The notes beneath the pieces were generated by a model. The model was not told the DNA's origin, searched no databases, and saw only the letters and a program-made list of their open reading frames with translations. The translations under genes were made by a program, and so were the position numbers. Positions 1 to 64,000 of a stretch of 64,000 nucleotides of DNA are shown here, one piece after another. This DNA comes from Roseovarius dicentrarchi (GTDB lineage Bacteria > Pseudomonadota > Alphaproteobacteria > Rhodobacterales > Rhodobacteraceae). Within the stretch, counting starts at the first letter, position 1, and each line of letters starts with the position of its first letter. The stretch lies in NCBI RefSeq assembly GCF_003316635.1, contig NZ_QNQP01000007.1:62001-126000 (forward strand), written 5' to 3'.

Positions 1-663
1 TTCACCGCAACCGGCGTGGTTTTTGCCATGCTCGCCATGCTGGCCGCCGCCGATGAAAAATGGGGCCTGATGTTCGTCTGGCTGGTTGTTGCCTTCGCCG
101 TGGATGGCGCAGACGGCCCCTTGGCGCGCAAATATCAGGTTGAAAAATACGCCCCCCGTTTTGACGGTGTGCTGCTGGACATGATCATTGATTTCATCAC
201 CTACGCGTTCATTCCCGCCTTTGCCCTGTTCAAATCGGGGCTCCTGCCGGGCTGGACGGGCTGGGCCGCGATCATCCTGATCACCTTCGCCAGCGCGATG
301 TATTTTTGCGATAAGGGCATGAAAACGGCTGATAAATCGTTTCAGGGCTTTCCCGGCTGCTGGAACATGCTGGTTCTGGTCCTGTTCGCGACCGAGCCGC
401 CGTTTTGGTTCACCCTGACATTGGTGGCCGTGCTGGCCGTGGCAATGTTCTTGCCGCTGAAATTCGTTCACCCGGTCCGCACCCAGCGCTGGCGCAAGAT
501 TTCGCTGCCGATGATCTTTATCTGGACGTTCTTTGCCGGCTGGGCCGCCTGGGTCGATTTCCATCCGGAAAGCTGGGCACATTGGGGTCTGGTGATATCG
601 TCGGTCTACCTCTTGGGTGCCGGAATCGTTCAACAGATCGTGCCGGAGCGACGTGCTGGCTAA
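1..663 (+). CDS. pcsA: Phosphatidylcholine synthase (CDP-alcohol phosphatidyltransferase family), 5' end missing
   Basis: The reading frame is open from the first base, so the true start lies outside the window; 220 residues are visible. The CDP-alcohol phosphatidyltransferase signature is present as DGADGPLAR followed by an FDG...D...D block near residues 36-64, with several hydrophobic membrane segments after it. The DGxDGP version is the one I associate with bacterial phosphatidylcholine synthase, which condenses CDP-diacylglycerol with choline in the inner membrane. The gene ends 10 bp before the convergent ogt stop. Family assignment is strong. The choline substrate is inferred from motif style; another CDP-alcohol transferase is the alternative. 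Confidence 0.82.
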   Translation, partial: FTATGVVFAMLAMLAAADEKWGLMFVWLVVAFAVDGADGPLARKYQVEKYAPRFDGVLLDMIIDFITYAFIPAFALFKSGLLPGWTGWAAIILITFASAMYFCDKGMKTADKSFQGFPGCWNMLVLVLFATEPPFWFTLTLVAVLAVAMFLPLKFVHPVRTQRWRKISLPMIFIWTFFAGWAAWVDFHPESWAHWGLVISSVYLLGAGIVQQIVPERRAG

Positions 664-673
664 GCCCGCGCCC

Positions 674-1129
674 TCAGATCAGCAGACCGCCCGCGCCTTC
701 GTGTCGTAGGAGCCAGACTTTCGTCTCGACACCGCCCTTGCCGGAAAATCCGCCCAGACCGCTGGCCCCCAGAACGCGGTGACAAGGGATGATAATCGGA
801 ATCGGGTTGCCGCCGCAGCCAGTGCCAATGGCCTGCGCAGGCACGCCCAGCGCCCTGGCCAGATCGCCATATTCGCGCGTCTCGCCATAGGGAATCGCCG
901 CGATGGCATCGCAAACCCTGCGCTGAAAATCAGTGCCGGACACGCGCAGCGGCAAATCAAACCGCTGCAAGTCGCCAGCGAAATATAGCGTCAGCTGCCG
1001 CAGCGCACGGCGGAGCAGCGGTGTATCGTCCGGCGTCGGCGCCTCGCCCCAGTCCAGCGCAGTGATCGCGCCATCCTCCTCGCGGGCGCAAACCGGCCCC
1101 AGCGGCGTGGGCAGCGATGCCGCTGGCAT
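674..1129 (-). CDS. ogt: Methylated-DNA--protein-cysteine methyltransferase
   Basis: A 151-residue protein with the active-site PCHR motif near residues 118-121, followed by the conserved GLGGFSGKGG segment. This is the normal layout of the Ogt/AGT C-terminal domain, which removes methyl groups from O6-methylguanine by irreversible transfer to the cysteine. The N-terminal part is short, as in single-domain Ogt, and no Ada-type AraC domain is present. The ATG overlaps the trpA stop by one base (TGATG), so it is probably translated from the trpA message. The link to tryptophan synthesis looks positional rather than functional. Confidence 0.92.
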   Translation of the reverse strand: MPAASLPTPLGPVCAREEDGAITALDWGEAPTPDDTPLLRRALRQLTLYFAGDLQRFDLPLRVSGTDFQRRVCDAIAAIPYGETREYGDLARALGVPAQAIGTGCGGNPIPIIIPCHRVLGASGLGGFSGKGGVETKVWLLRHEGAGGLLI

Positions 1130-1920
1130 CAGGCCGAATGTGCGCCGTCTGCCAGCCCCTTGACGAATTCCAGCACTTTCGCCGGGCTTTCGCCATCTGC
1201 GATTTTGCCGACAATGGCCGAACCGACAACGGCACCGTCGGCAACACCGGCAATCGCGCGCGATGTTTCGGGCGTGCGGATACCAAACCCGACGATTACG
1301 GGCAGATCGGTCTGCGCCTTGATGCGCGCAACCTCGGGCGCCACGTCCCCCGCCTCGGCCGCTGCGGCGCCGGTGATGCCGGTGATCGAAACATAATAGA
1401 CGAAACCCGAAGTGTTTTGCAGCACCTTCGGCAGGCGCTTGTCATCGGTGGTCGGGGTCGCCAACCGAATGAAGTTCAGGCCAGCGGCCTGCGCCGGGAT
1501 GCACAATTCGTCATCTTCCTCTGGCGGCAGATCGACGATGATCAGCCCGTCGATGCCCGCCTCGCGCGCATCGGTCAAAAACGCCTCAACCCCGTGACTG
1601 TAGATCGGGTTGTAATAGCCCATCAGCACGATCGGCGTCGTGTCGTCACCCTTGCGGAATTCGCGCGCCATTTCCAGCGTGCGCTTCAACGTCATGCCGC
1701 CCTTCAGCGCGCGCTGCCCGGCCAGCTGGATCGTGGCGCCGTCGGCCATCGGATCGGTAAAGGGCAGGCCCAGCTCGATAATATCGACGCCCGCCTCCGG
1801 CAGGCCGCGCACGATTTCCAGCGATGTGTCGAAATCGGGATCGCCTGCCATGACATAGGCCACGAACGCCTTTTTGCCGGCGGCTTGCAACTGGTCGAAT
1901 TTGGCGTCGATACGGCTCAT
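1129..1920 (-). CDS. trpA: Tryptophan synthase alpha subunit
   Basis: 263 residues, the usual family length. The catalytic Glu and Asp sit in [13 protein letters not shown] near residues 49-60, and the phosphate-binding glycine segments GFGIRTPE and [13 protein letters not shown] are present. The enzyme cleaves indole-3-glycerol phosphate to indole and glyceraldehyde 3-phosphate as part of the alpha2-beta2 complex. The start at 1920 is chosen because AGGGGA lies just upstream and the protein then begins MSRIDAKF; a frame extension to 2016 adds no conserved residues. trpB and trpF are not in this window. ogt follows with a 1-bp overlap. Confidence 0.96.
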
Positions 1921-2040
1921 GGCGGTCCCCTGTTTGATCGGGATGGGTTTGGCGCAAGCGGGCGCAGAAATCAATGGTCTGCTTGACGCGCCATGCACCG
2001 GTGCCATAGATGCCATGACTTTTCACCAAGGAGCGGCGTC

Positions 2041-3138
2041 ATGGGTTTCAAAATGGGTATTGTCGGGCTGCCGAACGTTGGCAAGTCCACCCTGTTCAAC
2101 GCGCTGACGCGCACCGCCGCCGCGCAGGCCGCGAATTTCCCCTTCTGCACGATCGAGCCCAACGTGGGCGACGTCGCCGTGCCCGATGCCCGGCTGGACA
2201 AGCTGGCGCAGATTGCCGGCAGCAAGCAGACGATCCCGACCCGCATGACCTTCGTCGATATCGCCGGTCTGGTCAAAGGCGCCAGCAAGGGCGAGGGGCT
2301 GGGCAACCAGTTTCTGGCCAATATCCGCGAGGTGGACGCGATTGCCCATGTCGTGCGCTGTTTTGAAGATGACGATGTGACCCATGTCGACAACCGCATC
2401 GACCCGGTTGCCGACGCCGAAACCATCGAGACCGAGCTGATGCTTGCCGATATCGAAAGCATCGAAAAGCGTATGGTCAACATCACCCGCAAGGTGCGCG
2501 GCGGCGACAAGGAGGCCGTTCAGCAGGAACGCCTGCTGAAGGCCGCGCTGGCCGCGCTGGAGGAGGGCAAGCCCGCCCGCACGGTGGACGTCGATGACGA
2601 GGACCGGCGCGCGTGGAAAATGCTGCAACTTCTGACGACCAAACCGGTGCTTTACGTGTGCAACGTCGGCGAGGCGGACGCCGCCGAGGGTAACGAACTG
2701 TCGGCGCGTGTCGGCGAAATGGCCGCCGCGCAGGGCAATTCCCACGTGATCATCAGCGCCCAGATCGAAGAGGAAATCAGCCAACTCGATGCCGATGAGG
2801 CCGAGATGTTCCTGACCGAAATGGGCCTGGACGAGGCCGGGCTGAACCGCCTGATCAAGGCCGGTTACGAGCTGCTGCATCTTGAGACATATTTCACCGT
2901 CGGCCCCAAGGAGGCCCGCGCCTGGACCATCCGCGCCGGCACCACCGCGCCCAAGGCGGCCGGCGTCATTCACGGCGATTTCGAGCGCGGCTTTATCCGG
3001 GCCGAAACCATCGCCTATGATGATTTTGTCAATCTGGGCGGCGAACAGCCCGCCAAGGAGGCGGGCAAGATGCGCGCCGAAGGCAAAGCCTATATCGTCA
3101 AGGACGGCGATGTGCTTCACTTTCTGTTCAACACCTGA
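2041..3138 (+). CDS. ychF: Redox-regulated OBG-family ATPase YchF
   Basis: 365 residues, matching the near-constant YchF length. The P-loop GLPNVGKST lies near residues 8-16, [17 protein letters not shown] forms the G3/switch region, and a C-terminal TGS-like domain contains [10 protein letters not shown] and [15 protein letters not shown]. YchF binds ATP in preference to GTP and associates with ribosomes; it is tied to oxidative-stress responses. The start at 2041 has AAGGAG upstream and gives [12 protein letters not shown]; an in-frame ATG at 1993 would add 16 non-conserved residues. glsA follows 24 bp downstream on the same strand. Confidence 0.96.
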
Positions 3139-3162
3139 GGCCCGCCCAAGACCGGAGATCGC

Positions 3163-4095
3163 ATGAGCCCCACCTTCCCCGAAGGTCTGCAAGAGTTTTT
3201 GCACGCGTTGAACCGCGACATCCACGCAGGGGCGGATTGGGGTATTCCGGCCTCGTACATACCCGAACTGGCCGCCGTGGACCCGGCGCAATTTGCCATA
3301 TCGGTCGCCATGGCTGACGGGCGCACCCTGTCGGCCGGCGCCCATACCAAGCGGTTTTCGATTCAAAGCGTCAGCAAGGTCTTCACGCTTGCCTCCGCCC
3401 TTGGCCGGATCGGTGATGCGCTCTGGGCGCGGGTGGGGCGGGAGCCGTCGGGCACCGCCTTCAATTCCATTGCCCTGCTGGAGCAGGAAAAGGGCCGCCC
3501 GCGCAATCCCTTCATCAACGCCGGCGCCATCGTCACCACCGATGCGCTGCTGGACGGGCGCCAGCCGCGCGAGGCACTGGCCGAGCTGATCCAGTTCATC
3601 CGCGCCGCCGCCGAGGATGAGGACATCCATATCGACAAACATGTCGCCGCCTCCGAGGAGGCGACCGGCCACCGCAACGCCGCGCTGGCGCATTATCTTT
3701 ATTCCTTCGACAACCTGCGCAACGAGCCGGATCTGACGCTGGGCACCTATATGCACCAATGCGCCATCGCCATGACTACCGATCAGCTGGCCCGCTCTGG
3801 CCGGATGCTGGCCGGGCTGGACGGTGCGCCGCGGCTGATTTCCGCACGGCGCGCGCGGCGGATCAACGCGCTGATGATGACCTGCGGGCATTACGACGGA
3901 TCGGGCGATTTCGCCTATCGCGTCGGCCTGCCGGGCAAAAGCGGCGTCGGCGGCGGCATCCTGATGATTGCCCCCGGCAAGGCATCGGTCGCGGTCTGGT
4001 CGCCGGGTCTGAACCATTACGGCAACTCCAAGGCCGGAACAGAGGCCGCGCACCGGCTGGCCAATTTCACCGGCTGGTCGGTCTTTGGCGGTTAG
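3163..4095 (+). CDS. glsA: Glutaminase
   Basis: 310 residues with the serine-type glutaminase fold of the beta-lactamase/PBP superfamily. The catalytic SxxK appears as SVSK at about residues 69-72 within IQSVSKVFTLA. Other family blocks are NPFINAGAI, YMHQCAI and a C-terminal GKSGVGGGI segment. It hydrolyses glutamine to glutamate and ammonia. The neighbours aatA and gdhA also handle glutamate, so this stretch may act as a glutamine/glutamate utilisation set. The gene lies 24 bp after ychF and 60 bp before the aminotransferase, with no terminator between them. Confidence 0.95.
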   Translation: MSPTFPEGLQEFLHALNRDIHAGADWGIPASYIPELAAVDPAQFAISVAMADGRTLSAGAHTKRFSIQSVSKVFTLASALGRIGDALWARVGREPSGTAFNSIALLEQEKGRPRNPFINAGAIVTTDALLDGRQPREALAELIQFIRAAAEDEDIHIDKHVAASEEATGHRNAALAHYLYSFDNLRNEPDLTLGTYMHQCAIAMTTDQLARSGRMLAGLDGAPRLISARRARRINALMMTCGHYDGSGDFAYRVGLPGKSGVGGGILMIAPGKASVAVWSPGLNHYGNSKAGTEAAHRLANFTGWSVFGG

Positions 4096-4125
4096 CCAGC
4101 TTGCACTTGCGGCCAAGGCGCCTAA

Positions 4126-5364
<1,239 letters not shown>

Positions 5365-5406
5365 TGAACCCTGAAATCAACATGACCTGACAGAAGGAAA
5401 TAAATC

Positions 5407-6189
5407 ATGAATCTCAAAGACAAAGTCTGCATCATCACCGGCGGCGCCAGCGGCATCGGCTATGGCATCGCCGAACGCTATATCGCCGACGGCGCCAAGG
5501 TCGTCATCGCCGATCTGCGCATGGACGCGGCGCAGGATGCCGCGGACAAACTGACCGAAAAAGGCCCCGGCACCGCAATGGCCGTGGAAATGGACGTCAC
5601 GGACGAGCAGATGGTCGAGGATGGCGTGCAAAAGGTGATCGACGCGTGGGACCGCATCGACGTGCTGGTGTCCAACGCCGGCGTTCAGATCGTGCATAAA
5701 GTCGTGGATTTCCCGTTTGAGGAGTGGAAAAAGATGCTGTCGATCCATCTGGACGGCGCGTTTCTTACCTCCAAGGCCGTCCTGAAACACATGAACAAGG
5801 CCGGCAGCGGCGCGATCATCTTTATGGGGTCGGTCCATTCCAAGGAGGCATCGCCGCTGAAATCGGCCTATGTCACGGCCAAGCACGGCCTTCTGGGGCT
5901 GGCGCGCGTCATCTCGAAAGAGGGCGCAAAAAACGGCGTGCGCGCCAACGTGATCTGCCCCGGTTTCGTCAAAACCCCGCTGGTGGAAAAGCAGATTCCC
6001 GAGCAGGCCCGCGATCTGGGCATCTCCGAGGAAGAGGTGGTGAACAAGGTCATGCTGGGCAACACCGTCGATCAGGAATTCACCACGATCGAGGATGTCG
6101 CCGAGGTCGCGCATGTCTTTGCCGCCTTCCCGACCAACGCGCTGACGGGCCAGTCGCTGGTCGTCAGCCATGGCTGGTACATGAACTGA
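5407..6189 (+). CDS. bdhA: 3-hydroxybutyrate dehydrogenase (SDR family)
   Basis: 260 residues of a classical short-chain dehydrogenase. The NAD-binding TGGASGIG is at residues 11-18, NAG near 91-93, and the catalytic Ser142, Tyr155 and Lys159 lie in SVHS...SAYVTAKHG. The [15 protein letters not shown] block, the [15 protein letters not shown] segment and the C-terminal SHGWYM are what I recognise as D-3-hydroxybutyrate dehydrogenase, which oxidises 3-hydroxybutyrate to acetoacetate in polyhydroxybutyrate turnover. An AGAAGGAAATAAATC leader precedes the ATG. A strong intrinsic terminator follows at 6217. No phasin or PHB synthase gene is nearby. Confidence 0.93.
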
Positions 6190-6216
6190 CCGCGAACAGA
6201 TCGCTCGCAAACCCGA

Positions 6217-6249
6217 GGGGTGCAGGCCGCGCAGGCCCGCACCCTTTTT
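6217..6249 (+). terminator. Intrinsic terminator after bdhA
   Basis: GGGTGC at 6218-6223 pairs with GCACCC at 6239-6244. An inner GGCC/GGCC stem closes a short loop, and five T residues follow at 6245-6249. It lies 28 bp after the bdhA stop and would end the glsA-aatA-bdhA transcript. Confidence 0.88.
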
Positions 6250-7904
<1,655 letters not shown>

Positions 7905-7924
7905 GCCTGCGCGCCAATCCGCAT

Positions 7925-7949
7925 CCGGCGCGCCAAAACGGCGTGCCGG
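7925..7949 (+). other. Stem-loop after gdhA, no U-tract
   Basis: CCGGCGCGCC (7925-7934) and GGCGTGCCGG (7940-7949) form a 10-bp RNA stem with one G-U pair around an AAAAC loop, 20 bp after the gdhA stop. The lack of a T-run argues against a classical terminator. It may protect the 3' end or mark a Rho-dependent stop. Confidence 0.5.
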
Positions 7950-8029
7950 AACGCCCGCTACCCGGCGCAGGATCGCGGGAATTGCACCTTCGCGGGTAAA
8001 AAGGCACAACAGACGTGTTATTCTATGCC

Positions 8030-8050
8030 GCGCCCTAGATAGTAGGGTGC
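8030..8050. promoter_or_regulatory. Dyad upstream of the RND operon, possible operator
   Basis: CCCTA-N5-TAGGG is a perfect 5-bp dyad; with flanks GCG/TGC it gives an 8-pair RNA stem. It lies 28 bp before the efflux adaptor ATG, where a repressor site or leader hairpin would be expected. No regulator gene is adjacent, so the cognate factor is unknown. Confidence 0.35.
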
Positions 8051-8077
8051 TGCTGATCTTGCACGGAAGCCGCCCCA

Positions 8078-9244
8078 ATGAAAGCGTTTCGCCAACTCGC
8101 ATTGTCGCTCGTGGTTCTTGCCGTGGGTGTTTTCGTGTGGATCGCCTATGTCCCGGCGGCGCAGCCATTTCTGGACCGGCTGGGTTTGCTGGACCTGCTG
8201 GGGATCGAAGCCGCCGCGCCAGAGGACGACAGCCCCGGCGGATGGGGCGGCGGCGGCGCGGCGCAGGTGATCACCGCGACGGTTGGCCAGCAGACGCTGG
8301 CAGACCGCATAACGGCCATTGGCGATGGCCGCGCGCTTCGCTCGGTCGACATACGCTCGAACGCGGTTGGCACGATCACGGAAATGAACATCAGCAATGG
8401 CAGTTTCGTCGCCCAAGGCACCGTTCTGGTCCGGCTGGAGGATGAGGCCGAAAAGATCGCGCTGGAAAAGGCGCAGATCCAGCTTGAAAACGCCCGCGCC
8501 GATGCCGAACGCGCCCGGCGGCTGGAGGCAACCGGCGCGGTCGCCGAAGTGCGCCTGCGCGAATTCGAGCTGGCATTGCGCAGTGCCGAGCTGGCCGTGC
8601 GGCAGGCCGAATTCGATCTGTCCCAGCGTCATATCGCGGCGCCCCTGTCCGGCTGGACCGGGATTATCGACCTTGAGGTAGGCGACCGCGTGAATGCGCA
8701 GGATCTGCTGGTCACGCTGACGGACCGCTCCGAAATCCTGATTGATTTTCGCGTGCCGGAACGTGTGACCGGCAAAATCGCCACCGGCCAGCGCATCGAC
8801 GTGACGCTGCTGGGCGCAGGTGCCGCGCCGCTGACCGGTGAAATCAGCGCGATTGATGCGGTGGTCGACCGTGCCAGCCGCACCCTGCTGGTGCAGGGGC
8901 GCGTTCCCAACGAAGGCGACGTTCTGCGCGCCGGAATGGCGTTTTCCGTCAGCCTCAGCTTTCCGGGGGAAAGGCTGCTGTCGGTCGCGCCGCTGGCGGT
9001 GCAATGGTCCAGCGGCGGCCCGTTCGTCTGGGCCGTGCGCGACGGCAAGGTGCGCCAGGTGCCGGTGTCGATCGAGCAACGCGAAAGCGATGCGGTGCTG
9101 GTGAAATCGCAGGATCTCAGGCCCGGCGATACGATTGTTACCGAAGGCGTCCAGACACTGCGCGACGGCGCAGAGGTGCGGGTGATATCAGGCGCCGGGG
9201 CGATTTCGGGCCTTGGCGACACCGATGCCAAGGCCGCGCTGTGA
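8078..9244 (+). CDS. RND efflux periplasmic adaptor (HlyD/AcrA family)
   Basis: 388 residues. An N-terminal hydrophobic segment (about residues 7-26) anchors or exports the protein. A lipoyl-like half-motif follows (ISNGSFVAQGTVLVRLED), then an alpha-helical hairpin rich in Ala, Glu and Arg (about 125-180), the second lipoyl half (HIAAPLSGWTGIIDLEVGDRV) and a beta-barrel. It should bridge the inner-membrane pump to an outer-membrane channel. The stop overlaps the permease GTG by 4 bp, so the two are translated together. No outer-membrane factor is encoded here, so a distant TolC-like protein must be shared. The substrate is unknown. Confidence 0.9.
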   Translation: MKAFRQLALSLVVLAVGVFVWIAYVPAAQPFLDRLGLLDLLGIEAAAPEDDSPGGWGGGGAAQVITATVGQQTLADRITAIGDGRALRSVDIRSNAVGTITEMNISNGSFVAQGTVLVRLEDEAEKIALEKAQIQLENARADAERARRLEATGAVAEVRLREFELALRSAELAVRQAEFDLSQRHIAAPLSGWTGIIDLEVGDRVNAQDLLVTLTDRSEILIDFRVPERVTGKIATGQRIDVTLLGAGAAPLTGEISAIDAVVDRASRTLLVQGRVPNEGDVLRAGMAFSVSLSFPGERLLSVAPLAVQWSSGGPFVWAVRDGKVRQVPVSIEQRESDAVLVKSQDLRPGDTIVTEGVQTLRDGAEVRVISGAGAISGLGDTDAKAAL

Positions 9245-12200
9245 GCGCGCCCGCCGCCCCCGGCACCGCGCTGTTCGTGCGGCGGCCCATTCTGGCGTTT
9301 GTGTTGAACGCGCTGATTATCCTGGCCGGTATTGCCGCCCTCTTTGGCGCTGAAATCCGCGAATTGCCGAATGTGGACCGGCCCGTGGTCACGATCACCA
9401 CACGGTTTTCCGGCGCCTCGCCTGAATCGGTCGATCAGGAACTGACCGGCCGGATCGAGGGCGCCGTTGGCCGGGTGACGGGGGTGCGCAGCATTTCGTC
9501 AAACTCCCGCTTTGGCCGCAGCCGGGTCACGGTGGAATTCAACGACAATGTCGATATCGACGTCGCCGCAACCGATGTGCGCGATGCCGTGGCGCGCATT
9601 GTCAACGATCTGCCCGAAGACGCCGACCAGCCCGAAATCGTCAAGGCGGATGCGAATGCCCAGCCGGTCATGCGCATCGCGGTGACATCCGCCGCGCGGT
9701 CGCCGCAGGAATTGACGGCCATTGTGCAGGACCGGGTCGAGGACCGGCTGATTTCTGTCGACGGCGTTGCCGATTTGCAGATCTACGGCGACCGCGAGCC
9801 GATCTTTCGCATTGATATCAACCAGCTGGAGCTGGCAAGCCGGGGGCTGACCCTGGGCGATGTGCAGCGCACGCTGTCGGATGTCGCGCTGGATACGCCG
9901 GCCGGTGATCTGGCGGGCGCGCGCCAGTCCATCAACGTGCGCACCACCGCCAGCGTGGTCACGCCCGAGGCGTTCGAGGCGCTGGAGATCAAGCCGAACG
10001 TCACAATCGGCGATATCGCCAGGGTCACGCTGGGCCCCGCACCGGGCGAGACGATCCTGCGCGCCAATGGCCGCGAAGGGGTGGGAATGGGCGTGATCCG
10101 GCAGGCCACGTCAAACACGCTGGAGATATCGACCAACGTGCGCGCCGTGGTGACGGAACTGAACGAAACCCTGCCCGAGGATGTCAGCGTCTTCGTGACC
10201 TCCGATGATGCGACATTCATCTCCGGCTCGATCGAGGAGGTGTTGAAAACGCTGGCTTTTGCCATCGCCATCGTGGTCGCCATCATCTTTTTGTTCCTGC
10301 GCGACATTCGCGCGACGCTGATCCCGGCGCTGACACTGCCGGTGGCGCTGATCGGCACGCTGGCGGCGATCTATCTGGTCGGGTTTTCGATCAATATCCT
10401 GACGCTGCTGGCCTTGGTGCTGGCCACCGGCATGGTGGTGGATGACGCCATTGTCGTGCTGGAAAACATCGTGCGGCAGCGTGGTCTGGGCATGGGGCCG
10501 CGCGCCGCCGCTGTGCATGGCACGTCGCAGGTATTCTTTGCCGTTGTCACCACCACGGCGACGCTGGCGGCGGTGTTCGTGCCGCTGTCCTTTCTGCCGG
10601 GTCAGGCGGGCGGGCTGTTCCGCGAATTTGGCTTTACGCTGGCGATGGCCGTGCTGCTGTCGTCCATTGTCGCGCTCAGCCTTTGCCCGGTCCTGGCCAG
10701 TCGGCTGCTGACCAAACCGCCGAAAAAGGATGCGCGCGGCCCGATGATCTGGCTGGGCAACAGGCTGATGCGTCTGTATGAGGCGACGCTGCGCGCAGCA
10801 TTGGCAATGCCGTTTGTCATTGTTCTGATTGCCCTTTTCGTGGCGGCAACGGCGGCGATGATGGCAGGCGGCATCCGGCAGGAACTGACCCCCGCCGAGG
10901 ACCGCGCCGTGGCCCTGCTCAGCATCACGGCCCCGCAGGGCGTGTCGCTGGAATACACCCAGTCCAAGATGCTGGAGATCGAGGATATCGTCGCCCCCAT
11001 GCTGGAGCGGGGCGAGATGACCAACATTTTCGCTTTCAGCGGCTTTGCCGCCGACAATCGCGGTTTCATGGTGTTCACCCTGGCAAACTGGGAGGATCGC
11101 ACCCGCAGCCAGCAGGATATCGTGACCGAAATCAACACCAAGCTGGGCGACGTCATCGGCGTGCGCGCCTTTGCGATCCAGCCCAATTCGCTGGGCATCC
11201 GGGGCGCCGGACGCGGGCTGGCCTTTGCCATCACCGGCAGCAGTTACGATCAGCTGTCGCAGGTGGCCGAACAGATGGTCGACCGCCTGCGCGAGATCCC
11301 CGGCATGGGCAAGGTGCAACTGGAATACGAACGCACCCAGCCGCAGCTGTTCGTGCAGATCGACCGCCGGCTGGCCGCCGATCTGGGCATCGACATCACC
11401 GGGCTGGGCCAGGCGTTGCAGGCCGTTCTGGACGGTCGCAAGGTGGCGTCGGTGTTTGTCGAAGACAAAAGCTTCGAGGTGCAGATGCTGTCCACCTCGG
11501 ACCCGATTGATGATCCGGGCGATCTGGAAAACGTATTCGTTCAGGCGGGCAACGGCATGATGGTGCCGCTGGCCAGCTTTGTCACGCTGGAGGAACGCGC
11601 GGTTGCGCCCGAACTGGACCGCGAGGGGCAAAACCGCTCGGTCGAGCTGACGGCAGGGCTGACGCCCGAATTGTCGCTGGGCGATGCGCTGGCGCGGGTC
11701 ATCGAAATTGGCGATGATATTCTGGCCGATGAAAACCGCATCGTCCCACTGGCCGAGGCGGCGACGCTGGACCAGACCAATGCGGGCATGTTCGTCACGT
11801 TCGGCTTTGCGATCCTGATCGTGTTTCTGGTGCTATCGGCCCAGTTCGAAAGTTTCATTTCCGCCGTGGTGGTGATGGCGACCGTGCCGCTGGGTCTTGC
11901 CTGCGCGATATTTGCGCTGCTGCTGACCGGGCAGAGCCTGAATGTCTATAGCCAGATCGGGCTGGTGATGGTGATCGGCATCATGGCCAAGAATGGCATC
12001 CTGATCGTCGAATTTGCCAATCAGCTGCGCGATAGCGGATCGAACGTGCGTGACGCGATCTTTGACGCCTCCACCATCCGGCTGCGCCCGGTGATGATGA
12101 CGCTGACCTCGACCGTTTTGGGCGGTGTGCCCTTGGTGCTGTCCTCGGGCGCGGGCGCCGAGGCGCGCGAGGCGCTGGGATGGGTCATCGTGGGCGGGCT

Positions 12201-12357
12201 GGGACTGGCCACGCTGTCAACGCTGTATCTGACGCCGGTGGCCTATCTGCTGCTGGCCCGCTTCACCACGCCCAAGGCGAAGGAAGAGGCACGGCTGCAA
12301 CAGGAATTGCAGGACGCAAGGGCGCAGGCCACTCAGCAGCGCGCCACCCCCGCATGA
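9241..12357 (+). CDS. RND multidrug efflux permease (AcrB/HAE1 family)
   Basis: 1038 residues, typical of the HAE-RND family, starting at GTG 9241 in a GTGA overlap with the adaptor stop. It has an N-terminal membrane segment, two large periplasmic loops and twelve membrane helices in two halves. The TM4 proton-relay aspartate pair is visible in LATGMVVDDAIVVLENI, and the second-half counterpart is in VIGIMAKNGILIVEFANQLRDSG. It probably exports hydrophobic or toxic compounds using the proton gradient. A bidirectional terminator follows directly. I see no feature that decides the substrate. Confidence 0.93.
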   Translation: MSAPAAPGTALFVRRPILAFVLNALIILAGIAALFGAEIRELPNVDRPVVTITTRFSGASPESVDQELTGRIEGAVGRVTGVRSISSNSRFGRSRVTVEFNDNVDIDVAATDVRDAVARIVNDLPEDADQPEIVKADANAQPVMRIAVTSAARSPQELTAIVQDRVEDRLISVDGVADLQIYGDREPIFRIDINQLELASRGLTLGDVQRTLSDVALDTPAGDLAGARQSINVRTTASVVTPEAFEALEIKPNVTIGDIARVTLGPAPGETILRANGREGVGMGVIRQATSNTLEISTNVRAVVTELNETLPEDVSVFVTSDDATFISGSIEEVLKTLAFAIAIVVAIIFLFLRDIRATLIPALTLPVALIGTLAAIYLVGFSINILTLLALVLATGMVVDDAIVVLENIVRQRGLGMGPRAAAVHGTSQVFFAVVTTTATLAAVFVPLSFLPGQAGGLFREFGFTLAMAVLLSSIVALSLCPVLASRLLTKPPKKDARGPMIWLGNRLMRLYEATLRAALAMPFVIVLIALFVAATAAMMAGGIRQELTPAEDRAVALLSITAPQGVSLEYTQSKMLEIEDIVAPMLERGEMTNIFAFSGFAADNRGFMVFTLANWEDRTRSQQDIVTEINTKLGDVIGVRAFAIQPNSLGIRGAGRGLAFAITGSSYDQLSQVAEQMVDRLREIPGMGKVQLEYERTQPQLFVQIDRRLAADLGIDITGLGQALQAVLDGRKVASVFVEDKSFEVQMLSTSDPIDDPGDLENVFVQAGNGMMVPLASFVTLEERAVAPELDREGQNRSVELTAGLTPELSLGDALARVIEIGDDILADENRIVPLAEAATLDQTNAGMFVTFGFAILIVFLVLSAQFESFISAVVVMATVPLGLACAIFALLLTGQSLNVYSQIGLVMVIGIMAKNGILIVEFANQLRDSGSNVRDAIFDASTIRLRPVMMTLTSTVLGGVPLVLSSGAGAEAREALGWVIVGGLGLATLSTLYLTPVAYLLLARFTTPKAKEEARLQQELQDARAQATQQRATPA

Positions 12358-12392
12358 AAAACGGGCGCATCCCGCAGGATACGCCCGTTTCA
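12357..12392. terminator. Bidirectional terminator between the RND permease and cspA
   Basis: AAACGGGCG (12359-12367) pairs with CGCCCGTTT (12382-12390) as a perfect 9-bp stem. The flanking A and T runs provide a T-rich tail in both directions, so it can end both the efflux operon and the convergent cold-shock gene. Confidence 0.88.
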
Positions 12393-12429
12393 CTATCTCA
12401 AATTCGTCTGCAATCCCGAAAACCGGAAT

Positions 12430-12636
12430 TTATGCCAGAACGATATTCGTCGCGCTTTCGCGACCGTCGCGGCCGGCTTCGATGTCAAAAGTCACTTTTT
12501 GATCATCATTCAGCCCGGTCAGGCCAGCCTGCTCAACAGCTGAGATGTGTACAAATACATCCTTGCCGCCGCCGTCGGGCGCGATAAAGCCGAAGCCTTT
12601 AGTTGTGTTGAACCATTTGACGGTGCCAGTAGCCAT
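12430..12636 (-). CDS. cspA: Cold-shock domain protein
   Basis: 68 residues covering one cold-shock OB-fold. The RNP1-type KGFGFI and RNP2-type VFVHIS are intact, after the invariant TGTVKWFN. It binds single-stranded RNA or DNA. Two ATGs are close together; the second (12636) is preferred because GAAGGAG is 7 bp from it but only about 1 bp from the first (12642). The ~160 bp upstream up to the next minus-strand gene give room for a long cold-shock leader, but I could not identify a defined structure. It is probably one of several Csp paralogues in the genome. Confidence 0.95.
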
Positions 12637-12798
12637 CGCCATTCTCCTTCGTAAAAACTGCCTGCAGGATGCAGCAGATCGGCCAGGTCAGTGCAAGATC
12701 GAAAAACTGAACCGAAAGGAGCAGTGATGCCGATAAAGGTAACGTCGCAGGGAACAGATGGTCCTTGCCTGCCACAGATACAAGGGGGGGCGGCTGCG

Positions 12799-12936
12799 TT
12801 ACTTTACCTTCTTGCCTGCAATGGACAGCGCAGGCTTGCCCGCCAGCGAATTTGCCGTGGCCGCCACTTTGGGCTTTTCCTGCTTTGGCTTTTTCGTTTC
12901 CTTGTTTCCGCGATTGCTGTTGTTGCCCTTGGCCAT
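12799..12936 (-). CDS. Small basic conserved protein of unknown function
   Basis: 45 residues beginning MAKGNNSNRGNKETKKPKQ and ending in GKPALSIAGKKVK. It is very rich in Lys, Asn and Gly, with no hydrophobic core, so it is likely disordered or nucleic-acid binding. The start at 12936 has AAAGGAC 9 bp upstream; a frame extension to 12981 lacks a ribosome site. I recall near-identical short proteins from other Rhodobacterales genomes, annotated only as hypothetical. Its own promoter is not evident, and it is flanked by cspA and an SLC13 transporter. Confidence 0.75.
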   Translation of the reverse strand: MAKGNNSNRGNKETKKPKQEKPKVAATANSLAGKPALSIAGKKVK

Positions 12937-13071
12937 TTTATGTCCTTTGCGACGCGCAGCGATCCGGTGCCATGTCGGCACCGGTGGTCTGCTGCTGTTC
13001 AGTATACACCTTTGCGCGGCGCCGCGCGGGAAAAAAGCAGCGGCCGCCTTCGCGCTTCAGCGCGATGCAGC

Positions 13072-14961
13072 CTATAGCGGCCAGACAATCAGCAACAACG
13101 GCATGGACACGGCCACAACCAGCAGCTCGACCAGCAGGCCCAGCCGCCAGTAATCGCTGAATCGGAACCCGCCGGGGCCAAGGATCAGCGTATTGTTCTG
13201 GTGCCCGATCGGCGTCAGAAACGCGCAGGATGCGCCAATGGCGACCGCCATCAGGAAGCTGTCGGGATTGACGTCCAGCGTGGCCGCAATGCCCAGCGCG
13301 ATAGGGCATAAAATGGCGGCGGTGGCAGCGTTGTTCATCACGTCCGACAGGAACATGGTGGTGATCAGAACCACGGCCAGCGCGGCGACGGGATTGCCTT
13401 GCGCGATGGTTTCAACCAGAAACCGGGCCAGCAGATCGGCGGCCCCGGTGGTCAGCATCGCGCCCGCCACCGGGATCAGCGCCGCCAGCAGCACGATCAC
13501 CGGCCAGTCAATCGCCGTGTAGATCTTGCGCAGCGGCACCGTGCGCAGCAGCATCGACGCCAGAACGCCCAGCGCAAAGCCGACGGGCGCAGGCAGCAGG
13601 CCCAGCGTGACAATGGCAATCGCGCCCAGCATGATCGCGCCGGCGATGATCGCCATCCGCTTGTCCGGGATGCGCAATTCACGCTCACCCAGCGGCACAC
13701 AGCCGGTTTCCTTGATGAATTCGGCCAGCGCCTCGCCGGGGCCTTGCGTCAGCAGCAGATCGCCGGACCTGAGTTTCAGCTGCCGCAGCCGCGCCTGCGG
13801 CGGGCGCCCCTCGCGCGAGACGGCCAGCAGGTTGATCCCGTAGCGGGTGCGCAGCAACATGTCACTGGCCGAGCGCCCGACGATGGTTGATCCGGGCAGC
13901 ACCGCCAGTTCGCGCAGCACGATATCATCTTCGGTCTCTGCGGTGTCCTTGGCGCCGTCATCGTCGCCCTCCTCCTGCACGGCCTGGGCGACCTCTGCGG
14001 TTTTTTGCGCGGCGTCTTCGGCTGTGTCATCGCCGCTGTGCGACTGTGCCTTTTCCTCCTCCAGCTTGATGTCGAAGACAGACAGCGCCTCGGCCAGCGC
14101 GTCCACCTCGGCCTGAAGCACCAGAATATCGCCCGCCATGATGCGCCGCCCGCCATGCGGTGCGGTGATCGCCACCTCGTTGCGGATCATGCCGACAACC
14201 TGCGCGCCGGTATCGACGATTTCCGCCTCGAAACCGCGCAACGTCAGACCCACGGCCTTGCCCTCGTCCGGGACGCGCACTTCGGTCAGGTAGGCGCCGG
14301 TGGCAAACTCATTGCCGGCCGCCGATTTGCGCGCCGGTACAAACCGCCAGCCGATCACGGCGATAAAGATCACGCCAAGCACCGCAACCGCCACCCCCAC
14401 GGGGGCAAAATCGAACATGGCGAACTGGCCCAGCCCGGCCTCCTGCCGGAAGCCCGACACGATCAGGTTCGGCGGCGTTCCGACCAGCGTGGTCATGCCG
14501 CCCAGAATGGTGCCGAACGCCAGCGGCATCAGCACCTGCCCCGGCGTCAGCTCCAGCCGCGCCGACAGTTGCACCGCAATCGGCATCAGCAGCGCCATCG
14601 CGCCGACGTTGTTCATGAATCCCGACAGCGCCGCACCCAGCCCGATCAGCGCCAGCATGGTAATCGTGCGCCCGGCCTCGCGCGGCAGGATGCTGCGCGC
14701 CAGCCAATCCACCGCGCCAGTATTGCGCAAGCCTTGGCTCAGCACCAGAACGCATGCCACTGTGATCACCGCCGGATGCCCGAACCCGGCAAATGCGGCG
14801 TCCGCAGGCACGACGCCGGCAATGACGCAGGCCATCAATGCCGCCAGCGCCACCACGTCATGGCGAAACCGCCCCCACAGGAACAGGCCCATCATGGCGA
14901 CGAGGATAGAGAAAATCAGGATATGCGGCGTGGTCAATGAAGCGGCTTTCTGTTGTGCCAT
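13072..14961 (-). CDS. SLC13/DASS-family permease with two RCK_C (TrkA-C) domains
   Basis: 629 residues: a first membrane half (about 10-215, with the NNVGAMALLMPIA and GTPPNLIVSG motifs), two cytoplasmic RCK_C domains (about 222-300 and 346-430), and a second membrane half with the paired motif MNNAATAAILCP. This is the bacterial divalent-anion symporter architecture, for sulfate, dicarboxylates or similar anions; the ion is not determinable. The two RCK_C domains are joined by an unusually acidic 46-residue linker (301-346) of mostly Glu, Asp, Ala and Lys. The start at 14961 lacks a clear ribosome site but gives a normal N-terminus; the longer frame to 15093 looks non-coding. Confidence 0.88.
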   Translation of the reverse strand: MAQQKAASLTTPHILIFSILVAMMGLFLWGRFRHDVVALAALMACVIAGVVPADAAFAGFGHPAVITVACVLVLSQGLRNTGAVDWLARSILPREAGRTITMLALIGLGAALSGFMNNVGAMALLMPIAVQLSARLELTPGQVLMPLAFGTILGGMTTLVGTPPNLIVSGFRQEAGLGQFAMFDFAPVGVAVAVLGVIFIAVIGWRFVPARKSAAGNEFATGAYLTEVRVPDEGKAVGLTLRGFEAEIVDTGAQVVGMIRNEVAITAPHGGRRIMAGDILVLQAEVDALAEALSVFDIKLEEEKAQSHSGDDTAEDAAQKTAEVAQAVQEEGDDDGAKDTAETEDDIVLRELAVLPGSTIVGRSASDMLLRTRYGINLLAVSREGRPPQARLRQLKLRSGDLLLTQGPGEALAEFIKETGCVPLGERELRIPDKRMAIIAGAIMLGAIAIVTLGLLPAPVGFALGVLASMLLRTVPLRKIYTAIDWPVIVLLAALIPVAGAMLTTGAADLLARFLVETIAQGNPVAALAVVLITTMFLSDVMNNAATAAILCPIALGIAATLDVNPDSFLMAVAIGASCAFLTPIGHQNNTLILGPGGFRFSDYWRLGLLVELLVVAVSMPLLLIVWPL

Positions 14962-15122
14962 CGGGTCAGGGCAAGGGTTCAGCGCGCGCCCGGCGTCAAG
15001 GCGCGCCGCCCATCCTGAGCAGGTCGCAGCGCAAGAGGGAATGGGCAAATGAGGCCGAGCGCGGAAATCGGCACATGCGCGTGCCGGTGGCATCCGGCAG
15101 TGCAGCGGTGTAAAGGCATGTC

Positions 15123-16775
15123 ATGCGTATACTCAATCTCTTCGGCGTCATGATTTTTCCCCTTCTGGTGGGTTTGCTGCTGTTTGCCGCATCGCTGACG
15201 CCCTCGCTTATTCCGCGCGAATGGCCGGCGCAGGGCGCGCTGGGCGGTCTGGTCATGGCGCTGGGGTATCTGATCGGGCGGCTGGCCATGGGGCTGTGGT
15301 GGGCGATGGGGCTGCCCGCGCTTGCGGGGCGGCTTCGGCGTGTTCTGCTGACGCTGCTGGGCATACCCGTGCTGATCCTTGTCGGCTATTGTCTGGCGCG
15401 GGCCAATGACTGGCAGAACAGCATTCGGTCGCGCATGGGGATGGATCTGCTCGACAGCAGCCATACGGTGCGGATGGTCCTGCTGGCGCTAGGGGTGTTT
15501 GCAGTCCTGTTCGTGGCCGGTTTCCTGATTCGCATCGCGTTCAACTATTTGCGGCGGCGCCTGCACGGCTTCATGCCTGCCCGCACTGCCGATATCGCCG
15601 GATTTCTGCTGACCGGCATCCTATTGTTCATCGCCACGCGCGACGGCGTGCTGGACAGGGCTATCGCAAATCTGGACGAATCCGTCACCATCGCTCAGGA
15701 GCTGTTTGATACCGCCCCCCCTGCCCCCAAGATCGCCGGTATCGCCGGCGGCGCGGGATCTCTGATCGACTGGGACGCAATGGGCAATCCGGGGCGCGAT
15801 TACGTTACTTCGGGGCCGGATGCGGCGGCGATTGCGCAATTCACCGGGCGCGAGGCACAGCGCCCCATCCGCGTTTATGCCGGGCTGGCGCAGGCGGGCA
15901 CCCCGCAAGAGCGCGCCGATGTCGCGCTGGCCGAATTGCGGCGCTTGGGCGGGTTTGACCGCAAGGTGCTGATCGTCGCCATGCCCACCGGCACCGGCTG
16001 GCTGGATCCGGGCGCAATGGATACGGTCGAATACATGCATGGCGGCGACGTCGCCACCATCGCGGTGCAGTATTCCTATCTGCAATCGCCGCTTGCGTTG
16101 ATGCTTGAGACACGCTCGGGGCTGGATCAGGCGGTTGCCCTGATCAAGACGGTGCATGGCTATTGGAAAACCCTGCCCAAATCATCGCGGCCACGGCTGT
16201 ATATCCACGGCCTCAGCCTTGGGGCGTGGTCGTCAATGTATGGCACCGGGCTGTTTCCGCTGCTGGACGATCCGATCAACGGCGCGCTTTGGGCCGGCCC
16301 GCCCTTCCCGTCGGCCCGCTGGAAGAGCGTCTACACCGAAAAAGAGCCGGGCAGCCCCTATGTGCGGCCCACCATCGGGGACGGCCGGATCGTGCGCTTT
16401 GCGTCCCATACCGACGATGCGGGCGGGCCCGAGGGCTGGGGCGATGTGCGGCTGGTGTACCTGCAATATTCCAGCGATCCGATTGTATTTTACGAACCGG
16501 CATCGTTTTTCCGCGCCCCCGAATGGATGCGCGAGCCTGCCGCCGCCGATGTATCGCCGCATATGAAATTCGTGCCGGTCGTGACGCAGTTCCAGCTGGC
16601 CGTCGATATGGCGCTGGCAAATACGGCGCCGTCGGGCCACGGCCACGCCTATTACGGTCCCGATTACGTGCGTCCATGGGTTGCCGTGACCGACCCGGAA
16701 AACTGGACCGAAGCCGACAGCGCGCGGCTGGCCGCCCATTGCGACGGCGGCTTCAAGGCCGGGTGCGGACAGTGA
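15123..16775 (+). CDS. Membrane-anchored alpha/beta-hydrolase (COG4425 family)
   Basis: 550 residues. The first ~180 contain about four membrane helices (residues 5-30, 40-60, 75-95 and 118-140, then one near 160). The rest is an alpha/beta-hydrolase domain with the nucleophile elbow GLSLGAWSS, Ser at about residue 364. This matches the two-part Abhydrolase_9_N/Abhydrolase_9 layout. The substrate is unknown; a lipid or ester is likely, because the next gene is a patatin-type lipase that overlaps its stop by 4 bp (GTGA). The upstream 160 bp separate it from the divergent SLC13 gene. Confidence 0.85.
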   Translation: MRILNLFGVMIFPLLVGLLLFAASLTPSLIPREWPAQGALGGLVMALGYLIGRLAMGLWWAMGLPALAGRLRRVLLTLLGIPVLILVGYCLARANDWQNSIRSRMGMDLLDSSHTVRMVLLALGVFAVLFVAGFLIRIAFNYLRRRLHGFMPARTADIAGFLLTGILLFIATRDGVLDRAIANLDESVTIAQELFDTAPPAPKIAGIAGGAGSLIDWDAMGNPGRDYVTSGPDAAAIAQFTGREAQRPIRVYAGLAQAGTPQERADVALAELRRLGGFDRKVLIVAMPTGTGWLDPGAMDTVEYMHGGDVATIAVQYSYLQSPLALMLETRSGLDQAVALIKTVHGYWKTLPKSSRPRLYIHGLSLGAWSSMYGTGLFPLLDDPINGALWAGPPFPSARWKSVYTEKEPGSPYVRPTIGDGRIVRFASHTDDAGGPEGWGDVRLVYLQYSSDPIVFYEPASFFRAPEWMREPAAADVSPHMKFVPVVTQFQLAVDMALANTAPSGHGHAYYGPDYVRPWVAVTDPENWTEADSARLAAHCDGGFKAGCGQ

Positions 16776-17605
16776 AAACGCTCGCCCTGGTTCTGGGGGC
16801 CGGCGGCGCGCGCGGCATTGCGCATATTCATGCGCTGAAGGCGTTTGATGATCTGGGCCTGAAACCATCGATGATTTCCGGCACCTCGATCGGCGCGCTG
16901 ATCGGCGCCGCCTATGCCGCTGGCATGTCAGGGGCCGATATCCAGACCTATGTGCAGGACAGTTTCAACGACCGCGCGCGCCTGATCACGCAGGCGCTGA
17001 AGGTGCGACCCAGCAGCGTCAAAAGCTTTTTCGCCGATGGCGGCCTGCGCTTGGGTGAATTCAACCTTGAGACGGTTTTGTCGGTCTTCCTGCCCCCCGT
17101 CATCCCGGCCACATTCGAGGAGCTGCAAATCCCGTTTCATGCGGTTGCAACGGATTTCTACGCTGAGAAAAGCACGGTTTTCTCGGCCGGACCGCTCCAC
17201 CGTCCTCTGGCGGCCTCCGCCGCCATCCCGGCGGTGTTTCTGCCGGTCAGGATAGGCGATGCCTATTACATCGACGGCAGTGCCACCAACCCCTGCCCGC
17301 TGGACACGGTGCAGCGCCGCGCCGATGAGGTGATCGCCATCGACGTGTCGGGCGGCACCAAGGACGGCGTGCTGACGCGGCCCACCAAGATGGATGTGAT
17401 CTATGCCTCCAGCCAGATGATGCAGCAGTCCATCGTGGCATTGTCGGCGCGCGAATTTCCCCGCACCGCACTGATCCGGCCCTCTGTCGGCACCTACCGC
17501 GCGCTTGATTTTCTGAAAGTGTCCGACATTCTTGAGGAAACGGCGGATCTGCGCGATGAGGTCAAGACAGCAATCGACAGATTGCTGACCCGCCCGCCGG
17601 GATAA
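16772..17605 (+). CDS. Patatin-like phospholipase
   Basis: 277 residues from GTG 16772. The oxyanion-hole motif GAGGARG is at residues 9-15, the nucleophile elbow GTSIG has Ser39, and the catalytic Asp168 is in DGS. This is the RssA/patatin type of serine lipid acyl hydrolase with a Ser-Asp dyad. No signal peptide is visible, so it should act in the cytoplasm or at the inner leaflet. Translation is coupled to the membrane hydrolase upstream, which suggests they act on the same lipid pool. The stop codon lies inside the stem of a strong terminator. Confidence 0.92.
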   Translation: MKTLALVLGAGGARGIAHIHALKAFDDLGLKPSMISGTSIGALIGAAYAAGMSGADIQTYVQDSFNDRARLITQALKVRPSSVKSFFADGGLRLGEFNLETVLSVFLPPVIPATFEELQIPFHAVATDFYAEKSTVFSAGPLHRPLAASAAIPAVFLPVRIGDAYYIDGSATNPCPLDTVQRRADEVIAIDVSGGTKDGVLTRPTKMDVIYASSQMMQQSIVALSAREFPRTALIRPSVGTYRALDFLKVSDILEETADLRDEVKTAIDRLLTRPPG

Positions 17606-17629
17606 GCCGCCGGATTATCCCGCTTTTTC
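17598..17629 (+). terminator. Intrinsic terminator after the patatin gene
   Basis: CGGGATAA (17598-17605) pairs perfectly with TTATCCCG (17615-17622) around a 9-base loop, followed by CTTTTTC. The TAA stop forms part of the stem. Confidence 0.88.
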
Positions 17630-17737
17630 ACTTAATCTGCGACATTCCGGCCCCAGCCCGCTTTTCGATGTCGGTTTCACTTGAGCCACGGGGCAAACTT
17701 GCCCAAAAAGGGACCGGCAAGCACATCAGGAGTTCGC

Positions 17738-20599
17738 GTGTCCCTCTTCCTTGTTGCACTTTTGCCGTTTCTCGGGGCGCTTTTGCCCGGCCTGATGAAT
17801 TCCGCCGGCCGTCAGGCCTGCGCCGGGGTGACGGGGGCGGTGACGCTGACCGCGCTGATCGGGCTTTTAACCAACGCGCCCGCCGTCTTTGCCGGGCAGG
17901 TCGTCACCGCGCGGCTGGATTGGCTGCCCAGCATCGGCATGAACGTGAACCTGATGCTGGACCCGCTGGGATTCTTCTTTGCCTGTCTCATCCTGGGCAT
18001 CGGCCTTCTGATCATCGCCTATGCGCGGTTCTACCTGTCGCGCGACGATCACATGGGCGAATTTTTCACCTACCTTCTGCTGTTCCAGGGCGCGATGGTC
18101 GGCATCGTTCTGAGCGACAACATACTGGTTCTGCTCATTTTCTGGGAGCTGACATCGCTGTCCTCCTTCCTGCTGATCGGCTACTGGAAACACCTGCCCG
18201 AAGGGCGGCAAGGCGCGCGCATGGCGCTGACCGTGACCGGCATGGGCGGGCTGGCCCTGATCGGGGGGATGCTGATCCTGGGCCAGATCGCGGGCAGCTA
18301 TGACCTGAGCGTTCTTCTGGAGCGGCGCGACATCATTCAGGCGTCGCCGCTCTATGTTCCGGCGCTGCTGCTGATCCTCTTGGGCTGCTTCACCAAATCG
18401 GCGCAATTCCCGTTCCATTTCTGGCTGCCGCATGCCATGGCGGCCCCCACCCCGGTCAGTGCCTATCTGCACTCGGCCACCATGGTGAAGGCCGGGATTT
18501 TCCTGATGGCGCGTCTGTGGCCGGTCCTGTCGGGCACGCCCGAATGGTTCGTGATCGTCACCGGCGCGGGGCTGATTACCATGGTGCTGGGCGCCGTGAT
18601 TGCACTGTTCAAGCATGACCTGAAGGCGCTGCTGGCCTTCTCGACCGTCAGCCATCTGGGCCTGATTACCATGCTGCTGGGCACAGGCACGCCGTTCGGC
18701 GTGCTGGCGGCGATGTTTCATATCCTGAACCACGCCACGTTCAAGGCGGCGCTGTTCATGTCGGCGGGCATCATCGACCACGCGGTGCATACCCGCGACA
18801 TCCGGCGCCTTGGCGGGCTGCGCCGGCTGATGCCGATCACCTTTGTAATTGCAACGCTGGGCGCGCTCTCGATGGCAGGTGTTCCGCTGCTGAATGGCTT
18901 CCTGAGCAAGGAAATGATGCTGGAGCAGTCGCTCAAGACCGTGCTTTTCGGGCAGCCTTGGCTTGTGCCGGTGCTGGTGCTGGTCGGCTCGCTGTTTTCG
19001 GCGGCCTACAGCTTCCGCCTGATCGCGCACACGTTCCTTGGCCCCGTGCGCAAGGATTATCCCGACACGCCGCATGATCCCGGCCCCGGCCTGTGGCTGC
19101 CGCCTGCCCTGCTGATCGTGCCGGTCGTGGCCATCGGCGTGGCGCCGTTTCTGGCCGAGCCATTCGTCAAGCTGGTCACGCAGGCCGTTCTGGGCAGCAC
19201 CGCAGACACCCCCTATGCCCATTTCAAGATCTGGCACGGGTTGGTGCCTGCCCTCTGGATGTCGGTCATTGCCACGGTCGGCGCGCTGGCGCTGCTGGCG
19301 CTGCACCGCCCGGCGCAGCGGCTGTGGGATGCCACGCCCCGCCCCGAGGCCAAAGCGATTTTCGACCACATCATCGCCGCCGCCCTGCGCGCCGCGCGCG
19401 GCATCATCCAACCGCTGCATGATGGCGCCTTTACCCGCTACGGCGCGATCATGGCGGCAACGGTGGTCGCCGCCGGCGCGCATGCGTGGTTTACCGGCAG
19501 CGTGGCGCCGGCCGATTATACCATGTTGCCGCTGGGGCCGATTTCCGTCGCAGCGTGGCTGATGCTGGTGGCCGCAACCCTGTCGCTGGTGCTGCTGCAC
19601 CGCAACCGCCTGCTGTCGCTGATCCTGCTGGGCATCGTCGGCCTGATCGTATCGGTCGGCTTCGTCTATTTCAGCGCGCCGGATCTGGCGCTGACGCAAT
19701 TCACGGTTGAGGTTGTCACGACCATTCTGATGCTGCTGGCGCTGAATTTCCTGCCCAATACCACCCCGAAGGAAAGCACGATCCTGCGCCGCACCCGCGA
19801 TGCCGCCGTCGCCGTTGCGGGCGGGCTGGGGGCGATGGGAATCGCGTATTACTATCTGCTGCGCGATCCGGTGGCCGAGTCCATTTCGGCCTTTCATCTG
19901 GCCAATTCGTACAAGGGCGGCGGCGGCACCAACGTCGTGAACGTCATCCTTGTCGATTTTCGTGGCTTTGACACGTTTGGCGAAATCATCGTCCTGGGCA
20001 TCGCCGCCCTGCTGATCTACGCCTTGACCGAGGCGCTGCTGGACGGCCCGGTGCGCGCGCGTCTGCTAAACCGCAAACCCGACCAGCCGCGCGGCGGCGA
20101 CGTGCACCCGCTGATGATGGTGGTGCTGACCCGCGTGATCATGCCGGTGGTGCTGATGGTCGGCTTCTACATCTTCCTGCGTGGCCATAACGAGCCGGGC
20201 GGCGGCTTTATCGCCGGGCTGATCGTGTCGATCGGCGTGGTCATGCAATACATGGCCAGCGGCTTCAGCTGGACATCGGCGCGGCTGCGCTACCCCTATC
20301 ACGGCGTGATCGGCGCGGGGGTTCTGATCGCCGGGCTGACCGGCATGGGATCGTGGTTCTTTGCCAAGCCGTTCCTGACCTCGGATTTCGCCTATGTGCG
20401 TATTCCGCCCTTCGAGAAGTTCGAGCTGGCCACCGCCGCCCTGTTCGATCTGGGCGTGTTCCTCGCCGTCGTCGGCGCCGTCATGCTGTCGCTGGAGAGC
20501 TTCTCGCGCCTTGCGCGCCGCGCCCATGTGCCCGACAGCGAACATCCCATGGACATCGACCCGACGCGCGAAAACCTCAACACCGCAAAGGAGGTCTGA
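17738..20599 (+). CDS. mnhA: Mrp Na+/H+ antiporter subunit A fused to subunit B
   Basis: 953 residues. The first ~500 resemble the NuoL-type proton antiporter core (LWELTS-like FWELTSLSSFLLIGYW, KSAQFPFHFWLPHAMAAPTPVSAYLHSATMV). MrpA-specific membrane helices follow, and a C-terminal ~150-residue MnhB domain starts near PRGGDVHPLMMVVLTRVIMP and carries NEPGGGFIAGL. The fused A/B form is usual in proteobacteria and explains why no separate mnhB follows. The complex exports Na+ or K+ in exchange for protons. GTG 17738 is chosen because CAGGAG is 5 bp upstream; a TTG at 17681 would add 19 unlikely residues. Confidence 0.94.
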   Translation: MSLFLVALLPFLGALLPGLMNSAGRQACAGVTGAVTLTALIGLLTNAPAVFAGQVVTARLDWLPSIGMNVNLMLDPLGFFFACLILGIGLLIIAYARFYLSRDDHMGEFFTYLLLFQGAMVGIVLSDNILVLLIFWELTSLSSFLLIGYWKHLPEGRQGARMALTVTGMGGLALIGGMLILGQIAGSYDLSVLLERRDIIQASPLYVPALLLILLGCFTKSAQFPFHFWLPHAMAAPTPVSAYLHSATMVKAGIFLMARLWPVLSGTPEWFVIVTGAGLITMVLGAVIALFKHDLKALLAFSTVSHLGLITMLLGTGTPFGVLAAMFHILNHATFKAALFMSAGIIDHAVHTRDIRRLGGLRRLMPITFVIATLGALSMAGVPLLNGFLSKEMMLEQSLKTVLFGQPWLVPVLVLVGSLFSAAYSFRLIAHTFLGPVRKDYPDTPHDPGPGLWLPPALLIVPVVAIGVAPFLAEPFVKLVTQAVLGSTADTPYAHFKIWHGLVPALWMSVIATVGALALLALHRPAQRLWDATPRPEAKAIFDHIIAAALRAARGIIQPLHDGAFTRYGAIMAATVVAAGAHAWFTGSVAPADYTMLPLGPISVAAWLMLVAATLSLVLLHRNRLLSLILLGIVGLIVSVGFVYFSAPDLALTQFTVEVVTTILMLLALNFLPNTTPKESTILRRTRDAAVAVAGGLGAMGIAYYYLLRDPVAESISAFHLANSYKGGGGTNVVNVILVDFRGFDTFGEIIVLGIAALLIYALTEALLDGPVRARLLNRKPDQPRGGDVHPLMMVVLTRVIMPVVLMVGFYIFLRGHNEPGGGFIAGLIVSIGVVMQYMASGFSWTSARLRYPYHGVIGAGVLIAGLTGMGSWFFAKPFLTSDFAYVRIPPFEKFELATAALFDLGVFLAVVGAVMLSLESFSRLARRAHVPDSEHPMDIDPTRENLNTAKEV

Positions 20600-20600
20600 G

Positions 20601-20954
20601 ATGGAGCTGCTTGTCGCATCCGCCATCGGCATCCTGACCGCTGCCGGCCTTTACCTTGTTCAGCGCCTGCGCACGTTTCCGGTGATTATCGGCGTGTCGC
20701 TGCTGACCTATGCGGTCAACGTATTCCTTTTTGCCTCGGGCCGTTTGACCATCGGCGCGCCGCCGATCCTGAGCGATGCGCAAACCTATACCGACCCGTT
20801 GCCGCAGGCGCTGGTTTTGACGGCCATCGTAATTTCGTTCGGCATGACGGCAGTGGTGGTGATGATCGCGCTGGGCGCCTATCTGGGCGCGGATGACGAC
20901 CATGTGAACGACCCCGCGGAGAGCGGCGACACAGATCCGGAGGCCGCGAAATGA
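20601..20954 (+). CDS. mnhC: Mrp antiporter subunit C
   Basis: 117 residues with three membrane helices, a NuoK-like small subunit. The segment TDPLPQALVLTAIVISFGMTA is diagnostic for MnhC. AAAGGAGGT lies 7 bp before the ATG, inside the end of mnhA, giving strong translation. The stop overlaps the mnhD start (ATGA). It is needed for assembly of the multi-subunit antiporter in the inner membrane. The C-terminal tail is short and acidic (residues ~100-117). Confidence 0.94.
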   Translation: MELLVASAIGILTAAGLYLVQRLRTFPVIIGVSLLTYAVNVFLFASGRLTIGAPPILSDAQTYTDPLPQALVLTAIVISFGMTAVVVMIALGAYLGADDDHVNDPAESGDTDPEAAK

Positions 20955-22486
20955 TGCACTGGATCATTCTGCCCGTCATCCTGCCAGCGGTTCTGGCACC
21001 TTTCATCGTGCTGGCGGCCCGCTATCACATCGGGATCCAGCGCGTTTTGTCGGTGGCGGGTGTTCTGGCGCTGGTGGCCATCACGGCGGGGCTGGCGATG
21101 CAGGCATCGGACGGCACGGTGACGCTGTATCAGTTGGGCGACTGGGCGGCGCCCTTCGGCATCGTGCTGGTGGCGGACCGGCTGTCGACAATGATGGCGC
21201 TGCTGACCGCGATCCTTGGCCTGTGCGTCCTGCTTTATTCTATAGGATCGAAATGGGACGCGCGCGGGCGCCATTTTCACGCGCTGTTCCAGTTTCAGAT
21301 GATGGGCCTGATGGGCGCGTTTCTGACCGGGGATCTGTTCAACCTGTTCGTGTTCTTCGAGGTGCTTCTGATCGCCTCCTACGGGCTGATGATCCACTCG
21401 GGCGGGCATGTGCGGCTGCGCGCGGGCGTGCAATATGTGCTGTATAACCTTCTGGGGTCGACGCTGTTTTTGTTCGCGCTCGGCGCGCTATATGCGGAAA
21501 CCGGCACGCTGAACATGGCCGATCTGGCAGGCCGCGTGGCACTGATCGATGCGGGCGGCAGCGTCGGCATCCGCGTGGCGGCAGTGCTGCTGCTGCTGGT
21601 TTTCGCCATCAAGGCGGCGGTCGTCCCGCTGCATTTCTGGCTGCCCTCCAGCTACGCCGAGGCGCCCGGCCCGGTTGCCGCCCTCTTTGCCATCATGACC
21701 AAGGTGGGCGCCTATGCCATCATCCGCGTCTATACGCTGATCTTTCCGCCGGATCTGGAGGTGACGGCGGGCCTGCACAGCCTGTGGCTGGCCCCCGCCG
21801 CCCTCATCTCGATCGCGGTCGGCATGATCGGCGTGCTGGCCGCGCGGCGGCTGGACAGGCTGGTGGCCTTCGCGGTCATCGGGTCCATGGGCATGGTGAT
21901 GATCGCCATCGCGTTGTTCACGCAGGCCGGCATTGCCGCCGCGCTCTATTACATCCCGCATTCCACGCTGGCGGCGGCGGTCCTGTTCCTGACCGCCGAT
22001 CTGGTCCGCAGCGGGCGCGCGCATCTGGACCTGCGCGCAGCGCCGCCGATTGCCGGCGCGTCGCTGACAGCGGGGATGTTCTTTGTCGCCGCGATTGCGA
22101 TGATCGGCCTGCCGCCCCTGTCGGGATTTGTCGGCAAGCTGCTGATTCTGAACGCGGCAATCAACTCGCCGTTGGTGGTCTGGATCTGGGCGGTCGTGCT
22201 CTGCACCAGCCTGATCAGCATCGTCGGGTTTTCGCGCGCGGGCAGCACCGTGTTCTGGAAGGCCCTCGCACTGCCTGCCGAAGATACGCAAGCCCCGCCC
22301 CCATCGGCGCTGGCATTTACAGCGGTTGGCGGCCTGCTGGCATTGCTCATTGCGCTGACAGTTCTGGCCGGTCCGGTCCACCGATATACAACCGCGATTG
22401 CCGCGCAACTCTTCGCGCCGGCGCCCTATATCGGTATGGTCCTGGACACACCCGGCAAGCTTAGCCCGCCGCAGGAGGGGAATTGA
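20951..22486 (+). CDS. mnhD: Mrp antiporter subunit D
   Basis: 511 residues, about 14 membrane helices, homologous to NuoM/NuoN. Key features are the TM5 glutamate in FEVLLIASYGLM, the lysine-bearing FAIKAAVVPLHFWLPSSYAEAPGPVAA block and a second KVGAYAIIR lysine. These residues form the proton path in this superfamily. ATGATG starts are adjacent, and the first is taken. The gene overlaps mnhC by 4 bp and is separated from mnhE by 1 bp. Confidence 0.94.
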   Translation: MMHWIILPVILPAVLAPFIVLAARYHIGIQRVLSVAGVLALVAITAGLAMQASDGTVTLYQLGDWAAPFGIVLVADRLSTMMALLTAILGLCVLLYSIGSKWDARGRHFHALFQFQMMGLMGAFLTGDLFNLFVFFEVLLIASYGLMIHSGGHVRLRAGVQYVLYNLLGSTLFLFALGALYAETGTLNMADLAGRVALIDAGGSVGIRVAAVLLLLVFAIKAAVVPLHFWLPSSYAEAPGPVAALFAIMTKVGAYAIIRVYTLIFPPDLEVTAGLHSLWLAPAALISIAVGMIGVLAARRLDRLVAFAVIGSMGMVMIAIALFTQAGIAAALYYIPHSTLAAAVLFLTADLVRSGRAHLDLRAAPPIAGASLTAGMFFVAAIAMIGLPPLSGFVGKLLILNAAINSPLVVWIWAVVLCTSLISIVGFSRAGSTVFWKALALPAEDTQAPPPSALAFTAVGGLLALLIALTVLAGPVHRYTTAIAAQLFAPAPYIGMVLDTPGKLSPPQEGN

Positions 22487-22487
22487 C

Positions 22488-22988
22488 ATGACGCGCGCGT
22501 TTTACTGGCTGTTTCCGCATCCGTTTCTGACCCTGTTGCTGGTCGCCGTCTGGCTGCTGCTGCAAGGCACCTTGTCGCCGGGCATGGCGGTGTTCGGGCT
22601 GATCCTGGGCATTTTGATCCCGTGGAGCACATCGGTATGGTGGCCCGGCACGCCGCGCGGTTTCCGGGTGGGCCGCATGGCCGTCTACATCGTGATCGTG
22701 CTGTGGGACATCATGGTTGCCAACGTGCAGGTCGCGTGGATTGTCCTGACCAAACCCAATGCCAGCCTGCGCCCCGCCTGGGTGGTTGTGCCCCTGGATC
22801 TGCGCAAGCCCGAGGCGATCACCGTGCTTGCCGGGACCGTCACGCTGACACCCGGCACCGTCTCGGCGGACCTGTCCGACGAGGGTCACAGCCTGCTGGT
22901 GCACGCGCTGCACACCGATGATCCCGATGCCATCCGCGACGATATCAAGCACCGCTACGAGCGCCGCCTGCTGGAGATTTTCACATGA
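22488..22988 (+). CDS. mnhE: Mrp antiporter subunit E
   Basis: 166 residues. Two or three N-terminal membrane helices are followed by a cytoplasmic domain holding the conserved TVTLTPGTVSADL block and a final basic segment. GCAGGAGGGG is 8 bp before the ATG. It overlaps mnhF by 4 bp (ATGA). The subunit is specific to Mrp complexes and has no complex I counterpart. Confidence 0.93.
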   Translation: MTRAFYWLFPHPFLTLLLVAVWLLLQGTLSPGMAVFGLILGILIPWSTSVWWPGTPRGFRVGRMAVYIVIVLWDIMVANVQVAWIVLTKPNASLRPAWVVVPLDLRKPEAITVLAGTVTLTPGTVSADLSDEGHSLLVHALHTDDPDAIRDDIKHRYERRLLEIFT

Positions 22989-23272
22989 CCCAAGCGATGG
23001 ATGTGATGAATGTCGCACTATGGATCGCGTTTATCGCGGTCGCGGTCGCGCAAGTGATGGCCATGATCCGCCTGATAATCGGGCCGGACACCGGGGACCG
23101 GATTCTTGCGCTGGATACGATGGTGGTCAACGCAATCGGATTGATTGTCCTGCTCGGAATCGCGCAGGGCAGCCACATTTATTTCGAAGTGACGCTGATC
23201 ATCGCCATGCTGGGATTCGTCAGCACCGTCGCCTACGCGCGCTTTGTTCTGAGGGGGGATATCATCGAATGA
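22985..23272 (+). CDS. mnhF: Mrp antiporter subunit F
   Basis: 95 residues with three membrane helices. RLIIGPDTGDRILALDTM between helices 1 and 2 is the family signature. The gene is packed between mnhE and mnhG with 4-bp overlaps at both ends, so expression is strictly coupled. Confidence 0.94.
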   Translation: MTQAMDVMNVALWIAFIAVAVAQVMAMIRLIIGPDTGDRILALDTMVVNAIGLIVLLGIAQGSHIYFEVTLIIAMLGFVSTVAYARFVLRGDIIE

Positions 23273-23658
23273 TCTGGGAAATCGTTGCACTCTATGCCAT
23301 CGCCTTTTGTCTGATCGTCGGCGCGGCCTTTTCGCTGATTGGCTCGATCGGGTTGCTGAAGTTCAACGATGCCATGACACGGCTGCACGCGCCGACCAAG
23401 GTAGGGACAGTCGGCATCGGCGGCCTGCTGCTGGCGTCGATGATCCACGCGCAGATGTTCAGTGACGGCGCATGGCATGATCTGTTGATCATGGCATTCC
23501 TGTTCGTGACCGCACCGATTTCGGCGAATTTCATAGCCAAGGTTAATATCCACAAAGGCTCCTGCACCGCTCCGCCACCGCCGCCGGAGGATGACACATG
23601 GTCAACGCTGGACGTGGCCGAAGAAGACCGGGCATTGGCGCCGACGCCCAAGGGCTGA
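23269..23658 (+). CDS. mnhG: Mrp antiporter subunit G
   Basis: 129 residues with three membrane helices. GSIGLLKFNDAMTRLHAPTK is the MnhG signature. A C-terminal cytoplasmic tail of about 35 residues carries a run of five prolines and several acidic residues, longer than in the shortest homologues. It is the last gene of the antiporter operon. A weak 6-bp inverted repeat (TGGCAG...CTGCCA, about 23673-23700) follows without a T-run, and the next gene is convergent. Confidence 0.93.
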   Translation: MIWEIVALYAIAFCLIVGAAFSLIGSIGLLKFNDAMTRLHAPTKVGTVGIGGLLLASMIHAQMFSDGAWHDLLIMAFLFVTAPISANFIAKVNIHKGSCTAPPPPPEDDTWSTLDVAEEDRALAPTPKG

Positions 23659-23716
23659 ACAAGCAGCTTTCTCTTGGCAGGCTCTGAACATATCTGCCAG
23701 CATATCCTGTCGCTTC

Positions 23717-24835
23717 TCATTCCGTGCCACCATCCCTCCGGCCAGGATCCCTCGGGGCAAGCGGGCCAGGGCAATTCGAGCTTACCGGCCCGCCGACCTC
23801 GCCATTCCCAGTGGCGTGCCTGTTCAAGTCCTGCGTATATGAGATGTGGCGCCCTCGCCCCGCATCCTTGGCGGCGTAAAGCGCTGTATCGGCCTCCAGC
23901 ATCAGGCGCGTTGCATCTGCATGGGCGTGCGCACAAGACAAAACCGAACCTGCACTGGCCGTAATGCTGCAATATTTATCCGCGAAGGGAATGGGCTCTG
24001 ACAGGCGCGCGATCAGTCTTTCTGCAATGTCGTGCACGATCTGCGGATCTGTCAGGCGTTTCAGGACAATCACGAATTCGTCCCCGCCGACACGGGCAAC
24101 CGTATCATCGCTGCGCGTCTCCTCGACCATGATGCGGGCGACCTCGCGCAATACGTGATCGCCTGCGGCGTGCCCCATCCTGTCATTGACCGCCTTGAAA
24201 TAATCCAGGTCCAGATGGATCAGCGCGAAATCCTGCTCGGCACTGGTTAGCTGTTCCAGCACGTAATTCATCGCGCGGCGGTTGCGCAGGCCGGTCAGCG
24301 TATCGGTATACGCCTTTTCCTCGGCCGCGATCATGGCGCCCTGTAGGCGCATGTTCAGCTTGTGGGACGCGTCCATCGCCGCCGTCTTTGCCTCAACCAG
24401 ATAGAGCATTTCAATCGCCAGATCGGTCGCGGCAAAATCGCTGCTGGTCAGCGCGAAGTCGCGCACGGCATCTACCACAGATATGCCAAAGGACAGGTTG
24501 ATCAGCACCCCGCCCTCGGGGGGCATACCGGGGGAAAGCGGCACTGCCACACCCTTGAGGTCGGTGCGCGGCGCGCCCCGCGTCCGCAAATGCAATTTGG
24601 CACCCGCCGTGGCAATCAGCATCCGCACAGAGCCGTCTGTCTGCGGGCGTTTGATGTCAAACAGCTCCGAAAACCGCGTGCCGATCAGCGATGTGCCACC
24701 GCATATTTTCACCAATGTCGGCCCGGCATGAACCAGATCGCCGCTGGCATTCAGGACCGCGTGCATCGGGCACAATACATCCATCATGGCCGCGTCAGGC
24801 CCGATCTGCGCCCTGGCGGCGGTAGGTGTCATCAT
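23717..24835 (-). CDS. Diguanylate cyclase with an HNOB-associated sensor-partner domain
   Basis: 372 residues. Residues ~18-150 resemble the HNOBA domain found next to H-NOX proteins (PMHAVLNASGDLVHAGPTL... and FDIKRP). A short helical linker (150-175) leads to a GGDEF domain with an intact active site GGDEF at 250-254, metal-binding DLDYFK, and an RxxD inhibitory site R241-D244. It should make c-di-GMP from two GTP and be subject to product inhibition. The last ~40 residues are Pro/Gly-rich and probably disordered. The ATG overlaps the upstream H-NOX-like stop by 4 bp, so the two proteins are very likely a sensor/output pair. Confidence 0.9.
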   Translation of the reverse strand: MMTPTAARAQIGPDAAMMDVLCPMHAVLNASGDLVHAGPTLVKICGGTSLIGTRFSELFDIKRPQTDGSVRMLIATAGAKLHLRTRGAPRTDLKGVAVPLSPGMPPEGGVLINLSFGISVVDAVRDFALTSSDFAATDLAIEMLYLVEAKTAAMDASHKLNMRLQGAMIAAEEKAYTDTLTGLRNRRAMNYVLEQLTSAEQDFALIHLDLDYFKAVNDRMGHAAGDHVLREVARIMVEETRSDDTVARVGGDEFVIVLKRLTDPQIVHDIAERLIARLSEPIPFADKYCSITASAGSVLSCAHAHADATRLMLEADTALYAAKDAGRGRHISYTQDLNRHATGNGEVGGPVSSNCPGPLAPRDPGRRDGGTE

Positions 24836-25419
24836 AGCGCCCCCAGTCCCAGATCGAATCTGCGCCCGCTGGCATGCTCGACCGTCAAAAGCTGAATTTC
24901 CACAATCTCTGAATCGTTTTGCCTGCCCTTGTGTTCCAGCCAGGCCAGCGCGCCGTAGTCATCGGCCAGCGCGCGCAACAGCCCGACCAGAACATGCCCG
25001 AATCCGGCGACCGGGCCACGGCACCAGACGCAAAATCGCCCGCCGCCGTGGTCGCGCAACTCAATCTCCGGCAGGATCAGATCCGACACCGCCAGACGCG
25101 CACGTGCGGGCAGGTCATCCAGTGAGTGCAGAAATTCGGTAAAGGTCGGCCCGCCAAAGCGCAGCAAGCGGCGCAAAGCCTCTAAATTCGGGTGCGAGAC
25201 GAGGAAGGTCCCGATATCCTCAAGAATATCCTGTTCTGTCCGGGCCAGCACCGCACCAAGCGCGTGCAGAACATCGCGGGTGACGTGGTCATCATAGGTC
25301 AGCATCGCCTCGAATTCGACGTAATCCAGCCCGGCGCGCCGCATCACGGCGCCCCACACATCCCGGCCATATGTATCGCGCACAAAGCGTTCTATCGACC
25401 TGTTCATCAGCCCGTGCAT
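24832..25419 (-). CDS. H-NOX-domain protein lacking the heme-ligand histidine
   Basis: 195 residues, full length for a stand-alone H-NOX domain, opening MHGLMNRSIERFV as family members do. Aligned without gaps to the LDALH region of known H-NOX proteins, the proximal heme ligand is Pro104 (LDDLP). The YxSxR propionate-binding motif is replaced by C133-R-G-P-V137. A CxxC pair, C130 and C133, sits at that place and these are the only cysteines. I confirmed the proline codon (CCC) on the DNA. Canonical H-NOX proteins bind NO or O2 through heme; this one probably does not bind heme in the usual way. ATG 25419 has GGAG 6 bp upstream; the frame opens with TTG at 25425. Confidence 0.85.
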   Translation of the reverse strand: MHGLMNRSIERFVRDTYGRDVWGAVMRRAGLDYVEFEAMLTYDDHVTRDVLHALGAVLARTEQDILEDIGTFLVSHPNLEALRRLLRFGGPTFTEFLHSLDDLPARARLAVSDLILPEIELRDHGGGRFCVWCRGPVAGFGHVLVGLLRALADDYGALAWLEHKGRQNDSEIVEIQLLTVEHASGRRFDLGLGAL

Positions 25420-25482
25420 ATCCAACTCCGATCCACGTTGAATCAGGTATGCACCGCGTTTCTTAAGAATTCGCGAACATCG

Positions 25483-27228
25483 TCAATATTGCGGAAATAA
25501 CTGCAAACCGCCAACCTCCAGAACCGTCCGCGGAACCGGGGCCAGCCGGTACTGACCCGTCAGCACATCCACGATTACATCATTGGAAACATAAGGATAG
25601 CTTCCAGCCAGAATATCGATCGGGAACCCTTGCCGTATCAGCCGCCCCTCGGACATGCGGTAGGACGCCAGATGCGCACCGACGTCGTCGGTTGCAAAGA
25701 GACCGATGGCGCGGTCGGTATTCTCCGACGGCTCGAACGGCGCAACCACAATGACGCAGCCGGGATGCCCACCTGTAAGGCGGCGCGCGCAGGCCTGATG
25801 AATCATCTCCCGCTCGCCGGGGTCCAGCCCGTCCAACGCGCCTTTGGGCAGGGTGACACCATCGGGGCGCAGCGGCACGATGCCGTCCAGCGTGGCAACG
25901 CCGTCATCGCGGCGATCCTTGTAGAAATCCCACCGGTTCGGGGCTTGCCGCGCCAGCGCGATTGCCGCCAACAGATCATCGTCTGCGCCGGCCTGCGCGC
26001 GCGCCTCCAGCCGGGCCAGACCGCGCCGGCCCGCAATGCCCCAGTCATGCGCCATTTCCCACAAGGCCGCTGTGCGCCCCTGTTCGGCGCGGGCAATCTG
26101 GCTGGCGGTCGCCAAACGCTCGGCGTGCAGCAGCGGGGTCAGCCACAGCGCTGCAATCGCCAGTGTCACCAGCGCCATCCAGCGGTTGACGCTGCGCTGC
26201 GCGCGCCGCCAGTCCCCACGCCGCAGCAGCGATGCGGCATAGGCCGCGGCATAGATCAGCACCACACTGGCCGAGATAAGCGCCGCGAGCCGGTCCGGCG
26301 TCAGCCCGTACTGATCCACGCGCAGCCAGACCGCCCAGACCGCCAGCGCCGGCGGCACCGGCAACATCGCGCTGAGCAGGCGAGTGGCGATCAACATCAA
26401 AGAGCCCTGCACCGATACGCTGTCATCGCGGTGAACCGCCGTCGTGACCAGCGTGATGCCTGCGACCGTCACCGCGATCAGGGTTGCCGCCGCCGAAAAC
26501 TGGCCAAACAGGCTGTCCAGCCCGCGAAACGGCAGCGCCACGATGAACACCGCCAGCACCAGCAAAAGCGCCGGCAGAAGCAGGCGCAACAACTGGATCA
26601 TCAGGAAGGGCGACAGGTAATCGCGCAGCTCATGCACAATGGCCAGCCCAAGGCCCAGCGCAATGCCGGTAATCAGATACGGCACCGGCTCCACATCCAT
26701 CAGATCGTCGATGATACCGATACCAACCAGCCCCAGCAGCTGATCTGACAGCAGCAGCACCAGCCAGACCACCGCGACAAACAGCCAGGCGGCCGTGCTG
26801 CGCACCACAAGGCTCCATGCGGCGTCGAACAGATCGCCATAGTGCCGCCAGCCGCCATGCCGGTGCAGCCCCGCGATGACGAACGGCGCCCCGATCGCCA
26901 GCAGATAGACAAACGCGGCAACGCCGTATCCGGTATCCAGAAACCGCTCGACCTCGGTATGGCGAAAGCTGGCCCAGAACAGCAGCAGCGCGGCAGGCAC
27001 CGCCATGCCCAGCGCCGCCCATAGCGCAGGGGCCAGGCGCACCGGACCCAGCAGCGCCAGCAGCACGCTGAAGAACCCCAGCCCGGCGGCCACCGGCAAA
27101 AGGGCGGCGCGCGCGGTGCTGACCAGATCCGGCAGTACATCCATCAGCCCCCATACTGCCAGGCCCGCAACGGCGCCAACGCTGGCAAATGTCAGCCGCA
27201 TTTCTATGGTTTCGGATCTGGGCAACAT
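25483..27228 (-). CDS. DUF4153 polytopic membrane protein
   Basis: 581 residues. About the first 370 are a chain of roughly 10-12 membrane helices, and the last ~200 are hydrophilic, with GWDFYKDR-like and PLRPDGVTLPKGALDGL segments. This matches the DUF4153 family, whose function is not established; some members are reported as membrane-stress or transport-related. The start at 27228 has GGAGTG 8 bp upstream; an extension to 27330 adds a basic, non-conserved stretch. It stands alone between the H-NOX operon (same strand, 63 bp downstream) and the divergent TPP riboswitch. Confidence 0.8.
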   Translation of the reverse strand: MLPRSETIEMRLTFASVGAVAGLAVWGLMDVLPDLVSTARAALLPVAAGLGFFSVLLALLGPVRLAPALWAALGMAVPAALLLFWASFRHTEVERFLDTGYGVAAFVYLLAIGAPFVIAGLHRHGGWRHYGDLFDAAWSLVVRSTAAWLFVAVVWLVLLLSDQLLGLVGIGIIDDLMDVEPVPYLITGIALGLGLAIVHELRDYLSPFLMIQLLRLLLPALLLVLAVFIVALPFRGLDSLFGQFSAAATLIAVTVAGITLVTTAVHRDDSVSVQGSLMLIATRLLSAMLPVPPALAVWAVWLRVDQYGLTPDRLAALISASVVLIYAAAYAASLLRRGDWRRAQRSVNRWMALVTLAIAALWLTPLLHAERLATASQIARAEQGRTAALWEMAHDWGIAGRRGLARLEARAQAGADDDLLAAIALARQAPNRWDFYKDRRDDGVATLDGIVPLRPDGVTLPKGALDGLDPGEREMIHQACARRLTGGHPGCVIVVAPFEPSENTDRAIGLFATDDVGAHLASYRMSEGRLIRQGFPIDILAGSYPYVSNDVIVDVLTGQYRLAPVPRTVLEVGGLQLFPQY

Positions 27229-27360
27229 GGGCGGCACTCCGGCTGTGTTTCGGCGCAGCGTACCCTCTTTTGCGGGCAAGCTGAACGCGCGATTTACCCG
27301 GCGCGCCGCGCGGCGTTTCGCCGCTTGCAAGCGCTGCGTGCCATTGCTAGGTTCGCCCTA

Positions 27361-27450
27361 TCCGTTGGGGTGCTCCGCTATGCCGGGGCTGAGAGGCGAC
27401 GCGCCGACCCATCGAACCTGATCCGGTCAGTACCGGCGGAGGGAACGGAG
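27361..27450 (+). ncRNA. TPP riboswitch (THI element)
   Basis: The conserved cores are plain: GGGGTGCTCCGC at the 5' side, GGGGCTGAGAGG (27394-27405) as the pyrimidine-sensing part, ACCCATCGAACCTGATCCGG (27408-27427) and TACCGGCGGAGGGAA ending near 27445. The flanking GGAGC closes stem P1. Thiamine pyrophosphate binding normally shuts down the genes downstream, here the thiY-tenA-thiZ-thiX salvage operon. The expression platform is probably the helix at 27555-27588 that covers the thiY ribosome site. Confidence 0.96.
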
Positions 27451-27554
27451 CATGCAAACACCGCCCGCGCGGGTTTGCGCCAGTTTTCCGTTTCATATCG
27501 CCGGTCTGTCCCAACTCGAACCTCTGCCGTGCGCAGGGCGTGGTCCAGCGGCTG

Positions 27555-27588
27555 CCTTGGCCGCCCTACGCCCGGCCACCCGCCAAGG
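27555..27588 (+). promoter_or_regulatory. Putative ribosome-site-sequestering helix of the TPP riboswitch
   Basis: CCTTGGC (27555-27561) is exactly complementary to GCCAAGG (27582-27588). The second arm contains the AAGG of the thiY Shine-Dalgarno sequence (AAGGAG, 8 bases before ATG 27596). This fits translational control by the upstream aptamer. I did not find the competing anti-sequestor with certainty. Confidence 0.5.
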
Positions 27589-27595
27589 AGCCGAC

Positions 27596-28558
27596 ATGAA
27601 ACGCCACGCTTTTGCCGCCGCACTGATCTGCGCGCTGACCGCCGCACCGGCGCTTGCGCAGGACAAGATGACGCTGGTGCTGGACTGGTTCGTCAACCCC
27701 AATCACGGACCCATCATCGTGGCGCAGGAACGCGGCTATTTCGCTGATGAAGGGCTGGCGGTGGACATCGTTGCCCCCGCCGATGCGTCCGCCCCGCCCA
27801 AGATGGTGGCGGCGGGTCAGGTCGATCTGGCCCTGTCCTACCAGCCGCAACTGCACCTTCAGGTGGCCGAGGGGCTGCCGCTGATCCGCGTCGGCACGCT
27901 GGTTGCCAGCCCGCTGAACTGCCTGCTGGCCCTGAAGGACGGCCCCATAAAGCAGATCGCAGACCTGAGGGGCGGCAAGATCGGTTATTCCGTCGCCGGC
28001 GTCGAGGAGGCATTGCTCAGCGCGATCCTGACCGCGCATGACATCGCACTGGACGAGGTCGAGATGATCAACGTCAACTGGTCGCTTGGCCCTTCGGTCA
28101 TGTCGGGTCAGGTCGATGCGGTCATCGGCGCCTACCGCAATTTCGAGCTGAACCAGATGGAGATCGAGGGCGTGCCCGGCACCTGTTTCTTCCTCGAAGA
28201 AATCGGCATCCCGTCATATGACGAGCTGATCTATGTCGCCAATCCCGGCACGATGGACGGCGCCAAAATCAGCCGCTTCCTGCGCGCGACGGCCAAGGCG
28301 ACACAATACATCGTTAACCACCCCGAGGATAGCTGGGACATTTTCAAATCCACATCGCCCGAGCTGGACGATGCCCTGAACGCCCGCGCCTGGACCGACA
28401 CGATCCCGCGCTTTGCCCTGCGCCCGGCCGCCGTGGATGTTGCGCGCTATGCCGAATTCGAGCATTTCCTGAAGGACGCGGGCCTCTTGGACAGCACGCG
28501 CCCGGTGTCCGATCTGGCGGTTGATCCGGGCAGCGATGCCGTGCAGGAGGCGCAGTAA
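27596..28558 (+). CDS. thiY: ABC transporter substrate-binding protein for a thiamine pyrimidine precursor
   Basis: 320 residues with a cleavable signal peptide (about residues 1-22, ending APALAQ). The NMT1/THI5-like fold follows, with LDWFVNPNHGPI near the start and GKIGYSV and YDELIYVANP further on. ThiY binds N-formyl-4-amino-5-aminomethyl-2-methylpyrimidine in the periplasm. The start at 27596 is preferred because AAGGAG and a good signal peptide fit; an in-frame ATG at 27452, right after the riboswitch, would bury the signal peptide. It is first in the TPP-controlled operon, and the TAATG junction couples it to tenA. Confidence 0.93.
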   Translation: MKRHAFAAALICALTAAPALAQDKMTLVLDWFVNPNHGPIIVAQERGYFADEGLAVDIVAPADASAPPKMVAAGQVDLALSYQPQLHLQVAEGLPLIRVGTLVASPLNCLLALKDGPIKQIADLRGGKIGYSVAGVEEALLSAILTAHDIALDEVEMINVNWSLGPSVMSGQVDAVIGAYRNFELNQMEIEGVPGTCFFLEEIGIPSYDELIYVANPGTMDGAKISRFLRATAKATQYIVNHPEDSWDIFKSTSPELDDALNARAWTDTIPRFALRPAAVDVARYAEFEHFLKDAGLLDSTRPVSDLAVDPGSDAVQEAQ

Positions 28559-29226
28559 TGTACGGCGATACCTTCAGCGCATGGCGCGCGGACACCGCCG
28601 AGGAATGGCACGCCTACACACACCACCCCTTTGTCGAGGGGCTGCGGACCGGCACCCTGCCCCGCGCGGCCTATCTGCACTACCTCGTGCAGGATTACGT
28701 GTTCCTCATCCACTTCTCCCGCGCATGGGCGCTGGCCGTGACCAAGGCCGAGACGGTCGAGGAAATGCGCTTTGCCGCCGGCACGCTGGATGCGCTGCTC
28801 AACGGGGAAATTGCGCTGCACATCGCCACCTGCGCCCGCGACGGCATTGACGAGGCAACGCTATTTGCCGCGCCCGAGGCGGTGCAGAACATCGCCTACA
28901 CGCGCTATGTGCTGGATGCGGGCCATTCGGGCGATTTTCTGGATCTGCTGGCGGCGCTGGCGCCCTGCGTTCTGGGTTACGGCGAAATCGGTCTGCGGCT
29001 GGCGGCTGGCCGGGGCGACACGCCCTATGGCGACTGGATCGACACCTATGCGGGGCCGGACTACCAGCAGGCCTGCCGCGATACCGGCGCGCTGATGGAT
29101 GCGGCGGTGACTCGCCGGCTGGGACCGGTGCCGCAGGACAGCCCGCGCTGGGCGGCCCTGTCGGGGCGGTTCGCCACCGCCACGCGGCTGGAAATCGGGT
29201 TCTGGGATATGGGTCTGGCCGGATGA
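28558..29226 (+). CDS. tenA: Thiaminase II / aminopyrimidine aminohydrolase
   Basis: 222 residues, the TenA length. The catalytic Cys is visible as C137 in APCVLGYGEIG, with the upstream HPFVEGLRTGTLP and YLVQDYVFLIHF blocks lining the pocket. The enzyme hydrolyses aminomethyl- or aminopyrimidines to hydroxymethylpyrimidine for thiamine salvage. Its place between the binding protein and the ABC components matches the salvage route: ThiXYZ imports the formylated aminopyrimidine, a deformylase acts, then TenA. Overlaps: 1 bp with thiY and 4 bp with thiZ. No thiD or thiE gene is in this window. Confidence 0.93.
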   Translation: MYGDTFSAWRADTAEEWHAYTHHPFVEGLRTGTLPRAAYLHYLVQDYVFLIHFSRAWALAVTKAETVEEMRFAAGTLDALLNGEIALHIATCARDGIDEATLFAAPEAVQNIAYTRYVLDAGHSGDFLDLLAALAPCVLGYGEIGLRLAAGRGDTPYGDWIDTYAGPDYQQACRDTGALMDAAVTRRLGPVPQDSPRWAALSGRFATATRLEIGFWDMGLAG

Positions 29227-29945
29227 CAGCCCCCGGCATCACGCTGAACGGGTCCGTCGATATCGGAGGTGCGCCGCTGATTGCGCAGATCGCGCTTGCG
29301 GTGGCGCCCGGCCAATGGACCTGCCTTCTGGGCGCGTCCGGCGTGGGCAAATCCACCCTGCTGCGCCTGATCGCGGGCATCGCGGACGAGGCAGCGCTGA
29401 CCGGCACGCTGGCGGCCGGCGATGGCGCGCCGCTGGCCGGGCGCGTGGCGCTGATGGCACAATCGGACCTGCTGCTGCCCTGGCTGACCGTGGCGGAAAA
29501 CGTGGCGCTGGGCGCCCGGCTGCGCGGCACGGCGCCCGACAAGGCCCGCGTGGCGCAAAGGCTGGCCGATGTCGGGCTGGCCGCGCAGGCCGCCCAGCGC
29601 CCCGCCACGTTATCGGGCGGCCAGCGCCAGCGCGCCGCGCTTGCCCGTACCCTGATGGAGGACCGGCCCATCGTGCTGCTGGACGAGCCATTCTCGGCGC
29701 TGGATGCGCGCACCCGCGCGCAGGTGCAGGACGTGGCGGCAGAGCTGCTGCGCGGCAAGACCGTGCTGATGGTCACCCATGACCCGGCCGAGGCGGCGAG
29801 GCTGAGCGATGCGATCCTTGTCCTGGACACCGGCGGCCTGCGCAGCCATGCCGCCCCGCCCGGCGCACCGCCCCGCGCGGTGGACGATGCGCAGATGCTC
29901 AGCGCGCAGGGCGCGCTGCTGGCCGAATTGCGGGCAGGATCGTGA
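29223..29945 (+). CDS. thiZ: ABC transporter ATP-binding subunit for the thiamine pyrimidine precursor
   Basis: 240 residues. Walker A is GASGVGKST (about residues 38-46), the signature LSGGQRQR lies near 133-140, Walker B is IVLLDEPFSALD, and the switch His is in VTHDPAEAARL. It powers import by ThiX and ThiY. It shares 4 bp with tenA and 4 bp with thiX. The substrate is assigned from the riboswitch and operon, since the ATPase alone resembles nitrate/taurine-type importers. Confidence 0.92.
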   Translation: MTAPGITLNGSVDIGGAPLIAQIALAVAPGQWTCLLGASGVGKSTLLRLIAGIADEAALTGTLAAGDGAPLAGRVALMAQSDLLLPWLTVAENVALGARLRGTAPDKARVAQRLADVGLAAQAAQRPATLSGGQRQRAALARTLMEDRPIVLLDEPFSALDARTRAQVQDVAAELLRGKTVLMVTHDPAEAARLSDAILVLDTGGLRSHAAPPGAPPRAVDDAQMLSAQGALLAELRAGS

Positions 29946-30679
29946 GGCGCGCGGGCAGCATCATCGCCTCGGCCCTCGTGGCGCTGGCGGCGTGGCAGGC
30001 GCTGGTCCTGCTGACGGGCGTGCCGCGCTTTATCCTGCCCGGCCCGGCACTGGTGGCCGAAACGCTGTGGACCAGCCGCGCGCTGATTGCCCATCACACC
30101 ATGATCACCGCGATCGAGGTGCTGGCCGGCCTTGCCCTGGGCGCCAGTCTGGGCGGCGCGACAGCCGTTGCGCTGGCCGCCTCGCCGCTGGCCCGGCAAC
30201 TGGTGCGCCCGATGCTGATCTTCAGTCAGGCGGTGCCGGTGTTCGCGCTGGCGCCGATCCTGACGCTATGGTTCGGCTATGGCATCGGCTCGAAAATCGT
30301 GATGACGTTGCTGGTGATCTATTTCCCGGTCACATCGGCATTTTTCGACGCGCTGATGCGCACCCCGCAGGCATGGGTCGACATGGCCCGCCTGATGGGC
30401 GCCAGCCCCGCGCGCATTATGCGCCATATCCGCATTCCCGCCGCGCTGCCCGGCTTTGCCTCTGGCCTGCGGCTGGCGGCGGTCTATGCGCCGATTGGCG
30501 CGATCATCGGCGAATGGGTGGGCGCGTCCAAGGGGCTTGGCTATCTGATGCTGCTGGCCAATGGCCGCGCGAAAACCGACCTGATGTTTGCCGCGCTGAT
30601 CGTACTGGCCGTCTGCACCGTCCTGCTGCACGCCGCCGTCGACCGCGCCTGCCGCGCCACGCTGGACCGAAATGGCTAA
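29942..30679 (+). CDS. thiX: ABC transporter permease for the thiamine pyrimidine precursor
   Basis: 245 residues starting at GTG 29942 in a GTGA overlap with thiZ. It has six membrane helices and the EAA-type loop DMARLMGASPARIMRHIRIPAALPG-like block (about residues 144-168) that contacts the ATPase. It belongs to the SsuC/TauC-like permease family. Last gene of the operon. No terminator is visible in the 114 bp before the YihY-family gene, so read-through is possible. Confidence 0.92.
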   Translation: MRRAGSIIASALVALAAWQALVLLTGVPRFILPGPALVAETLWTSRALIAHHTMITAIEVLAGLALGASLGGATAVALAASPLARQLVRPMLIFSQAVPVFALAPILTLWFGYGIGSKIVMTLLVIYFPVTSAFFDALMRTPQAWVDMARLMGASPARIMRHIRIPAALPGFASGLRLAAVYAPIGAIIGEWVGASKGLGYLMLLANGRAKTDLMFAALIVLAVCTVLLHAAVDRACRATLDRNG

Positions 30680-30793
30680 GACGCTATTCGGCACCGAAAA
30701 CGCGCTGCCTGCCGCCACGTGCGGGAACTTATTGCACCGCCCGCCGGTTTCCTACGGCAACACATTGCCCGTTGCCCAAATCAGGAGACAACC

Positions 30794-31738
30794 ATGACCC
30801 GAGGCCGCGATGCCGAAACCCCGACCCGCATCCCGGCCAAAGGGTGGAAGGACATCCTGCTCAGGGTGAAATCCGAAATGTCGGATGACCATGTCGGGCT
30901 GATCGCGGCGGGCGTGGCATTCTACACGCTTCTGGCGCTGTTCCCGGCGATTACCGCCATGCTTGCCATCGGCGGTCTGCTGGTCGAGCCGTCGCAGATC
31001 GTCGATCAGCTGCGGGATGTGACGCAGATCATGCCGGAAAACGTCGCGCAGATCATCCTGACACAGGCGCAAGAGGTCGCCGGATCGCAAAAGGCCGGCC
31101 TCGGCCTTGCTGCCGCGCTGGGTATCCTGCTTGCCATATATTCCGCCTCCAAGGGGGTCGGCAGCCTGATCGAAGGGCTGAACGTGGCCTATGACGAGGA
31201 TGAGACGCGCGGATTTGTCTGGCTGAAGCTGGTCACGCTGGCGCTGACGGTTGTGCTGATCCTTGGCGTTGTGGGCGCGCTGTTCCTGATGACGATCATC
31301 CCGCTGGCGCTGACCTTCGTGCAGTTGGGCGCGGCGACGGAAATCATCGTCACCGCGATAAGCTGGCTGTTGATGCTGGCCCTCATCATGCTGGCGCTGG
31401 CGATGCTCTACCGTTTTGGCCCTGATCGTGACCGGCCTGAATGGCGCTGGGCATCGCTGGGCGCTGTGGTGGCATGCGCCGCATGGCTGCTGGCGACCAT
31501 CGGATTTGCGATCTATGCCACGAATTTCGGCTCTTACAACGAAAGCTTTGGCTCGCTGGGCGGTGCGATCGTGCTGCTGATGTGGCTATGGATTTCGGCT
31601 TATGTCGTCCTGATGGGCGCCGAACTCAACGCCGAGATTGAGGCGCAGACGCGGTATGACACCACCATCGGCGAGCCTGAGCCAATGGGAACGCGCGGCG
31701 CGGAGAAGGCCGACAACTTGGGCGAGACACATACCTGA
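30794..31738 (+). CDS. YihY/BrkB-family inner-membrane protein
   Basis: 314 residues with a ~30-residue hydrophilic N-terminus, then AAGVAFYTLLALFPAITAM and about six membrane helices ending in the typical WLWISAYVVLMGAELNAEIE block. Members are often annotated virulence factor BrkB or, wrongly, ribonuclease BN; the real role is unsettled, with transport suggested. CAGGAG lies 7 bp before ATG 30794. The gene ends 6 bp from the convergent bioY stop. Confidence 0.92.
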   Translation: MTRGRDAETPTRIPAKGWKDILLRVKSEMSDDHVGLIAAGVAFYTLLALFPAITAMLAIGGLLVEPSQIVDQLRDVTQIMPENVAQIILTQAQEVAGSQKAGLGLAAALGILLAIYSASKGVGSLIEGLNVAYDEDETRGFVWLKLVTLALTVVLILGVVGALFLMTIIPLALTFVQLGAATEIIVTAISWLLMLALIMLALAMLYRFGPDRDRPEWRWASLGAVVACAAWLLATIGFAIYATNFGSYNESFGSLGGAIVLLMWLWISAYVVLMGAELNAEIEAQTRYDTTIGEPEPMGTRGAEKADNLGETHT

Positions 31739-31744
31739 GCGCGG

Positions 31745-32287
31745 TCACGCGCGCGACAGCACAGCCCGTGGCCGCGCGCGATAGAGCGCGGAGGTGACAA
31801 GCCCCGCGATCACCGCCTTGATCGCGTCGCCGGGGATGAACGCCGTCACCAGCAGCGCGGCCTGCGCCGGTGTTTTGTCCAGCACAATCGCCATCCCGGC
31901 AATTCCGAACGCATAAAGCACAACGCCCCCGACAGCCGCCCCGACGCCGGCCGTGACGGCCAGCGGCGCGCCGCGCCACCGCTCGGTCACGAACCCGGCG
32001 ACAAAGGCCGCGACGGGAAAGCCGATGACAAACCCGCCGGTCGGCCCGACAATCACGCCCAGCCCCCCCTTGCCACCCGACAGCAGCGGCAAACCAAGAA
32101 AGACCAGCAGCAAAAACAGCAGCACCGCCAGCGTCCCGCGCCGCGCGCCCAGCACGGTGCCGCACAACATAACGCCCAAGGATTGCGCGGTGATCGGCAC
32201 ACCGAATGGCAGCATGACCGCCGGAATGATCCCCAGCGCGGCGATCAGCGCGGCGAATAGCGCGATAAGGGCGATGTTGCGTTCCAT
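31745..32287 (-). CDS. bioY: Biotin ECF transporter S component
   Basis: 180 residues with six membrane helices. Motifs include the early FGVPITAQSLGVMLCG block and GPTGGFVIGFPVAAFVAG, which lines the biotin site. BioY captures biotin and can work alone or with the BioMN energy module, which is encoded just upstream in the same direction (74-bp gap). AGGAG lies 9 bp before ATG 32287. No BioR-type TTATCTATAA operator is visible upstream of the operon. Confidence 0.95.
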   Translation of the reverse strand: MERNIALIALFAALIAALGIIPAVMLPFGVPITAQSLGVMLCGTVLGARRGTLAVLLFLLLVFLGLPLLSGGKGGLGVIVGPTGGFVIGFPVAAFVAGFVTERWRGAPLAVTAGVGAAVGGVVLYAFGIAGMAIVLDKTPAQAALLVTAFIPGDAIKAVIAGLVTSALYRARPRAVLSRA

Positions 32288-32360
32288 GGCGGCAGGCTCC
32301 TGTCTGGTATTCGGTGGCCAGTTGCGCCGGATTTGCACCGCAAGGCAACTGAAAAATCGC

Positions 32361-32957
32361 TCAGACGCCGCCGCGCGCCTTGAGTGCGTCGGCCACACGC
32401 TCCGCATCGTCGATGGCAATCAGCGTGAAGGGCAGCACGATCCGCCAGCCGGGCCTGCGCGCCGACCGCGCCCGCCACGCGCGCGACAGCGCCGCACCCT
32501 TCTGCGCCAGCATGGGGGTGAACCGGATCACCAGCGCGATGCCCAGCTCCAGTGCGCGCGTCCCGATCCCGATCCGGCGCAACGGGGCGGCCAGCCAGCG
32601 CACGACGCCGATCATGTCCGACAGTTGCGTTGTCATGGTCACAAGGTTCGCCAGCCCCACCGCCGTCACCAGTCGCAGCGCGATGATGGCGCCCTCTGCC
32701 GGGGTCGCTGTCACCAGATGCCAGACGAAAATCACCGCCAGAAACGGCCAGAGCATCCGAAGCCGCGCCAATCCGTTGCGCAAAAACACCGCGCCGGGCG
32801 CCGCATAAAGCGCCAGCATCATCGCGAATGCCGCGCCCTGCCCCGCCACACTGTCCAGCGCGAAAAGGCCCATCGTGGCCGCGCACAGCGCCGCCAGCTT
32901 GGCCCCCGCAGGCCAGCCATGCGCCCATGTCTCAACCGGCGAGGTCAGAGATATCAT
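32361..32957 (-). CDS. bioN: Biotin ECF transporter transmembrane component
   Basis: 198 residues with about four or five membrane helices and the two short Ala-Arg-type coupling motifs seen in EcfT proteins (LSRAWRARSARRPG near residue 160). It couples ATP hydrolysis by BioM to BioY. The start at 32957 overlaps the end of bioM by 26 bp, longer than the other overlaps in the window, so translation is probably coupled. Adjacent bioM and bioY support biotin as the substrate. Confidence 0.9.
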   Translation of the reverse strand: MISLTSPVETWAHGWPAGAKLAALCAATMGLFALDSVAGQGAAFAMMLALYAAPGAVFLRNGLARLRMLWPFLAVIFVWHLVTATPAEGAIIALRLVTAVGLANLVTMTTQLSDMIGVVRWLAAPLRRIGIGTRALELGIALVIRFTPMLAQKGAALSRAWRARSARRPGWRIVLPFTLIAIDDAERVADALKARGGV

Positions 32958-33654
32958 CCATCCCTCCCAGCCGCTGCATATCGGCGGTAAATTCAGGCAA
33001 AACGTCCGCCGCCAGCCCATCGGCGGCAATCGCGCCGCCAGAAATCCAGATCACGCGGTCATACCCGGCCAGCGTCGCCGGATCGTGGCTGATATGCAGC
33101 AGATGCGCATCGACCCCGTCCAGATAGCGCATCAGCTGCATCCGCGTGGGAATATCAAGGCCCGAAAGCGGCTCGTCCAGCACGATCAGACGCGGGCGCA
33201 TGGCAAGGATCGCCATCAGGCACAGCAGCTGTTTCTGCCCTTGGCTGAGCGGATGAACGGCGGCACCGGCCCAATGGCCCTTGCCGAATTGCTCCAGAAT
33301 GGCGCGCACGCCCGCCGCCGCCTCTGCCTTGGTCTGGCCCAGCTGCGTCAGGCCAAAGGCGATTTCCTCGTCCACGGTCGGGAAAATGATCTGGTGATCG
33401 GGGTTCTGAAACAGGATGCCGACGGTGCGGATGGCGGCCTTGCGATCCTGCGCCACATCGACGCCGAACAGCCGCACATCGCCGCTATCCGGCGCTTGCA
33501 GCCCTGCGATCACCCGCGCCAGCGTGCTTTTGCCGGACCCGTTGCGCCCGACGATGCCGATGCGCCGCTGATCGCCGTTCAGGGTAATTCCATGCAAAAT
33601 CGCCCGCCCCTCAAGGGCGAGCGATACGTTGCTCAATGCCAGTGGCTGCGCCAA
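32932..33654 (-). CDS. bioM: Biotin ECF transporter ATP-binding component
   Basis: 240 residues. Walker A is GRNGSGKST, the Q-loop is LFQNPDHQIIFPTVDEEI (typical of EcfA/BioM/CbiO), the signature is the slightly unusual LSQGQKQ, and Walker B is LIVLDEPLSGLD. The only usable start is TTG 33654, which has GAGG about 10 bp upstream; an upstream stop in the same frame excludes a longer protein. It lies 64 bp downstream of the aldehyde dehydrogenase, with a GC-rich hairpin in the gap. Confidence 0.92.
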   Translation of the reverse strand: MAQPLALSNVSLALEGRAILHGITLNGDQRRIGIVGRNGSGKSTLARVIAGLQAPDSGDVRLFGVDVAQDRKAAIRTVGILFQNPDHQIIFPTVDEEIAFGLTQLGQTKAEAAAGVRAILEQFGKGHWAGAAVHPLSQGQKQLLCLMAILAMRPRLIVLDEPLSGLDIPTRMQLMRYLDGVDAHLLHISHDPATLAGYDRVIWISGGAIAADGLAADVLPEFTADMQRLGGMDDISDLAG

Positions 33655-33674
33655 TACCCATCCGCCTCATGTTA

Positions 33675-33704
33675 CCGCCCGCACGGGTGTAGCCGCGCGG
33701 GCGG
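33675..33704 (-). terminator. GC-rich hairpin between the aldehyde dehydrogenase and bioM
   Basis: On the minus strand CCGCCCGCGCGG pairs with CCGTGCGGGCGG as a 12-bp RNA stem with one G-U pair and a 6-base loop. There is no T-tract, so termination would be weak or Rho-assisted. It separates lysine catabolism from biotin uptake. Confidence 0.45.
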
Positions 33705-33718
33705 GAGGTTCACAAGGC

Positions 33719-35230
33719 TCAGATGTCGAACTTGACCCCCTGGGCCAGCGGCAGCTCGTCCGAGTAGTTGATGGTGTTGGTCTGGCGTCGCATGTAGCCC
33801 TTCCACGCGTCGGACCCGCTCTCGCGCCCGCCGCCGGTTTCCTTTTCGCCGCCGAAGGCGCCGCCGATTTCGGCGCCCGAGGGGCCGATATTGACGTTGG
33901 CAATGCCGCAATCGCTGCCGGTGTCGGACACGAACCGCTCCGCCTCGCGCACGTTCAGGGTGAAGATACAGCTCGACAGGCCCTGCGGCACGTCGTTCTG
34001 CATCTCGATCGCCTCGTCCAGCGTGTCGTATTCCATGACGTAAAGGATCGGCGCAAAGGTTTCATGCTTCACGATGTCGGTCTGGCCGGGCATCACCGCG
34101 ATGGCGGGTTTGACATAAACGCCGCCCTCGGGCGCGCCGTCCGCCGCGCCGCCGCCGATGATGGTGCCGCCCTGCGATTTCGCGGCCTCCAGCGCCTTGT
34201 CCATGCCCTGACCGGCGGCCTTGTCGATCAGCGGGCCGACCAGTGTGTCGGACTCCAGCGGGCTGCCGATGGGCAGGCCGGCGTAAGCTTTCTCAAGCTT
34301 CTGCACCAGATCATCCTTGATGGATTTATGCACGATCAGGCGGCGCAGCGAGGTGCAGCGCTGGCCTGCGGTGCCGACGGCGGAAAAGGTGATCGCGCGC
34401 ACGGCCATGTCGATATCGGCCGAGGGCGCGACGATCATCGCGTTATTGCCGCCCAACTCAAGGATGCAGCGGCCAAACCGCTCGGCCACCTTAGGCCCGA
34501 CAGCGGCGCCCATGCGGGTCGATCCGGTGGCGGAGATCACCGGCACGTCCTTGGACGTCGACAGCGCCTCGCCCAGATCGGCACGGCCGACGACCACCTG
34601 CAACAGATGCTCGGGCGCATCCTCGCCGAACCGCGCAATCGCGCGCGCCATGATGTTGGCCGAAGCCAGAGCCGTCAGCGGTGTTTTCTCCGACGGCTTC
34701 CAGATCACCGGGTTGCCGCAGACAAACGCCAGCGCCGAGTTCCACGCCCAGGGCGCGACCGGGAAGTTGAACGCGGTGATCACGCCCGTCGGCCCCATCG
34801 GATGCCACGTCTCCATCATGCGGTGGCCGGGACGTTCCGATGCAATGGTCAGGCCATATAGCTGGCGCGACAGGCCGACGGCGAAATCGCAGATGTCGAT
34901 CATTTCCTGCACTTCGCCGAGGCCTTCGGAGACGATCTTGCCCGCCTCCCATGAAACCAGCGCGCCAAGGTCGTCCTTGGCCGCGCGCAGCTCCTCGCCC
35001 AGAAGGCGCACCAGCTCGCCCCGGCGGGGGGCCGGCACTTGGCGCCATGCCCTGAACGCGGTGTTCGCATTGGCGATGACCGTGTCCATATCGGCGGCCT
35101 TGGTTTCCACCAGCTTGGCCATCTGGCTGCCATCGACGGGCGAATGCACGGCCAGCGTGCCGCCGGTCAGGTCAGCCTCTTTCAGGTCCAGATTGGCAAG
35201 GACGGTTTTCAGATCTTTCGAGGTGCTCAT
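33719..35230 (-). CDS. amaB: L-aminoadipate-semialdehyde dehydrogenase (ALDH7 type)
   Basis: 503 residues of the aldehyde dehydrogenase superfamily. The catalytic Cys292 lies in GTAGQRCTSLRRL, Glu258 in ELGGNNA, and the NAD-binding FNFPVAPWAWN and PSEKTPL segments are present. The AGQRCT-S-RRL context and NVNIGPSGAEIGGAFGGEKETGGGRESGSDAWK fit ALDH7, which oxidises 2-aminoadipate 6-semialdehyde (piperideine-6-carboxylate) to 2-aminoadipate. The gene upstream, 9 bp away on the same strand, is a saccharopine dehydrogenase, the enzyme that makes this aldehyde. The pairing strongly supports lysine degradation. The symbol amaB is by function and carries some uncertainty. Confidence 0.88.
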   Translation of the reverse strand: MSTSKDLKTVLANLDLKEADLTGGTLAVHSPVDGSQMAKLVETKAADMDTVIANANTAFRAWRQVPAPRRGELVRLLGEELRAAKDDLGALVSWEAGKIVSEGLGEVQEMIDICDFAVGLSRQLYGLTIASERPGHRMMETWHPMGPTGVITAFNFPVAPWAWNSALAFVCGNPVIWKPSEKTPLTALASANIMARAIARFGEDAPEHLLQVVVGRADLGEALSTSKDVPVISATGSTRMGAAVGPKVAERFGRCILELGGNNAMIVAPSADIDMAVRAITFSAVGTAGQRCTSLRRLIVHKSIKDDLVQKLEKAYAGLPIGSPLESDTLVGPLIDKAAGQGMDKALEAAKSQGGTIIGGGAADGAPEGGVYVKPAIAVMPGQTDIVKHETFAPILYVMEYDTLDEAIEMQNDVPQGLSSCIFTLNVREAERFVSDTGSDCGIANVNIGPSGAEIGGAFGGEKETGGGRESGSDAWKGYMRRQTNTINYSDELPLAQGVKFDI

Positions 35231-35239
35231 GGCATGCTC

Positions 35240-36334
35240 CTATTCAGTAACGTTACCCGGTGCGTAAAGCGCCCCGAACTCGGTGGCAAGGAAGTCGGCC
35301 AATTTCACCTGTTCCTGACCGACAAAACCGGCGGAGGGCAGCTTGCCCATGCGCATCAGGTCCACCACGGCCAGAATTCCGGCGGCGGTGGTGATCTGGA
35401 TCGCGCTGCGATGCGTGCCGCCGATCTGGCGCGCGACTGTTTTGTTGATGAAGCTGCGCTCGCGGTGCGCGCCATCCTTCTGGCCGGTAGCGGTGCAGTA
35501 AACCAGCACCACGTCCTGGGCCGTGCGCGGCAGCGCCGTCTCGAAAATATCCTTCAGCACATCGCGCCGTCGTTCCAGCCCCAGATCGTGCAAGAGCAGT
35601 TTGAGAATCGCGCAATGGCCGGGGTAACGCATGGTGCGGTAGGACACCCGGCGCGCGCGGCCCTTCAGCGCCTCCGCCAGCGTGCCAAGCCCGCCGGAGG
35701 TATTGAAACATTCGTAATTCACGCCGTCCAGCGCCAGTTCCTCCAGATCCTCCAGCGGGGCCAGCTGGCGCAATTCGCCCTCCACCAGCGCGGTGCAGGG
35801 GTTGCAGTACTCATTTATCAGCCCATCAGTGGACCATGTCAGATTGTATTTCAGCGCATTCGTCGGATAGAGCGGCAGCGCCCCCACCCGCAGCGACAGG
35901 GTGTCCAGTTCATCAAACTGCGCCGCCAGATCGGCACCCGCGATGCCGACGAAACCGGGCGCCAGCCCGCATTGCGGCATGAAGGCGGTCTGCGCCCCGT
36001 CGGCCAATTCCTGCACCGCGCGGGTGGCAGCGACATCTTCGGTCAGGTCGAAATAATGCGCGCCGGTGGATTTGGCCGCGCCCGCGATTTGCGGCGTCAG
36101 GAAAAACGGCGCGGCGCTGATCACGGCATGGTGGCCCTCAAGCGCCTTGGTCAGCGCGGCGGCATCGGTCACGTCAACCTGCGCGGTCTTGACCCCATCA
36201 TCCGCCAGCGGTGTCAGCCCGGCCGCGTCGCGGTCAATCACGGTCACGCTGTAATGAGCCGAGCCTTGCAAAAGCGCGGCGATCATCTGGCCGATATTGC
36301 CGGCGCCGACGATGGCGATGTTCCAGATACTCAT
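35240..36334 (-). CDS. Saccharopine dehydrogenase (glutamate-forming type)
   Basis: 364 residues. An N-terminal Rossmann motif [13 protein letters not shown] (about residues 10-22) is followed by the saccharopine-dehydrogenase blocks [14 protein letters not shown] and [15 protein letters not shown], with [15 protein letters not shown] near the end. It should oxidise saccharopine to glutamate and aminoadipate semialdehyde, passing the aldehyde to the enzyme encoded next. The usual partner, lysine-ketoglutarate reductase, is not in the window. It is the first gene of a two-gene operon, divergent from the E1/acyltransferase operon. Confidence 0.87.
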
Positions 36335-36424
36335 AGGTCGATCCTTGAATTCAGCGCTGCAAGCGCATCAATTTATCCGGTCCCGTGCCGGATCATCGCG
36401 CCCCGGCAGTGGCCAAGTCAAGCG

Positions 36425-36477
36425 CAGTGCGCCATTGCCTGCTTGCACCCTTGCCGGGCGCCGGGCAATGTGCGCTG
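36425..36477. promoter_or_regulatory. Imperfect long inverted repeat between the saccharopine dehydrogenase and E1 genes
   Basis: CAGTGCGCCATTGCC (36425-36439) is largely complementary to GGCAATGTGCGCTG (36464-36477): GCGC and CATTGCC both pair, with a one-base bulge. It lies 27 bp before the E1 start codon in the 170-bp divergent region, so it could be a shared operator or a leader hairpin for the E1 message. Confidence 0.4.
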
Positions 36478-36504
36478 CAAAACTCAAGCGACCGGAGGCC
36501 CCGC

Positions 36505-38685
36505 ATGGACCGCGCAGAGATCGTGCATGAAAATTTCCTTGCCCGTGTGGCCTCGGGCGATCTGCCGCAGGGCGCCCCGCCCTCGGACGCGCTGAGCGAT
36601 ACCGAAGCGGTGACGCTCTACCGTGCGCAATGCGTCAGCCGCGCATTGGACCGCACCAGCCGAGCCATGCAAAAGGCAGGTCAAGGCTTCTACACCATCG
36701 GATCGTCGGGGCATGAGGGGATGGCGGCGGTCGCCCACGCCCTGCGGCCCGATGACATCGCGTTCCTGCATTACCGCGACGCGGCGTTTCAGATCGCCCG
36801 CGCGGGGCAGGTGCCGGGCCAGTCGATCACCTGGGACATGCTGTTGAGCTTCGCCTGCTCGTCCGAGGATCCCATTTCCGGCGGTCGCCACAAGGTGCTG
36901 GGGTCCAAGGCGCTGATGATTCCGCCGCAAACTTCCACCATCGCGTCGCACCTGCCGAAAGCGGTCGGCGCGGCCTACGGTCTGGGCCTTGCCCGCCGCC
37001 GCCCGCCCGAACACCGCGCGCTGCCGCATGACGGGATCGCGATGGCATCTTTTGGCGATGCGTCGGCCAACCACTCCACCGCTCAAGGGGCCATCAACAC
37101 GGCGGGCTGGACCTCCGTGCAATCCGTTCCACTGCCGATGCTGTTCGTCTGCGAGGATAACGGCATCGGCATCTCCACCCAGACGCCGAAGGGCTGGATC
37201 GCCGCCAGCATGCAGCACCGCCCCGGCATCCGCTATTTCCACGCTGACGGGCTGGACCTGTATAACACTGCGCAGGTCGCCGCCGAGGCCGCTCATTACG
37301 TTCGCACCCAGCGCAAGCCGGCGTTCCTGCATCTGACCATGGTGCGCCTTTACGGCCACGCGGGCGCCGACCTGCCCACCACCTACCTGCCCAAGGCGCA
37401 TGTGGAGGCGGAGGAGGCGAACGATCCGCTGCTGCACACCGTCCGCCTGCTGGAGGCGGCAGGCGCGCTGGATCGCAAGGAGGCGCTGGCGATTTACGAG
37501 GAAACCAACGACCGCATCGCCCATGTGGCGGCCGAGGCTGTCACCCGCCCCCGCCTGAAAACCGCAGCCGACGTGATGGCCAGCATCATCCCGCCCAAAC
37601 GCGATTGCGCCCCGACGAACGGCCCCAGCGCCGAGGAACGCGAGGCCGCTTTCGGCAGCGATTTCAGGCAGCTGGACCAGCCCCAGCCGATGAGCCGCCT
37701 GATCAACTGGGCGCTCACCGACCTGATGCTGGAGCACGGCGAGATCGTGGTGATGGGCGAGGATGTGGGCCGCAAGGGCGGTGTTTACGGCGTGACGCAG
37801 CGCCTGCACCAGCGCTTTGGCACCGACCGCGTGATCGACACGCTGCTGGACGAGCAGAGCATCCTCGGCCTTGCCATCGGCATGGCGCATAACGGGTTCA
37901 TCCCGATGCCGGAAATCCAGTTCCTGGCCTATCTGCACAATGCCGAGGACCAGTTGCGCGGCGAGGCGGCGACGCTGCCCTTCTTCTCCAGGGGCCAGTT
38001 TACCAACCCGATGGTGCTGCGCATTGCCGGGCTGGGCTATCAAAAAGGCTTTGGCGGGCATTTCCACAATGACAACAGCCTTGCCGTGCTGCGCGACATC
38101 CCCGGCATCATCATCGCCTGCCCCTCGAACGGGCCGGACGCGGCGATGATGCTGCGCGAATGCGTGCGCCTTGCGCGCGAGGAACAGCGCGTGGTGGTGT
38201 TTGTGGAGCCGATCGCGCTTTACCCGATGCGCGATCTGCACGAGGCGGGCGACAACGGCTGGATGGGCACCTACCCCACCCCGGACGAGCGTATTCCGCT
38301 GGACAGTGTCGGCGTGCATGGGCAGGGCAAGGATCTGGCCATCGTCACATACGGCAACGGCTGCTACCTGTCGCGGCAGGCGCAGGAGGTGCTGAAGGCG
38401 GAGGGCATCAACGCCCGCGTCATCGACATGCGCTGGATCGCGCCGCTGCCGGAACAGGCGCTACTGAACGCCACGCGGGGCTGCAAATCCGTGCTGATCG
38501 TCGATGAATGCCGCCGCACCGGCGGGCAGGCCGAGGGGCTGATGGCGCTGTTTGTCGAGCGGGCGGAACTGCCGGTCAGCCGGATTGCCGCCGAGGACAG
38601 CTTTATCGCCACCGGCCCGGCCTATGCGGCCACCATGCCATCGCGCGATTCCATCGTCGCCGCTGCAAAGGAGGCCTGCGAATGA
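36505..38685 (+). CDS. Fused E1alpha-E1beta thiamine-dependent 2-oxoacid dehydrogenase
   Basis: 726 residues. The N-terminal ~350 form an E1alpha-like domain with a TPP-binding segment GDASANHSTAQGAINTA...EDN. Residues ~400-720 form an E1beta-like domain with VMGEDVGRKGGVYGVTQ, LDEQSILGLAIGMAHNG, GGHFHNDNS and a transketolase C-terminal part. This is the branched-chain/pyruvate dehydrogenase E1 type in one chain. No E2 or E3 gene is present. Instead it overlaps by 4 bp a FabD-like acyltransferase, so the acyl acceptor may differ from normal lipoyl-E2. The substrate is unknown; a branched 2-oxoacid or 2-oxoadipate is possible. GGAGG precedes ATG 36505. Confidence 0.82.
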   Translation: MDRAEIVHENFLARVASGDLPQGAPPSDALSDTEAVTLYRAQCVSRALDRTSRAMQKAGQGFYTIGSSGHEGMAAVAHALRPDDIAFLHYRDAAFQIARAGQVPGQSITWDMLLSFACSSEDPISGGRHKVLGSKALMIPPQTSTIASHLPKAVGAAYGLGLARRRPPEHRALPHDGIAMASFGDASANHSTAQGAINTAGWTSVQSVPLPMLFVCEDNGIGISTQTPKGWIAASMQHRPGIRYFHADGLDLYNTAQVAAEAAHYVRTQRKPAFLHLTMVRLYGHAGADLPTTYLPKAHVEAEEANDPLLHTVRLLEAAGALDRKEALAIYEETNDRIAHVAAEAVTRPRLKTAADVMASIIPPKRDCAPTNGPSAEEREAAFGSDFRQLDQPQPMSRLINWALTDLMLEHGEIVVMGEDVGRKGGVYGVTQRLHQRFGTDRVIDTLLDEQSILGLAIGMAHNGFIPMPEIQFLAYLHNAEDQLRGEAATLPFFSRGQFTNPMVLRIAGLGYQKGFGGHFHNDNSLAVLRDIPGIIIACPSNGPDAAMMLRECVRLAREEQRVVVFVEPIALYPMRDLHEAGDNGWMGTYPTPDERIPLDSVGVHGQGKDLAIVTYGNGCYLSRQAQEVLKAEGINARVIDMRWIAPLPEQALLNATRGCKSVLIVDECRRTGGQAEGLMALFVERAELPVSRIAAEDSFIATGPAYAATMPSRDSIVAAAKEACE

Positions 38686-39713
38686 GCTGCCGCGCCGTTC
38701 TGATCTGCCCCGGACGGGGCACCTATAACAAGCCCGAGCTGGGCTATCTGCACCGCCACCACGCGGGCAATCCCCTGCTGGATACGTTCGACGAATTGCG
38801 CCGCGCCGAGGGCCAGACGCCAGTGACCGAACTGGACGGGGCCGAGCGGTTTTCCAACGCCACGCACACCGTCGGCGATGCCGCCTCGCCGCTGATCTAT
38901 GCCGCCTCGTACCTGGATCGCCAGTCGCTGGCCGAGGATATCGAGGTCGTCGCCGTCACCGGCAATTCGATGGGCTGGTATATCGCGCTGGCCGCCGCCG
39001 GGGCGCTGGATGCGCAGGGCGGCTTCACGGTCGTCAACACCATGGGCCGCCTGATGCAGGAGGCGTCAATCGGCGGGCAGCTGGTCTATCCCTGCACCGG
39101 CCCGGACTGGCGCCCCGACCCCGCGCGCCGTGCCGGCCTGCTGGAAACGGTGCGCCAGATCGACAGCGGCGGCGACGCGGTTCTGCGCCTGTCGATCGAT
39201 CTGGGCGGGATGCTGGTGCTGGCCGGGAATGATGCGGGCCTGGCCGAATTCGAAGCATCGGTGCCGCGCCTTGACGGACGGTTTCCCATGCGCCTGCCGC
39301 ATCACGCCGCGTTTCATACGCACCTGCAAGAGCCTGTGGCCCAGCAGGGCCGCGACGCCCTGCCCAGCAGTCTGTTCAGCCAGCCGGAGATTCCGCTGAT
39401 CGACGGGCGCGGCGCCATCTGGTGGCCGGGCGCCACCGACCGCGACGCCTTGCACGCCTACACGCTGGGCCATCAGGTCACGCAGCCCTATGATTTCACC
39501 CGCGCGGTGCAGATCGCGGCGCGCGAATTTGCCCCCGACATGTTCATCGTCACCGGGCCGGGCAACACGCTGGGCGGGGCGGTGGCGCAATCGCTGGTTG
39601 CGGGTGGCTGGCACGGGATGCACAGCAAGGCGGCCTTCACCGCCCGCCAGTCCGAGACGCCGCTTCTGGTGTCGATGGGGCTGGAAGATCAGCGCACCAT
39701 CGTCACGGGATAA
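38682..39713 (+). CDS. FabD-like acyltransferase
   Basis: 343 residues with the malonyl-CoA:ACP transacylase fold. The nucleophile motif is GNSMG with Ser96, the conserved Arg is in NTMGRLMQEA, and the catalytic His lies in LPHHAAFHTHLQ. The N-terminus reads CPGRGTYN where FabD usually has PGQG. It may move an acyl group between CoA, a carrier protein and another acceptor. ATGA overlap with the fused E1 gene says the two proteins act together. No acyl carrier protein or ketosynthase gene is near, so it is not part of a visible polyketide or fatty-acid cluster. It ends 3 bp from the convergent histidine kinase. Confidence 0.8.
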   Translation: MSCRAVLICPGRGTYNKPELGYLHRHHAGNPLLDTFDELRRAEGQTPVTELDGAERFSNATHTVGDAASPLIYAASYLDRQSLAEDIEVVAVTGNSMGWYIALAAAGALDAQGGFTVVNTMGRLMQEASIGGQLVYPCTGPDWRPDPARRAGLLETVRQIDSGGDAVLRLSIDLGGMLVLAGNDAGLAEFEASVPRLDGRFPMRLPHHAAFHTHLQEPVAQQGRDALPSSLFSQPEIPLIDGRGAIWWPGATDRDALHAYTLGHQVTQPYDFTRAVQIAAREFAPDMFIVTGPGNTLGGAVAQSLVAGGWHGMHSKAAFTARQSETPLLVSMGLEDQRTIVTG

Positions 39714-39716
39714 ACC

Positions 39717-40826
39717 CTAATCGCGCGGCATGTTGAAGGTGAACACCGTGCCATCCGCGTCCGAGCGCATGGTCAGATCGCCGCCATGGGCGCGGGCGAT
39801 CTCCCGCGCGATGAACAGGCCCAGGCCCAGACCCTGCTGCGATTGACGCACATTGCCGCGGGCAAACGGCTCGAACAGCATCTTGCGCACTTCTGGCGGG
39901 ATCGGCGCGCCCAGATTGGTAACCCACAGGTAAAACGATCCGTCGCGATCCTGCGCGCTGACGGTGACCGGCGCGCCCGGCTCGCCATGCGTGACCGCAT
40001 TGGCCAGAAGATTCGAAATCAGCTGCGAAATCCGTCCTGAATCGCAATAGATCGGATCGCAAAAATCATATTCCGTGATGATTTCCGTCTCGGGATGGGC
40101 AAGGCCAATTTCCCGCACCGCATGTTCCAGGATCGGCTTGACGTCGTGATCGGCATGTTCGTTCAGGTTCAGCCCACCGCCCAGACGCGCGCTGGCAAAA
40201 TCCATCACATCGTCAATCAACCGGGCGATTCGCCCGGTTGACCCCTGGATCGACGTTACCATTTCGCTGATTTGCGCGTCAGTGCTGCTGCGCCCTATGA
40301 CGCGGGATGCGGCATTGATCGCCGCCAGCGGATTGCGCACATCATGGCCCAGAACGGCGATAAACTGCTCGCGCAGCTTCGCCTCTTCCTCGCGGGTGCG
40401 CAGCGCGGCCTCGTTCGCCTTTTCATCGCTGACACAGCGCCCGCTACAGAAGATATGATCGCCCTCAGGCACAGCATTCCATGAGATCCAGTGATAGCTG
40501 CCATCCTTGCAGCGATACCGGTTAACAAGGTTCAGAACGTGCATACCGCGCTGCAAACGCTCAAAAGCACGCTCTGCCGCGGGCAGGTCATCGGGGTGCA
40601 GGAAGTGGGAAAAGCGGTGCGCCTGAACCTCTTGGGTAGAGTAGCCAAGCAGCCGCCGCCACGCCGGATTGGTGTCCGAAAAATTGCCTTCGCGATCGAC
40701 AAACCCCAGCAAATCGGGTGTCACAGACCATGTTCGGCTACCGCTATCCTTGTGTGTCACTTGGCCCGCAATCCCCTGAAGCTGAGTGCGCAACCTATCA
40801 CCCGCTTTTTGCATTGTCATTATCAT
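39717..40826 (-). CDS. Cytoplasmic PAS sensor histidine kinase
   Basis: 369 residues without membrane helices. A PAS domain (about 35-140, LGFVDREGNFSDTNPAWRRLLGY...FLHPDD) precedes a HisKA domain with His161 in VLGHDVRNPLAAI and an HATPase domain with NLLANAVTHGE and GLGLGLFIAREI. The signal is unknown. No response regulator gene is adjacent. It follows the carnitine operon by 48 bp on the same strand but is separated from it by a perfect hairpin, so its membership in that operon is doubtful. Three closely spaced ATGs (40826, 40820, 40814) make the exact start uncertain. Confidence 0.88.
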   Translation of the reverse strand: MIMTMQKAGDRLRTQLQGIAGQVTHKDSGSRTWSVTPDLLGFVDREGNFSDTNPAWRRLLGYSTQEVQAHRFSHFLHPDDLPAAERAFERLQRGMHVLNLVNRYRCKDGSYHWISWNAVPEGDHIFCSGRCVSDEKANEAALRTREEEAKLREQFIAVLGHDVRNPLAAINAASRVIGRSSTDAQISEMVTSIQGSTGRIARLIDDVMDFASARLGGGLNLNEHADHDVKPILEHAVREIGLAHPETEIITEYDFCDPIYCDSGRISQLISNLLANAVTHGEPGAPVTVSAQDRDGSFYLWVTNLGAPIPPEVRKMLFEPFARGNVRQSQQGLGLGLFIAREIARAHGGDLTMRSDADGTVFTFNMPRD

Positions 40827-40839
40827 AACGGTCCGCGCA

Positions 40840-40864
40840 GGGCAGCGCCATCACGGCGCTGCCC
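40840..40864 (-). terminator. Perfect hairpin after caiD
   Basis: GGGCAGCGCC (40840-40849) and GGCGCTGCCC (40855-40864) form a perfect 10-bp stem with a 5-base loop, 11 bp after the caiD stop on the minus strand. No U-tract follows; it is probably a 3'-end stabiliser or weak terminator. Confidence 0.5.
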
Positions 40865-40874
40865 GCAGCAGGGG

Positions 40875-41660
40875 CTAGCGGCCTTTCCAGACCGGATCGC
40901 GCTTTTCGGCGAAGGCGCGCGCGCCTTCCAGCTGATCCTCGGACGAATAAAGCCGTGCGACGGTGTCATACTGGCTGCGCGTGATCTTGTTCATCACGGT
41001 TTGAAAATCCTTGCCCTCGGCGTCGCGCACGATTTCCTTCAGCGCCGCATAAACCAGCGGCGGACCGCCTGCCAGCTCATCGGCCAGCGCGCGCGCCTGC
41101 GTCATCAGGTCGGCCGCCGGAATGATCCGGTTGACCAAGCCCCAGCGCGCCGCCTCGTCCGCGTCCAGCCAGCGACCGGTCAGCAGCATTTCCATCGCGA
41201 TGTGATAGGGAATACGCTTGGGCAGCTTGATGCTGGCCGCATCCGCAACCGTGCCGGACCGGATTTCAGGCAAGGCAAAGCTGGCGTGATCGGCGGCCAA
41301 TATCATGTCCGCGCTCAGCGCCAGTTCCAGACCGCCACCACAGCAGATGCCATTGACGGCGGCAATCACCGGCTTGTTCAGGCCGCGCAATTCCTGCAAC
41401 CCTCCAAAGCCGCCGACGCCGTAATCGCCATCCACCGCATCGCCATCCGCCGCTGCTTTCAGATCCCAGCCGGGGCAGAAAAACTTGTCGCCCGCGCCGG
41501 TGATCAGGGCCACGCGCAAGTTGTCGTCATCACGGAATTCGGCAAACACATCGCCCATGATCCGGCTGGTTTTCAAGTCAATCGCGTTGGCCTTGGGACG
41601 GTCCAGCGTCACCTCCAGCACATGGCCCCGCGTTTCGGTTTTGATCGGATTGTCTGTCAT
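40875..41660 (-). CDS. caiD: Carnitinyl-CoA dehydratase / crotonobetainyl-CoA hydratase
   Basis: 261 residues of the crotonase family. LEVTLDRPKANAID at the start, PGWDLKAAADGDA, KPVIAAVNGICCGGGLELALSAD (oxyanion hole) and the C-terminal AFAEKRDPVWKGR closely follow E. coli CaiD, which I recognise by sequence. It hydrates crotonobetainyl-CoA to L-carnitinyl-CoA. The ATG overlaps the acyl-CoA synthetase stop by 4 bp. The nearby dehydrogenase, carnitine dehydrogenase and BKACE genes give it a clear role in aerobic gamma-butyrobetaine or crotonobetaine breakdown, unlike the anaerobic respiratory Cai system. Confidence 0.88.
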   Translation of the reverse strand: MTDNPIKTETRGHVLEVTLDRPKANAIDLKTSRIMGDVFAEFRDDDNLRVALITGAGDKFFCPGWDLKAAADGDAVDGDYGVGGFGGLQELRGLNKPVIAAVNGICCGGGLELALSADMILAADHASFALPEIRSGTVADAASIKLPKRIPYHIAMEMLLTGRWLDADEAARWGLVNRIIPAADLMTQARALADELAGGPPLVYAALKEIVRDAEGKDFQTVMNKITRSQYDTVARLYSSEDQLEGARAFAEKRDPVWKGR

Positions 41661-43696
41661 GTCATTTCTCCTGTTCTGATAAGCGCGTCTGCCCCGACAG
41701 CGCGCGCCGCCGTGCAGATCAGCGGATTGATCTCGACCTCGTGCAGATGGGCCGCATTTTCGGTGACGTAAGCCTGCACCGCCAGGACCGCGCGCACAAT
41801 CGCCGCCATATCCGCGCCCGGCTGGCCGCGATACCCCGCCAGAATGGGCGCGATGCGCAGGCTGGCCAGCGCGGCGGCGATATCGTCCGCGCTGGCCGGC
41901 AGGATCAGCGAGGCGCTGTCCTTCAGGATCTCCGTCAGCACACCGCCCGCCGCAAGGGTCAGGACGAAGCCGTGCGCCGGATCGCGCACCACGCCGATCA
42001 ACAATTCGGCAACGGCGCCGGTGATCATCTCCTCCAGCAGATAGGCGGGCGCGTTCATGCGGGCGGCGGCCTGCATCACCGCCTCTGCCGTGCCCAGGTT
42101 CAGCGCCACCGCCCCCGCCTCGGTTTTGTGGGCGAACCCCTCGCCCTTGAGCACGGCGGGCAGCGGTATCGCCGCGGCAGCCGCTGGAAGATCGGCGGCC
42201 TCCACCCGACGCGATTGCGGCACGGCCAGACCATGCGCCGCCAGCGCCGCCTTGCTGGCCGCCTCGCTGAGAATTGTCGCGCCCTCCCCGGTGCCGGGCG
42301 CCAGAACGGGCGCGGCAACAGGGCGGTGGCGCCCCAGCGCAGCCGCGGTTTCAATCGCGCACATCGCTTCTTCAACACCCAAAAGCGGGATCAGCCCGGC
42401 ATCCGTCACGCGCCGCGCAGTATGCTCGCTCAGATTTTCGGGCAACGTGGCGACAAAGGCCAAAGGCGTGCCACTGGCCTGCGCTGCCGCTGCCCCTGCG
42501 GCGATGGTGCAGTCCCACGCGGCATCGCTGCACCGGTCGCTGCGCGGAAAATCCACGACCAGACAGCCCAGCGCCACATCGCCGGTCAGCGCGGCAGTAA
42601 AGGCAGCGGTCATCGCCGGAACATCGTCCCAGATAAACGTGTGGTAATCCAGCGGGTTCGCCAGGGCCACCATCGGCCCCAATGCAGTCCGCAGCGCGGT
42701 ATGCTGCGCGTCGTCCAGCGGCGCAAACGTGACACCCCGCCCGACAGCGGCATCCGCCATCAGGCTTGCCTCCCCGCCCGAGCAGGACATCGAAACAATA
42801 CGGTCAGAGGGCAAGGGACCCGCCAGATGCAACAGCTTGAGCGTCTCAAGCAGCTTGGGCAGGCTATCCACCTGCGCCACGCCCAACCGTTTGAGCAGCG
42901 CGCGCGCCCCGGCGTCGCTGCCCGCCAGCGACGCGGTATGCGACACCGCAGCCGCCTGCGCCTGCACCGACTTTCCCACCTTCAGCGCGACAATCGGTTT
43001 GCCCAACGCCTGCGCGCGATTGGCAAGCGCCTGAAACGCCTCCAGATCACCGATCCCCTCGATATGCAGGCCCAGCGCGGTCACGCGTGGATCTTCCAGC
43101 AAGCCAAGGCCGATTTCGGCCAGCCCCGTCTGCGCCTGATTTCCAGCTGTTACCACATAAGCCAAAGGCACGCCGCGCGCTTGCATGGTCAGATTGATAG
43201 CAATATTCGAGCTTTGCGTGATCAAGGCAACGCCCCGGTCGCAACGCGTACCGCCATGCTGATCCGGCCACAAAAGCGCGCCATCGAGGTAGTTGATGAA
43301 CCCGTAACAATTCGGCCCGATGATGGGCATATCCCCCGCCGCCGCAACCAGCCTGTCCTGCATGGCATCGCCGTCACCCATCTCGGCCTGCGCCTCGCGA
43401 AAGCCGCTGGCAAAGCACACCGCGCCGCCCGCGCCCATGGTGCTAAGCGCCTCGACCGTGTCGATCGTAATGCTACGGTTCACACCAATAAAGGCGGCAT
43501 CCGGCGCCTCTGGCAGGTCAGCTACGGATGCGTAGGTCGGCAGACCGGCCATTTCGGCGCGTTTGGGATGAACCGGCCAGATTGCGCCATCGTATCCCAT
43601 GCGGCGGCACTGCTCGATTACTGACGCGCACCAGACGCCGCCACCGATGACAGCTATGGATTTGGGGCGTAAAAGGCGGCTGAGGTCGCGTGTCAT
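41657..43696 (-). CDS. ADP-forming acyl-CoA synthetase (probable betaine-type acyl-CoA ligase)
   Basis: 679 residues in the acetate--CoA ligase (ADP-forming) layout: CoA-binding domain (1-130), succinyl-CoA-synthetase-like ligase domains with the phosphorylated His near 253 in SHTASLAGSD, and an ATP-grasp domain (about 470-679, AVLKGEGFAHKTEAGAVALNL). It should activate a carboxylic acid with ATP and CoA. In this operon the expected acid is gamma-butyrobetaine or crotonobetaine; that is inference. The start at 43696 has GGAGGG upstream; the longer frame to 43783 runs through an inverted-repeat element. The long 250-bp gap to the upstream gene is treated separately. Confidence 0.85.
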   Translation of the reverse strand: MTRDLSRLLRPKSIAVIGGGVWCASVIEQCRRMGYDGAIWPVHPKRAEMAGLPTYASVADLPEAPDAAFIGVNRSITIDTVEALSTMGAGGAVCFASGFREAQAEMGDGDAMQDRLVAAAGDMPIIGPNCYGFINYLDGALLWPDQHGGTRCDRGVALITQSSNIAINLTMQARGVPLAYVVTAGNQAQTGLAEIGLGLLEDPRVTALGLHIEGIGDLEAFQALANRAQALGKPIVALKVGKSVQAQAAAVSHTASLAGSDAGARALLKRLGVAQVDSLPKLLETLKLLHLAGPLPSDRIVSMSCSGGEASLMADAAVGRGVTFAPLDDAQHTALRTALGPMVALANPLDYHTFIWDDVPAMTAAFTAALTGDVALGCLVVDFPRSDRCSDAAWDCTIAAGAAAAQASGTPLAFVATLPENLSEHTARRVTDAGLIPLLGVEEAMCAIETAAALGRHRPVAAPVLAPGTGEGATILSEAASKAALAAHGLAVPQSRRVEAADLPAAAAAIPLPAVLKGEGFAHKTEAGAVALNLGTAEAVMQAAARMNAPAYLLEEMITGAVAELLIGVVRDPAHGFVLTLAAGGVLTEILKDSASLILPASADDIAAALASLRIAPILAGYRGQPGADMAAIVRAVLAVQAYVTENAAHLHEVEINPLICTAARAVGADALIRTGEMT

Positions 43697-43707
43697 GGCT
43701 GATGTCC

Positions 43708-43760
43708 CTCCAGAAAAGATTTTATGCCTTCGGCGAGGATATTTTTCGCAAGAAGAAGCG
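43708..43760. repeat. Left arm of an inverted intergenic repeat pair
   Basis: About 50 bp whose core, TGCCTTCGGCGAGGATAT (43725-43742), recurs exactly in inverse orientation at 43901-43918. Flanks match more loosely (CTCCA..AAAGA..TTTT before, GCAA.AAGAA after). Similar GCCTTCGGCGAGGATAT-type intergenic sequences are, from memory, common in Rhodobacterales. It lies in front of the acyl-CoA synthetase start. Confidence 0.75.
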
Positions 43761-43799
43761 GCTGGTAACGCATTATTAACCACTCTTGGTCAGTATGAA

Positions 43800-43893
43800 G
43801 TCACGGTACAGGCGGGGACGCCGATGACCGTGCAAGGAGAAAGGGTTCGCCTTTTCGAGGGGGGCGCCGATCAGGTCCCCCCTCTTTCTTTTT
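43800..43893 (+). ncRNA. Candidate small RNA with three hairpins and a terminator
   Basis: On the plus strand three stems follow one another: CACGGT...ACCGTG (43802-43832) enclosing GGCG-GGGA-CGCC; AAAGG-GTTCG-CCTTT (43840-43854); and GAGGGGGG (43857-43864) with CCCCCCTC (43877-43884), followed by TTTCTTTTT. The last is a good intrinsic terminator with no plus-strand gene in front of it. The 5' end is a guess and no firm promoter is seen. It runs antisense to the operon's spacer and is enclosed by the two inverted repeats. Confidence 0.4.
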
Positions 43894-43933
43894 GCTCCAA
43901 ATATCCTCGCCGAAGGCAAAAAACTCTTTTGGA
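43885..43933. repeat. Right arm of an inverted intergenic repeat pair
   Basis: Inverse copy of the element at 43708-43760, exact over ATATCCTCGCCGAAGGCA (43901-43918). It sits 13 bp after the acyl-CoA dehydrogenase stop. In the minus-strand operon transcript the two arms would pair and close the whole spacer into one structured domain. Confidence 0.75.
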
Positions 43934-43945
43934 GCGCGGGCAGCC

Positions 43946-45106
43946 TCAGGCGCCCAGCGGCCTCAGCAGATCGCGGCTGATGATGTGGCGCTGGATTTCC
44001 GAAGTGCCGTCCCAGATGCGTTCAACGCGGGCATCGCGCCAGAAGCGTTCGATCGGGAAATCATCCATCAGGCCCATGCCGCCATAGATCTGCAATGTGG
44101 CATCGGTGACGCGCGCCAGCATTTCGCTGGCATAAAGCTTGGCCGACGCGATCTCGCGGTTTGCCGGCAGGCCCTGATCCAGCCGCCATGCAGAGGACAG
44201 CGTCAGCCAGTCGGCAGCGTCGATTTCGGTGATCATGTCAGCGAGCTGGAAACTGACGCCCTGGTTTTTGCCAATCGGCTGGCCGAACTGTTCGCGTTCG
44301 GCGGCATAGTTCAGCGCCAGATCAAAACAGCGCCGCGCGCGGCCGACGCAGTTGGTCGCGACCGTGATGCGCGTGGCGTAGAGCCATTCGTTCATCACCG
44401 CGAACCCGCCATCAACCTCGCCCAGCACCTGCGCGTCCGGCAGGCGGCAGTTGTCGAATTCGAGGATCATGTTCTTGTAGCCGCGGTGGCTGACCGATTT
44501 ATACCCGTCGCGGATGGTGAAGCCCGGCGTGCCGCGATCCACAAGAAAGGTGGTGATGCGTTTCTTCGGGCCGCGCGGTGTCTGATCCTCGCCGGTGGCG
44601 ACGAAGACGATGATGAAGTCGGCGTGATCGGCGCCCGAGATAAAATGCTTGGTGCCGTTCAGCACCCAGTCGCCGCCGTCGCGTTTGGCGCTGCATTTCA
44701 TGCCGCGCACGTCCGATCCGGCGCCCGGTTCGGTCATCGCCAGCGCATCCATCCGCTCGCCGCGCACGGCGGGCAGCAAGTATTTCTCGCGCTGCTCGCC
44801 CTCGCAGGCCATCAGGATATTCTGCGGGCGGCCAAAGAAATGCGCCAGCGCCATTGAGCCGCGGCCCAGCTCGCGCTCGACCAGTGCAAATTCCAGATGG
44901 CTTAGCCCCGCGCCGCCGACTTCCTCGGGGAAGTTGCAGGCGTAGAATCCCAGATCCAGCGTCTTTTGCTTGATCTTTTCGGCCACCTCGGGCGGCACTT
45001 CGCCGGTGCGCTCAACCTCGGCCTCGTGGGGGTAGATCTCGTTCTCGACAAAGCTGCGCACGGTTGAGACGATCATTTCCTGTTCGTCTGTTAATCCGAA
45101 ATTCAT
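43946..45106 (-). CDS. Acyl-CoA dehydrogenase, probable gamma-butyrobetainyl-CoA dehydrogenase
   Basis: 386 residues with the three-domain acyl-CoA dehydrogenase fold: AMTEPGAGSDVRGMK (FAD/substrate), the FISGADHADF region and a C-terminal helical domain with QIYGGMGLMDDFPIER. At the usual catalytic-base position (YEGT in many members) it reads WDGT, an Asp in place of Glu. The family introduces a 2,3 double bond and passes electrons to ETF. In this operon it would turn gamma-butyrobetainyl-CoA into crotonobetainyl-CoA; this is context-based. It overlaps the carnitine dehydrogenase stop by 4 bp. Confidence 0.87.
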   Translation of the reverse strand: MNFGLTDEQEMIVSTVRSFVENEIYPHEAEVERTGEVPPEVAEKIKQKTLDLGFYACNFPEEVGGAGLSHLEFALVERELGRGSMALAHFFGRPQNILMACEGEQREKYLLPAVRGERMDALAMTEPGAGSDVRGMKCSAKRDGGDWVLNGTKHFISGADHADFIIVFVATGEDQTPRGPKKRITTFLVDRGTPGFTIRDGYKSVSHRGYKNMILEFDNCRLPDAQVLGEVDGGFAVMNEWLYATRITVATNCVGRARRCFDLALNYAAEREQFGQPIGKNQGVSFQLADMITEIDAADWLTLSSAWRLDQGLPANREIASAKLYASEMLARVTDATLQIYGGMGLMDDFPIERFWRDARVERIWDGTSEIQRHIISRDLLRPLGA

Positions 45107-46524
45107 GTATCTGCTCCTTTATGGGCGGCAGCCAGCGCTTCGACGCGGGCACTGACATCAGGGGAGGGCGCGCAGGTGCGGCGGGTATCCAAGCTTACGT
45201 GAAGCATGAATTGATCACAGGTCGCCAGAACCTCGCCATCCTTGGCGCGCTTCAGCTCATGCATGCAGCGCAGCTTCTTGCCCTGTCCTTCGGTTACGCG
45301 GGTGTGTATCTCGACCGCCTCGCCCGCATGGGTTTCGGCCAGGTATTTTGTCGTCGTCTCGACGGTGAAATAGCTGAGGCCGCCGGCGATGTAATCATCA
45401 TCGGCGCCGACAAACGCCATCACCTCTTCGGCGGCGTCCGAGAAGATCTGGCCATAGCGGCCTTCGTTCATATGCCCGTTCACATCGGTCCAGTCGACGG
45501 GGATCACCCGGCGCAGGCTGACCATGGGCGTGCCAGCCTCCAGCGCGGGACGCAGGGTTTTCTCATGCGCGTTCAACAGCCGCCCTGACGCGTTGCCCTG
45601 CTGTTTCAGGCTGCGCATCATGGCGATCAGGTTGCCGTCGCGCTTGCGCTCCAGCTGGCGGATGGTCAGATGGCCGGACTGGTCGTCGGACTGGTCGGCA
45701 ATCATCTGGGCCAACTCGTCGGTCAGCTCTGGCACGTCCATCAGTTTCGTCCATGGCCATTTCAGGCAGGGACCAAATTGGTCGATAAAGTGCTTCATCC
45801 CCGCCTCGCCGCCGGCGACGCGGTACGTCTCGAACAGGCCCATCTGGGCCCAGCGGATGCCAAAGCCATAGCGGATCGCGTTGTCGATTTCCTCGGTCGT
45901 GGCGATGCCGTCCTTGATCAGCCACAGCGCCTCGCGCCAGACGGCCTCAAGGAAGCGGTCGGCGATATGGGCGTCGATTTCCTTGCGCACGCGCAGCGGG
46001 TAGAGGCCGACGGAGGTGAGGATTTCGCTGGCGCGGTCCAGCAGGGCCGGATCGCTGGCATCCGTTCCGACAACTTCGATCAGGGGCAGCAGATAGACCG
46101 GGTTGAACGGGTGGCAGACCATGATCTGACCGGGACGGGTGGCACCCCCTTGCAGCTCGCTGGGTTTGTAGCCGCTGGTGGAGGAGCCGATCACGGCGTC
46201 TGCGTCACAGGCGCTCTGGATTTCGGCGTAGACCTTGTGCTTCATCTCCAGCCGCTCGGGCACGCTTTCCTGCATCCAGTCGGCGCCGGTGACGGTTTCG
46301 GCGATGGTGTCGTGAAAGGTCAGCGCGCCCTCGTCCGGCATGGCGTAGTCATACAGCATCGGCAGGGCGTGGCGCGCATTGTCCAGCACCTCGCCGATCT
46401 TGCGCCTTGCCTCGGGGTCCGGGTCGAAAATACGCACGTCCCAGCCGTTCAGCAGGAACCGCGCGGCCCATCCGCCACCGATCACGCCGCCGCCGATGAT
46501 GGCCGCTGTCATTTGCTTGCTCAT
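45103..46524 (-). CDS. cdhA: L-carnitine 3-dehydrogenase fused to a 4HBT-type thioesterase
   Basis: 473 residues. The first ~320 are a 3-hydroxyacyl-CoA-dehydrogenase-type NAD enzyme: GGGVIGGGWAARFLLNG at the N-terminus, SSTSGYKPSELQ, and the catalytic His in CHPFNPVYLLPLIEVV near residue 138. Residues ~335-465 are a hotdog thioesterase with DWTDVNGHMNEGRYG. The dehydrogenase makes 3-dehydrocarnitine. The thioesterase probably hydrolyses the betainyl-CoA released by the BKACE reaction, a job done by separate CdhB in Pseudomonas. Fusions of this kind are, as far as I recall, known in rhizobia. ATGA overlap with the acyl-CoA dehydrogenase. Confidence 0.88.
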   Translation of the reverse strand: MSKQMTAAIIGGGVIGGGWAARFLLNGWDVRIFDPDPEARRKIGEVLDNARHALPMLYDYAMPDEGALTFHDTIAETVTGADWMQESVPERLEMKHKVYAEIQSACDADAVIGSSTSGYKPSELQGGATRPGQIMVCHPFNPVYLLPLIEVVGTDASDPALLDRASEILTSVGLYPLRVRKEIDAHIADRFLEAVWREALWLIKDGIATTEEIDNAIRYGFGIRWAQMGLFETYRVAGGEAGMKHFIDQFGPCLKWPWTKLMDVPELTDELAQMIADQSDDQSGHLTIRQLERKRDGNLIAMMRSLKQQGNASGRLLNAHEKTLRPALEAGTPMVSLRRVIPVDWTDVNGHMNEGRYGQIFSDAAEEVMAFVGADDDYIAGGLSYFTVETTTKYLAETHAGEAVEIHTRVTEGQGKKLRCMHELKRAKDGEVLATCDQFMLHVSLDTRRTCAPSPDVSARVEALAAAHKGADT

Positions 46525-46549
46525 GTTGTGGTCCGATCTGCTTTGGGGC

Positions 46550-47461
46550 TTAGCGCGGTGCGCGTTTGGTCAGGCGCAGCTTGTCGCGCACATCGGCGGG
46601 GGTCATGATGCGGGCGCCCAGACGCTCGATGATTTCGCGGGCGCGCGTGACCAGCTGGTGGTTTTCGGCCAGAACGCCGCGATCCAGCATCAGGTTATCC
46701 TCAAGACCGACGCGCACGTTGCCGCCTGCCAGAACGCTTGCGGCGACATAGGGCATCTGGTCGCGGCCCAGCGAAAAGGCGGACCAGTTCCAGTCATCCG
46801 GCACGTTGTTGACCATCGCCATGAAGGTATTCATGTCGTTCGGCGCGCCCCATGGGACGCCCATGCACAGCTGCACCAGCGCGTCCTTCTCAAGGATGCC
46901 GTCCTTGACCAGTTGCTTGGCGTACCACAGATGGCCGGTGTCGAACGCCTCGATCTCGGGCTTGGCGCCTGCCTCGGTCATCATCTGGCCCATGGCCTGC
47001 AACATGCCGGGGGTGTTGGTCATCACATAATCGGCTTCGGCGAAGTTCATCGTGCCGCAATCCAGCGTGCAGATCTCGGGCTGGCATTCCAGCACATGCG
47101 CCACGCGTTCGCTGGCGCCGACCATGTCAGAGGCATCTTCGTTCAGGGGCAGCGGGGATTCAGGATCGCCGAACACCATGTCGCCGCCCATGCCGGCGGT
47201 CAGGTTCAGCACCACGTCGGTATCCGATGCGCGGATGCGGTCGGTCAACTCGCGGTACAGCTTCAAATCGCGGCTGGCCTTGCCGGTTTCGGGGTCGCGC
47301 ACGTGGCAATGGACAATCGCGGCGCCCGCCTTGGCTGCGGCGATGGCGCTGTCGGCGATCTGTTCGGGGCTGCGCGGCACATGCGGGCTGCGGTCCTGGG
47401 TGGCGCCGCCGCCGGTTACGGCACAGGTGATGAAAACGTCGCGGTTCATAGTCAGGGGCAT
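46550..47461 (-). CDS. cdhC: Beta-keto acid cleavage enzyme, probably 3-dehydrocarnitine cleaving
   Basis: 303 residues of the BKACE (DUF849) family. The zinc-binding VHCHVRDPETG motif lies near residues 43-53, GVPWGAPND and GRDQMPYVAASVLAGGNVRVGLEDNL follow further on. BKACE enzymes react a beta-keto acid with acetyl-CoA. For dehydrocarnitine the products are acetoacetate and betainyl-CoA. Substrate assignment comes from the adjacent carnitine dehydrogenase and regulator. The start at 47461 (ATGCCC) has AAAGGA 6 bp upstream; ATG 47449 is an alternative. First gene of the operon, divergent from the regulator. Confidence 0.88.
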   Translation of the reverse strand: MPLTMNRDVFITCAVTGGGATQDRSPHVPRSPEQIADSAIAAAKAGAAIVHCHVRDPETGKASRDLKLYRELTDRIRASDTDVVLNLTAGMGGDMVFGDPESPLPLNEDASDMVGASERVAHVLECQPEICTLDCGTMNFAEADYVMTNTPGMLQAMGQMMTEAGAKPEIEAFDTGHLWYAKQLVKDGILEKDALVQLCMGVPWGAPNDMNTFMAMVNNVPDDWNWSAFSLGRDQMPYVAASVLAGGNVRVGLEDNLMLDRGVLAENHQLVTRAREIIERLGARIMTPADVRDKLRLTKRAPR

Positions 47462-47546
47462 GGATGATCCTTTCAAACGGGTGCGTCAAAGCTTGCCGCA
47501 TATGGTAGCGCTGGCATATTCGCCCATCGTGCCGTAAAAGACAGAA
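47462..47546. promoter_or_regulatory. Divergent control region of the carnitine operon and its regulator
   Basis: 85 bp between the cdhC and cdhR starts. It contains TTGCCGCATATGG and CTGGCATATTCG as two similar half-sites 18 bp apart, plus the palindrome CATATG. This is where the GATase-AraC regulator would be expected to bind. Binding and the -10/-35 elements are not resolved. Confidence 0.45.
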
Positions 47547-48500
47547 ATGATGCAGAAATGGACAAAACCCCAAGCAGCGCCGACGCGCATCGGATTTGTC
47601 CTGTTCGACAGATTCTCCAACCTGTGCCTTGCCAACTGTCTGGAGCCGCTGCGCGCGGCAAATACCGTCAGCCGGGCGAAAGTGTTTGACTGGCAGATTG
47701 CCACATTGTCCGGCACGGCCGCCCGCAGTTCCAGCGGGATGCAGGTGTTGCCGCATGGCGCGCTGGCGGGAATCGAGCCTTGCGATTACCTTTTTATCCT
47801 AAGCAGTTACGATCACGCTCGCCACGATACCTCGCACACGCGGCGGGCGCTGCGCAGTGCGGCCAAAAAGGCGCAGACGCTGGTCGGGATGGATACAGGG
47901 CCGTGGCTGATGGCAGCTGCGGGGCTGCTGGGCGGGCGGCGCGCGACGCTGCACTGGGATTTGCAGGACGCCTTTGCCGAGCGGTTTCTGGACGTCGAGG
48001 TGGTGCGCGCCCGCGTCACCCGCGACGGGCCGGTGATTACCTGCGCCGGCGCGATGAGCGCGCTGGACCTGATGATGGACATGATCGCGCAGCATGCGGG
48101 CATGGCGGCGCGGCTGGATGTCGAGGATCAGTTCATGCATGGCAGCGATACCGCGGCAGAGGTGCCCGACATGCCGCAGCCCGACGTGCTGGTGCGCGCC
48201 GCGCTGGCGCAGATGCGCGCCCATGTCGAACGGCCCTTGCCGCTGGGCGCGATTGCCCGGCGGGTGGGCTGCCAGCCGCGCACGATGGACCGGCATTTTC
48301 GCAGCGCACTGGGCGCACCGCCGGGCACGGTTTATCGCCACATGCGCCTGTCCGAGGCGCGCAAGCTGCTGGACAGCACCGGGCTGGGCATTGCGGAAAT
48401 CGCGGTGCGCTGCGGGTACGAGTCCCCGGCCGCACTGGCGCGCGCCATGCGCATCCGGTACGGCGCGGCGCCGACAACGTTGCGCTCCGAAGGGCGCTAG
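47547..48500 (+). CDS. cdhR: GlxA/CdhR-type AraC-family regulator
   Basis: 317 residues. Residues ~12-200 form a DJ-1/PfpI (class I glutamine amidotransferase-like) domain, and ~215-317 a two-helix-turn-helix AraC domain (LGAIARRVGCQPRTMDRHFRSALG and IAEIAVRCGYESPAALARAMR). This architecture is shared by CdhR, GbdR and ArgR-type activators that sense quaternary amines or amino acids. Divergent position beside cdhC makes it the likely carnitine-responsive activator of the operon. Ribosome-site quality is poor, and ATGATG gives two possible starts three bases apart. Confidence 0.85.
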   Translation: MMQKWTKPQAAPTRIGFVLFDRFSNLCLANCLEPLRAANTVSRAKVFDWQIATLSGTAARSSSGMQVLPHGALAGIEPCDYLFILSSYDHARHDTSHTRRALRSAAKKAQTLVGMDTGPWLMAAAGLLGGRRATLHWDLQDAFAERFLDVEVVRARVTRDGPVITCAGAMSALDLMMDMIAQHAGMAARLDVEDQFMHGSDTAAEVPDMPQPDVLVRAALAQMRAHVERPLPLGAIARRVGCQPRTMDRHFRSALGAPPGTVYRHMRLSEARKLLDSTGLGIAEIAVRCGYESPAALARAMRIRYGAAPTTLRSEGR

Positions 48501-48561
48501 GGGAACCGGCGCGGGGATCGCGCGTTGAGCCACCGAACGAAACAGCGCAAAAGGATACATC

Positions 48562-48825
48562 ATGGATCGCCTCGCCCATTACATCACATGGCTCGGCGCG
48601 ATTGCGATTGCCGGTACGCTGATCGTCGTCAGCTTTAGCCTGGGGTATTATTCGGTCTGGGCCATTGTTGGCTGCGTCATCGCCGCGATCGTCATCGCCT
48701 ATCCCAGCGGCAGACTTGTATCCAACATGATCAAGCGCTGGGATCCGGCGTGGGATACCCGCAAGGAAGCGCCGCAACCGGATCTGAAACGCGGCGGATC
48801 GCACGAACGCCACCCGCCCAAGTAA
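48562..48825 (+). CDS. Small two-helix membrane protein of unknown function
   Basis: 87 residues. Two hydrophobic segments (about 10-30 and 35-55) are followed by a polar tail rich in Lys, Arg, Pro and Asp (about 60-87). AAAAGGAT lies 6 bp before the ATG. I do not recognise a family. It stands alone 61 bp after the regulator and ends one base before the convergent csaA stop. Coding is supported by the ribosome site and by the membrane pattern. Confidence 0.72.
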   Translation: MDRLAHYITWLGAIAIAGTLIVVSFSLGYYSVWAIVGCVIAAIVIAYPSGRLVSNMIKRWDPAWDTRKEAPQPDLKRGGSHERHPPK

Positions 48826-48826
48826 C

Positions 48827-49165
48827 CTAATGCATGCGCCCGCCGACCGGCACGTCGGCATCCGGCGCAATCAGCACGATTTCGCCTGCCGCATCGCTGA
48901 CGCCCAGAACCAGCACTTCGGACATGAAGGGGCCAATCTGTCGGGGCGGGAAGTTGACCACCCCCATCACCAGACGGCCAACCAACCCCTCGGGCGTGTA
49001 ATGCGCCGTGATCTGCGCAGATGTCTTTCGCTCGCCGATTTCATCGCCAAAATCGATCCACATCTTGATCGCGGGCTTGCGCGCCTCGGGGAATGGTTTG
49101 GCGCGGACCACGCGGCCCACGCGAATATCAACGGCCATGAAGTCATCAAAGGTGATTTCAGCCAT
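48827..49165 (-). CDS. csaA: CsaA-type tRNA-binding protein
   Basis: 112 residues, one tRNA-binding OB-fold. The motifs VDIRVGRVVRAKPFPEARKPAIKM and GVVNFPPRQIGPFMSEVLVLG are characteristic of CsaA, a dimeric export-related chaperone related to the C-terminus of bacterial Met-tRNA synthetase. ATG 49165 lies inside the end of proC (8-bp overlap); a longer frame to 49201 would intrude further into proC. Function in export is inherited from Bacillus work and is not proven here. Confidence 0.9.
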   Translation of the reverse strand: MAEITFDDFMAVDIRVGRVVRAKPFPEARKPAIKMWIDFGDEIGERKTSAQITAHYTPEGLVGRLVMGVVNFPPRQIGPFMSEVLVLGVSDAAGEIVLIAPDADVPVGGRMH

Positions 49166-49976
49166 TGCGCAGCTCCCGCGAGCGGCTGGCGGCTGCGCCA
49201 ACGGTGCGACGGATCAAGTGAGGCAGACCCTTCTTTTCATCCATCAGCACCTCAAGCCCCGCCTGGGTGGTGCCGTTGGGGCTGGTCACGTTAACGCGCA
49301 ACTCGGCGGGCGTCTCGCTTGCCTCTTCGGCCAGTGCGCCCGCACCGGCAACGGTTGCCTGTGCCAGTTGCATCGCCAGTTCGGGGGTTAGCCCCTCAGC
49401 CTCCCCGGCCTTGGCGAGGCATTCGATCATGTGAAACACGTAGGCCGGGCCAGAGCCGGAAACGCCGGTCACGGCGTCCATCTGATCCTCATCCTCCAGC
49501 CGGACCACCTGCCCGACCGCACGCAGCAGCATTTCGGCCAGATCCATCTGTTCGCTGCTGGCATGGCCGTTGCCGATGATTGCCGTGATGCCCCGCCCGA
49601 CCGCGGCAGGCGTGTTCGGCATCGCCCGAATGATGGGAGAGGCATCGCCAAGCGCCGCCTCGAACGCGGAAATCGGCGTGCCGGCAGCGACCGAGATGAA
49701 CAGGGTGGGGCCGTTCCCCATCGCCTTGAGCGTCGGCAGCGCCTCGCCCATCATCTGCGGTTTGACGGCGATCAGGACGATGCCCGGCGCGATGGGCAGG
49801 TCATCCGCATTGATATGAACGCCGGTGCCTTTCAGCCAGTCCGAGGACTGCGGATCAATCACCCAGACCGACGCGGCGGGCAACCCGCCCGACAGCCAGC
49901 CTTGCAGCATCGCGCCGCCCATCTTGCCGCAGCCCAGCAGAACAAGGCCCTTATCGGCCACGAAATCCATATCCAT
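49158..49976 (-). CDS. proC: Pyrroline-5-carboxylate reductase
   Basis: 272 residues. N-terminal Rossmann motif GCGKMGGAMLQGWL, the ISVAAGTPISAFE block, IIRAMPNTPA, and the C-terminal signature GSGPAYVFHMIE with RVNVTSPNGTTQAGLEVL. It makes proline from pyrroline-5-carboxylate with NAD(P)H. The start at 49976 follows AAGGGGGTG; the next ATG (49970) is also possible, and the frame extension to 50087 is not supported. It lies 44 bp after the ybjN stop on the same strand. Confidence 0.94.
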   Translation of the reverse strand: MDMDFVADKGLVLLGCGKMGGAMLQGWLSGGLPAASVWVIDPQSSDWLKGTGVHINADDLPIAPGIVLIAVKPQMMGEALPTLKAMGNGPTLFISVAAGTPISAFEAALGDASPIIRAMPNTPAAVGRGITAIIGNGHASSEQMDLAEMLLRAVGQVVRLEDEDQMDAVTGVSGSGPAYVFHMIECLAKAGEAEGLTPELAMQLAQATVAGAGALAEEASETPAELRVNVTSPNGTTQAGLEVLMDEKKGLPHLIRRTVGAAASRSRELRNG

Positions 49977-50020
49977 CACACCCACCCCCTTGGCCGTTTT
50001 CACGTCATTTGCAGGGCAGG

Positions 50021-50521
50021 TTACGCGCGACCATACGCCTCTGCAATGGCGACCTGCATGGCGTCGCGCGGGGTGCGGTCGCCCCACAGGACCAGCTGAA
50101 ACGCGGGATAATACCGCTCGGACGCCAGAACGGCGGCGGTGATGATCGCGTCCACCTGCTCGGGGCTGGCACCCTGCCCGCCCGACATCAGCAGACCATA
50201 GCGGTACACCATCAGCTTTTGCTCGGACCAGTAGGTGAAGGCGCCGGTCCAGCCTTGATCGTTGACCTCGTTCAACGCCTCGTACAGCACCGGCAGCTTG
50301 TCGCGCGGCGGGTCCATTTCAAATGTGCAGACCATGCGCAGCATCTCGTCATGGGCGGACCATGCCAGCGTGATTGCATAGGTGCGCCATTGCCCTTCAA
50401 CCGCCATTGAAATCTGATCATCGCCCACGCGGTCGAATTGCCAATCGTTATGGGCTGCAATATGTTCGACGATATCAATGGGATGCGGATCGTCTGTCTG
50501 GAAATGTTCGGACAGTGCCAT
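50021..50521 (-). CDS. YbjN-domain protein
   Basis: 166 residues of the YbjN (DUF1790-like) family. Recognisable are VVEHIAAHNDWQFDR-like early sequence, the WSAHDEMLRMVCTFEM beta-strand region and the LYEALNEVNDQGWTGAFTYWSEQKLMVYRYGL block. Many members sit beside proC in Rhodobacterales, as here. The molecular function is unknown; E. coli YbjN is linked to stress and motility control, and the fold resembles type III secretion chaperones. AAAGGTGG lies 6 bp before ATG 50521. Confidence 0.85.
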   Translation of the reverse strand: MALSEHFQTDDPHPIDIVEHIAAHNDWQFDRVGDDQISMAVEGQWRTYAITLAWSAHDEMLRMVCTFEMDPPRDKLPVLYEALNEVNDQGWTGAFTYWSEQKLMVYRYGLLMSGGQGASPEQVDAIITAAVLASERYYPAFQLVLWGDRTPRDAMQVAIAEAYGRA

Positions 50522-50660
50522 GTCGCCACCTTTTAGGTTTGATCCTGAGATGGGGATCATGAACGCCCCCAAGCACTGGATGCCTGCTCAACGGGCTGGG
50601 GTTAATCCGCAGTCCCTTACCAGATATGGTGCGGCACAGTCTGCCACCTGTAAAGCTATT

Positions 50661-50693
50661 TGTTGTGGATAAACGCAATAAGTTGTGGATGAA
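50661..50693 (+). promoter_or_regulatory. Two DnaA boxes as a 20-bp-spaced direct repeat
   Basis: GTTGTGGATAAAC (50661-50673) and GTTGTGGATGAAC (50681-50693) repeat exactly two helical turns apart. The first contains TGTGGATAA, a perfect DnaA box on the reverse strand; the second has one change. They lie in a 240-bp gap (50522-50761) between two minus-strand genes that otherwise shows no structure I can name. Confidence 0.6.
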
Positions 50694-50761
50694 CTCCAGA
50701 TCAGCGACTATATTCGGCGCCCCTGGTGATTCTCGGCAGGTATTTCGGCCAATTTACCGCA

Positions 50762-51007
50762 TTACTGCGGCGCATCTGCCTGCGGGCCGTCCGCAGCGTC
50801 CAGACGAGCGGCACAGGCCGACAGAAGGCCCGCATCCTCCAGCGCGATCAAATCCTCGATCAGAAGGTCCAGCGTGCGGGTGTAGGCAATGATCGCTGCG
50901 TCACGGCGCAACTGGTCCGGGGCATCACGAACGATGCGTTTCAGCGTGCGTGCCTTGGCCAGACGATCCCGCATACTCCGCAGGCGCGCCCTGACCTCAT
51001 GGGTCAT
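50762..51007 (-). CDS. Small alpha-helical protein of unknown function
   Basis: 81 residues, predicted almost wholly helical and rich in Arg, Leu, Ala and Asp (for example RLRSMRDRLAKARTLKRIV), ending in an acidic tail with ADGPQADAPQ. No membrane segment and no cysteine other than one near the end. The start at 51007 follows GGGCGGTG; a longer frame starts at 51037. I do not recognise a family. Coding support is moderate: clean codon use and no competing frame. Confidence 0.55.
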   Translation of the reverse strand: MTHEVRARLRSMRDRLAKARTLKRIVRDAPDQLRRDAAIIAYTRTLDLLIEDLIALEDAGLLSACAARLDAADGPQADAPQ

Positions 51008-51108
51008 GACATCACCGCCCCGCACCCGGCCATACAATGCTGACGAAACCCAGCAAAGTCATGGCGCCCGGCGCTGCGGCCCACACAGCCCATAAGTTGT
51101 CCCCTTGG

Positions 51109-51197
51109 AATTTAATTCAATCAAAGGTGGTAAGTATCGGAATTCGTGGCACTATTCGCACAGCGTGTAAAACTTTAACCGCCTAGTCAATTAAATT
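51109..51197. promoter_or_regulatory. AT-rich inverted repeat upstream of the S24-like regulator
   Basis: AATTTAATT (51109-51117) and AATTAAATT (51189-51197) are exact inverse copies 71 bp apart, in an island clearly richer in A+T than its surroundings. They precede the HTH regulator ATG at 51219 by 22 bp and could be its own operators or simply the promoter. Confidence 0.4.
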
Positions 51198-51218
51198 TTT
51201 CCGTGCAACATCACGCGC

Positions 51219-51881
51219 ATGGCCCATTTCGATTTACAAAAAATCCGCGATATCGCCAATGAGGGGATCGCCCGGCACGGTCTGCGTGGTTATGCGCGCA
51301 AGCTGGGTCTGGATGTCAGCACCGTGCGCAGCCTGCGCGACGGGCGCGACATGCAAATTTCCAAGGTGACCGAAATTGTCGCGGCGCTGAATCTGTCGCT
51401 GGAGCTGTGGCAGATTACCTCAGCCGCAGCCCCCGCAGAAAAAGCCGCGCCAGGGCCGGGCGCGGCGGCGCAGCGCGATGTGTCGGCACATATCACGCTG
51501 CCGTTCCATTGCAGCCAACCGCAGGATCGCGCCGCACCGGTTGCCCTGAACCCGGCATGGCTGGCAGCGCAAGGGTGGAATGTTCAGTGTTTGCGATGGA
51601 TCACTGCACCGCCGAAAACGGACGCCGCGTGCGTGCAGCCCGGCGCGCTTTGCCTGATAGATTGCGAGCAGACATGGCCCGAGGCACACGCGATCTGGGC
51701 CTATCTGGACGCTGGCACGCTGAATATCGCGTATCTGCACCGCCCGCTGGCAGGCACTTTGCTGATCGCGGGCAGCGATCCGGCGCAGGGCGCGCGCCAT
51801 CTGAGCGGCCCGGCGCTGGACGCGATCACGCCGCTCGGGCGGGTTGTCTGGGTTCAGACGCTGCCGCCCGTCCTGCCGTAA
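51219..51881 (+). CDS. HTH regulator with a degenerate S24/LexA-like C-terminal domain
   Basis: 220 residues. Residues 1-63 form a helix-turn-helix domain (GYARKLGLDVSTVRSLRDGRDMQISKVTEIVAALN). After a Pro/Ala linker, residues ~95-218 resemble the S24 peptidase fold of phage repressors: PGALCLIDCEQ, LIAGSDP, LSGPALDAITPLGRVVWV. The catalytic Ser of the usual DSMxP motif is missing at the matching place (ITAPPKTDAACV), so self-cleavage is unlikely. It may act as a stable repressor rather than an SOS switch. No phage genes surround it. The upstream AT-rich repeat is a candidate target. Confidence 0.75.
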   Translation: MAHFDLQKIRDIANEGIARHGLRGYARKLGLDVSTVRSLRDGRDMQISKVTEIVAALNLSLELWQITSAAAPAEKAAPGPGAAAQRDVSAHITLPFHCSQPQDRAAPVALNPAWLAAQGWNVQCLRWITAPPKTDAACVQPGALCLIDCEQTWPEAHAIWAYLDAGTLNIAYLHRPLAGTLLIAGSDPAQGARHLSGPALDAITPLGRVVWVQTLPPVLP

Positions 51882-51888
51882 AAGGCGC

Positions 51889-52143
51889 CTAGCCCTTGGT
51901 CGCTGCGTTTGCTTCCAACGCATCCAGCCGGGTTTTCAGCGCCTCATTTTCTTCGCGCGCCTTTTGCGCCATCGCGCGCACGGCGTCGAATTCTTCGCGC
52001 GTGACAAAATCGCGGTCCGCCAGCCAGCGGTCGATCATCGACGACATCGCCGTCTCGGCCTCTTGCCGGGCGCCCTGGGCCACGCCCATCGCGTTCGTCA
52101 TCAGTTGCGAGATATCGTCCATCACCTTGTTACGGGTCTGCAT
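51889..52143 (-). CDS. ubiK: UbiK-type ubiquinone biosynthesis accessory factor
   Basis: 84 residues. An N-terminal amphipathic region (DDISQLMTNAMGVAQGARQEAE) and a C-terminal coiled coil (about 48-80, FDAVRAMAQKAREENEALKTRLDALE-like) match the BMFP/UbiK family. These proteins bind membranes and assist ubiquinone-synthesis assembly, interacting with UbiJ in E. coli. GGAGGCAAC lies just before ATATG. It ends 7 bp from the convergent HTH gene. Confidence 0.9.
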   Translation of the reverse strand: MQTRNKVMDDISQLMTNAMGVAQGARQEAETAMSSMIDRWLADRDFVTREEFDAVRAMAQKAREENEALKTRLDALEANAATKG

Positions 52144-52266
52144 ATGTTGCCTCCGGCATTGCGGTTTCGCTAAAATTCATGTCTTCGCTTTATATGGGCG
52201 CGCGGCCGCCTGATCGCAAGATCTGTGCGGTTGACTTCCCCCCTCATGCGCGGCCATGTCTGCGTC

Positions 52267-53151
52267 ATGCACGCCCTGATCCCATATCCCGACATCTCGC
52301 CCGAGATTTTCTCCATCTCCGTTTTCGGCATGGAATTTGCGCTGCGCTGGTATGCGCTGGCCTATATCGCGGGCATCATCATTGGCTGGCGCATTGTGGT
52401 GGGCGCCGTGCGCCGCCCGCACCTGTGGCAGGGCGCCCCGGCCATGACGGCCAAACAGGTCGAGGATCTGATGTTCTGGGCGATCCTTGGCATCATCTTG
52501 GGCGGGCGCCTGGGGTTCGTGCTGTTTTATCAGCCCGCATATTACCTGTCGCGCCCGCTGGAGATTTTGCAGGTCTGGCAGGGCGGCATGTCGTTCCATG
52601 GCGGGATGGTGGGCGTCTTGATGGCCTGTATCGCGTTTTCCCTGCGCAACAAACTGCGCATCCTGTCTGTGGGTGATCTGTTGTGCATGGCGGCGCCCGT
52701 GGGGATATTTCTGGGCCGCGTGGCCAACTTCATCAATGGCGAGTTGTGGGGCCGCCCCACCGATCTGCCGTGGGGCGTGGCATTTCCCGGCGCTGCGGCG
52801 CAGGATTGCCCCGGCGTGATCGGTCTGTGCGCGCGGCATCCATCGCAACTCTACGAGGCGCTGCTGGAGGGGCTGCTGCTGGGCGCGGTGCTGCTGTGGC
52901 TGGCATACCGGCGCGGCGCGCTGAAGCGTCCCGGCCTGATCGTCGGCTGGTTTTTCGCCGGATATGGCGCGGCGCGGTTCATCGTGGAATTTGCCCGCGA
53001 GGCGGACGCGCAGTTCATGTCGGAGGGCAACCCGCTGGGTCATGCGCTGCAACTGGGCGCGGGTTATGGCCTGTCGATGGGTCAGCTTTTGTCGCTGCCG
53101 ATGATCGCGTTCGGCCTGCTGCTGCTTTTGACCCGGCCCAGGGCGCGATGA
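52267..53151 (+). CDS. lgt: Prolipoprotein diacylglyceryl transferase
   Basis: 294 residues with seven membrane helices. The signatures [13 protein letters not shown] and [17 protein letters not shown] are intact, as is the [12 protein letters not shown] block. Lgt moves diacylglycerol from phosphatidylglycerol to the lipobox Cys of prolipoproteins in the inner membrane. No start codon has a good ribosome site: 52267 is chosen for family length, with 52246 and 52225 as alternatives. The stop overlaps the methyltransferase start by 4 bp, beginning a three-gene coupled operon. Confidence 0.94.
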
Positions 53152-54212
53152 CCCCGCTGGCGCAAACGCTGATCGCGCAGATTGCCGAATGCGGGCCGAT
53201 GACGCTGGCCGAATATATGGCGCATTGCCTGATGCATCCCGAACACGGCTACTACGCCACGCGCGACCCGCTGGGCGCGGGCGGCGATTTCACCACCGCG
53301 CCCGAAATCAGCCAGATGTTCGGCGAGTTGATCGGGCTGTCACTGGCCCAAACATGGCTGGATCAGGGCGCGCCGGCCCCTTTCGTGCTGGTCGAACCGG
53401 GACCGGGACGCGGCACGCTGATGGCCGACATCCTACGCGCCACCCGCGCCGTCCCCGGCTTTCACGCCGCCGCCCGGGTGCATCTGGTCGAAACATCGCG
53501 CCCCCTGCGCGCCACGCAGGCGGCGGCGCTGGCAGGCGCCAGCCCGGTCTGGCACGATGCGGTACAGACGCTGCCGGATCTGCCGCTCTTTATGGTGGCG
53601 AATGAATTTTTCGACGCGCTGCCCATCCGGCAGGCCCAGCGCGACGGCGCGGAATGGCGCGAGCGGATGGTCGGGCGCGATGGCGACAGGCTGATTCCCG
53701 GCCTTGCCGCGCCCAGTGTCCTGCCGCCGCTGGCCCACCGGCTGGACGATACCAAGGACGGCGACATCGTCGAATTCTCGCCCGCCGCCACGCATATCGC
53801 CGCCCATATCGGTGCGCAGATCGCGCAGCGGGGCGGCGCGGCGCTGATTGTCGATTACGGCGACTGGCGCAGCGTCGGCGATACCTTTCAGGCCCTGCGT
53901 GCCCACGCCCCCGCCGACCCGTTTGACGCCCCCGGCACCGCCGATCTGACCGCCCATGTCGATTTCGAGGCGCTGGCCCGCGCCGCCGCCCCCGCGCGCC
54001 ACAGCCGCCTGACCCCGCAAGGCGTGTTTCTGGAGCGTCTTGGCATCACCCCGCGCGCGCAAAAGCTGGCGCAAACGCTTGTCGGCGATGCACGGGACGC
54101 GCATGTCGCCGCACATCGACGCTTGACGCATCCCGCGGAAATGGGGACGCTGTTCAAGGTGATGGCCCTTTATCCCGAAGGCGCCGCACCGCCGCCGGGA
54201 CTGTCCGAATGA
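53148..54212 (+). CDS. MidA/NDUFAF7-type SAM-dependent methyltransferase
   Basis: 354 residues. The N-terminus [38 protein letters not shown]-type block, the SAM motif [18 protein letters not shown] and [11 protein letters not shown] identify the COG1565 family. The mitochondrial relative methylates an Arg of complex I subunit NDUFS2; a similar role in bacteria is plausible but unproven. It is coupled on both sides, to lgt and to pgeF, by ATGA overlaps. This lgt-midA-pgeF order is familiar from other alphaproteobacteria. Confidence 0.9.
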
Positions 54213-54976
54213 CGCTGGAAATTCTGACCGCAAACAGCCTTGCCCCCGTGCGTCACGGGTTCTTTACCCGCCGGGGCGGTGCATCCTCGGGCATTTTTAC
54301 CGGGCTGAATTGCGGGCTGGGATCGTCGGACCAACAGGAAATCGTCACCATTAACCGCGCGCGGGTCGCGGCCGCCATGCAGGTGCCACCCGATCATCTG
54401 CTGACCGTGCATCAGATCCATTCGGCCACCGCCCTGCCGGTGGATGCGCCAATCACCGCCCCCATTTCCGAGCGGCCCCGCGCCGATGCGATGGTCACGG
54501 CCACGCCGGGCCTTGCGCTGGCCGTGCTGACCGCCGATTGCCAGCCGGTGCTGTTTGCCGATGCACAGGCAGGCGTGATCGGCGCCGCCCATGCCGGATG
54601 GCGCGGCGCACTGGACGGCGTGCTGGACGCGACCATCATCGCGATGGAGGGGCTCGGCGCCACCCGCGCCAATATCGCCGCCGTCATTGGCCCCACGATC
54701 AGTCAGGCCGCATATGAGGTCAGCCCCGAGTTCATGCAGGATTTTCTGGCCACCGACAGCGAAAATGCCCGGTTTTTCACCGAAGGCGCCCCCGGCAAGA
54801 TGCAGTTCAACCTGCCCGGCTTTGGACTGGCCCGGTTGCGCGGCGCGGGCATCGGGCGGGCGGAATGGACCGGCCACTGCACGTACACAGACGAGGAACG
54901 GTTCTACTCATACCGCCGCGCCACCCACCGGGCCGAGGCCGACTACGGCAGGCAGATCGCCGCCATTTGCCTCTAG
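54209..54976 (+). CDS. pgeF: Peptidoglycan editing factor PgeF (laccase-domain/YfiH family)
   Basis: 255 residues. Metal-binding motifs are HQIHSA, TADCQPVLFAD and the family hallmark AAHAGWRGALDGVL, with IGPTISQAAYEV further on. PgeF removes wrongly placed L-Ser from muropeptide precursors; older annotation calls it multicopper polyphenol oxidase. It ends the lgt-midA-pgeF operon. No T-rich terminator follows; the next 228 bp contain a perfect 20-bp palindrome instead. Confidence 0.92.
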   Translation: MTLEILTANSLAPVRHGFFTRRGGASSGIFTGLNCGLGSSDQQEIVTINRARVAAAMQVPPDHLLTVHQIHSATALPVDAPITAPISERPRADAMVTATPGLALAVLTADCQPVLFADAQAGVIGAAHAGWRGALDGVLDATIIAMEGLGATRANIAAVIGPTISQAAYEVSPEFMQDFLATDSENARFFTEGAPGKMQFNLPGFGLARLRGAGIGRAEWTGHCTYTDEERFYSYRRATHRAEADYGRQIAAICL

Positions 54977-55071
54977 GCCCTGATGGCCGCGCGGAATGTG
55001 GCAATTCCAAGCCGCGCCAGGCCGCACCCCAGACGCTAAACCATTGAATTCCAACGCCCGCGGCAGGCGCC

Positions 55072-55091
55072 AGAAAATTCGCGAATTTTCT
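55072..55091. promoter_or_regulatory. Perfect 20-bp palindrome
   Basis: AGAAAATTCG and CGAATTTTCT are exact complements with no spacer, centred between 55081 and 55082. It lies 96 bp after pgeF and 114 bp before a small gene. The perfect symmetry and lack of a T-tract suggest a binding site for a dimeric regulator rather than a terminator. The rest of 54977-55204 shows nothing I can name. Confidence 0.55.
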
Positions 55092-55204
55092 CGCCCGCCG
55101 CGCCGCTGCCGCCTGTGTGTCAAATCTTGGCCGCAAAGCGATGGCACATTCTGCTCAGACCAAATCAACAGATCCGCATCGCGGGCAGCCTGAGGAGCGA
55201 GCGA

Positions 55205-55357
55205 ATGAGCCATACCCCCAAACCCCAAAGACGCTGGATGACCACCGCACTGCAAAGCAGCGCGCAGCCAATGCCGGCCCTGCCCTTCAAGCGCGGCCAG
55301 CGCGCGATCACGGCGCGCACCGCACAGACGGCTGCCAAACTGCAACGCCGCGCCTGA
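55205..55357 (+). CDS. Small basic protein of unknown function
   Basis: 50 residues, rich in Arg, Gln and Ala, with RRWMTTALQSS near the start and LPFKRGQRAITAR in the middle. A good ribosome site (AGGAG, 7 bp) precedes the ATG. The pattern RW(M/L)..V......PWERG-like is one I recall from tiny conserved proteins in Rhodobacterales, but this is memory and not a search result. Predicted pI is very high, which suggests nucleic-acid contact. Frames running through the same bases in other phases lack ribosome sites. Confidence 0.5.
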   Translation: MSHTPKPQRRWMTTALQSSAQPMPALPFKRGQRAITARTAQTAAKLQRRA

Positions 55358-55511
55358 AACGACCGATCCCGGCCATCCATTTCGATGCCCGCACCTGTCA
55401 AACAGCGTGGCCACCGGCCTTTGTTGCGCCCCGGCGGCCCGCCCTCCGCACGCCTTATTTCCGGCGCGTCTGAACGCGGCACATATTTATTCAGCCAAAA
55501 GGCAGTTCATC

Positions 55512-56276
55512 ATGGTTTATACACCATCCGCGCAAAACCTTGTCAGCGCCCTGCGCACGCAGCCCCTGCCGCCCGCATACCGGCGCGGCACGCCTGTATA
55601 TGACCGCCAAGAGCCGGGCCAGATCGCGCGCACCCTGTTTCAGCGCAATGACGGCAGCATTGAGGAGGCGCGTCACATCCTGCCTGCCATGCCTGTCTTT
55701 ACAGCCGCATTTTCCGCCTTCGCGCGCGGCACGCTGATCGCCACAACGCGCGGCCCCGTCGCGGTCGAAGATTTGCAGCCCGGCATCAAGGTCCTGACGA
55801 ACGAGCGCGGCCCCTCGCCCCTGCTCTGGATCGGGTCAATGTCGCTGCGCCCCGCGCCAACGCCCGGCGGCCCGGCGCGCCTGACGCGGATCATGACCGG
55901 CGCGCTGGGAATGGGCCGGCCCATGGTCGATCTGATGACCGGCCCCGGCGCGCGCATCGCACAGCGCGGCACGGCGCGCCCGGATCATGTATTGCGTCCG
56001 GTCCATGACCTGATTGATGGCAACAGCGTCATTGCCATCACTCCGCCCGGTACGGTCGATCTGTATCATATCGCGCTGCACCGCCATGCGACGATCACCG
56101 CAGCCGGGCTGACGGTGGAGACGTACCACCCCGGCCCCGGTTTCGAAGCGGGACTGAACCATCAGCAACTGGCGCAGTTCCTGGCCCTCTTTCCGCATAT
56201 ACGCCGCCCGGCCGATTTCGGCAGCCTTGCCCATCCGCGCAGCGCATTCGGCCAGCCAAATCGCCAGATGGCCTGA
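55512..56276 (+). CDS. Hint_2-domain protein without the catalytic cysteine
   Basis: 254 residues. Residues ~67-215 match the Hint (hedgehog/intein) fold as found in many Roseobacter proteins: FARGTLIATTRGPVAVEDLQPG, then VLTNERGPSPLLWIG and RPDHVLRPVHDLI. In active Hint domains a Cys stands just before the F-x-x-G-T motif; here it is Ala69 (codon GCC). Self-splicing or autoprocessing is therefore unlikely. The N-terminal ~60 residues are not recognised, and no signal peptide is seen. ATG 55512 follows AAAGGCAG. It ends 18 bp before the convergent Lrp-family gene. Confidence 0.8.
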   Translation: MVYTPSAQNLVSALRTQPLPPAYRRGTPVYDRQEPGQIARTLFQRNDGSIEEARHILPAMPVFTAAFSAFARGTLIATTRGPVAVEDLQPGIKVLTNERGPSPLLWIGSMSLRPAPTPGGPARLTRIMTGALGMGRPMVDLMTGPGARIAQRGTARPDHVLRPVHDLIDGNSVIAITPPGTVDLYHIALHRHATITAAGLTVETYHPGPGFEAGLNHQQLAQFLALFPHIRRPADFGSLAHPRSAFGQPNRQMA

Positions 56277-56294
56277 CGGGGGCAGACACGTCGC

Positions 56295-56795
56295 TCAGGC
56301 GTCGCGGGCCAGCCGCTCTTCCAATACCTCGAACGGCACGCCCGGCTGGTCCTTGGCGTCGCGTATGACCAGCGCGGTCTTGACGCTGGCCACATTCGCC
56401 GCCGCCGTCAGCTCTTCGGTCAGGAACCGCTGAAACGTGCTCAGATCCGGCGCCACGCATTTCAGGATGAAATCCACCTCGCCATTCAGCATGTGACATT
56501 CGCGCACCAACGGCCAGTCACGGCAGCGCGCCTCGAACGCGCTCAGGTCTGCCTCGGCCTGGCTTTGCAGGCCGACATTGGCAAACACCTGCACCTCGAA
56601 GCCCAATTCACGCGGATCGACATCGGCGTGATAGCCGCGAATAAATCCGGCCTCCTCCAACGTGCGCACCCGGCGCAGACAGGGCGGCGCTGAAATTCCG
56701 ACACGCTTGGCCAGTTCCACATTGGTCATGCGCCCGTCCGCCTGAAGTTCGGCCAGAATTTTTCGGTCGATCGGGTCCAGACGGGTCGTCGCCAT
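56295..56795 (-). CDS. Lrp/AsnC-family transcriptional regulator
   Basis: 166 residues: a winged helix-turn-helix (about 1-60, DRKILAELQADGRMTNVELAKRVGISAPPCLRRVRTLEEAG) and a RAM ligand-binding domain (about 70-150). The length and sequence fit the global or amino-acid-responsive type. It is divergent from trxB with a 205-bp gap carrying several GCGCAA-type half-sites, one a perfect GCGCAA-N5-TTGCGC dyad, which is a likely autoregulatory site. The effector is unknown; an amino acid is expected. Confidence 0.93.
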   Translation of the reverse strand: MATTRLDPIDRKILAELQADGRMTNVELAKRVGISAPPCLRRVRTLEEAGFIRGYHADVDPRELGFEVQVFANVGLQSQAEADLSAFEARCRDWPLVRECHMLNGEVDFILKCVAPDLSTFQRFLTEELTAAANVASVKTALVIRDAKDQPGVPFEVLEERLARDA

Positions 56796-56850
56796 TGCTC
56801 ACCTGCTTACTGGTTGAATTTCGCGATTGTTATACCAACCACGGTGCCCT

Positions 56851-56888
56851 GCGCAATAATCTATCGCTGCGGCGCAATATACTTGCGC
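56851..56888. promoter_or_regulatory. Probable Lrp-family operator
   Basis: GCGCAA (56872-56877) and TTGCGC (56883-56888) form a dyad around TATAC. An extra half-site GCGCAATAAT lies at 56851-56860, and related GCGCATTA and GCGCAACATA words occur further towards trxB. AT-centred GCGCAA dyads are consistent with AsnC/Lrp binding. It lies 56-93 bp upstream of the lrp start. Confidence 0.55.
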
Positions 56889-57000
56889 GGAATATGCGCA
56901 TGGCGCGGGGAATGCAAGGGCGCATTACGGGGGGTTTCACCATGACCCTGCCGTGTCTATATCAGGCGCAACATACGCAGTTTATCGAAAGGGCAGGCAC

Positions 57001-57996
57001 ATGGCCAAGACGAAAAAGACCAAGGTTCTGATCATCGGCTCCGGCCCCGCGGGCTATACCGCCGCCGTCTATGCCAGCCGCGCCATGCTGGAGCCGGTTC
57101 TGGTGCAGGGGATCGAGCCGGGCGGCCAGCTGACCACCACGACCGAGGTCGAAAACTGGCCCGGCGATACCGAAGTGCAGGGCCCCGATCTGATGGTGCG
57201 GATGGAAGCCCACGCAAAGGCGATGGGCGCCGAAGTCATCGGTGACATCATCAGCAGCATTGATTTCTCCAAACGCCCCTATGTCTGCCAGTCCGATAGC
57301 GGCACCGAGTATATCGCCGATGCGATCATCCTGTGCACTGGCGCCCGCGCCAAGTGGCTGGGCCTGCCCAGCGAGGAGAAGTTCAAGGGCTTTGGCGTGT
57401 CGGCATGTGCCACCTGCGACGGCTTCTTCTATCGCGGTCAGGAAATCGTCGTTGTCGGCGGCGGCAATACGGCGGTAGAAGAGGCGCTGTTTCTGACCAA
57501 TTTCGCCTCCAAGGTGACGCTGATCCACCGCCGCGATGAATTGCGCGCCGAGCGTATCCTGATCGACCGGTTGGAGAAGAACCCGAAAATCCATCCCGTC
57601 TGGTTCCACGAGCTGGAGGAGGTCTATGGCACCGATGCCCCTCTCGGTGTCGAGGGTGTCAAGGTGCGGCACGTGAAAACCGGCGAAATCACCGACATCC
57701 CGGCCAAGGGCGTGTTCATCGCCATCGGACACGCCCCCTCGAACGAGCTGGTCAAGGATGTGCTGGAAACCCATATGGGCGGCTACGTCGTCACCAAACC
57801 CGACAGCACGGAAACGTCCCTGCCCGGCGTCTTTGCCGCGGGCGATCTGACAGATCACAAATACCGCCAGGCCGTCACCAGCGCCGGCATGGGCTGCATG
57901 GCCGCGTTGGAGGCAGAGCGCTGGCTGGCCGAACACGGCATGGCCGAGAACGAGGACATGGTCGAGGCGGCGCCGGAGGATGCAAATGTCACATGA
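57001..57996 (+). CDS. trxB: Thioredoxin reductase
   Basis: 331 residues. FAD motif GSGPAGYTAAVYASRA, the redox pair C136-A-T-C139 in SACATCDGFFYRG, the NADPH motif VVGGGNTAVEEALFL and C-terminal GVFAAGDLTDHKYRQAVTSAGMGC-type block. It reduces thioredoxin with NADPH. ATG 57001 follows GAAAGGGC; the frame to 56953 is not supported. The stop overlaps the RraB-like gene by 11 bp. A short acidic tail of ~15 residues follows the conserved end. Confidence 0.96.
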   Translation: MAKTKKTKVLIIGSGPAGYTAAVYASRAMLEPVLVQGIEPGGQLTTTTEVENWPGDTEVQGPDLMVRMEAHAKAMGAEVIGDIISSIDFSKRPYVCQSDSGTEYIADAIILCTGARAKWLGLPSEEKFKGFGVSACATCDGFFYRGQEIVVVGGGNTAVEEALFLTNFASKVTLIHRRDELRAERILIDRLEKNPKIHPVWFHELEEVYGTDAPLGVEGVKVRHVKTGEITDIPAKGVFIAIGHAPSNELVKDVLETHMGGYVVTKPDSTETSLPGVFAAGDLTDHKYRQAVTSAGMGCMAALEAERWLAEHGMAENEDMVEAAPEDANVT

Positions 57997-58312
57997 TTTT
58001 GACGCCCAGCGCGCAGAAACCTACGCCGTATTCGAGGATATTCAGGCCGAGGCCGACCTGCCCGACATCGCCGATATCGACTATGCCTTTACCGCAGGGG
58101 ACAGCGCCGACTGGGACGCAGCCGAGGCCGCGCTGAGCGAGGCAGGCTTTGAATGCGAGCCGGTAGAGGATGATGACGGCACCCCCTACCTTGCCGCCTG
58201 CCTGCCCGATCAGCCCCTGACCGCCATGGCCATCTGGCTGGGCGAGGAGGCCGCGACGCGGCTGGCGATGCCGCATGGCTTCCTGCCTGACGGCTGGGGG
58301 TTTTCGGCCTAG
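57986..58312 (+). CDS. RraB-like small acidic protein
   Basis: 108 residues, strongly acidic (many Asp and Glu). The layout fits the RraB family (regulator of RNase E activity B): an N-terminal helix with FDAQRAETYAVFEDI, an ADIDYAFTAGDSADWDAAEAALSEAGF-like middle and a CEPVEDDDGTPYLAA strand. In E. coli RraB binds RNase E and inhibits it. ATG 57986 is chosen because GGAGG is 6 bp upstream; the ATG at 57980 directly abuts that site. It is translated with trxB. The family call is moderate. Confidence 0.65.
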   Translation: MSHDFDAQRAETYAVFEDIQAEADLPDIADIDYAFTAGDSADWDAAEAALSEAGFECEPVEDDDGTPYLAACLPDQPLTAMAIWLGEEAATRLAMPHGFLPDGWGFSA

Positions 58313-58332
58313 CGGGCTCATATCGAAACGCT

Positions 58333-58358
58333 GCCCGCCTGCCGCAGCGCAGGCGGGC
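58333..58358. terminator. Strong stem-loop between convergent genes
   Basis: GCCCGCCTGC (58333-58342) and GCAGGCGGGC (58349-58358) form a perfect 10-bp stem with a 6-base loop between the RraB-like gene and the convergent glycosyltransferase. Only weak T-richness follows (TTATT on the plus strand), so termination efficiency is uncertain. Confidence 0.55.
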
Positions 58359-58364
58359 GGGCGC

Positions 58365-59225
58365 TTATTCCAGAACGGCGCGGGCGGCGCGGCCGTAAAG
58401 ATCGCCGTAATCTGCCGCCGCAGGGCGCATGGCGCGCAGCGCAGGCAGGCGCGCGCTGTAATCCTCGTCACTTGCCGCCTGAATGGCCGCGCGCAGATCA
58501 GCCTCATCCTCGCAGATGATCATTCCGGATGTGTCAAAGAAATCAGCGATATTGGGACAGCCCCAGTAAATCGGCACGGTCTGGCACAGGATCGCGTCAA
58601 CCAGCTTTTCGGTGAAATAATTCCGCTCGCGCACATTCTCGATCACGACCGAATAGCGATAGGGCGCCAGCCCCTCGGCCTTGGCCGCGAACGGCTTGTA
58701 GCCGCGCCCCATCACATCCAGATCCACGCCGGCGCCGCCTGCCCAATCGACGATCGCATGGCGCAGCACATGCCCGTCCTGCGACCGCTTGCTGGAGGCG
58801 ATCAGCGACGTCATGCGCGCTTTGGTCGTGTCCACGTCTTGCCATTCGGACACCCAAGTGCCGCCAAAGGGGAAAAAATATCCGTTCGGAATGTCCGCCA
58901 GCAGCGCGGCATCATGAGTCAGCACCCGGTAAAACCGCCGGTGCGACCGGCGCAGAGAGGCCAGATGACCGCCATGAATCGCTTTGGGTTCCAGCACGGC
59001 AATGGAAACACGCGCCGCTGTGCCGAATCCGGGGCGCCAATGCAGGGTCTTGCGTGGAAACACGATCAGGTGGTCCTGCGGCGCCAGATCCCGCAACGTG
59101 CGGCCTCCAATACCCTCCGGCACGCCCAGCGGCCACATCAAGCGGTCCAGCGGTATGGCGCCGGGCGTCAGGCCCAGCTTCATGTCATTCGGCAGGATCG
59201 CAACTTTCGGCGCGGCTTCAACCAT
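58365..59225 (-). CDS. Glycosyltransferase family 10 (fucosyltransferase-like)
   Basis: 286 residues. The GT10 donor-binding signature is clear: YRYSVVIENVRERNYFTEKL followed by VDAILCQTVPIYWG, with IASSKRSQDGHVLRH earlier. Family members transfer fucose, or in some bacteria other 6-deoxy or amino sugars, from a GDP or similar donor to surface glycans. No signal peptide is visible. It is an isolated gene among housekeeping genes with no other polysaccharide genes, so the acceptor is unknown and horizontal acquisition is possible. Confidence 0.85.
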   Translation of the reverse strand: MVEAAPKVAILPNDMKLGLTPGAIPLDRLMWPLGVPEGIGGRTLRDLAPQDHLIVFPRKTLHWRPGFGTAARVSIAVLEPKAIHGGHLASLRRSHRRFYRVLTHDAALLADIPNGYFFPFGGTWVSEWQDVDTTKARMTSLIASSKRSQDGHVLRHAIVDWAGGAGVDLDVMGRGYKPFAAKAEGLAPYRYSVVIENVRERNYFTEKLVDAILCQTVPIYWGCPNIADFFDTSGMIICEDEADLRAAIQAASDEDYSARLPALRAMRPAAADYGDLYGRAARAVLE

Positions 59226-59364
59226 GGATCACTCCCCTTGGATCAACCCGCGCCTCTTACACGGAAAAGGCGCACCCCGGCAACAGACCGGCGCGCGCCT
59301 TTCGGCCTTCATCTTGTTTCAAATACTCATGTCGCAGCGGCGGCCACCCGCCGCCGCGACAGCT

Positions 59365-59592
59365 TTAGTGAACTGTCACCGGATCCAGGTCGTGCTGGCG
59401 CGCCAGCACGAACGCCATCTGTCGGTTGCTGACCAGTGCCAGACGCTCGCCCGCCTCGCTGTGAACGGCGTATAGCGTCTTCAACTCGCCCACCTGGCTC
59501 TGCACATCTTCGGGCAGATCCGCCACAGCGACAGGGCGGACATATGCAATGCGGTGGCCCGCCTCATGCGGGAAGTCAAATTCGGTATCCAT
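59365..59592 (-). CDS. DUF1150 protein
   Basis: 75 residues: GHRIAYVRPVAVADLPEDVQ in the first half and GERLALVSNRQMAFVLARQHDLDPVTVH at the end, the DUF1150 pattern. The family is typically encoded right after Hsp20 in Rhodobacterales and Rhizobiales, as here (35 bp downstream of hsp20, same strand). AAGGAGG precedes the ATG. The function is unknown; heat-shock co-expression suggests a partner or regulator of the small heat-shock protein. Confidence 0.88.
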   Translation of the reverse strand: MDTEFDFPHEAGHRIAYVRPVAVADLPEDVQSQVGELKTLYAVHSEAGERLALVSNRQMAFVLARQHDLDPVTVH

Positions 59593-59627
59593 GATCGTAT
59601 CCTCCTTGAGGGTTGCCCGCTTGGGGA

Positions 59628-60047
59628 TTATTGGCCGCGTTTGTTGATCTTGATCGTCTGAACGACTGTCTCGGGCAGGGCGCGGGTCAGGTCCACATGC
59701 AGCAGACCGTTCTCCATGATCGCCGAGCCGACTTCGACCCCGTCGGCCAGAACGAAACTGCGCTGAAACTGCCGCGCGGCAATGCCGCGATGCAAAAACA
59801 CCCGCTCGCAGGTATCCGCAGATTGCCGCCCCCGGATCACCAGCTGGCGATCCTCGACCGTGACCGACAGATCCTCCTCGCCAAAGCCTGCTACGGCCAG
59901 CGTGATGCGATAGGAATTGTCCGATGTCTGTTCGATATTGAAGGGCGGATAACCTTCATTCCCGGATTTCGCGCTGCGTTCCAGCAAACGTTCCAGCTGG
60001 TCGAACCCCAGCATGTAGGGGTGTGCCCCCAATGTCATTTTCGTCAT
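59628..60047 (-). CDS. Small heat-shock protein (Hsp20/IbpA family)
   Basis: 139 residues with an alpha-crystallin domain (about 35-130). YPPFNIEQTSDNSYRITLAVAGF begins the domain, and CERVFLHRGIAARQFQRSFVLADGVEV carries the FxRxF-type core. The IxI-type tail reads IKINK. It is an ATP-independent holdase. A heat-shock promoter is visible at 60121-60150, and the leader may fold over the ribosome site. The first of a two-gene operon with DUF1150. Confidence 0.94.
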   Translation of the reverse strand: MTKMTLGAHPYMLGFDQLERLLERSAKSGNEGYPPFNIEQTSDNSYRITLAVAGFGEEDLSVTVEDRQLVIRGRQSADTCERVFLHRGIAARQFQRSFVLADGVEVGSAIMENGLLHVDLTRALPETVVQTIKINKRGQ

Positions 60048-60120
60048 GTGCCACGTCCTTGCCTCAAGCGACTGGTCAGATTTCGCGCCATCCCGTCATC
60101 GGCAACGGCACCTTGGAATG

Positions 60121-60150
60121 AATATGGGTCTTCATCCTTTTGGGTGCAAG
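60121..60150 (-). promoter_or_regulatory. RpoH-type heat-shock promoter for hsp20
   Basis: On the minus strand CTTGCAC (60150-60144) is a -35 close to CTTGAAA, and CCCATATT (60128-60121) a -10 close to CCCCATNT, 15 bp apart. Transcription would start near 60113 and leave a ~65-base leader in which GTGCC and TTGCC can pair with GGCAC and GGCAA flanking the AAGGA ribosome site. Confidence 0.65.
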
Positions 60151-60219
60151 GGCTATGCGGACAGTCAAATTCAGCCTATCATCTGGCGCATCTTAGCAAG
60201 TCCAAGGATTTACCCCGAT

Positions 60220-60444
60220 ATGAACGCCTATAGCGAGCTTGCGATGAAGTCCGATGATGTGCTGCGCGTCGAGCTGGAGCAGTTCCGCCGCCAGCACCGC
60301 GATCTGGACGAGGCGATCCATGCGCTGGAGGAACGCAGCGTGCGCGATCCGCTCACCGTCAAGCGGCTGAAACAGCAGAAATTGCGCCTCAAGGATCGCA
60401 TCGCCTATATCGAAGACCGGCTTTTGCCCGATATTATCGCCTGA
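60220..60444 (+). CDS. DUF465/YdcH-family protein
   Basis: 74 residues, nearly all helical. The LRVELEQFRRQHRDLDEAIHAL and LTVKRLKQQKLRLKDRIAYIEDRL segments are the DUF465 coiled coil. ATG 60220 has AAGGA 11 bp upstream; a second in-frame ATG at 60244 would give a shorter form. The function of the family is unknown. It is divergent from hsp20 and precedes purE by 75 bp. Confidence 0.85.
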   Translation: MNAYSELAMKSDDVLRVELEQFRRQHRDLDEAIHALEERSVRDPLTVKRLKQQKLRLKDRIAYIEDRLLPDIIA

Positions 60445-60519
60445 AAGGCAGCGCATCGACGCTAGACGCGCCGGCGCCGCGCGACTATGGTTTGCGCCTG
60501 AATTAACGGGGGGCGCATT

Positions 60520-61008
60520 ATGCCGCAAGTGCAGGTCGGGATCATCATGGGCAGTCAATCGGACTGGCCAACGATGAAGGAGGCGGCCGATATTCTGGAC
60601 GCGCTGGATGTGCCTTATGAGGCGCGCATCGTCTCGGCCCACCGCACACCTGACCGCCTGTGGTCCTATGGCAAGGAGGCCGCAGGCCGCGGCCTCAAGG
60701 CGATCATCGCGGGTGCCGGCGGTGCCGCGCATCTGCCCGGCATGATGGCATCCAAAACCCGCGTTCCGGTGATCGGCGTGCCGGTCCAGACGCGGGCGCT
60801 GTCGGGCGTCGACAGCCTTTATTCCATCGTCCAGATGCCACGCGGCTACCCCGTCGCCACCATGGCCATCGGCGCGGCCGGTGCCGCCAATGCCGGCCTG
60901 ATGGCCGCCGCAATTCTGGCCAATGACGATCCGGCGCTGGCACAGCGTCTGGATGACTGGCGCGCGGCCCTGTCCGCCTCTATCCCCGAGGAGCCTTGCA
61001 ATGACTGA
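60520..61008 (+). CDS. purE: N5-carboxyaminoimidazole ribonucleotide mutase
   Basis: 162 residues. [12 protein letters not shown] at the N-terminus, [13 protein letters not shown] and [25 protein letters not shown] are the class I PurE blocks. It converts N5-CAIR to CAIR in purine synthesis. It overlaps the purK start by 8 bp, the usual coupled arrangement. No PurR-type operator or purine riboswitch is visible upstream. Confidence 0.96.
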
Positions 61009-62089
61009 GCCACTGACATCCGGGCCACTGAAAACCGGCGCGACCATCGGCATCCTTGGCGGAGGACAACTGGGCCGGATGCTGTCTGTCGCCGCCTCCC
61101 GCCTTGGGTTCAAGACCTGCATCTTCGAGCCGGGCGCGGATTGCCCCGCCTCCCACGTCGCCAACCGCCATATCGCCGCGCCCTATGAGGATGAAGCCGC
61201 GCTGCGCGATTTCGCCGACACCTGCGATGTGATCACCTTCGAGTTCGAGAATATCCCGACCTCGGCGCTGGATATCCTTGAAAAACTGCGCCCCGTTCAC
61301 CCCAACCGCATGGCGCTGCGCGTCAGTCAGGACCGGCTGGTGGAAAAGGCGTTTCTGAACGATCTGGGCCTGAAAACAGCACCTTTCGCCGCTGTTGATG
61401 ACAGCGAGGACATCAGTCAGGCGATGGAGGAAATCGGCCTGCCTGCGATCCTGAAAACCCGCCGCTTTGGCTATGACGGCAAGGGTCAGGTGCGCCTGCG
61501 CGCGCCTGAGGATGCCGATGGCGCGCTGGCCGATATGAATGGCGCGCCCGGTATCTACGAGGGGTTCGTCGATTTCACCCACGAGGTGTCCGTAATCGCC
61601 GCGCGCAATGCGGCGGGTGATGTATCGGTCTTCGATCCGGGGGAAAATGTGCATGAGGATGGCATCCTGCGCACCACCACCATCCCGGCCCGCCTGTCGC
61701 CGCCGCAGCGCAGTGACGCGGTGCTGCTGGCCGCCAAGATATTGAACAAGCTGGATTATGTCGGCGTCATGGGGGTCGAGCTGTTCGTGACGGCGGATGG
61801 CCTGATCGTCAACGAGATAGCCCCGCGCGTGCATAATTCCGGCCACTGGACGCAGAATGGCTGCACCGTTGACCAGTTCGAGCAGCATATTCGCGCGGTG
61901 GCCGGCTGGCCCTTGGGCGATGGCAAGCGGCATTCCAACGTGGTGATGGAAAACCTGATCGGCGACGACGTGGGCCGCGTGCCGGATCTGGCCCGCGACG
62001 GCGCCTGCGCGCTGCATCTATACGGCAAGGCCGAGGTGAAACCGGGCCGCAAGATGGGCCATGTCAACCGCGTGACAGGCCCGGCCTGA
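61001..62089 (+). CDS. purK: N5-carboxyaminoimidazole ribonucleotide synthase
   Basis: 362 residues, ATP-grasp. [17 protein letters not shown] starts the first domain; [12 protein letters not shown] is the ATP-binding loop; [18 protein letters not shown] carries the metal-binding Glu and Asn. It makes N5-CAIR from AIR, bicarbonate and ATP, feeding PurE encoded just upstream. ATG 61001 is chosen because the protein then begins at the normal place; the frame runs on to 60923. It ends 7 bp from the convergent rnr stop. Confidence 0.96.
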
Positions 62090-62096
62090 AGCCCTC

Positions 62097-64000
62097 CTAA
62101 AGCTTCGCCCGGCGCGTGCGTTCCACCTTGCGCCCTGCCTTTGCCGCTTTCTTTTTGGCCGCGCCCAGCTTGCGCTGGGGCGGCTTGCCCCGGCCCTGCC
62201 CGCGTCCCTGCGGCATGGCCTTGCCCTCGACGCTGACCAGCTCCAGCGCGATGCCGCCGGTAACGGGCAATGCCTCGGCCAGCTTTACCGTCACGCTCTG
62301 GCCAAGCCTGATGATGCGGCCCGATTCCGACCCCATCAGCGTCGCGGACCCTGCGTCATGGACGAAATACTCGTGCCCGATGCTGCGCATCGGAATAAGC
62401 CCGTCGGCGCCGGTTTCATCCAGCTTCACAAAGGCCCCGAAACTGGCGATGCCGCTGATGCGCCCGCTGAATTCCTCGCCCACACGCTCGGACAGGAACG
62501 CCGCCAGATAGCGGTCATTCGTGTCCCGCTCGGCCATCATCGACCGTCGCTCGGTCTCGGAAATATGCTGCGCGGTTGCCTCCAGCTGATCGATCTCGGC
62601 ACGGCTCAGCCCGTCATCGCCCCAGCCATGCGCGGAAATCAGCGCGCGGTGCACGATCAGATCGGCATAGCGCCGGATCGGCGAGGTGAAATGCGCATAA
62701 GCCATCAGGGCAAGGCCGAAATGGCTGAAATTGGCAGGCGAATAATAGGCTTGCGTCATGGCGCGCAGGGTGGACATGTTGATCTGCTCGGCGTGATCGG
62801 TATCCGCCGCGCCATGCAGCAGCGCGTTGATATGCGACGTCTTCAGCACCTGCCCCTTGGCCAGAACCAGCCCCGCAGCCTCGGCCACCTCGCGCAGCGC
62901 GTCGAGTTTTTCAATGGGGGGCTCCTCATGGACGCGGTAGAGCAGCGGAGATTTTTTGGCAGCAAGCGTTTCGGCGGCGGCGACGTTTGCCAGCACCATG
63001 AATTCCTCGATCAGCTTGTGCGCGTCCAGCCGTTCGGTGAAATTGACGCTCAGCACCTTGCCCTCGTCGCTGAGGATCACCTTGCGCTCGGGCAGGTCCA
63101 GATCCAGCGGCTGGCGGTGTTTGCGCGCGATTTTCAGCGCGTCATAGGCGGCGTAAAGCGGCGCGATCACCTCCTCCATCAGGGGTGCGCATTTGTCGTT
63201 CGGCGCGCCGTCCTGCGCCGCCTGCACCTCCTGATAATTCAGCGAGGCATCGGAGCGCATGATCGCGCGATGGAAGGTCTGGTCGATCTTCTCGCCAAAT
63301 TCATCAATCCGCATCCGCACCGCGATACAGGCGCGCGGAACCCCCTCGTGGAGCGAGCACAGATCGCCCGACAGCCGGTCGGGCAGCATCGGCACCACGC
63401 GGTCGGGAAAATAGCTGGAGTTGCCGCGATTGCGCGCCTCGGCGTCCAGCGCCGAACCCGGCGTGACGTAATGCGCGACATCCGCGATGGCGACCCAGAT
63501 CACATGGCCGCCTTCGTTATCCGGCGCATCATCGGCATGAGCGTAACACGCGTCGTCATGGTCGCGCGCATCCCAAGGGTCAATCGTGACCAGCGGCAGA
63601 TCGCGCAGATCCTCGCGGCCCTCCAGCCCGGCGGGCGTCATCGCGTCCGCCTCGGCGATCACCGCATCGGGGAAATCGTCGGGGATGCCGTGCTGGTGAA
63701 TGGCGATCAGCGACACGGCGCGCGGGGCCGAAGGATCGCCCAGACGCGCGAGGATGCGCGCGCGCGGCAGGCCCATGCGCCCCTTGGGGCCGGAGCGTTC
63801 AGCCTCGACCAGCTCGCCATCCTTGGCGCCGCCGGTGGCGGCCGGCTCGACCATCCATTCCAGCGCCTGCCCCTTGTCGATGGGCAGGATGCGCCCGCCC
63901 TCGGTGCCCTTGCGAAAAATACCCAGCACTTTCTGCGGGTTATGGCCGATGCGGCGGATCAGCCGCCCCTCGTATTGATGCGTCTCGCCCTTTACTTGGA
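62097..64000 (-). CDS. rnr: Ribonuclease R, 5' end missing
   Basis: The frame is open through the right edge of the window, so the N-terminus lies outside; about 634 residues are visible. The RNB catalytic domain contains the metal-binding aspartates in IDPWDARDHDDACYA. An OB/S1 domain (EFSGRISGIASFGAFVKLDETGADGLIP-type) and a basic C-terminal tail rich in Lys and Arg follow, which helps binding of structured RNA. RNase R degrades RNA from the 3' end, including duplexes. It is convergent with purK, with no terminator visible in the 7-bp gap. Confidence 0.95.
   Translation of the reverse strand, partial: QVKGETHQYEGRLIRRIGHNPQKVLGIFRKGTEGGRILPIDKGQALEWMVEPAATGGAKDGELVEAERSGPKGRMGLPRARILARLGDPSAPRAVSLIAIHQHGIPDDFPDAVIAEADAMTPAGLEGREDLRDLPLVTIDPWDARDHDDACYAHADDAPDNEGGHVIWVAIADVAHYVTPGSALDAEARNRGNSSYFPDRVVPMLPDRLSGDLCSLHEGVPRACIAVRMRIDEFGEKIDQTFHRAIMRSDASLNYQEVQAAQDGAPNDKCAPLMEEVIAPLYAAYDALKIARKHRQPLDLDLPERKVILSDEGKVLSVNFTERLDAHKLIEEFMVLANVAAAETLAAKKSPLLYRVHEEPPIEKLDALREVAEAAGLVLAKGQVLKTSHINALLHGAADTDHAEQINMSTLRAMTQAYYSPANFSHFGLALMAYAHFTSPIRRYADLIVHRALISAHGWGDDGLSRAEIDQLEATAQHISETERRSMMAERDTNDRYLAAFLSERVGEEFSGRISGIASFGAFVKLDETGADGLIPMRSIGHEYFVHDAGSATLMGSESGRIIRLGQSVTVKLAEALPVTGGIALELVSVEGKAMPQGRGQGRGKPPQRKLGAAKKKAAKAGRKVERTRRAKL

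Follow-up and report, generated by a model that had tools for sequence, protein, structure and literature searches.

A Roseovarius H-NOX protein without the proximal histidine belongs to a known diguanylate cyclase-linked group, and its CxxC motif is not shared by close relatives

Canonical heme-binding H-NOX proteins, such as those of Nostoc sp. PCC 7120 (2O09) and Shewanella oneidensis, carry a proximal histidine ligand and a YxSxR propionate anchor. The window analyzed here, a 64,000-nucleotide stretch of the Roseovarius dicentrarchi genome, encodes an H-NOX protein in which both are absent and a CxxC motif lies at the old anchoring site, with a diguanylate cyclase (DGC) gene alongside. Does this CxxC replace the heme site, or does the protein act on its cyclase in some other way? 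How ligand-less H-NOX proteins control a cyclase, and what they sense, is a question that has already been posed in print. The features concerned are as follows.

23717..24835, minus strand: diguanylate cyclase, HNOBA-like N-terminal part followed by GGDEF (Pfam; 4-bp overlap with the H-NOX gene at 24832-24835)
24832..25419, minus strand: H-NOX (HNOB) gene of the mostly His-less, DGC-linked 'group 5' type, 195 aa (Pfam, alignment, tree)
25021..25023, minus strand: Cys133 codon, position of the YxSxR tyrosine (alignment; Cys or Val in 133/156 relatives listed)
25030..25032, minus strand: Cys130 codon, first Cys of the CxxC, a variable position (codon check, relatives)
25108..25110, minus strand: Pro104 codon, position of the proximal heme histidine (alignment with Nostoc H-NOX, relatives, codon check)

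The H-NOX gene runs from an ATG at 25419 to a stop codon at 24832-24834, with a TTG six bases upstream of the ATG as a possible alternative start. The Pfam domain HNOB (PF07700) covers residues 2-155 of the product (E 2.2e-21; 76.9 bits, curated cut-off 25.5) and the protein has the H-NOX fold, which together place it in this family as the full-length member it was originally predicted to be; it is the sole HNOB match of its genome. NCBIfam returned no family for it at E <= 0.01, and no match was found among viral predicted structures at E <= 0.001. The best solved relative is the Nostoc H-NOX (phmmer E 2e-17). Their alignment is interrupted once, by a one-residue gap after residue 36, and continues ungapped over residues 37-154, as had been claimed for the proximal-histidine region; it sets Pro104 opposite the proximal histidine and C133-R-G-P-V137 opposite the Nostoc Y-x-S-x-R. 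Inspection of translation and codons agreed with the proline and with C130 and C133 as the only two cysteines. The structure of the Shewanella H103G mutant is also among the structural matches of the protein; this mutant reportedly mimics the NO state, and a literature search on H103G found no paper.

Relatives were collected at three taxonomic levels. Within the genus, 81 of 84 genomes, including that of R. dicentrarchi, gave an HNOB match, and the rows read were the best 30 of the 81; a pattern search gave 23 loci with names, of which 19, titled Roseovarius, were 57-84% identical to this H-NOX. The family search matched 296 of 395 genomes. Family rows were taken from the best-scoring matches listed, on which all counts from 156 and 42 rows rest: a first reading of 154 loci gave 144 distinct rows, and 54 further loci brought these to 198 once identical rows were dropped. 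One family match (G322:C24:241161-241622) contains an internal TAA, which may reflect a pseudogene or a sequencing error, and was left out of the rows read. A class-wide search, scoring up to eight first-look candidates per genome, matched at least 11 of 387 genomes, six of them in the same family; all five matches outside it have both His104 and Tyr133.

The sampled proteins fell into two sets. The tyrosine of YxSxR is kept in 42 rows, 41 of which also have His104, and their neighboring genes were typed by a rough motif as histidine-kinase-like in 30 and GGDEF in four, with eight left without type. The other set, here called DGC-type and defined by the absence of Tyr133, comprised 102 and later 156 rows. 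Its status as a single clade was tested afterwards, with trees built without the alignment columns in question, and was recovered both times (SH-aLRT 98 and 99). Three residues, G70, P117, and G146, show no variation across the 156 DGC-type rows listed or the 42 canonical rows; from PMC7108781 and an alignment by eye, we take G70 and G146 to be the hinge glycines.

The partner of the R. dicentrarchi H-NOX has a GGDEF domain (E 2.9e-41) with intact GGDEF and RxxD motifs, and the two genes share a 4-bp overlap; the c-di-GMP output partner named in the original prediction has been kept. Its N-terminus scored 23.1 bits against HNOBA, slightly below the cut-off of 23.4; HNOBA was above the cut-off in all four relatives' cyclases tested, out of 102. 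Among the matches listed, each of the first 102 DGC-type copies adjoins a cyclase gene whose GGDEF and RxxD motifs are intact, and 62 of them have a cyclase-frame ATG 4 bp within the H-NOX gene, as counted by a script that favored the 4-bp-overlap start. For the 54 added copies, a GGDEF gene is adjacent in 52 and the other two (L169, L214) are at contig ends, i.e., the cyclase gene is found beside 154 of the 156 copies listed. The R. dicentrarchi genome contains five GGDEF matches in all.

The original prediction knew of no described example of this replacement, but the loss of the histidine has been published. Excerpts of PMC8738867 describe H-NOX group 5 as a fifth, very large cluster built on a Paracoccus denitrificans sequence, in which the proximal histidine is present in less than 10% and is mostly replaced by proline, no cysteine is conserved, and the hinge glycines are. 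Parts of PMC5588039 likewise describe H-NOX proteins of P. denitrificans and R. sphaeroides without the histidine, a GGDEF gene adjacent to the P. denitrificans H-NOX, and a P. denitrificans hnoX mutant with a partial biofilm defect, no BapA adhesin, and accelerated NO consumption. The R. dicentrarchi protein shares the features of this group: His mostly exchanged for Pro, hinge glycines (G70 and G146 in 156/156 rows listed), no conserved cysteine pair, and a c-di-GMP output through an adjacent GGDEF gene, as in P. denitrificans. The P. denitrificans H-NOX (L166, from strain HAMBI_2443 rather than the strain of the paper) is 36% identical to it, lies within the same clade, and has Pro104 with no cysteine at 130 or 133. 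Membership is given here by clade, whereas PMC8738867 used a similarity network. Loss of the ligand is therefore already known for the group, and this protein is an ordinary member of it.

We then considered how the heme-binding positions vary across the clade. Of the 156 distinct DGC-type relatives listed, 121 carry Pro at position 104 and 15 carry His, while the remaining 20 have Q, A, R, S, N, Y, E, T, or K. In the genus, this position is Pro in 29 and Gln in one of the best 30 of 81 genomes, and among further named Roseovarius loci it is Ala in L041 and Gln in L042. All four proline codons are used, and parsimony over 102 rows gave 37 synonymous and 19 amino-acid changes; since this ranks position 104 as 82 of 191 for amino-acid changes, constraint on it is only middling. 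Positions 133, 135, and 137 rank 100, 174, and 186, respectively, and the last two values indicate that the old heme anchor is free to vary. The original prediction had looked to homologues for conservation at 104, 130, and 133, and this held in part: replacement is non-random at 104, with the middling constraint just noted, and 133 of the 156 relatives listed have Cys or Val at position 133, but position 130 is variable. By these clade-wide counts, loss of YxSxR, and mostly also of the ligand, characterizes the clade as a whole, which the CxxC does not.

Absence of the heme ligand and anchor, together with the many residues other than Pro found at 104 and the internal stop in one family match listed, could be read as signs that the gene is the decaying remnant of an NO sensor. 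We regard this as extremely improbable. The median pairwise dN/dS of 0.139 (13 close relatives, 78 pairs; individual values are rough, with many dS estimates above 1) reflects purifying selection and, with the cyclase gene beside 154 of the 156 copies listed and contig ends accounting for the other two, argues against decay. Moreover, the gene is found in 81 of the 84 genus genomes, 14 columns are invariant and 35 nearly so in 81 rows, and the hnoX mutant of the P. denitrificans relative has a reported phenotype (excerpts of PMC5588039). We rejected decay on account of the genus-wide presence, low dN/dS, and cyclase pairing; the H-NOX has kept a function.

One reading of the CxxC is that it took the place of the heme site in this lineage and now serves as a redox, zinc, or disulfide sensor. 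In its favor, the protein has no cysteines besides C130 and C133, which occupy the former heme-anchoring site; C133 is widespread in the group (81 of 156 listed); and heme-free H-NOX signaling by cysteine/zinc redox sensing exists in Vibrio cholerae (excerpts of PMC7108781). The distribution of the pair speaks otherwise. C130 occurs in eight of the 156 DGC-type relatives listed, at a comparatively variable position (rank 155 of 191), and both cysteines occur together in only two of the 156 listed, compared to 4.2 expected if they were independent; the second carrier, L047, is on a distant branch and 57% identical. The nearest relative listed (84-85% identical) has Ser130, as do all of L003, L004, and L005, and 20 of the 156 relatives listed have no cysteine at all (added rows read to residue 215). 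Across the best 30 of 81 genus genomes, position 130 is Ser in 19, Cys in four, Thr in four, Gln in two, and Ala in one, while position 133 is Cys in 16, Val in 12, and Ile in two. A further relative, L132, has a CxxC at other positions.

Structure gave a similar picture. In the predicted model, C130 and C133 both lie inside one beta strand (128-134), where residues three apart face opposite sides, and the pair would thus be ill suited to a disulfide or a zinc knuckle. The V. cholerae protein is a precedent for H-NOX signaling without heme, but according to excerpts of PMC7108781 it keeps the histidine and is switched by zinc/cysteine redox chemistry; it has four cysteines, of which three are strongly conserved across its group. 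Its zinc site requires three cysteines plus His/Gln, whereas the R. dicentrarchi protein has two cysteines, at other positions; C149 of the Vibrio protein, five residues before the hinge glycine, would correspond to Gly141 here. Titles and abstract openings from a literature search on CxxC in H-NOX proteins yielded nothing usable. The C130xxC133 pair is variation that close relatives do not share, although C133 alone is common in the group, and it probably does not form a new sensor site; as a replacement for the heme site we consider it very improbable. We rejected a conserved redox or zinc function for it, given a frequency no higher than chance, Ser130 in close relatives, and the one-strand model, and do not regard it as worth pursuing as a conserved site.

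A more serious alternative is that a different residue, such as His98, still binds heme and that NO or another gas is sensed. His98 is present in 111 of the 156 relatives listed, NO could be made by a copper nitrite reductase that the genome encodes, and the P. denitrificans phenotypes involve NO (parts of PMC5588039). A member of the same clade that has kept His104 is also listed as a heme NO sensor (excerpt of PMC8846402). This reading nevertheless seems unlikely to us. His98 is about equally frequent with His104 (11 of 15) and without it (100 of 141), showing no pattern of replacement, and we discarded it as the substitute ligand for this reason. In the predicted model, it lies six residues ahead of 104 in the same helix and would be expected to face in another direction. 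Also against this reading is the loss of the propionate anchor, with 135 and 137 among the most variable positions.

We favor a different reading, and consider it likely, in which this H-NOX, one of the known and mostly His-less group 5 proteins of Rhodobacteraceae, regulates the HNOBA-GGDEF diguanylate cyclase of the overlapping gene as a heme-independent subunit. In canonical H-NOX proteins, as described in excerpts of PMC7108781, displacement of the proximal histidine by NO is accompanied by rotation of helix F and a turn of the protein's two halves about two glycines. Here the protein has inherited the lack of the histidine but retains the hinge glycines (G70, G146), the proximal proline (P117), and the fold; given this combination, the simplest mechanism would be an H-NOX that is natively His-detached ('NO-on-like') or is switched by another ligand or interaction. 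Proline in place of histidine would leave the protein permanently detached from the heme iron with its hinge still working, and the H-NOX would act on the cyclase, holding it down or tuning it, presumably by direct contact and without heme iron ligated by a proximal histidine. The CxxC would be neutral variation. The NO-on-like state is less certain than the heme-independent role itself. The other main rival, improbable on present indications, holds that the cyclase is controlled through a different hydrophobic ligand (an acyl chain, a quinone, or a porphyrin whose iron is not ligated) bound in the former heme pocket; this reading overlaps in part with the preferred one, as a pocket ligand of this kind would also be heme-independent.

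The His104 members of the clade bear on how such a heme-independent subunit may have arisen. Fifteen of the 156 DGC-type rows listed keep His104 despite the absence of YxSxR. One of these, L055 (2904-3485), which we take to be the Dinoroseobacter shibae HNOX, has Trp135 and Arg137 with His104. It thus differs from the R. dicentrarchi protein, with its Pro104, but shares its clade, its gene pair with a cyclase (Dgc1), and the loss of YxSxR. The D. shibae protein is tabulated as a heme-based NO sensor inhibiting Dgc1 (excerpts of PMC8846402 and PMC7232146, citing Bedrunka 2018). The clade therefore includes a reported heme sensor as well as His-less members for which a mutant phenotype has been described. 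Comparison of members with and without the histidine, in the same gene pair, could therefore show how a gas sensor changed its role.

Trp or His occupies position 135 in 12 of the 15 His104 rows compared to eight of the 121 Pro104 rows, and might offer a possible alternative heme anchor. An aromatic residue at 135 accompanies non-Pro residues at 104 in 17 of 35 rows compared to six of 121 Pro rows (Fisher p = 9e-9, kinship ignored; 156 DGC-type rows). Allowing for kinship, with 12 independent pairs, the link ran the same way in 3.6 and the opposite way in 0.1 (median p = 0.25); for His compared to not-His, it ran the same way in 0.6 and the opposite way in 1.1 of five pairs. The 104-135 link fails this correction and is only suggestive. 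In a joint tree of H-NOX and cyclase (102 rows), nine His104 rows fall outside a 73-row set (SH-aLRT 87) in which 68 are Pro, which suggests that the His104 form is ancestral and was later lost, in a midpoint-rooted tree with weak basal branches; near the base of the clade, branches are poorly resolved, and the number and direction of the histidine changes are not settled. More speculatively, the group 5 proteins, with that of R. dicentrarchi among them, may be natural His-off H-NOX proteins held in the NO-activated shape, serving as constitutive cyclase regulators or offering a pocket for another ligand; there would have been a switch from heme to heme-free function inside one clade, with positions 104 and 135 remodeled together and the His104 members as the living ancestral state.

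Several other features flank this gene pair. Directly upstream of the H-NOX gene and on the same strand, 25483-27330 encodes a large DUF4153 membrane protein (Pfam E 5.6e-8). A TPP riboswitch is located at 27356-27461 on the plus strand (Rfam RF00059, 70.3 bits); downstream of it, at about 27452-30679, are genes that resemble a thiamine-precursor uptake operon, named by eye from their open reading frames as a substrate-binding protein, a TenA-like protein, an ABC ATPase, and a permease. On the other side of the pair, a run of membrane-protein genes at 17681-23658 (plus strand) resembles, again by eye from the open reading frames, an operon for a multi-subunit Mrp/Mnh-type Na+/H+ antiporter.
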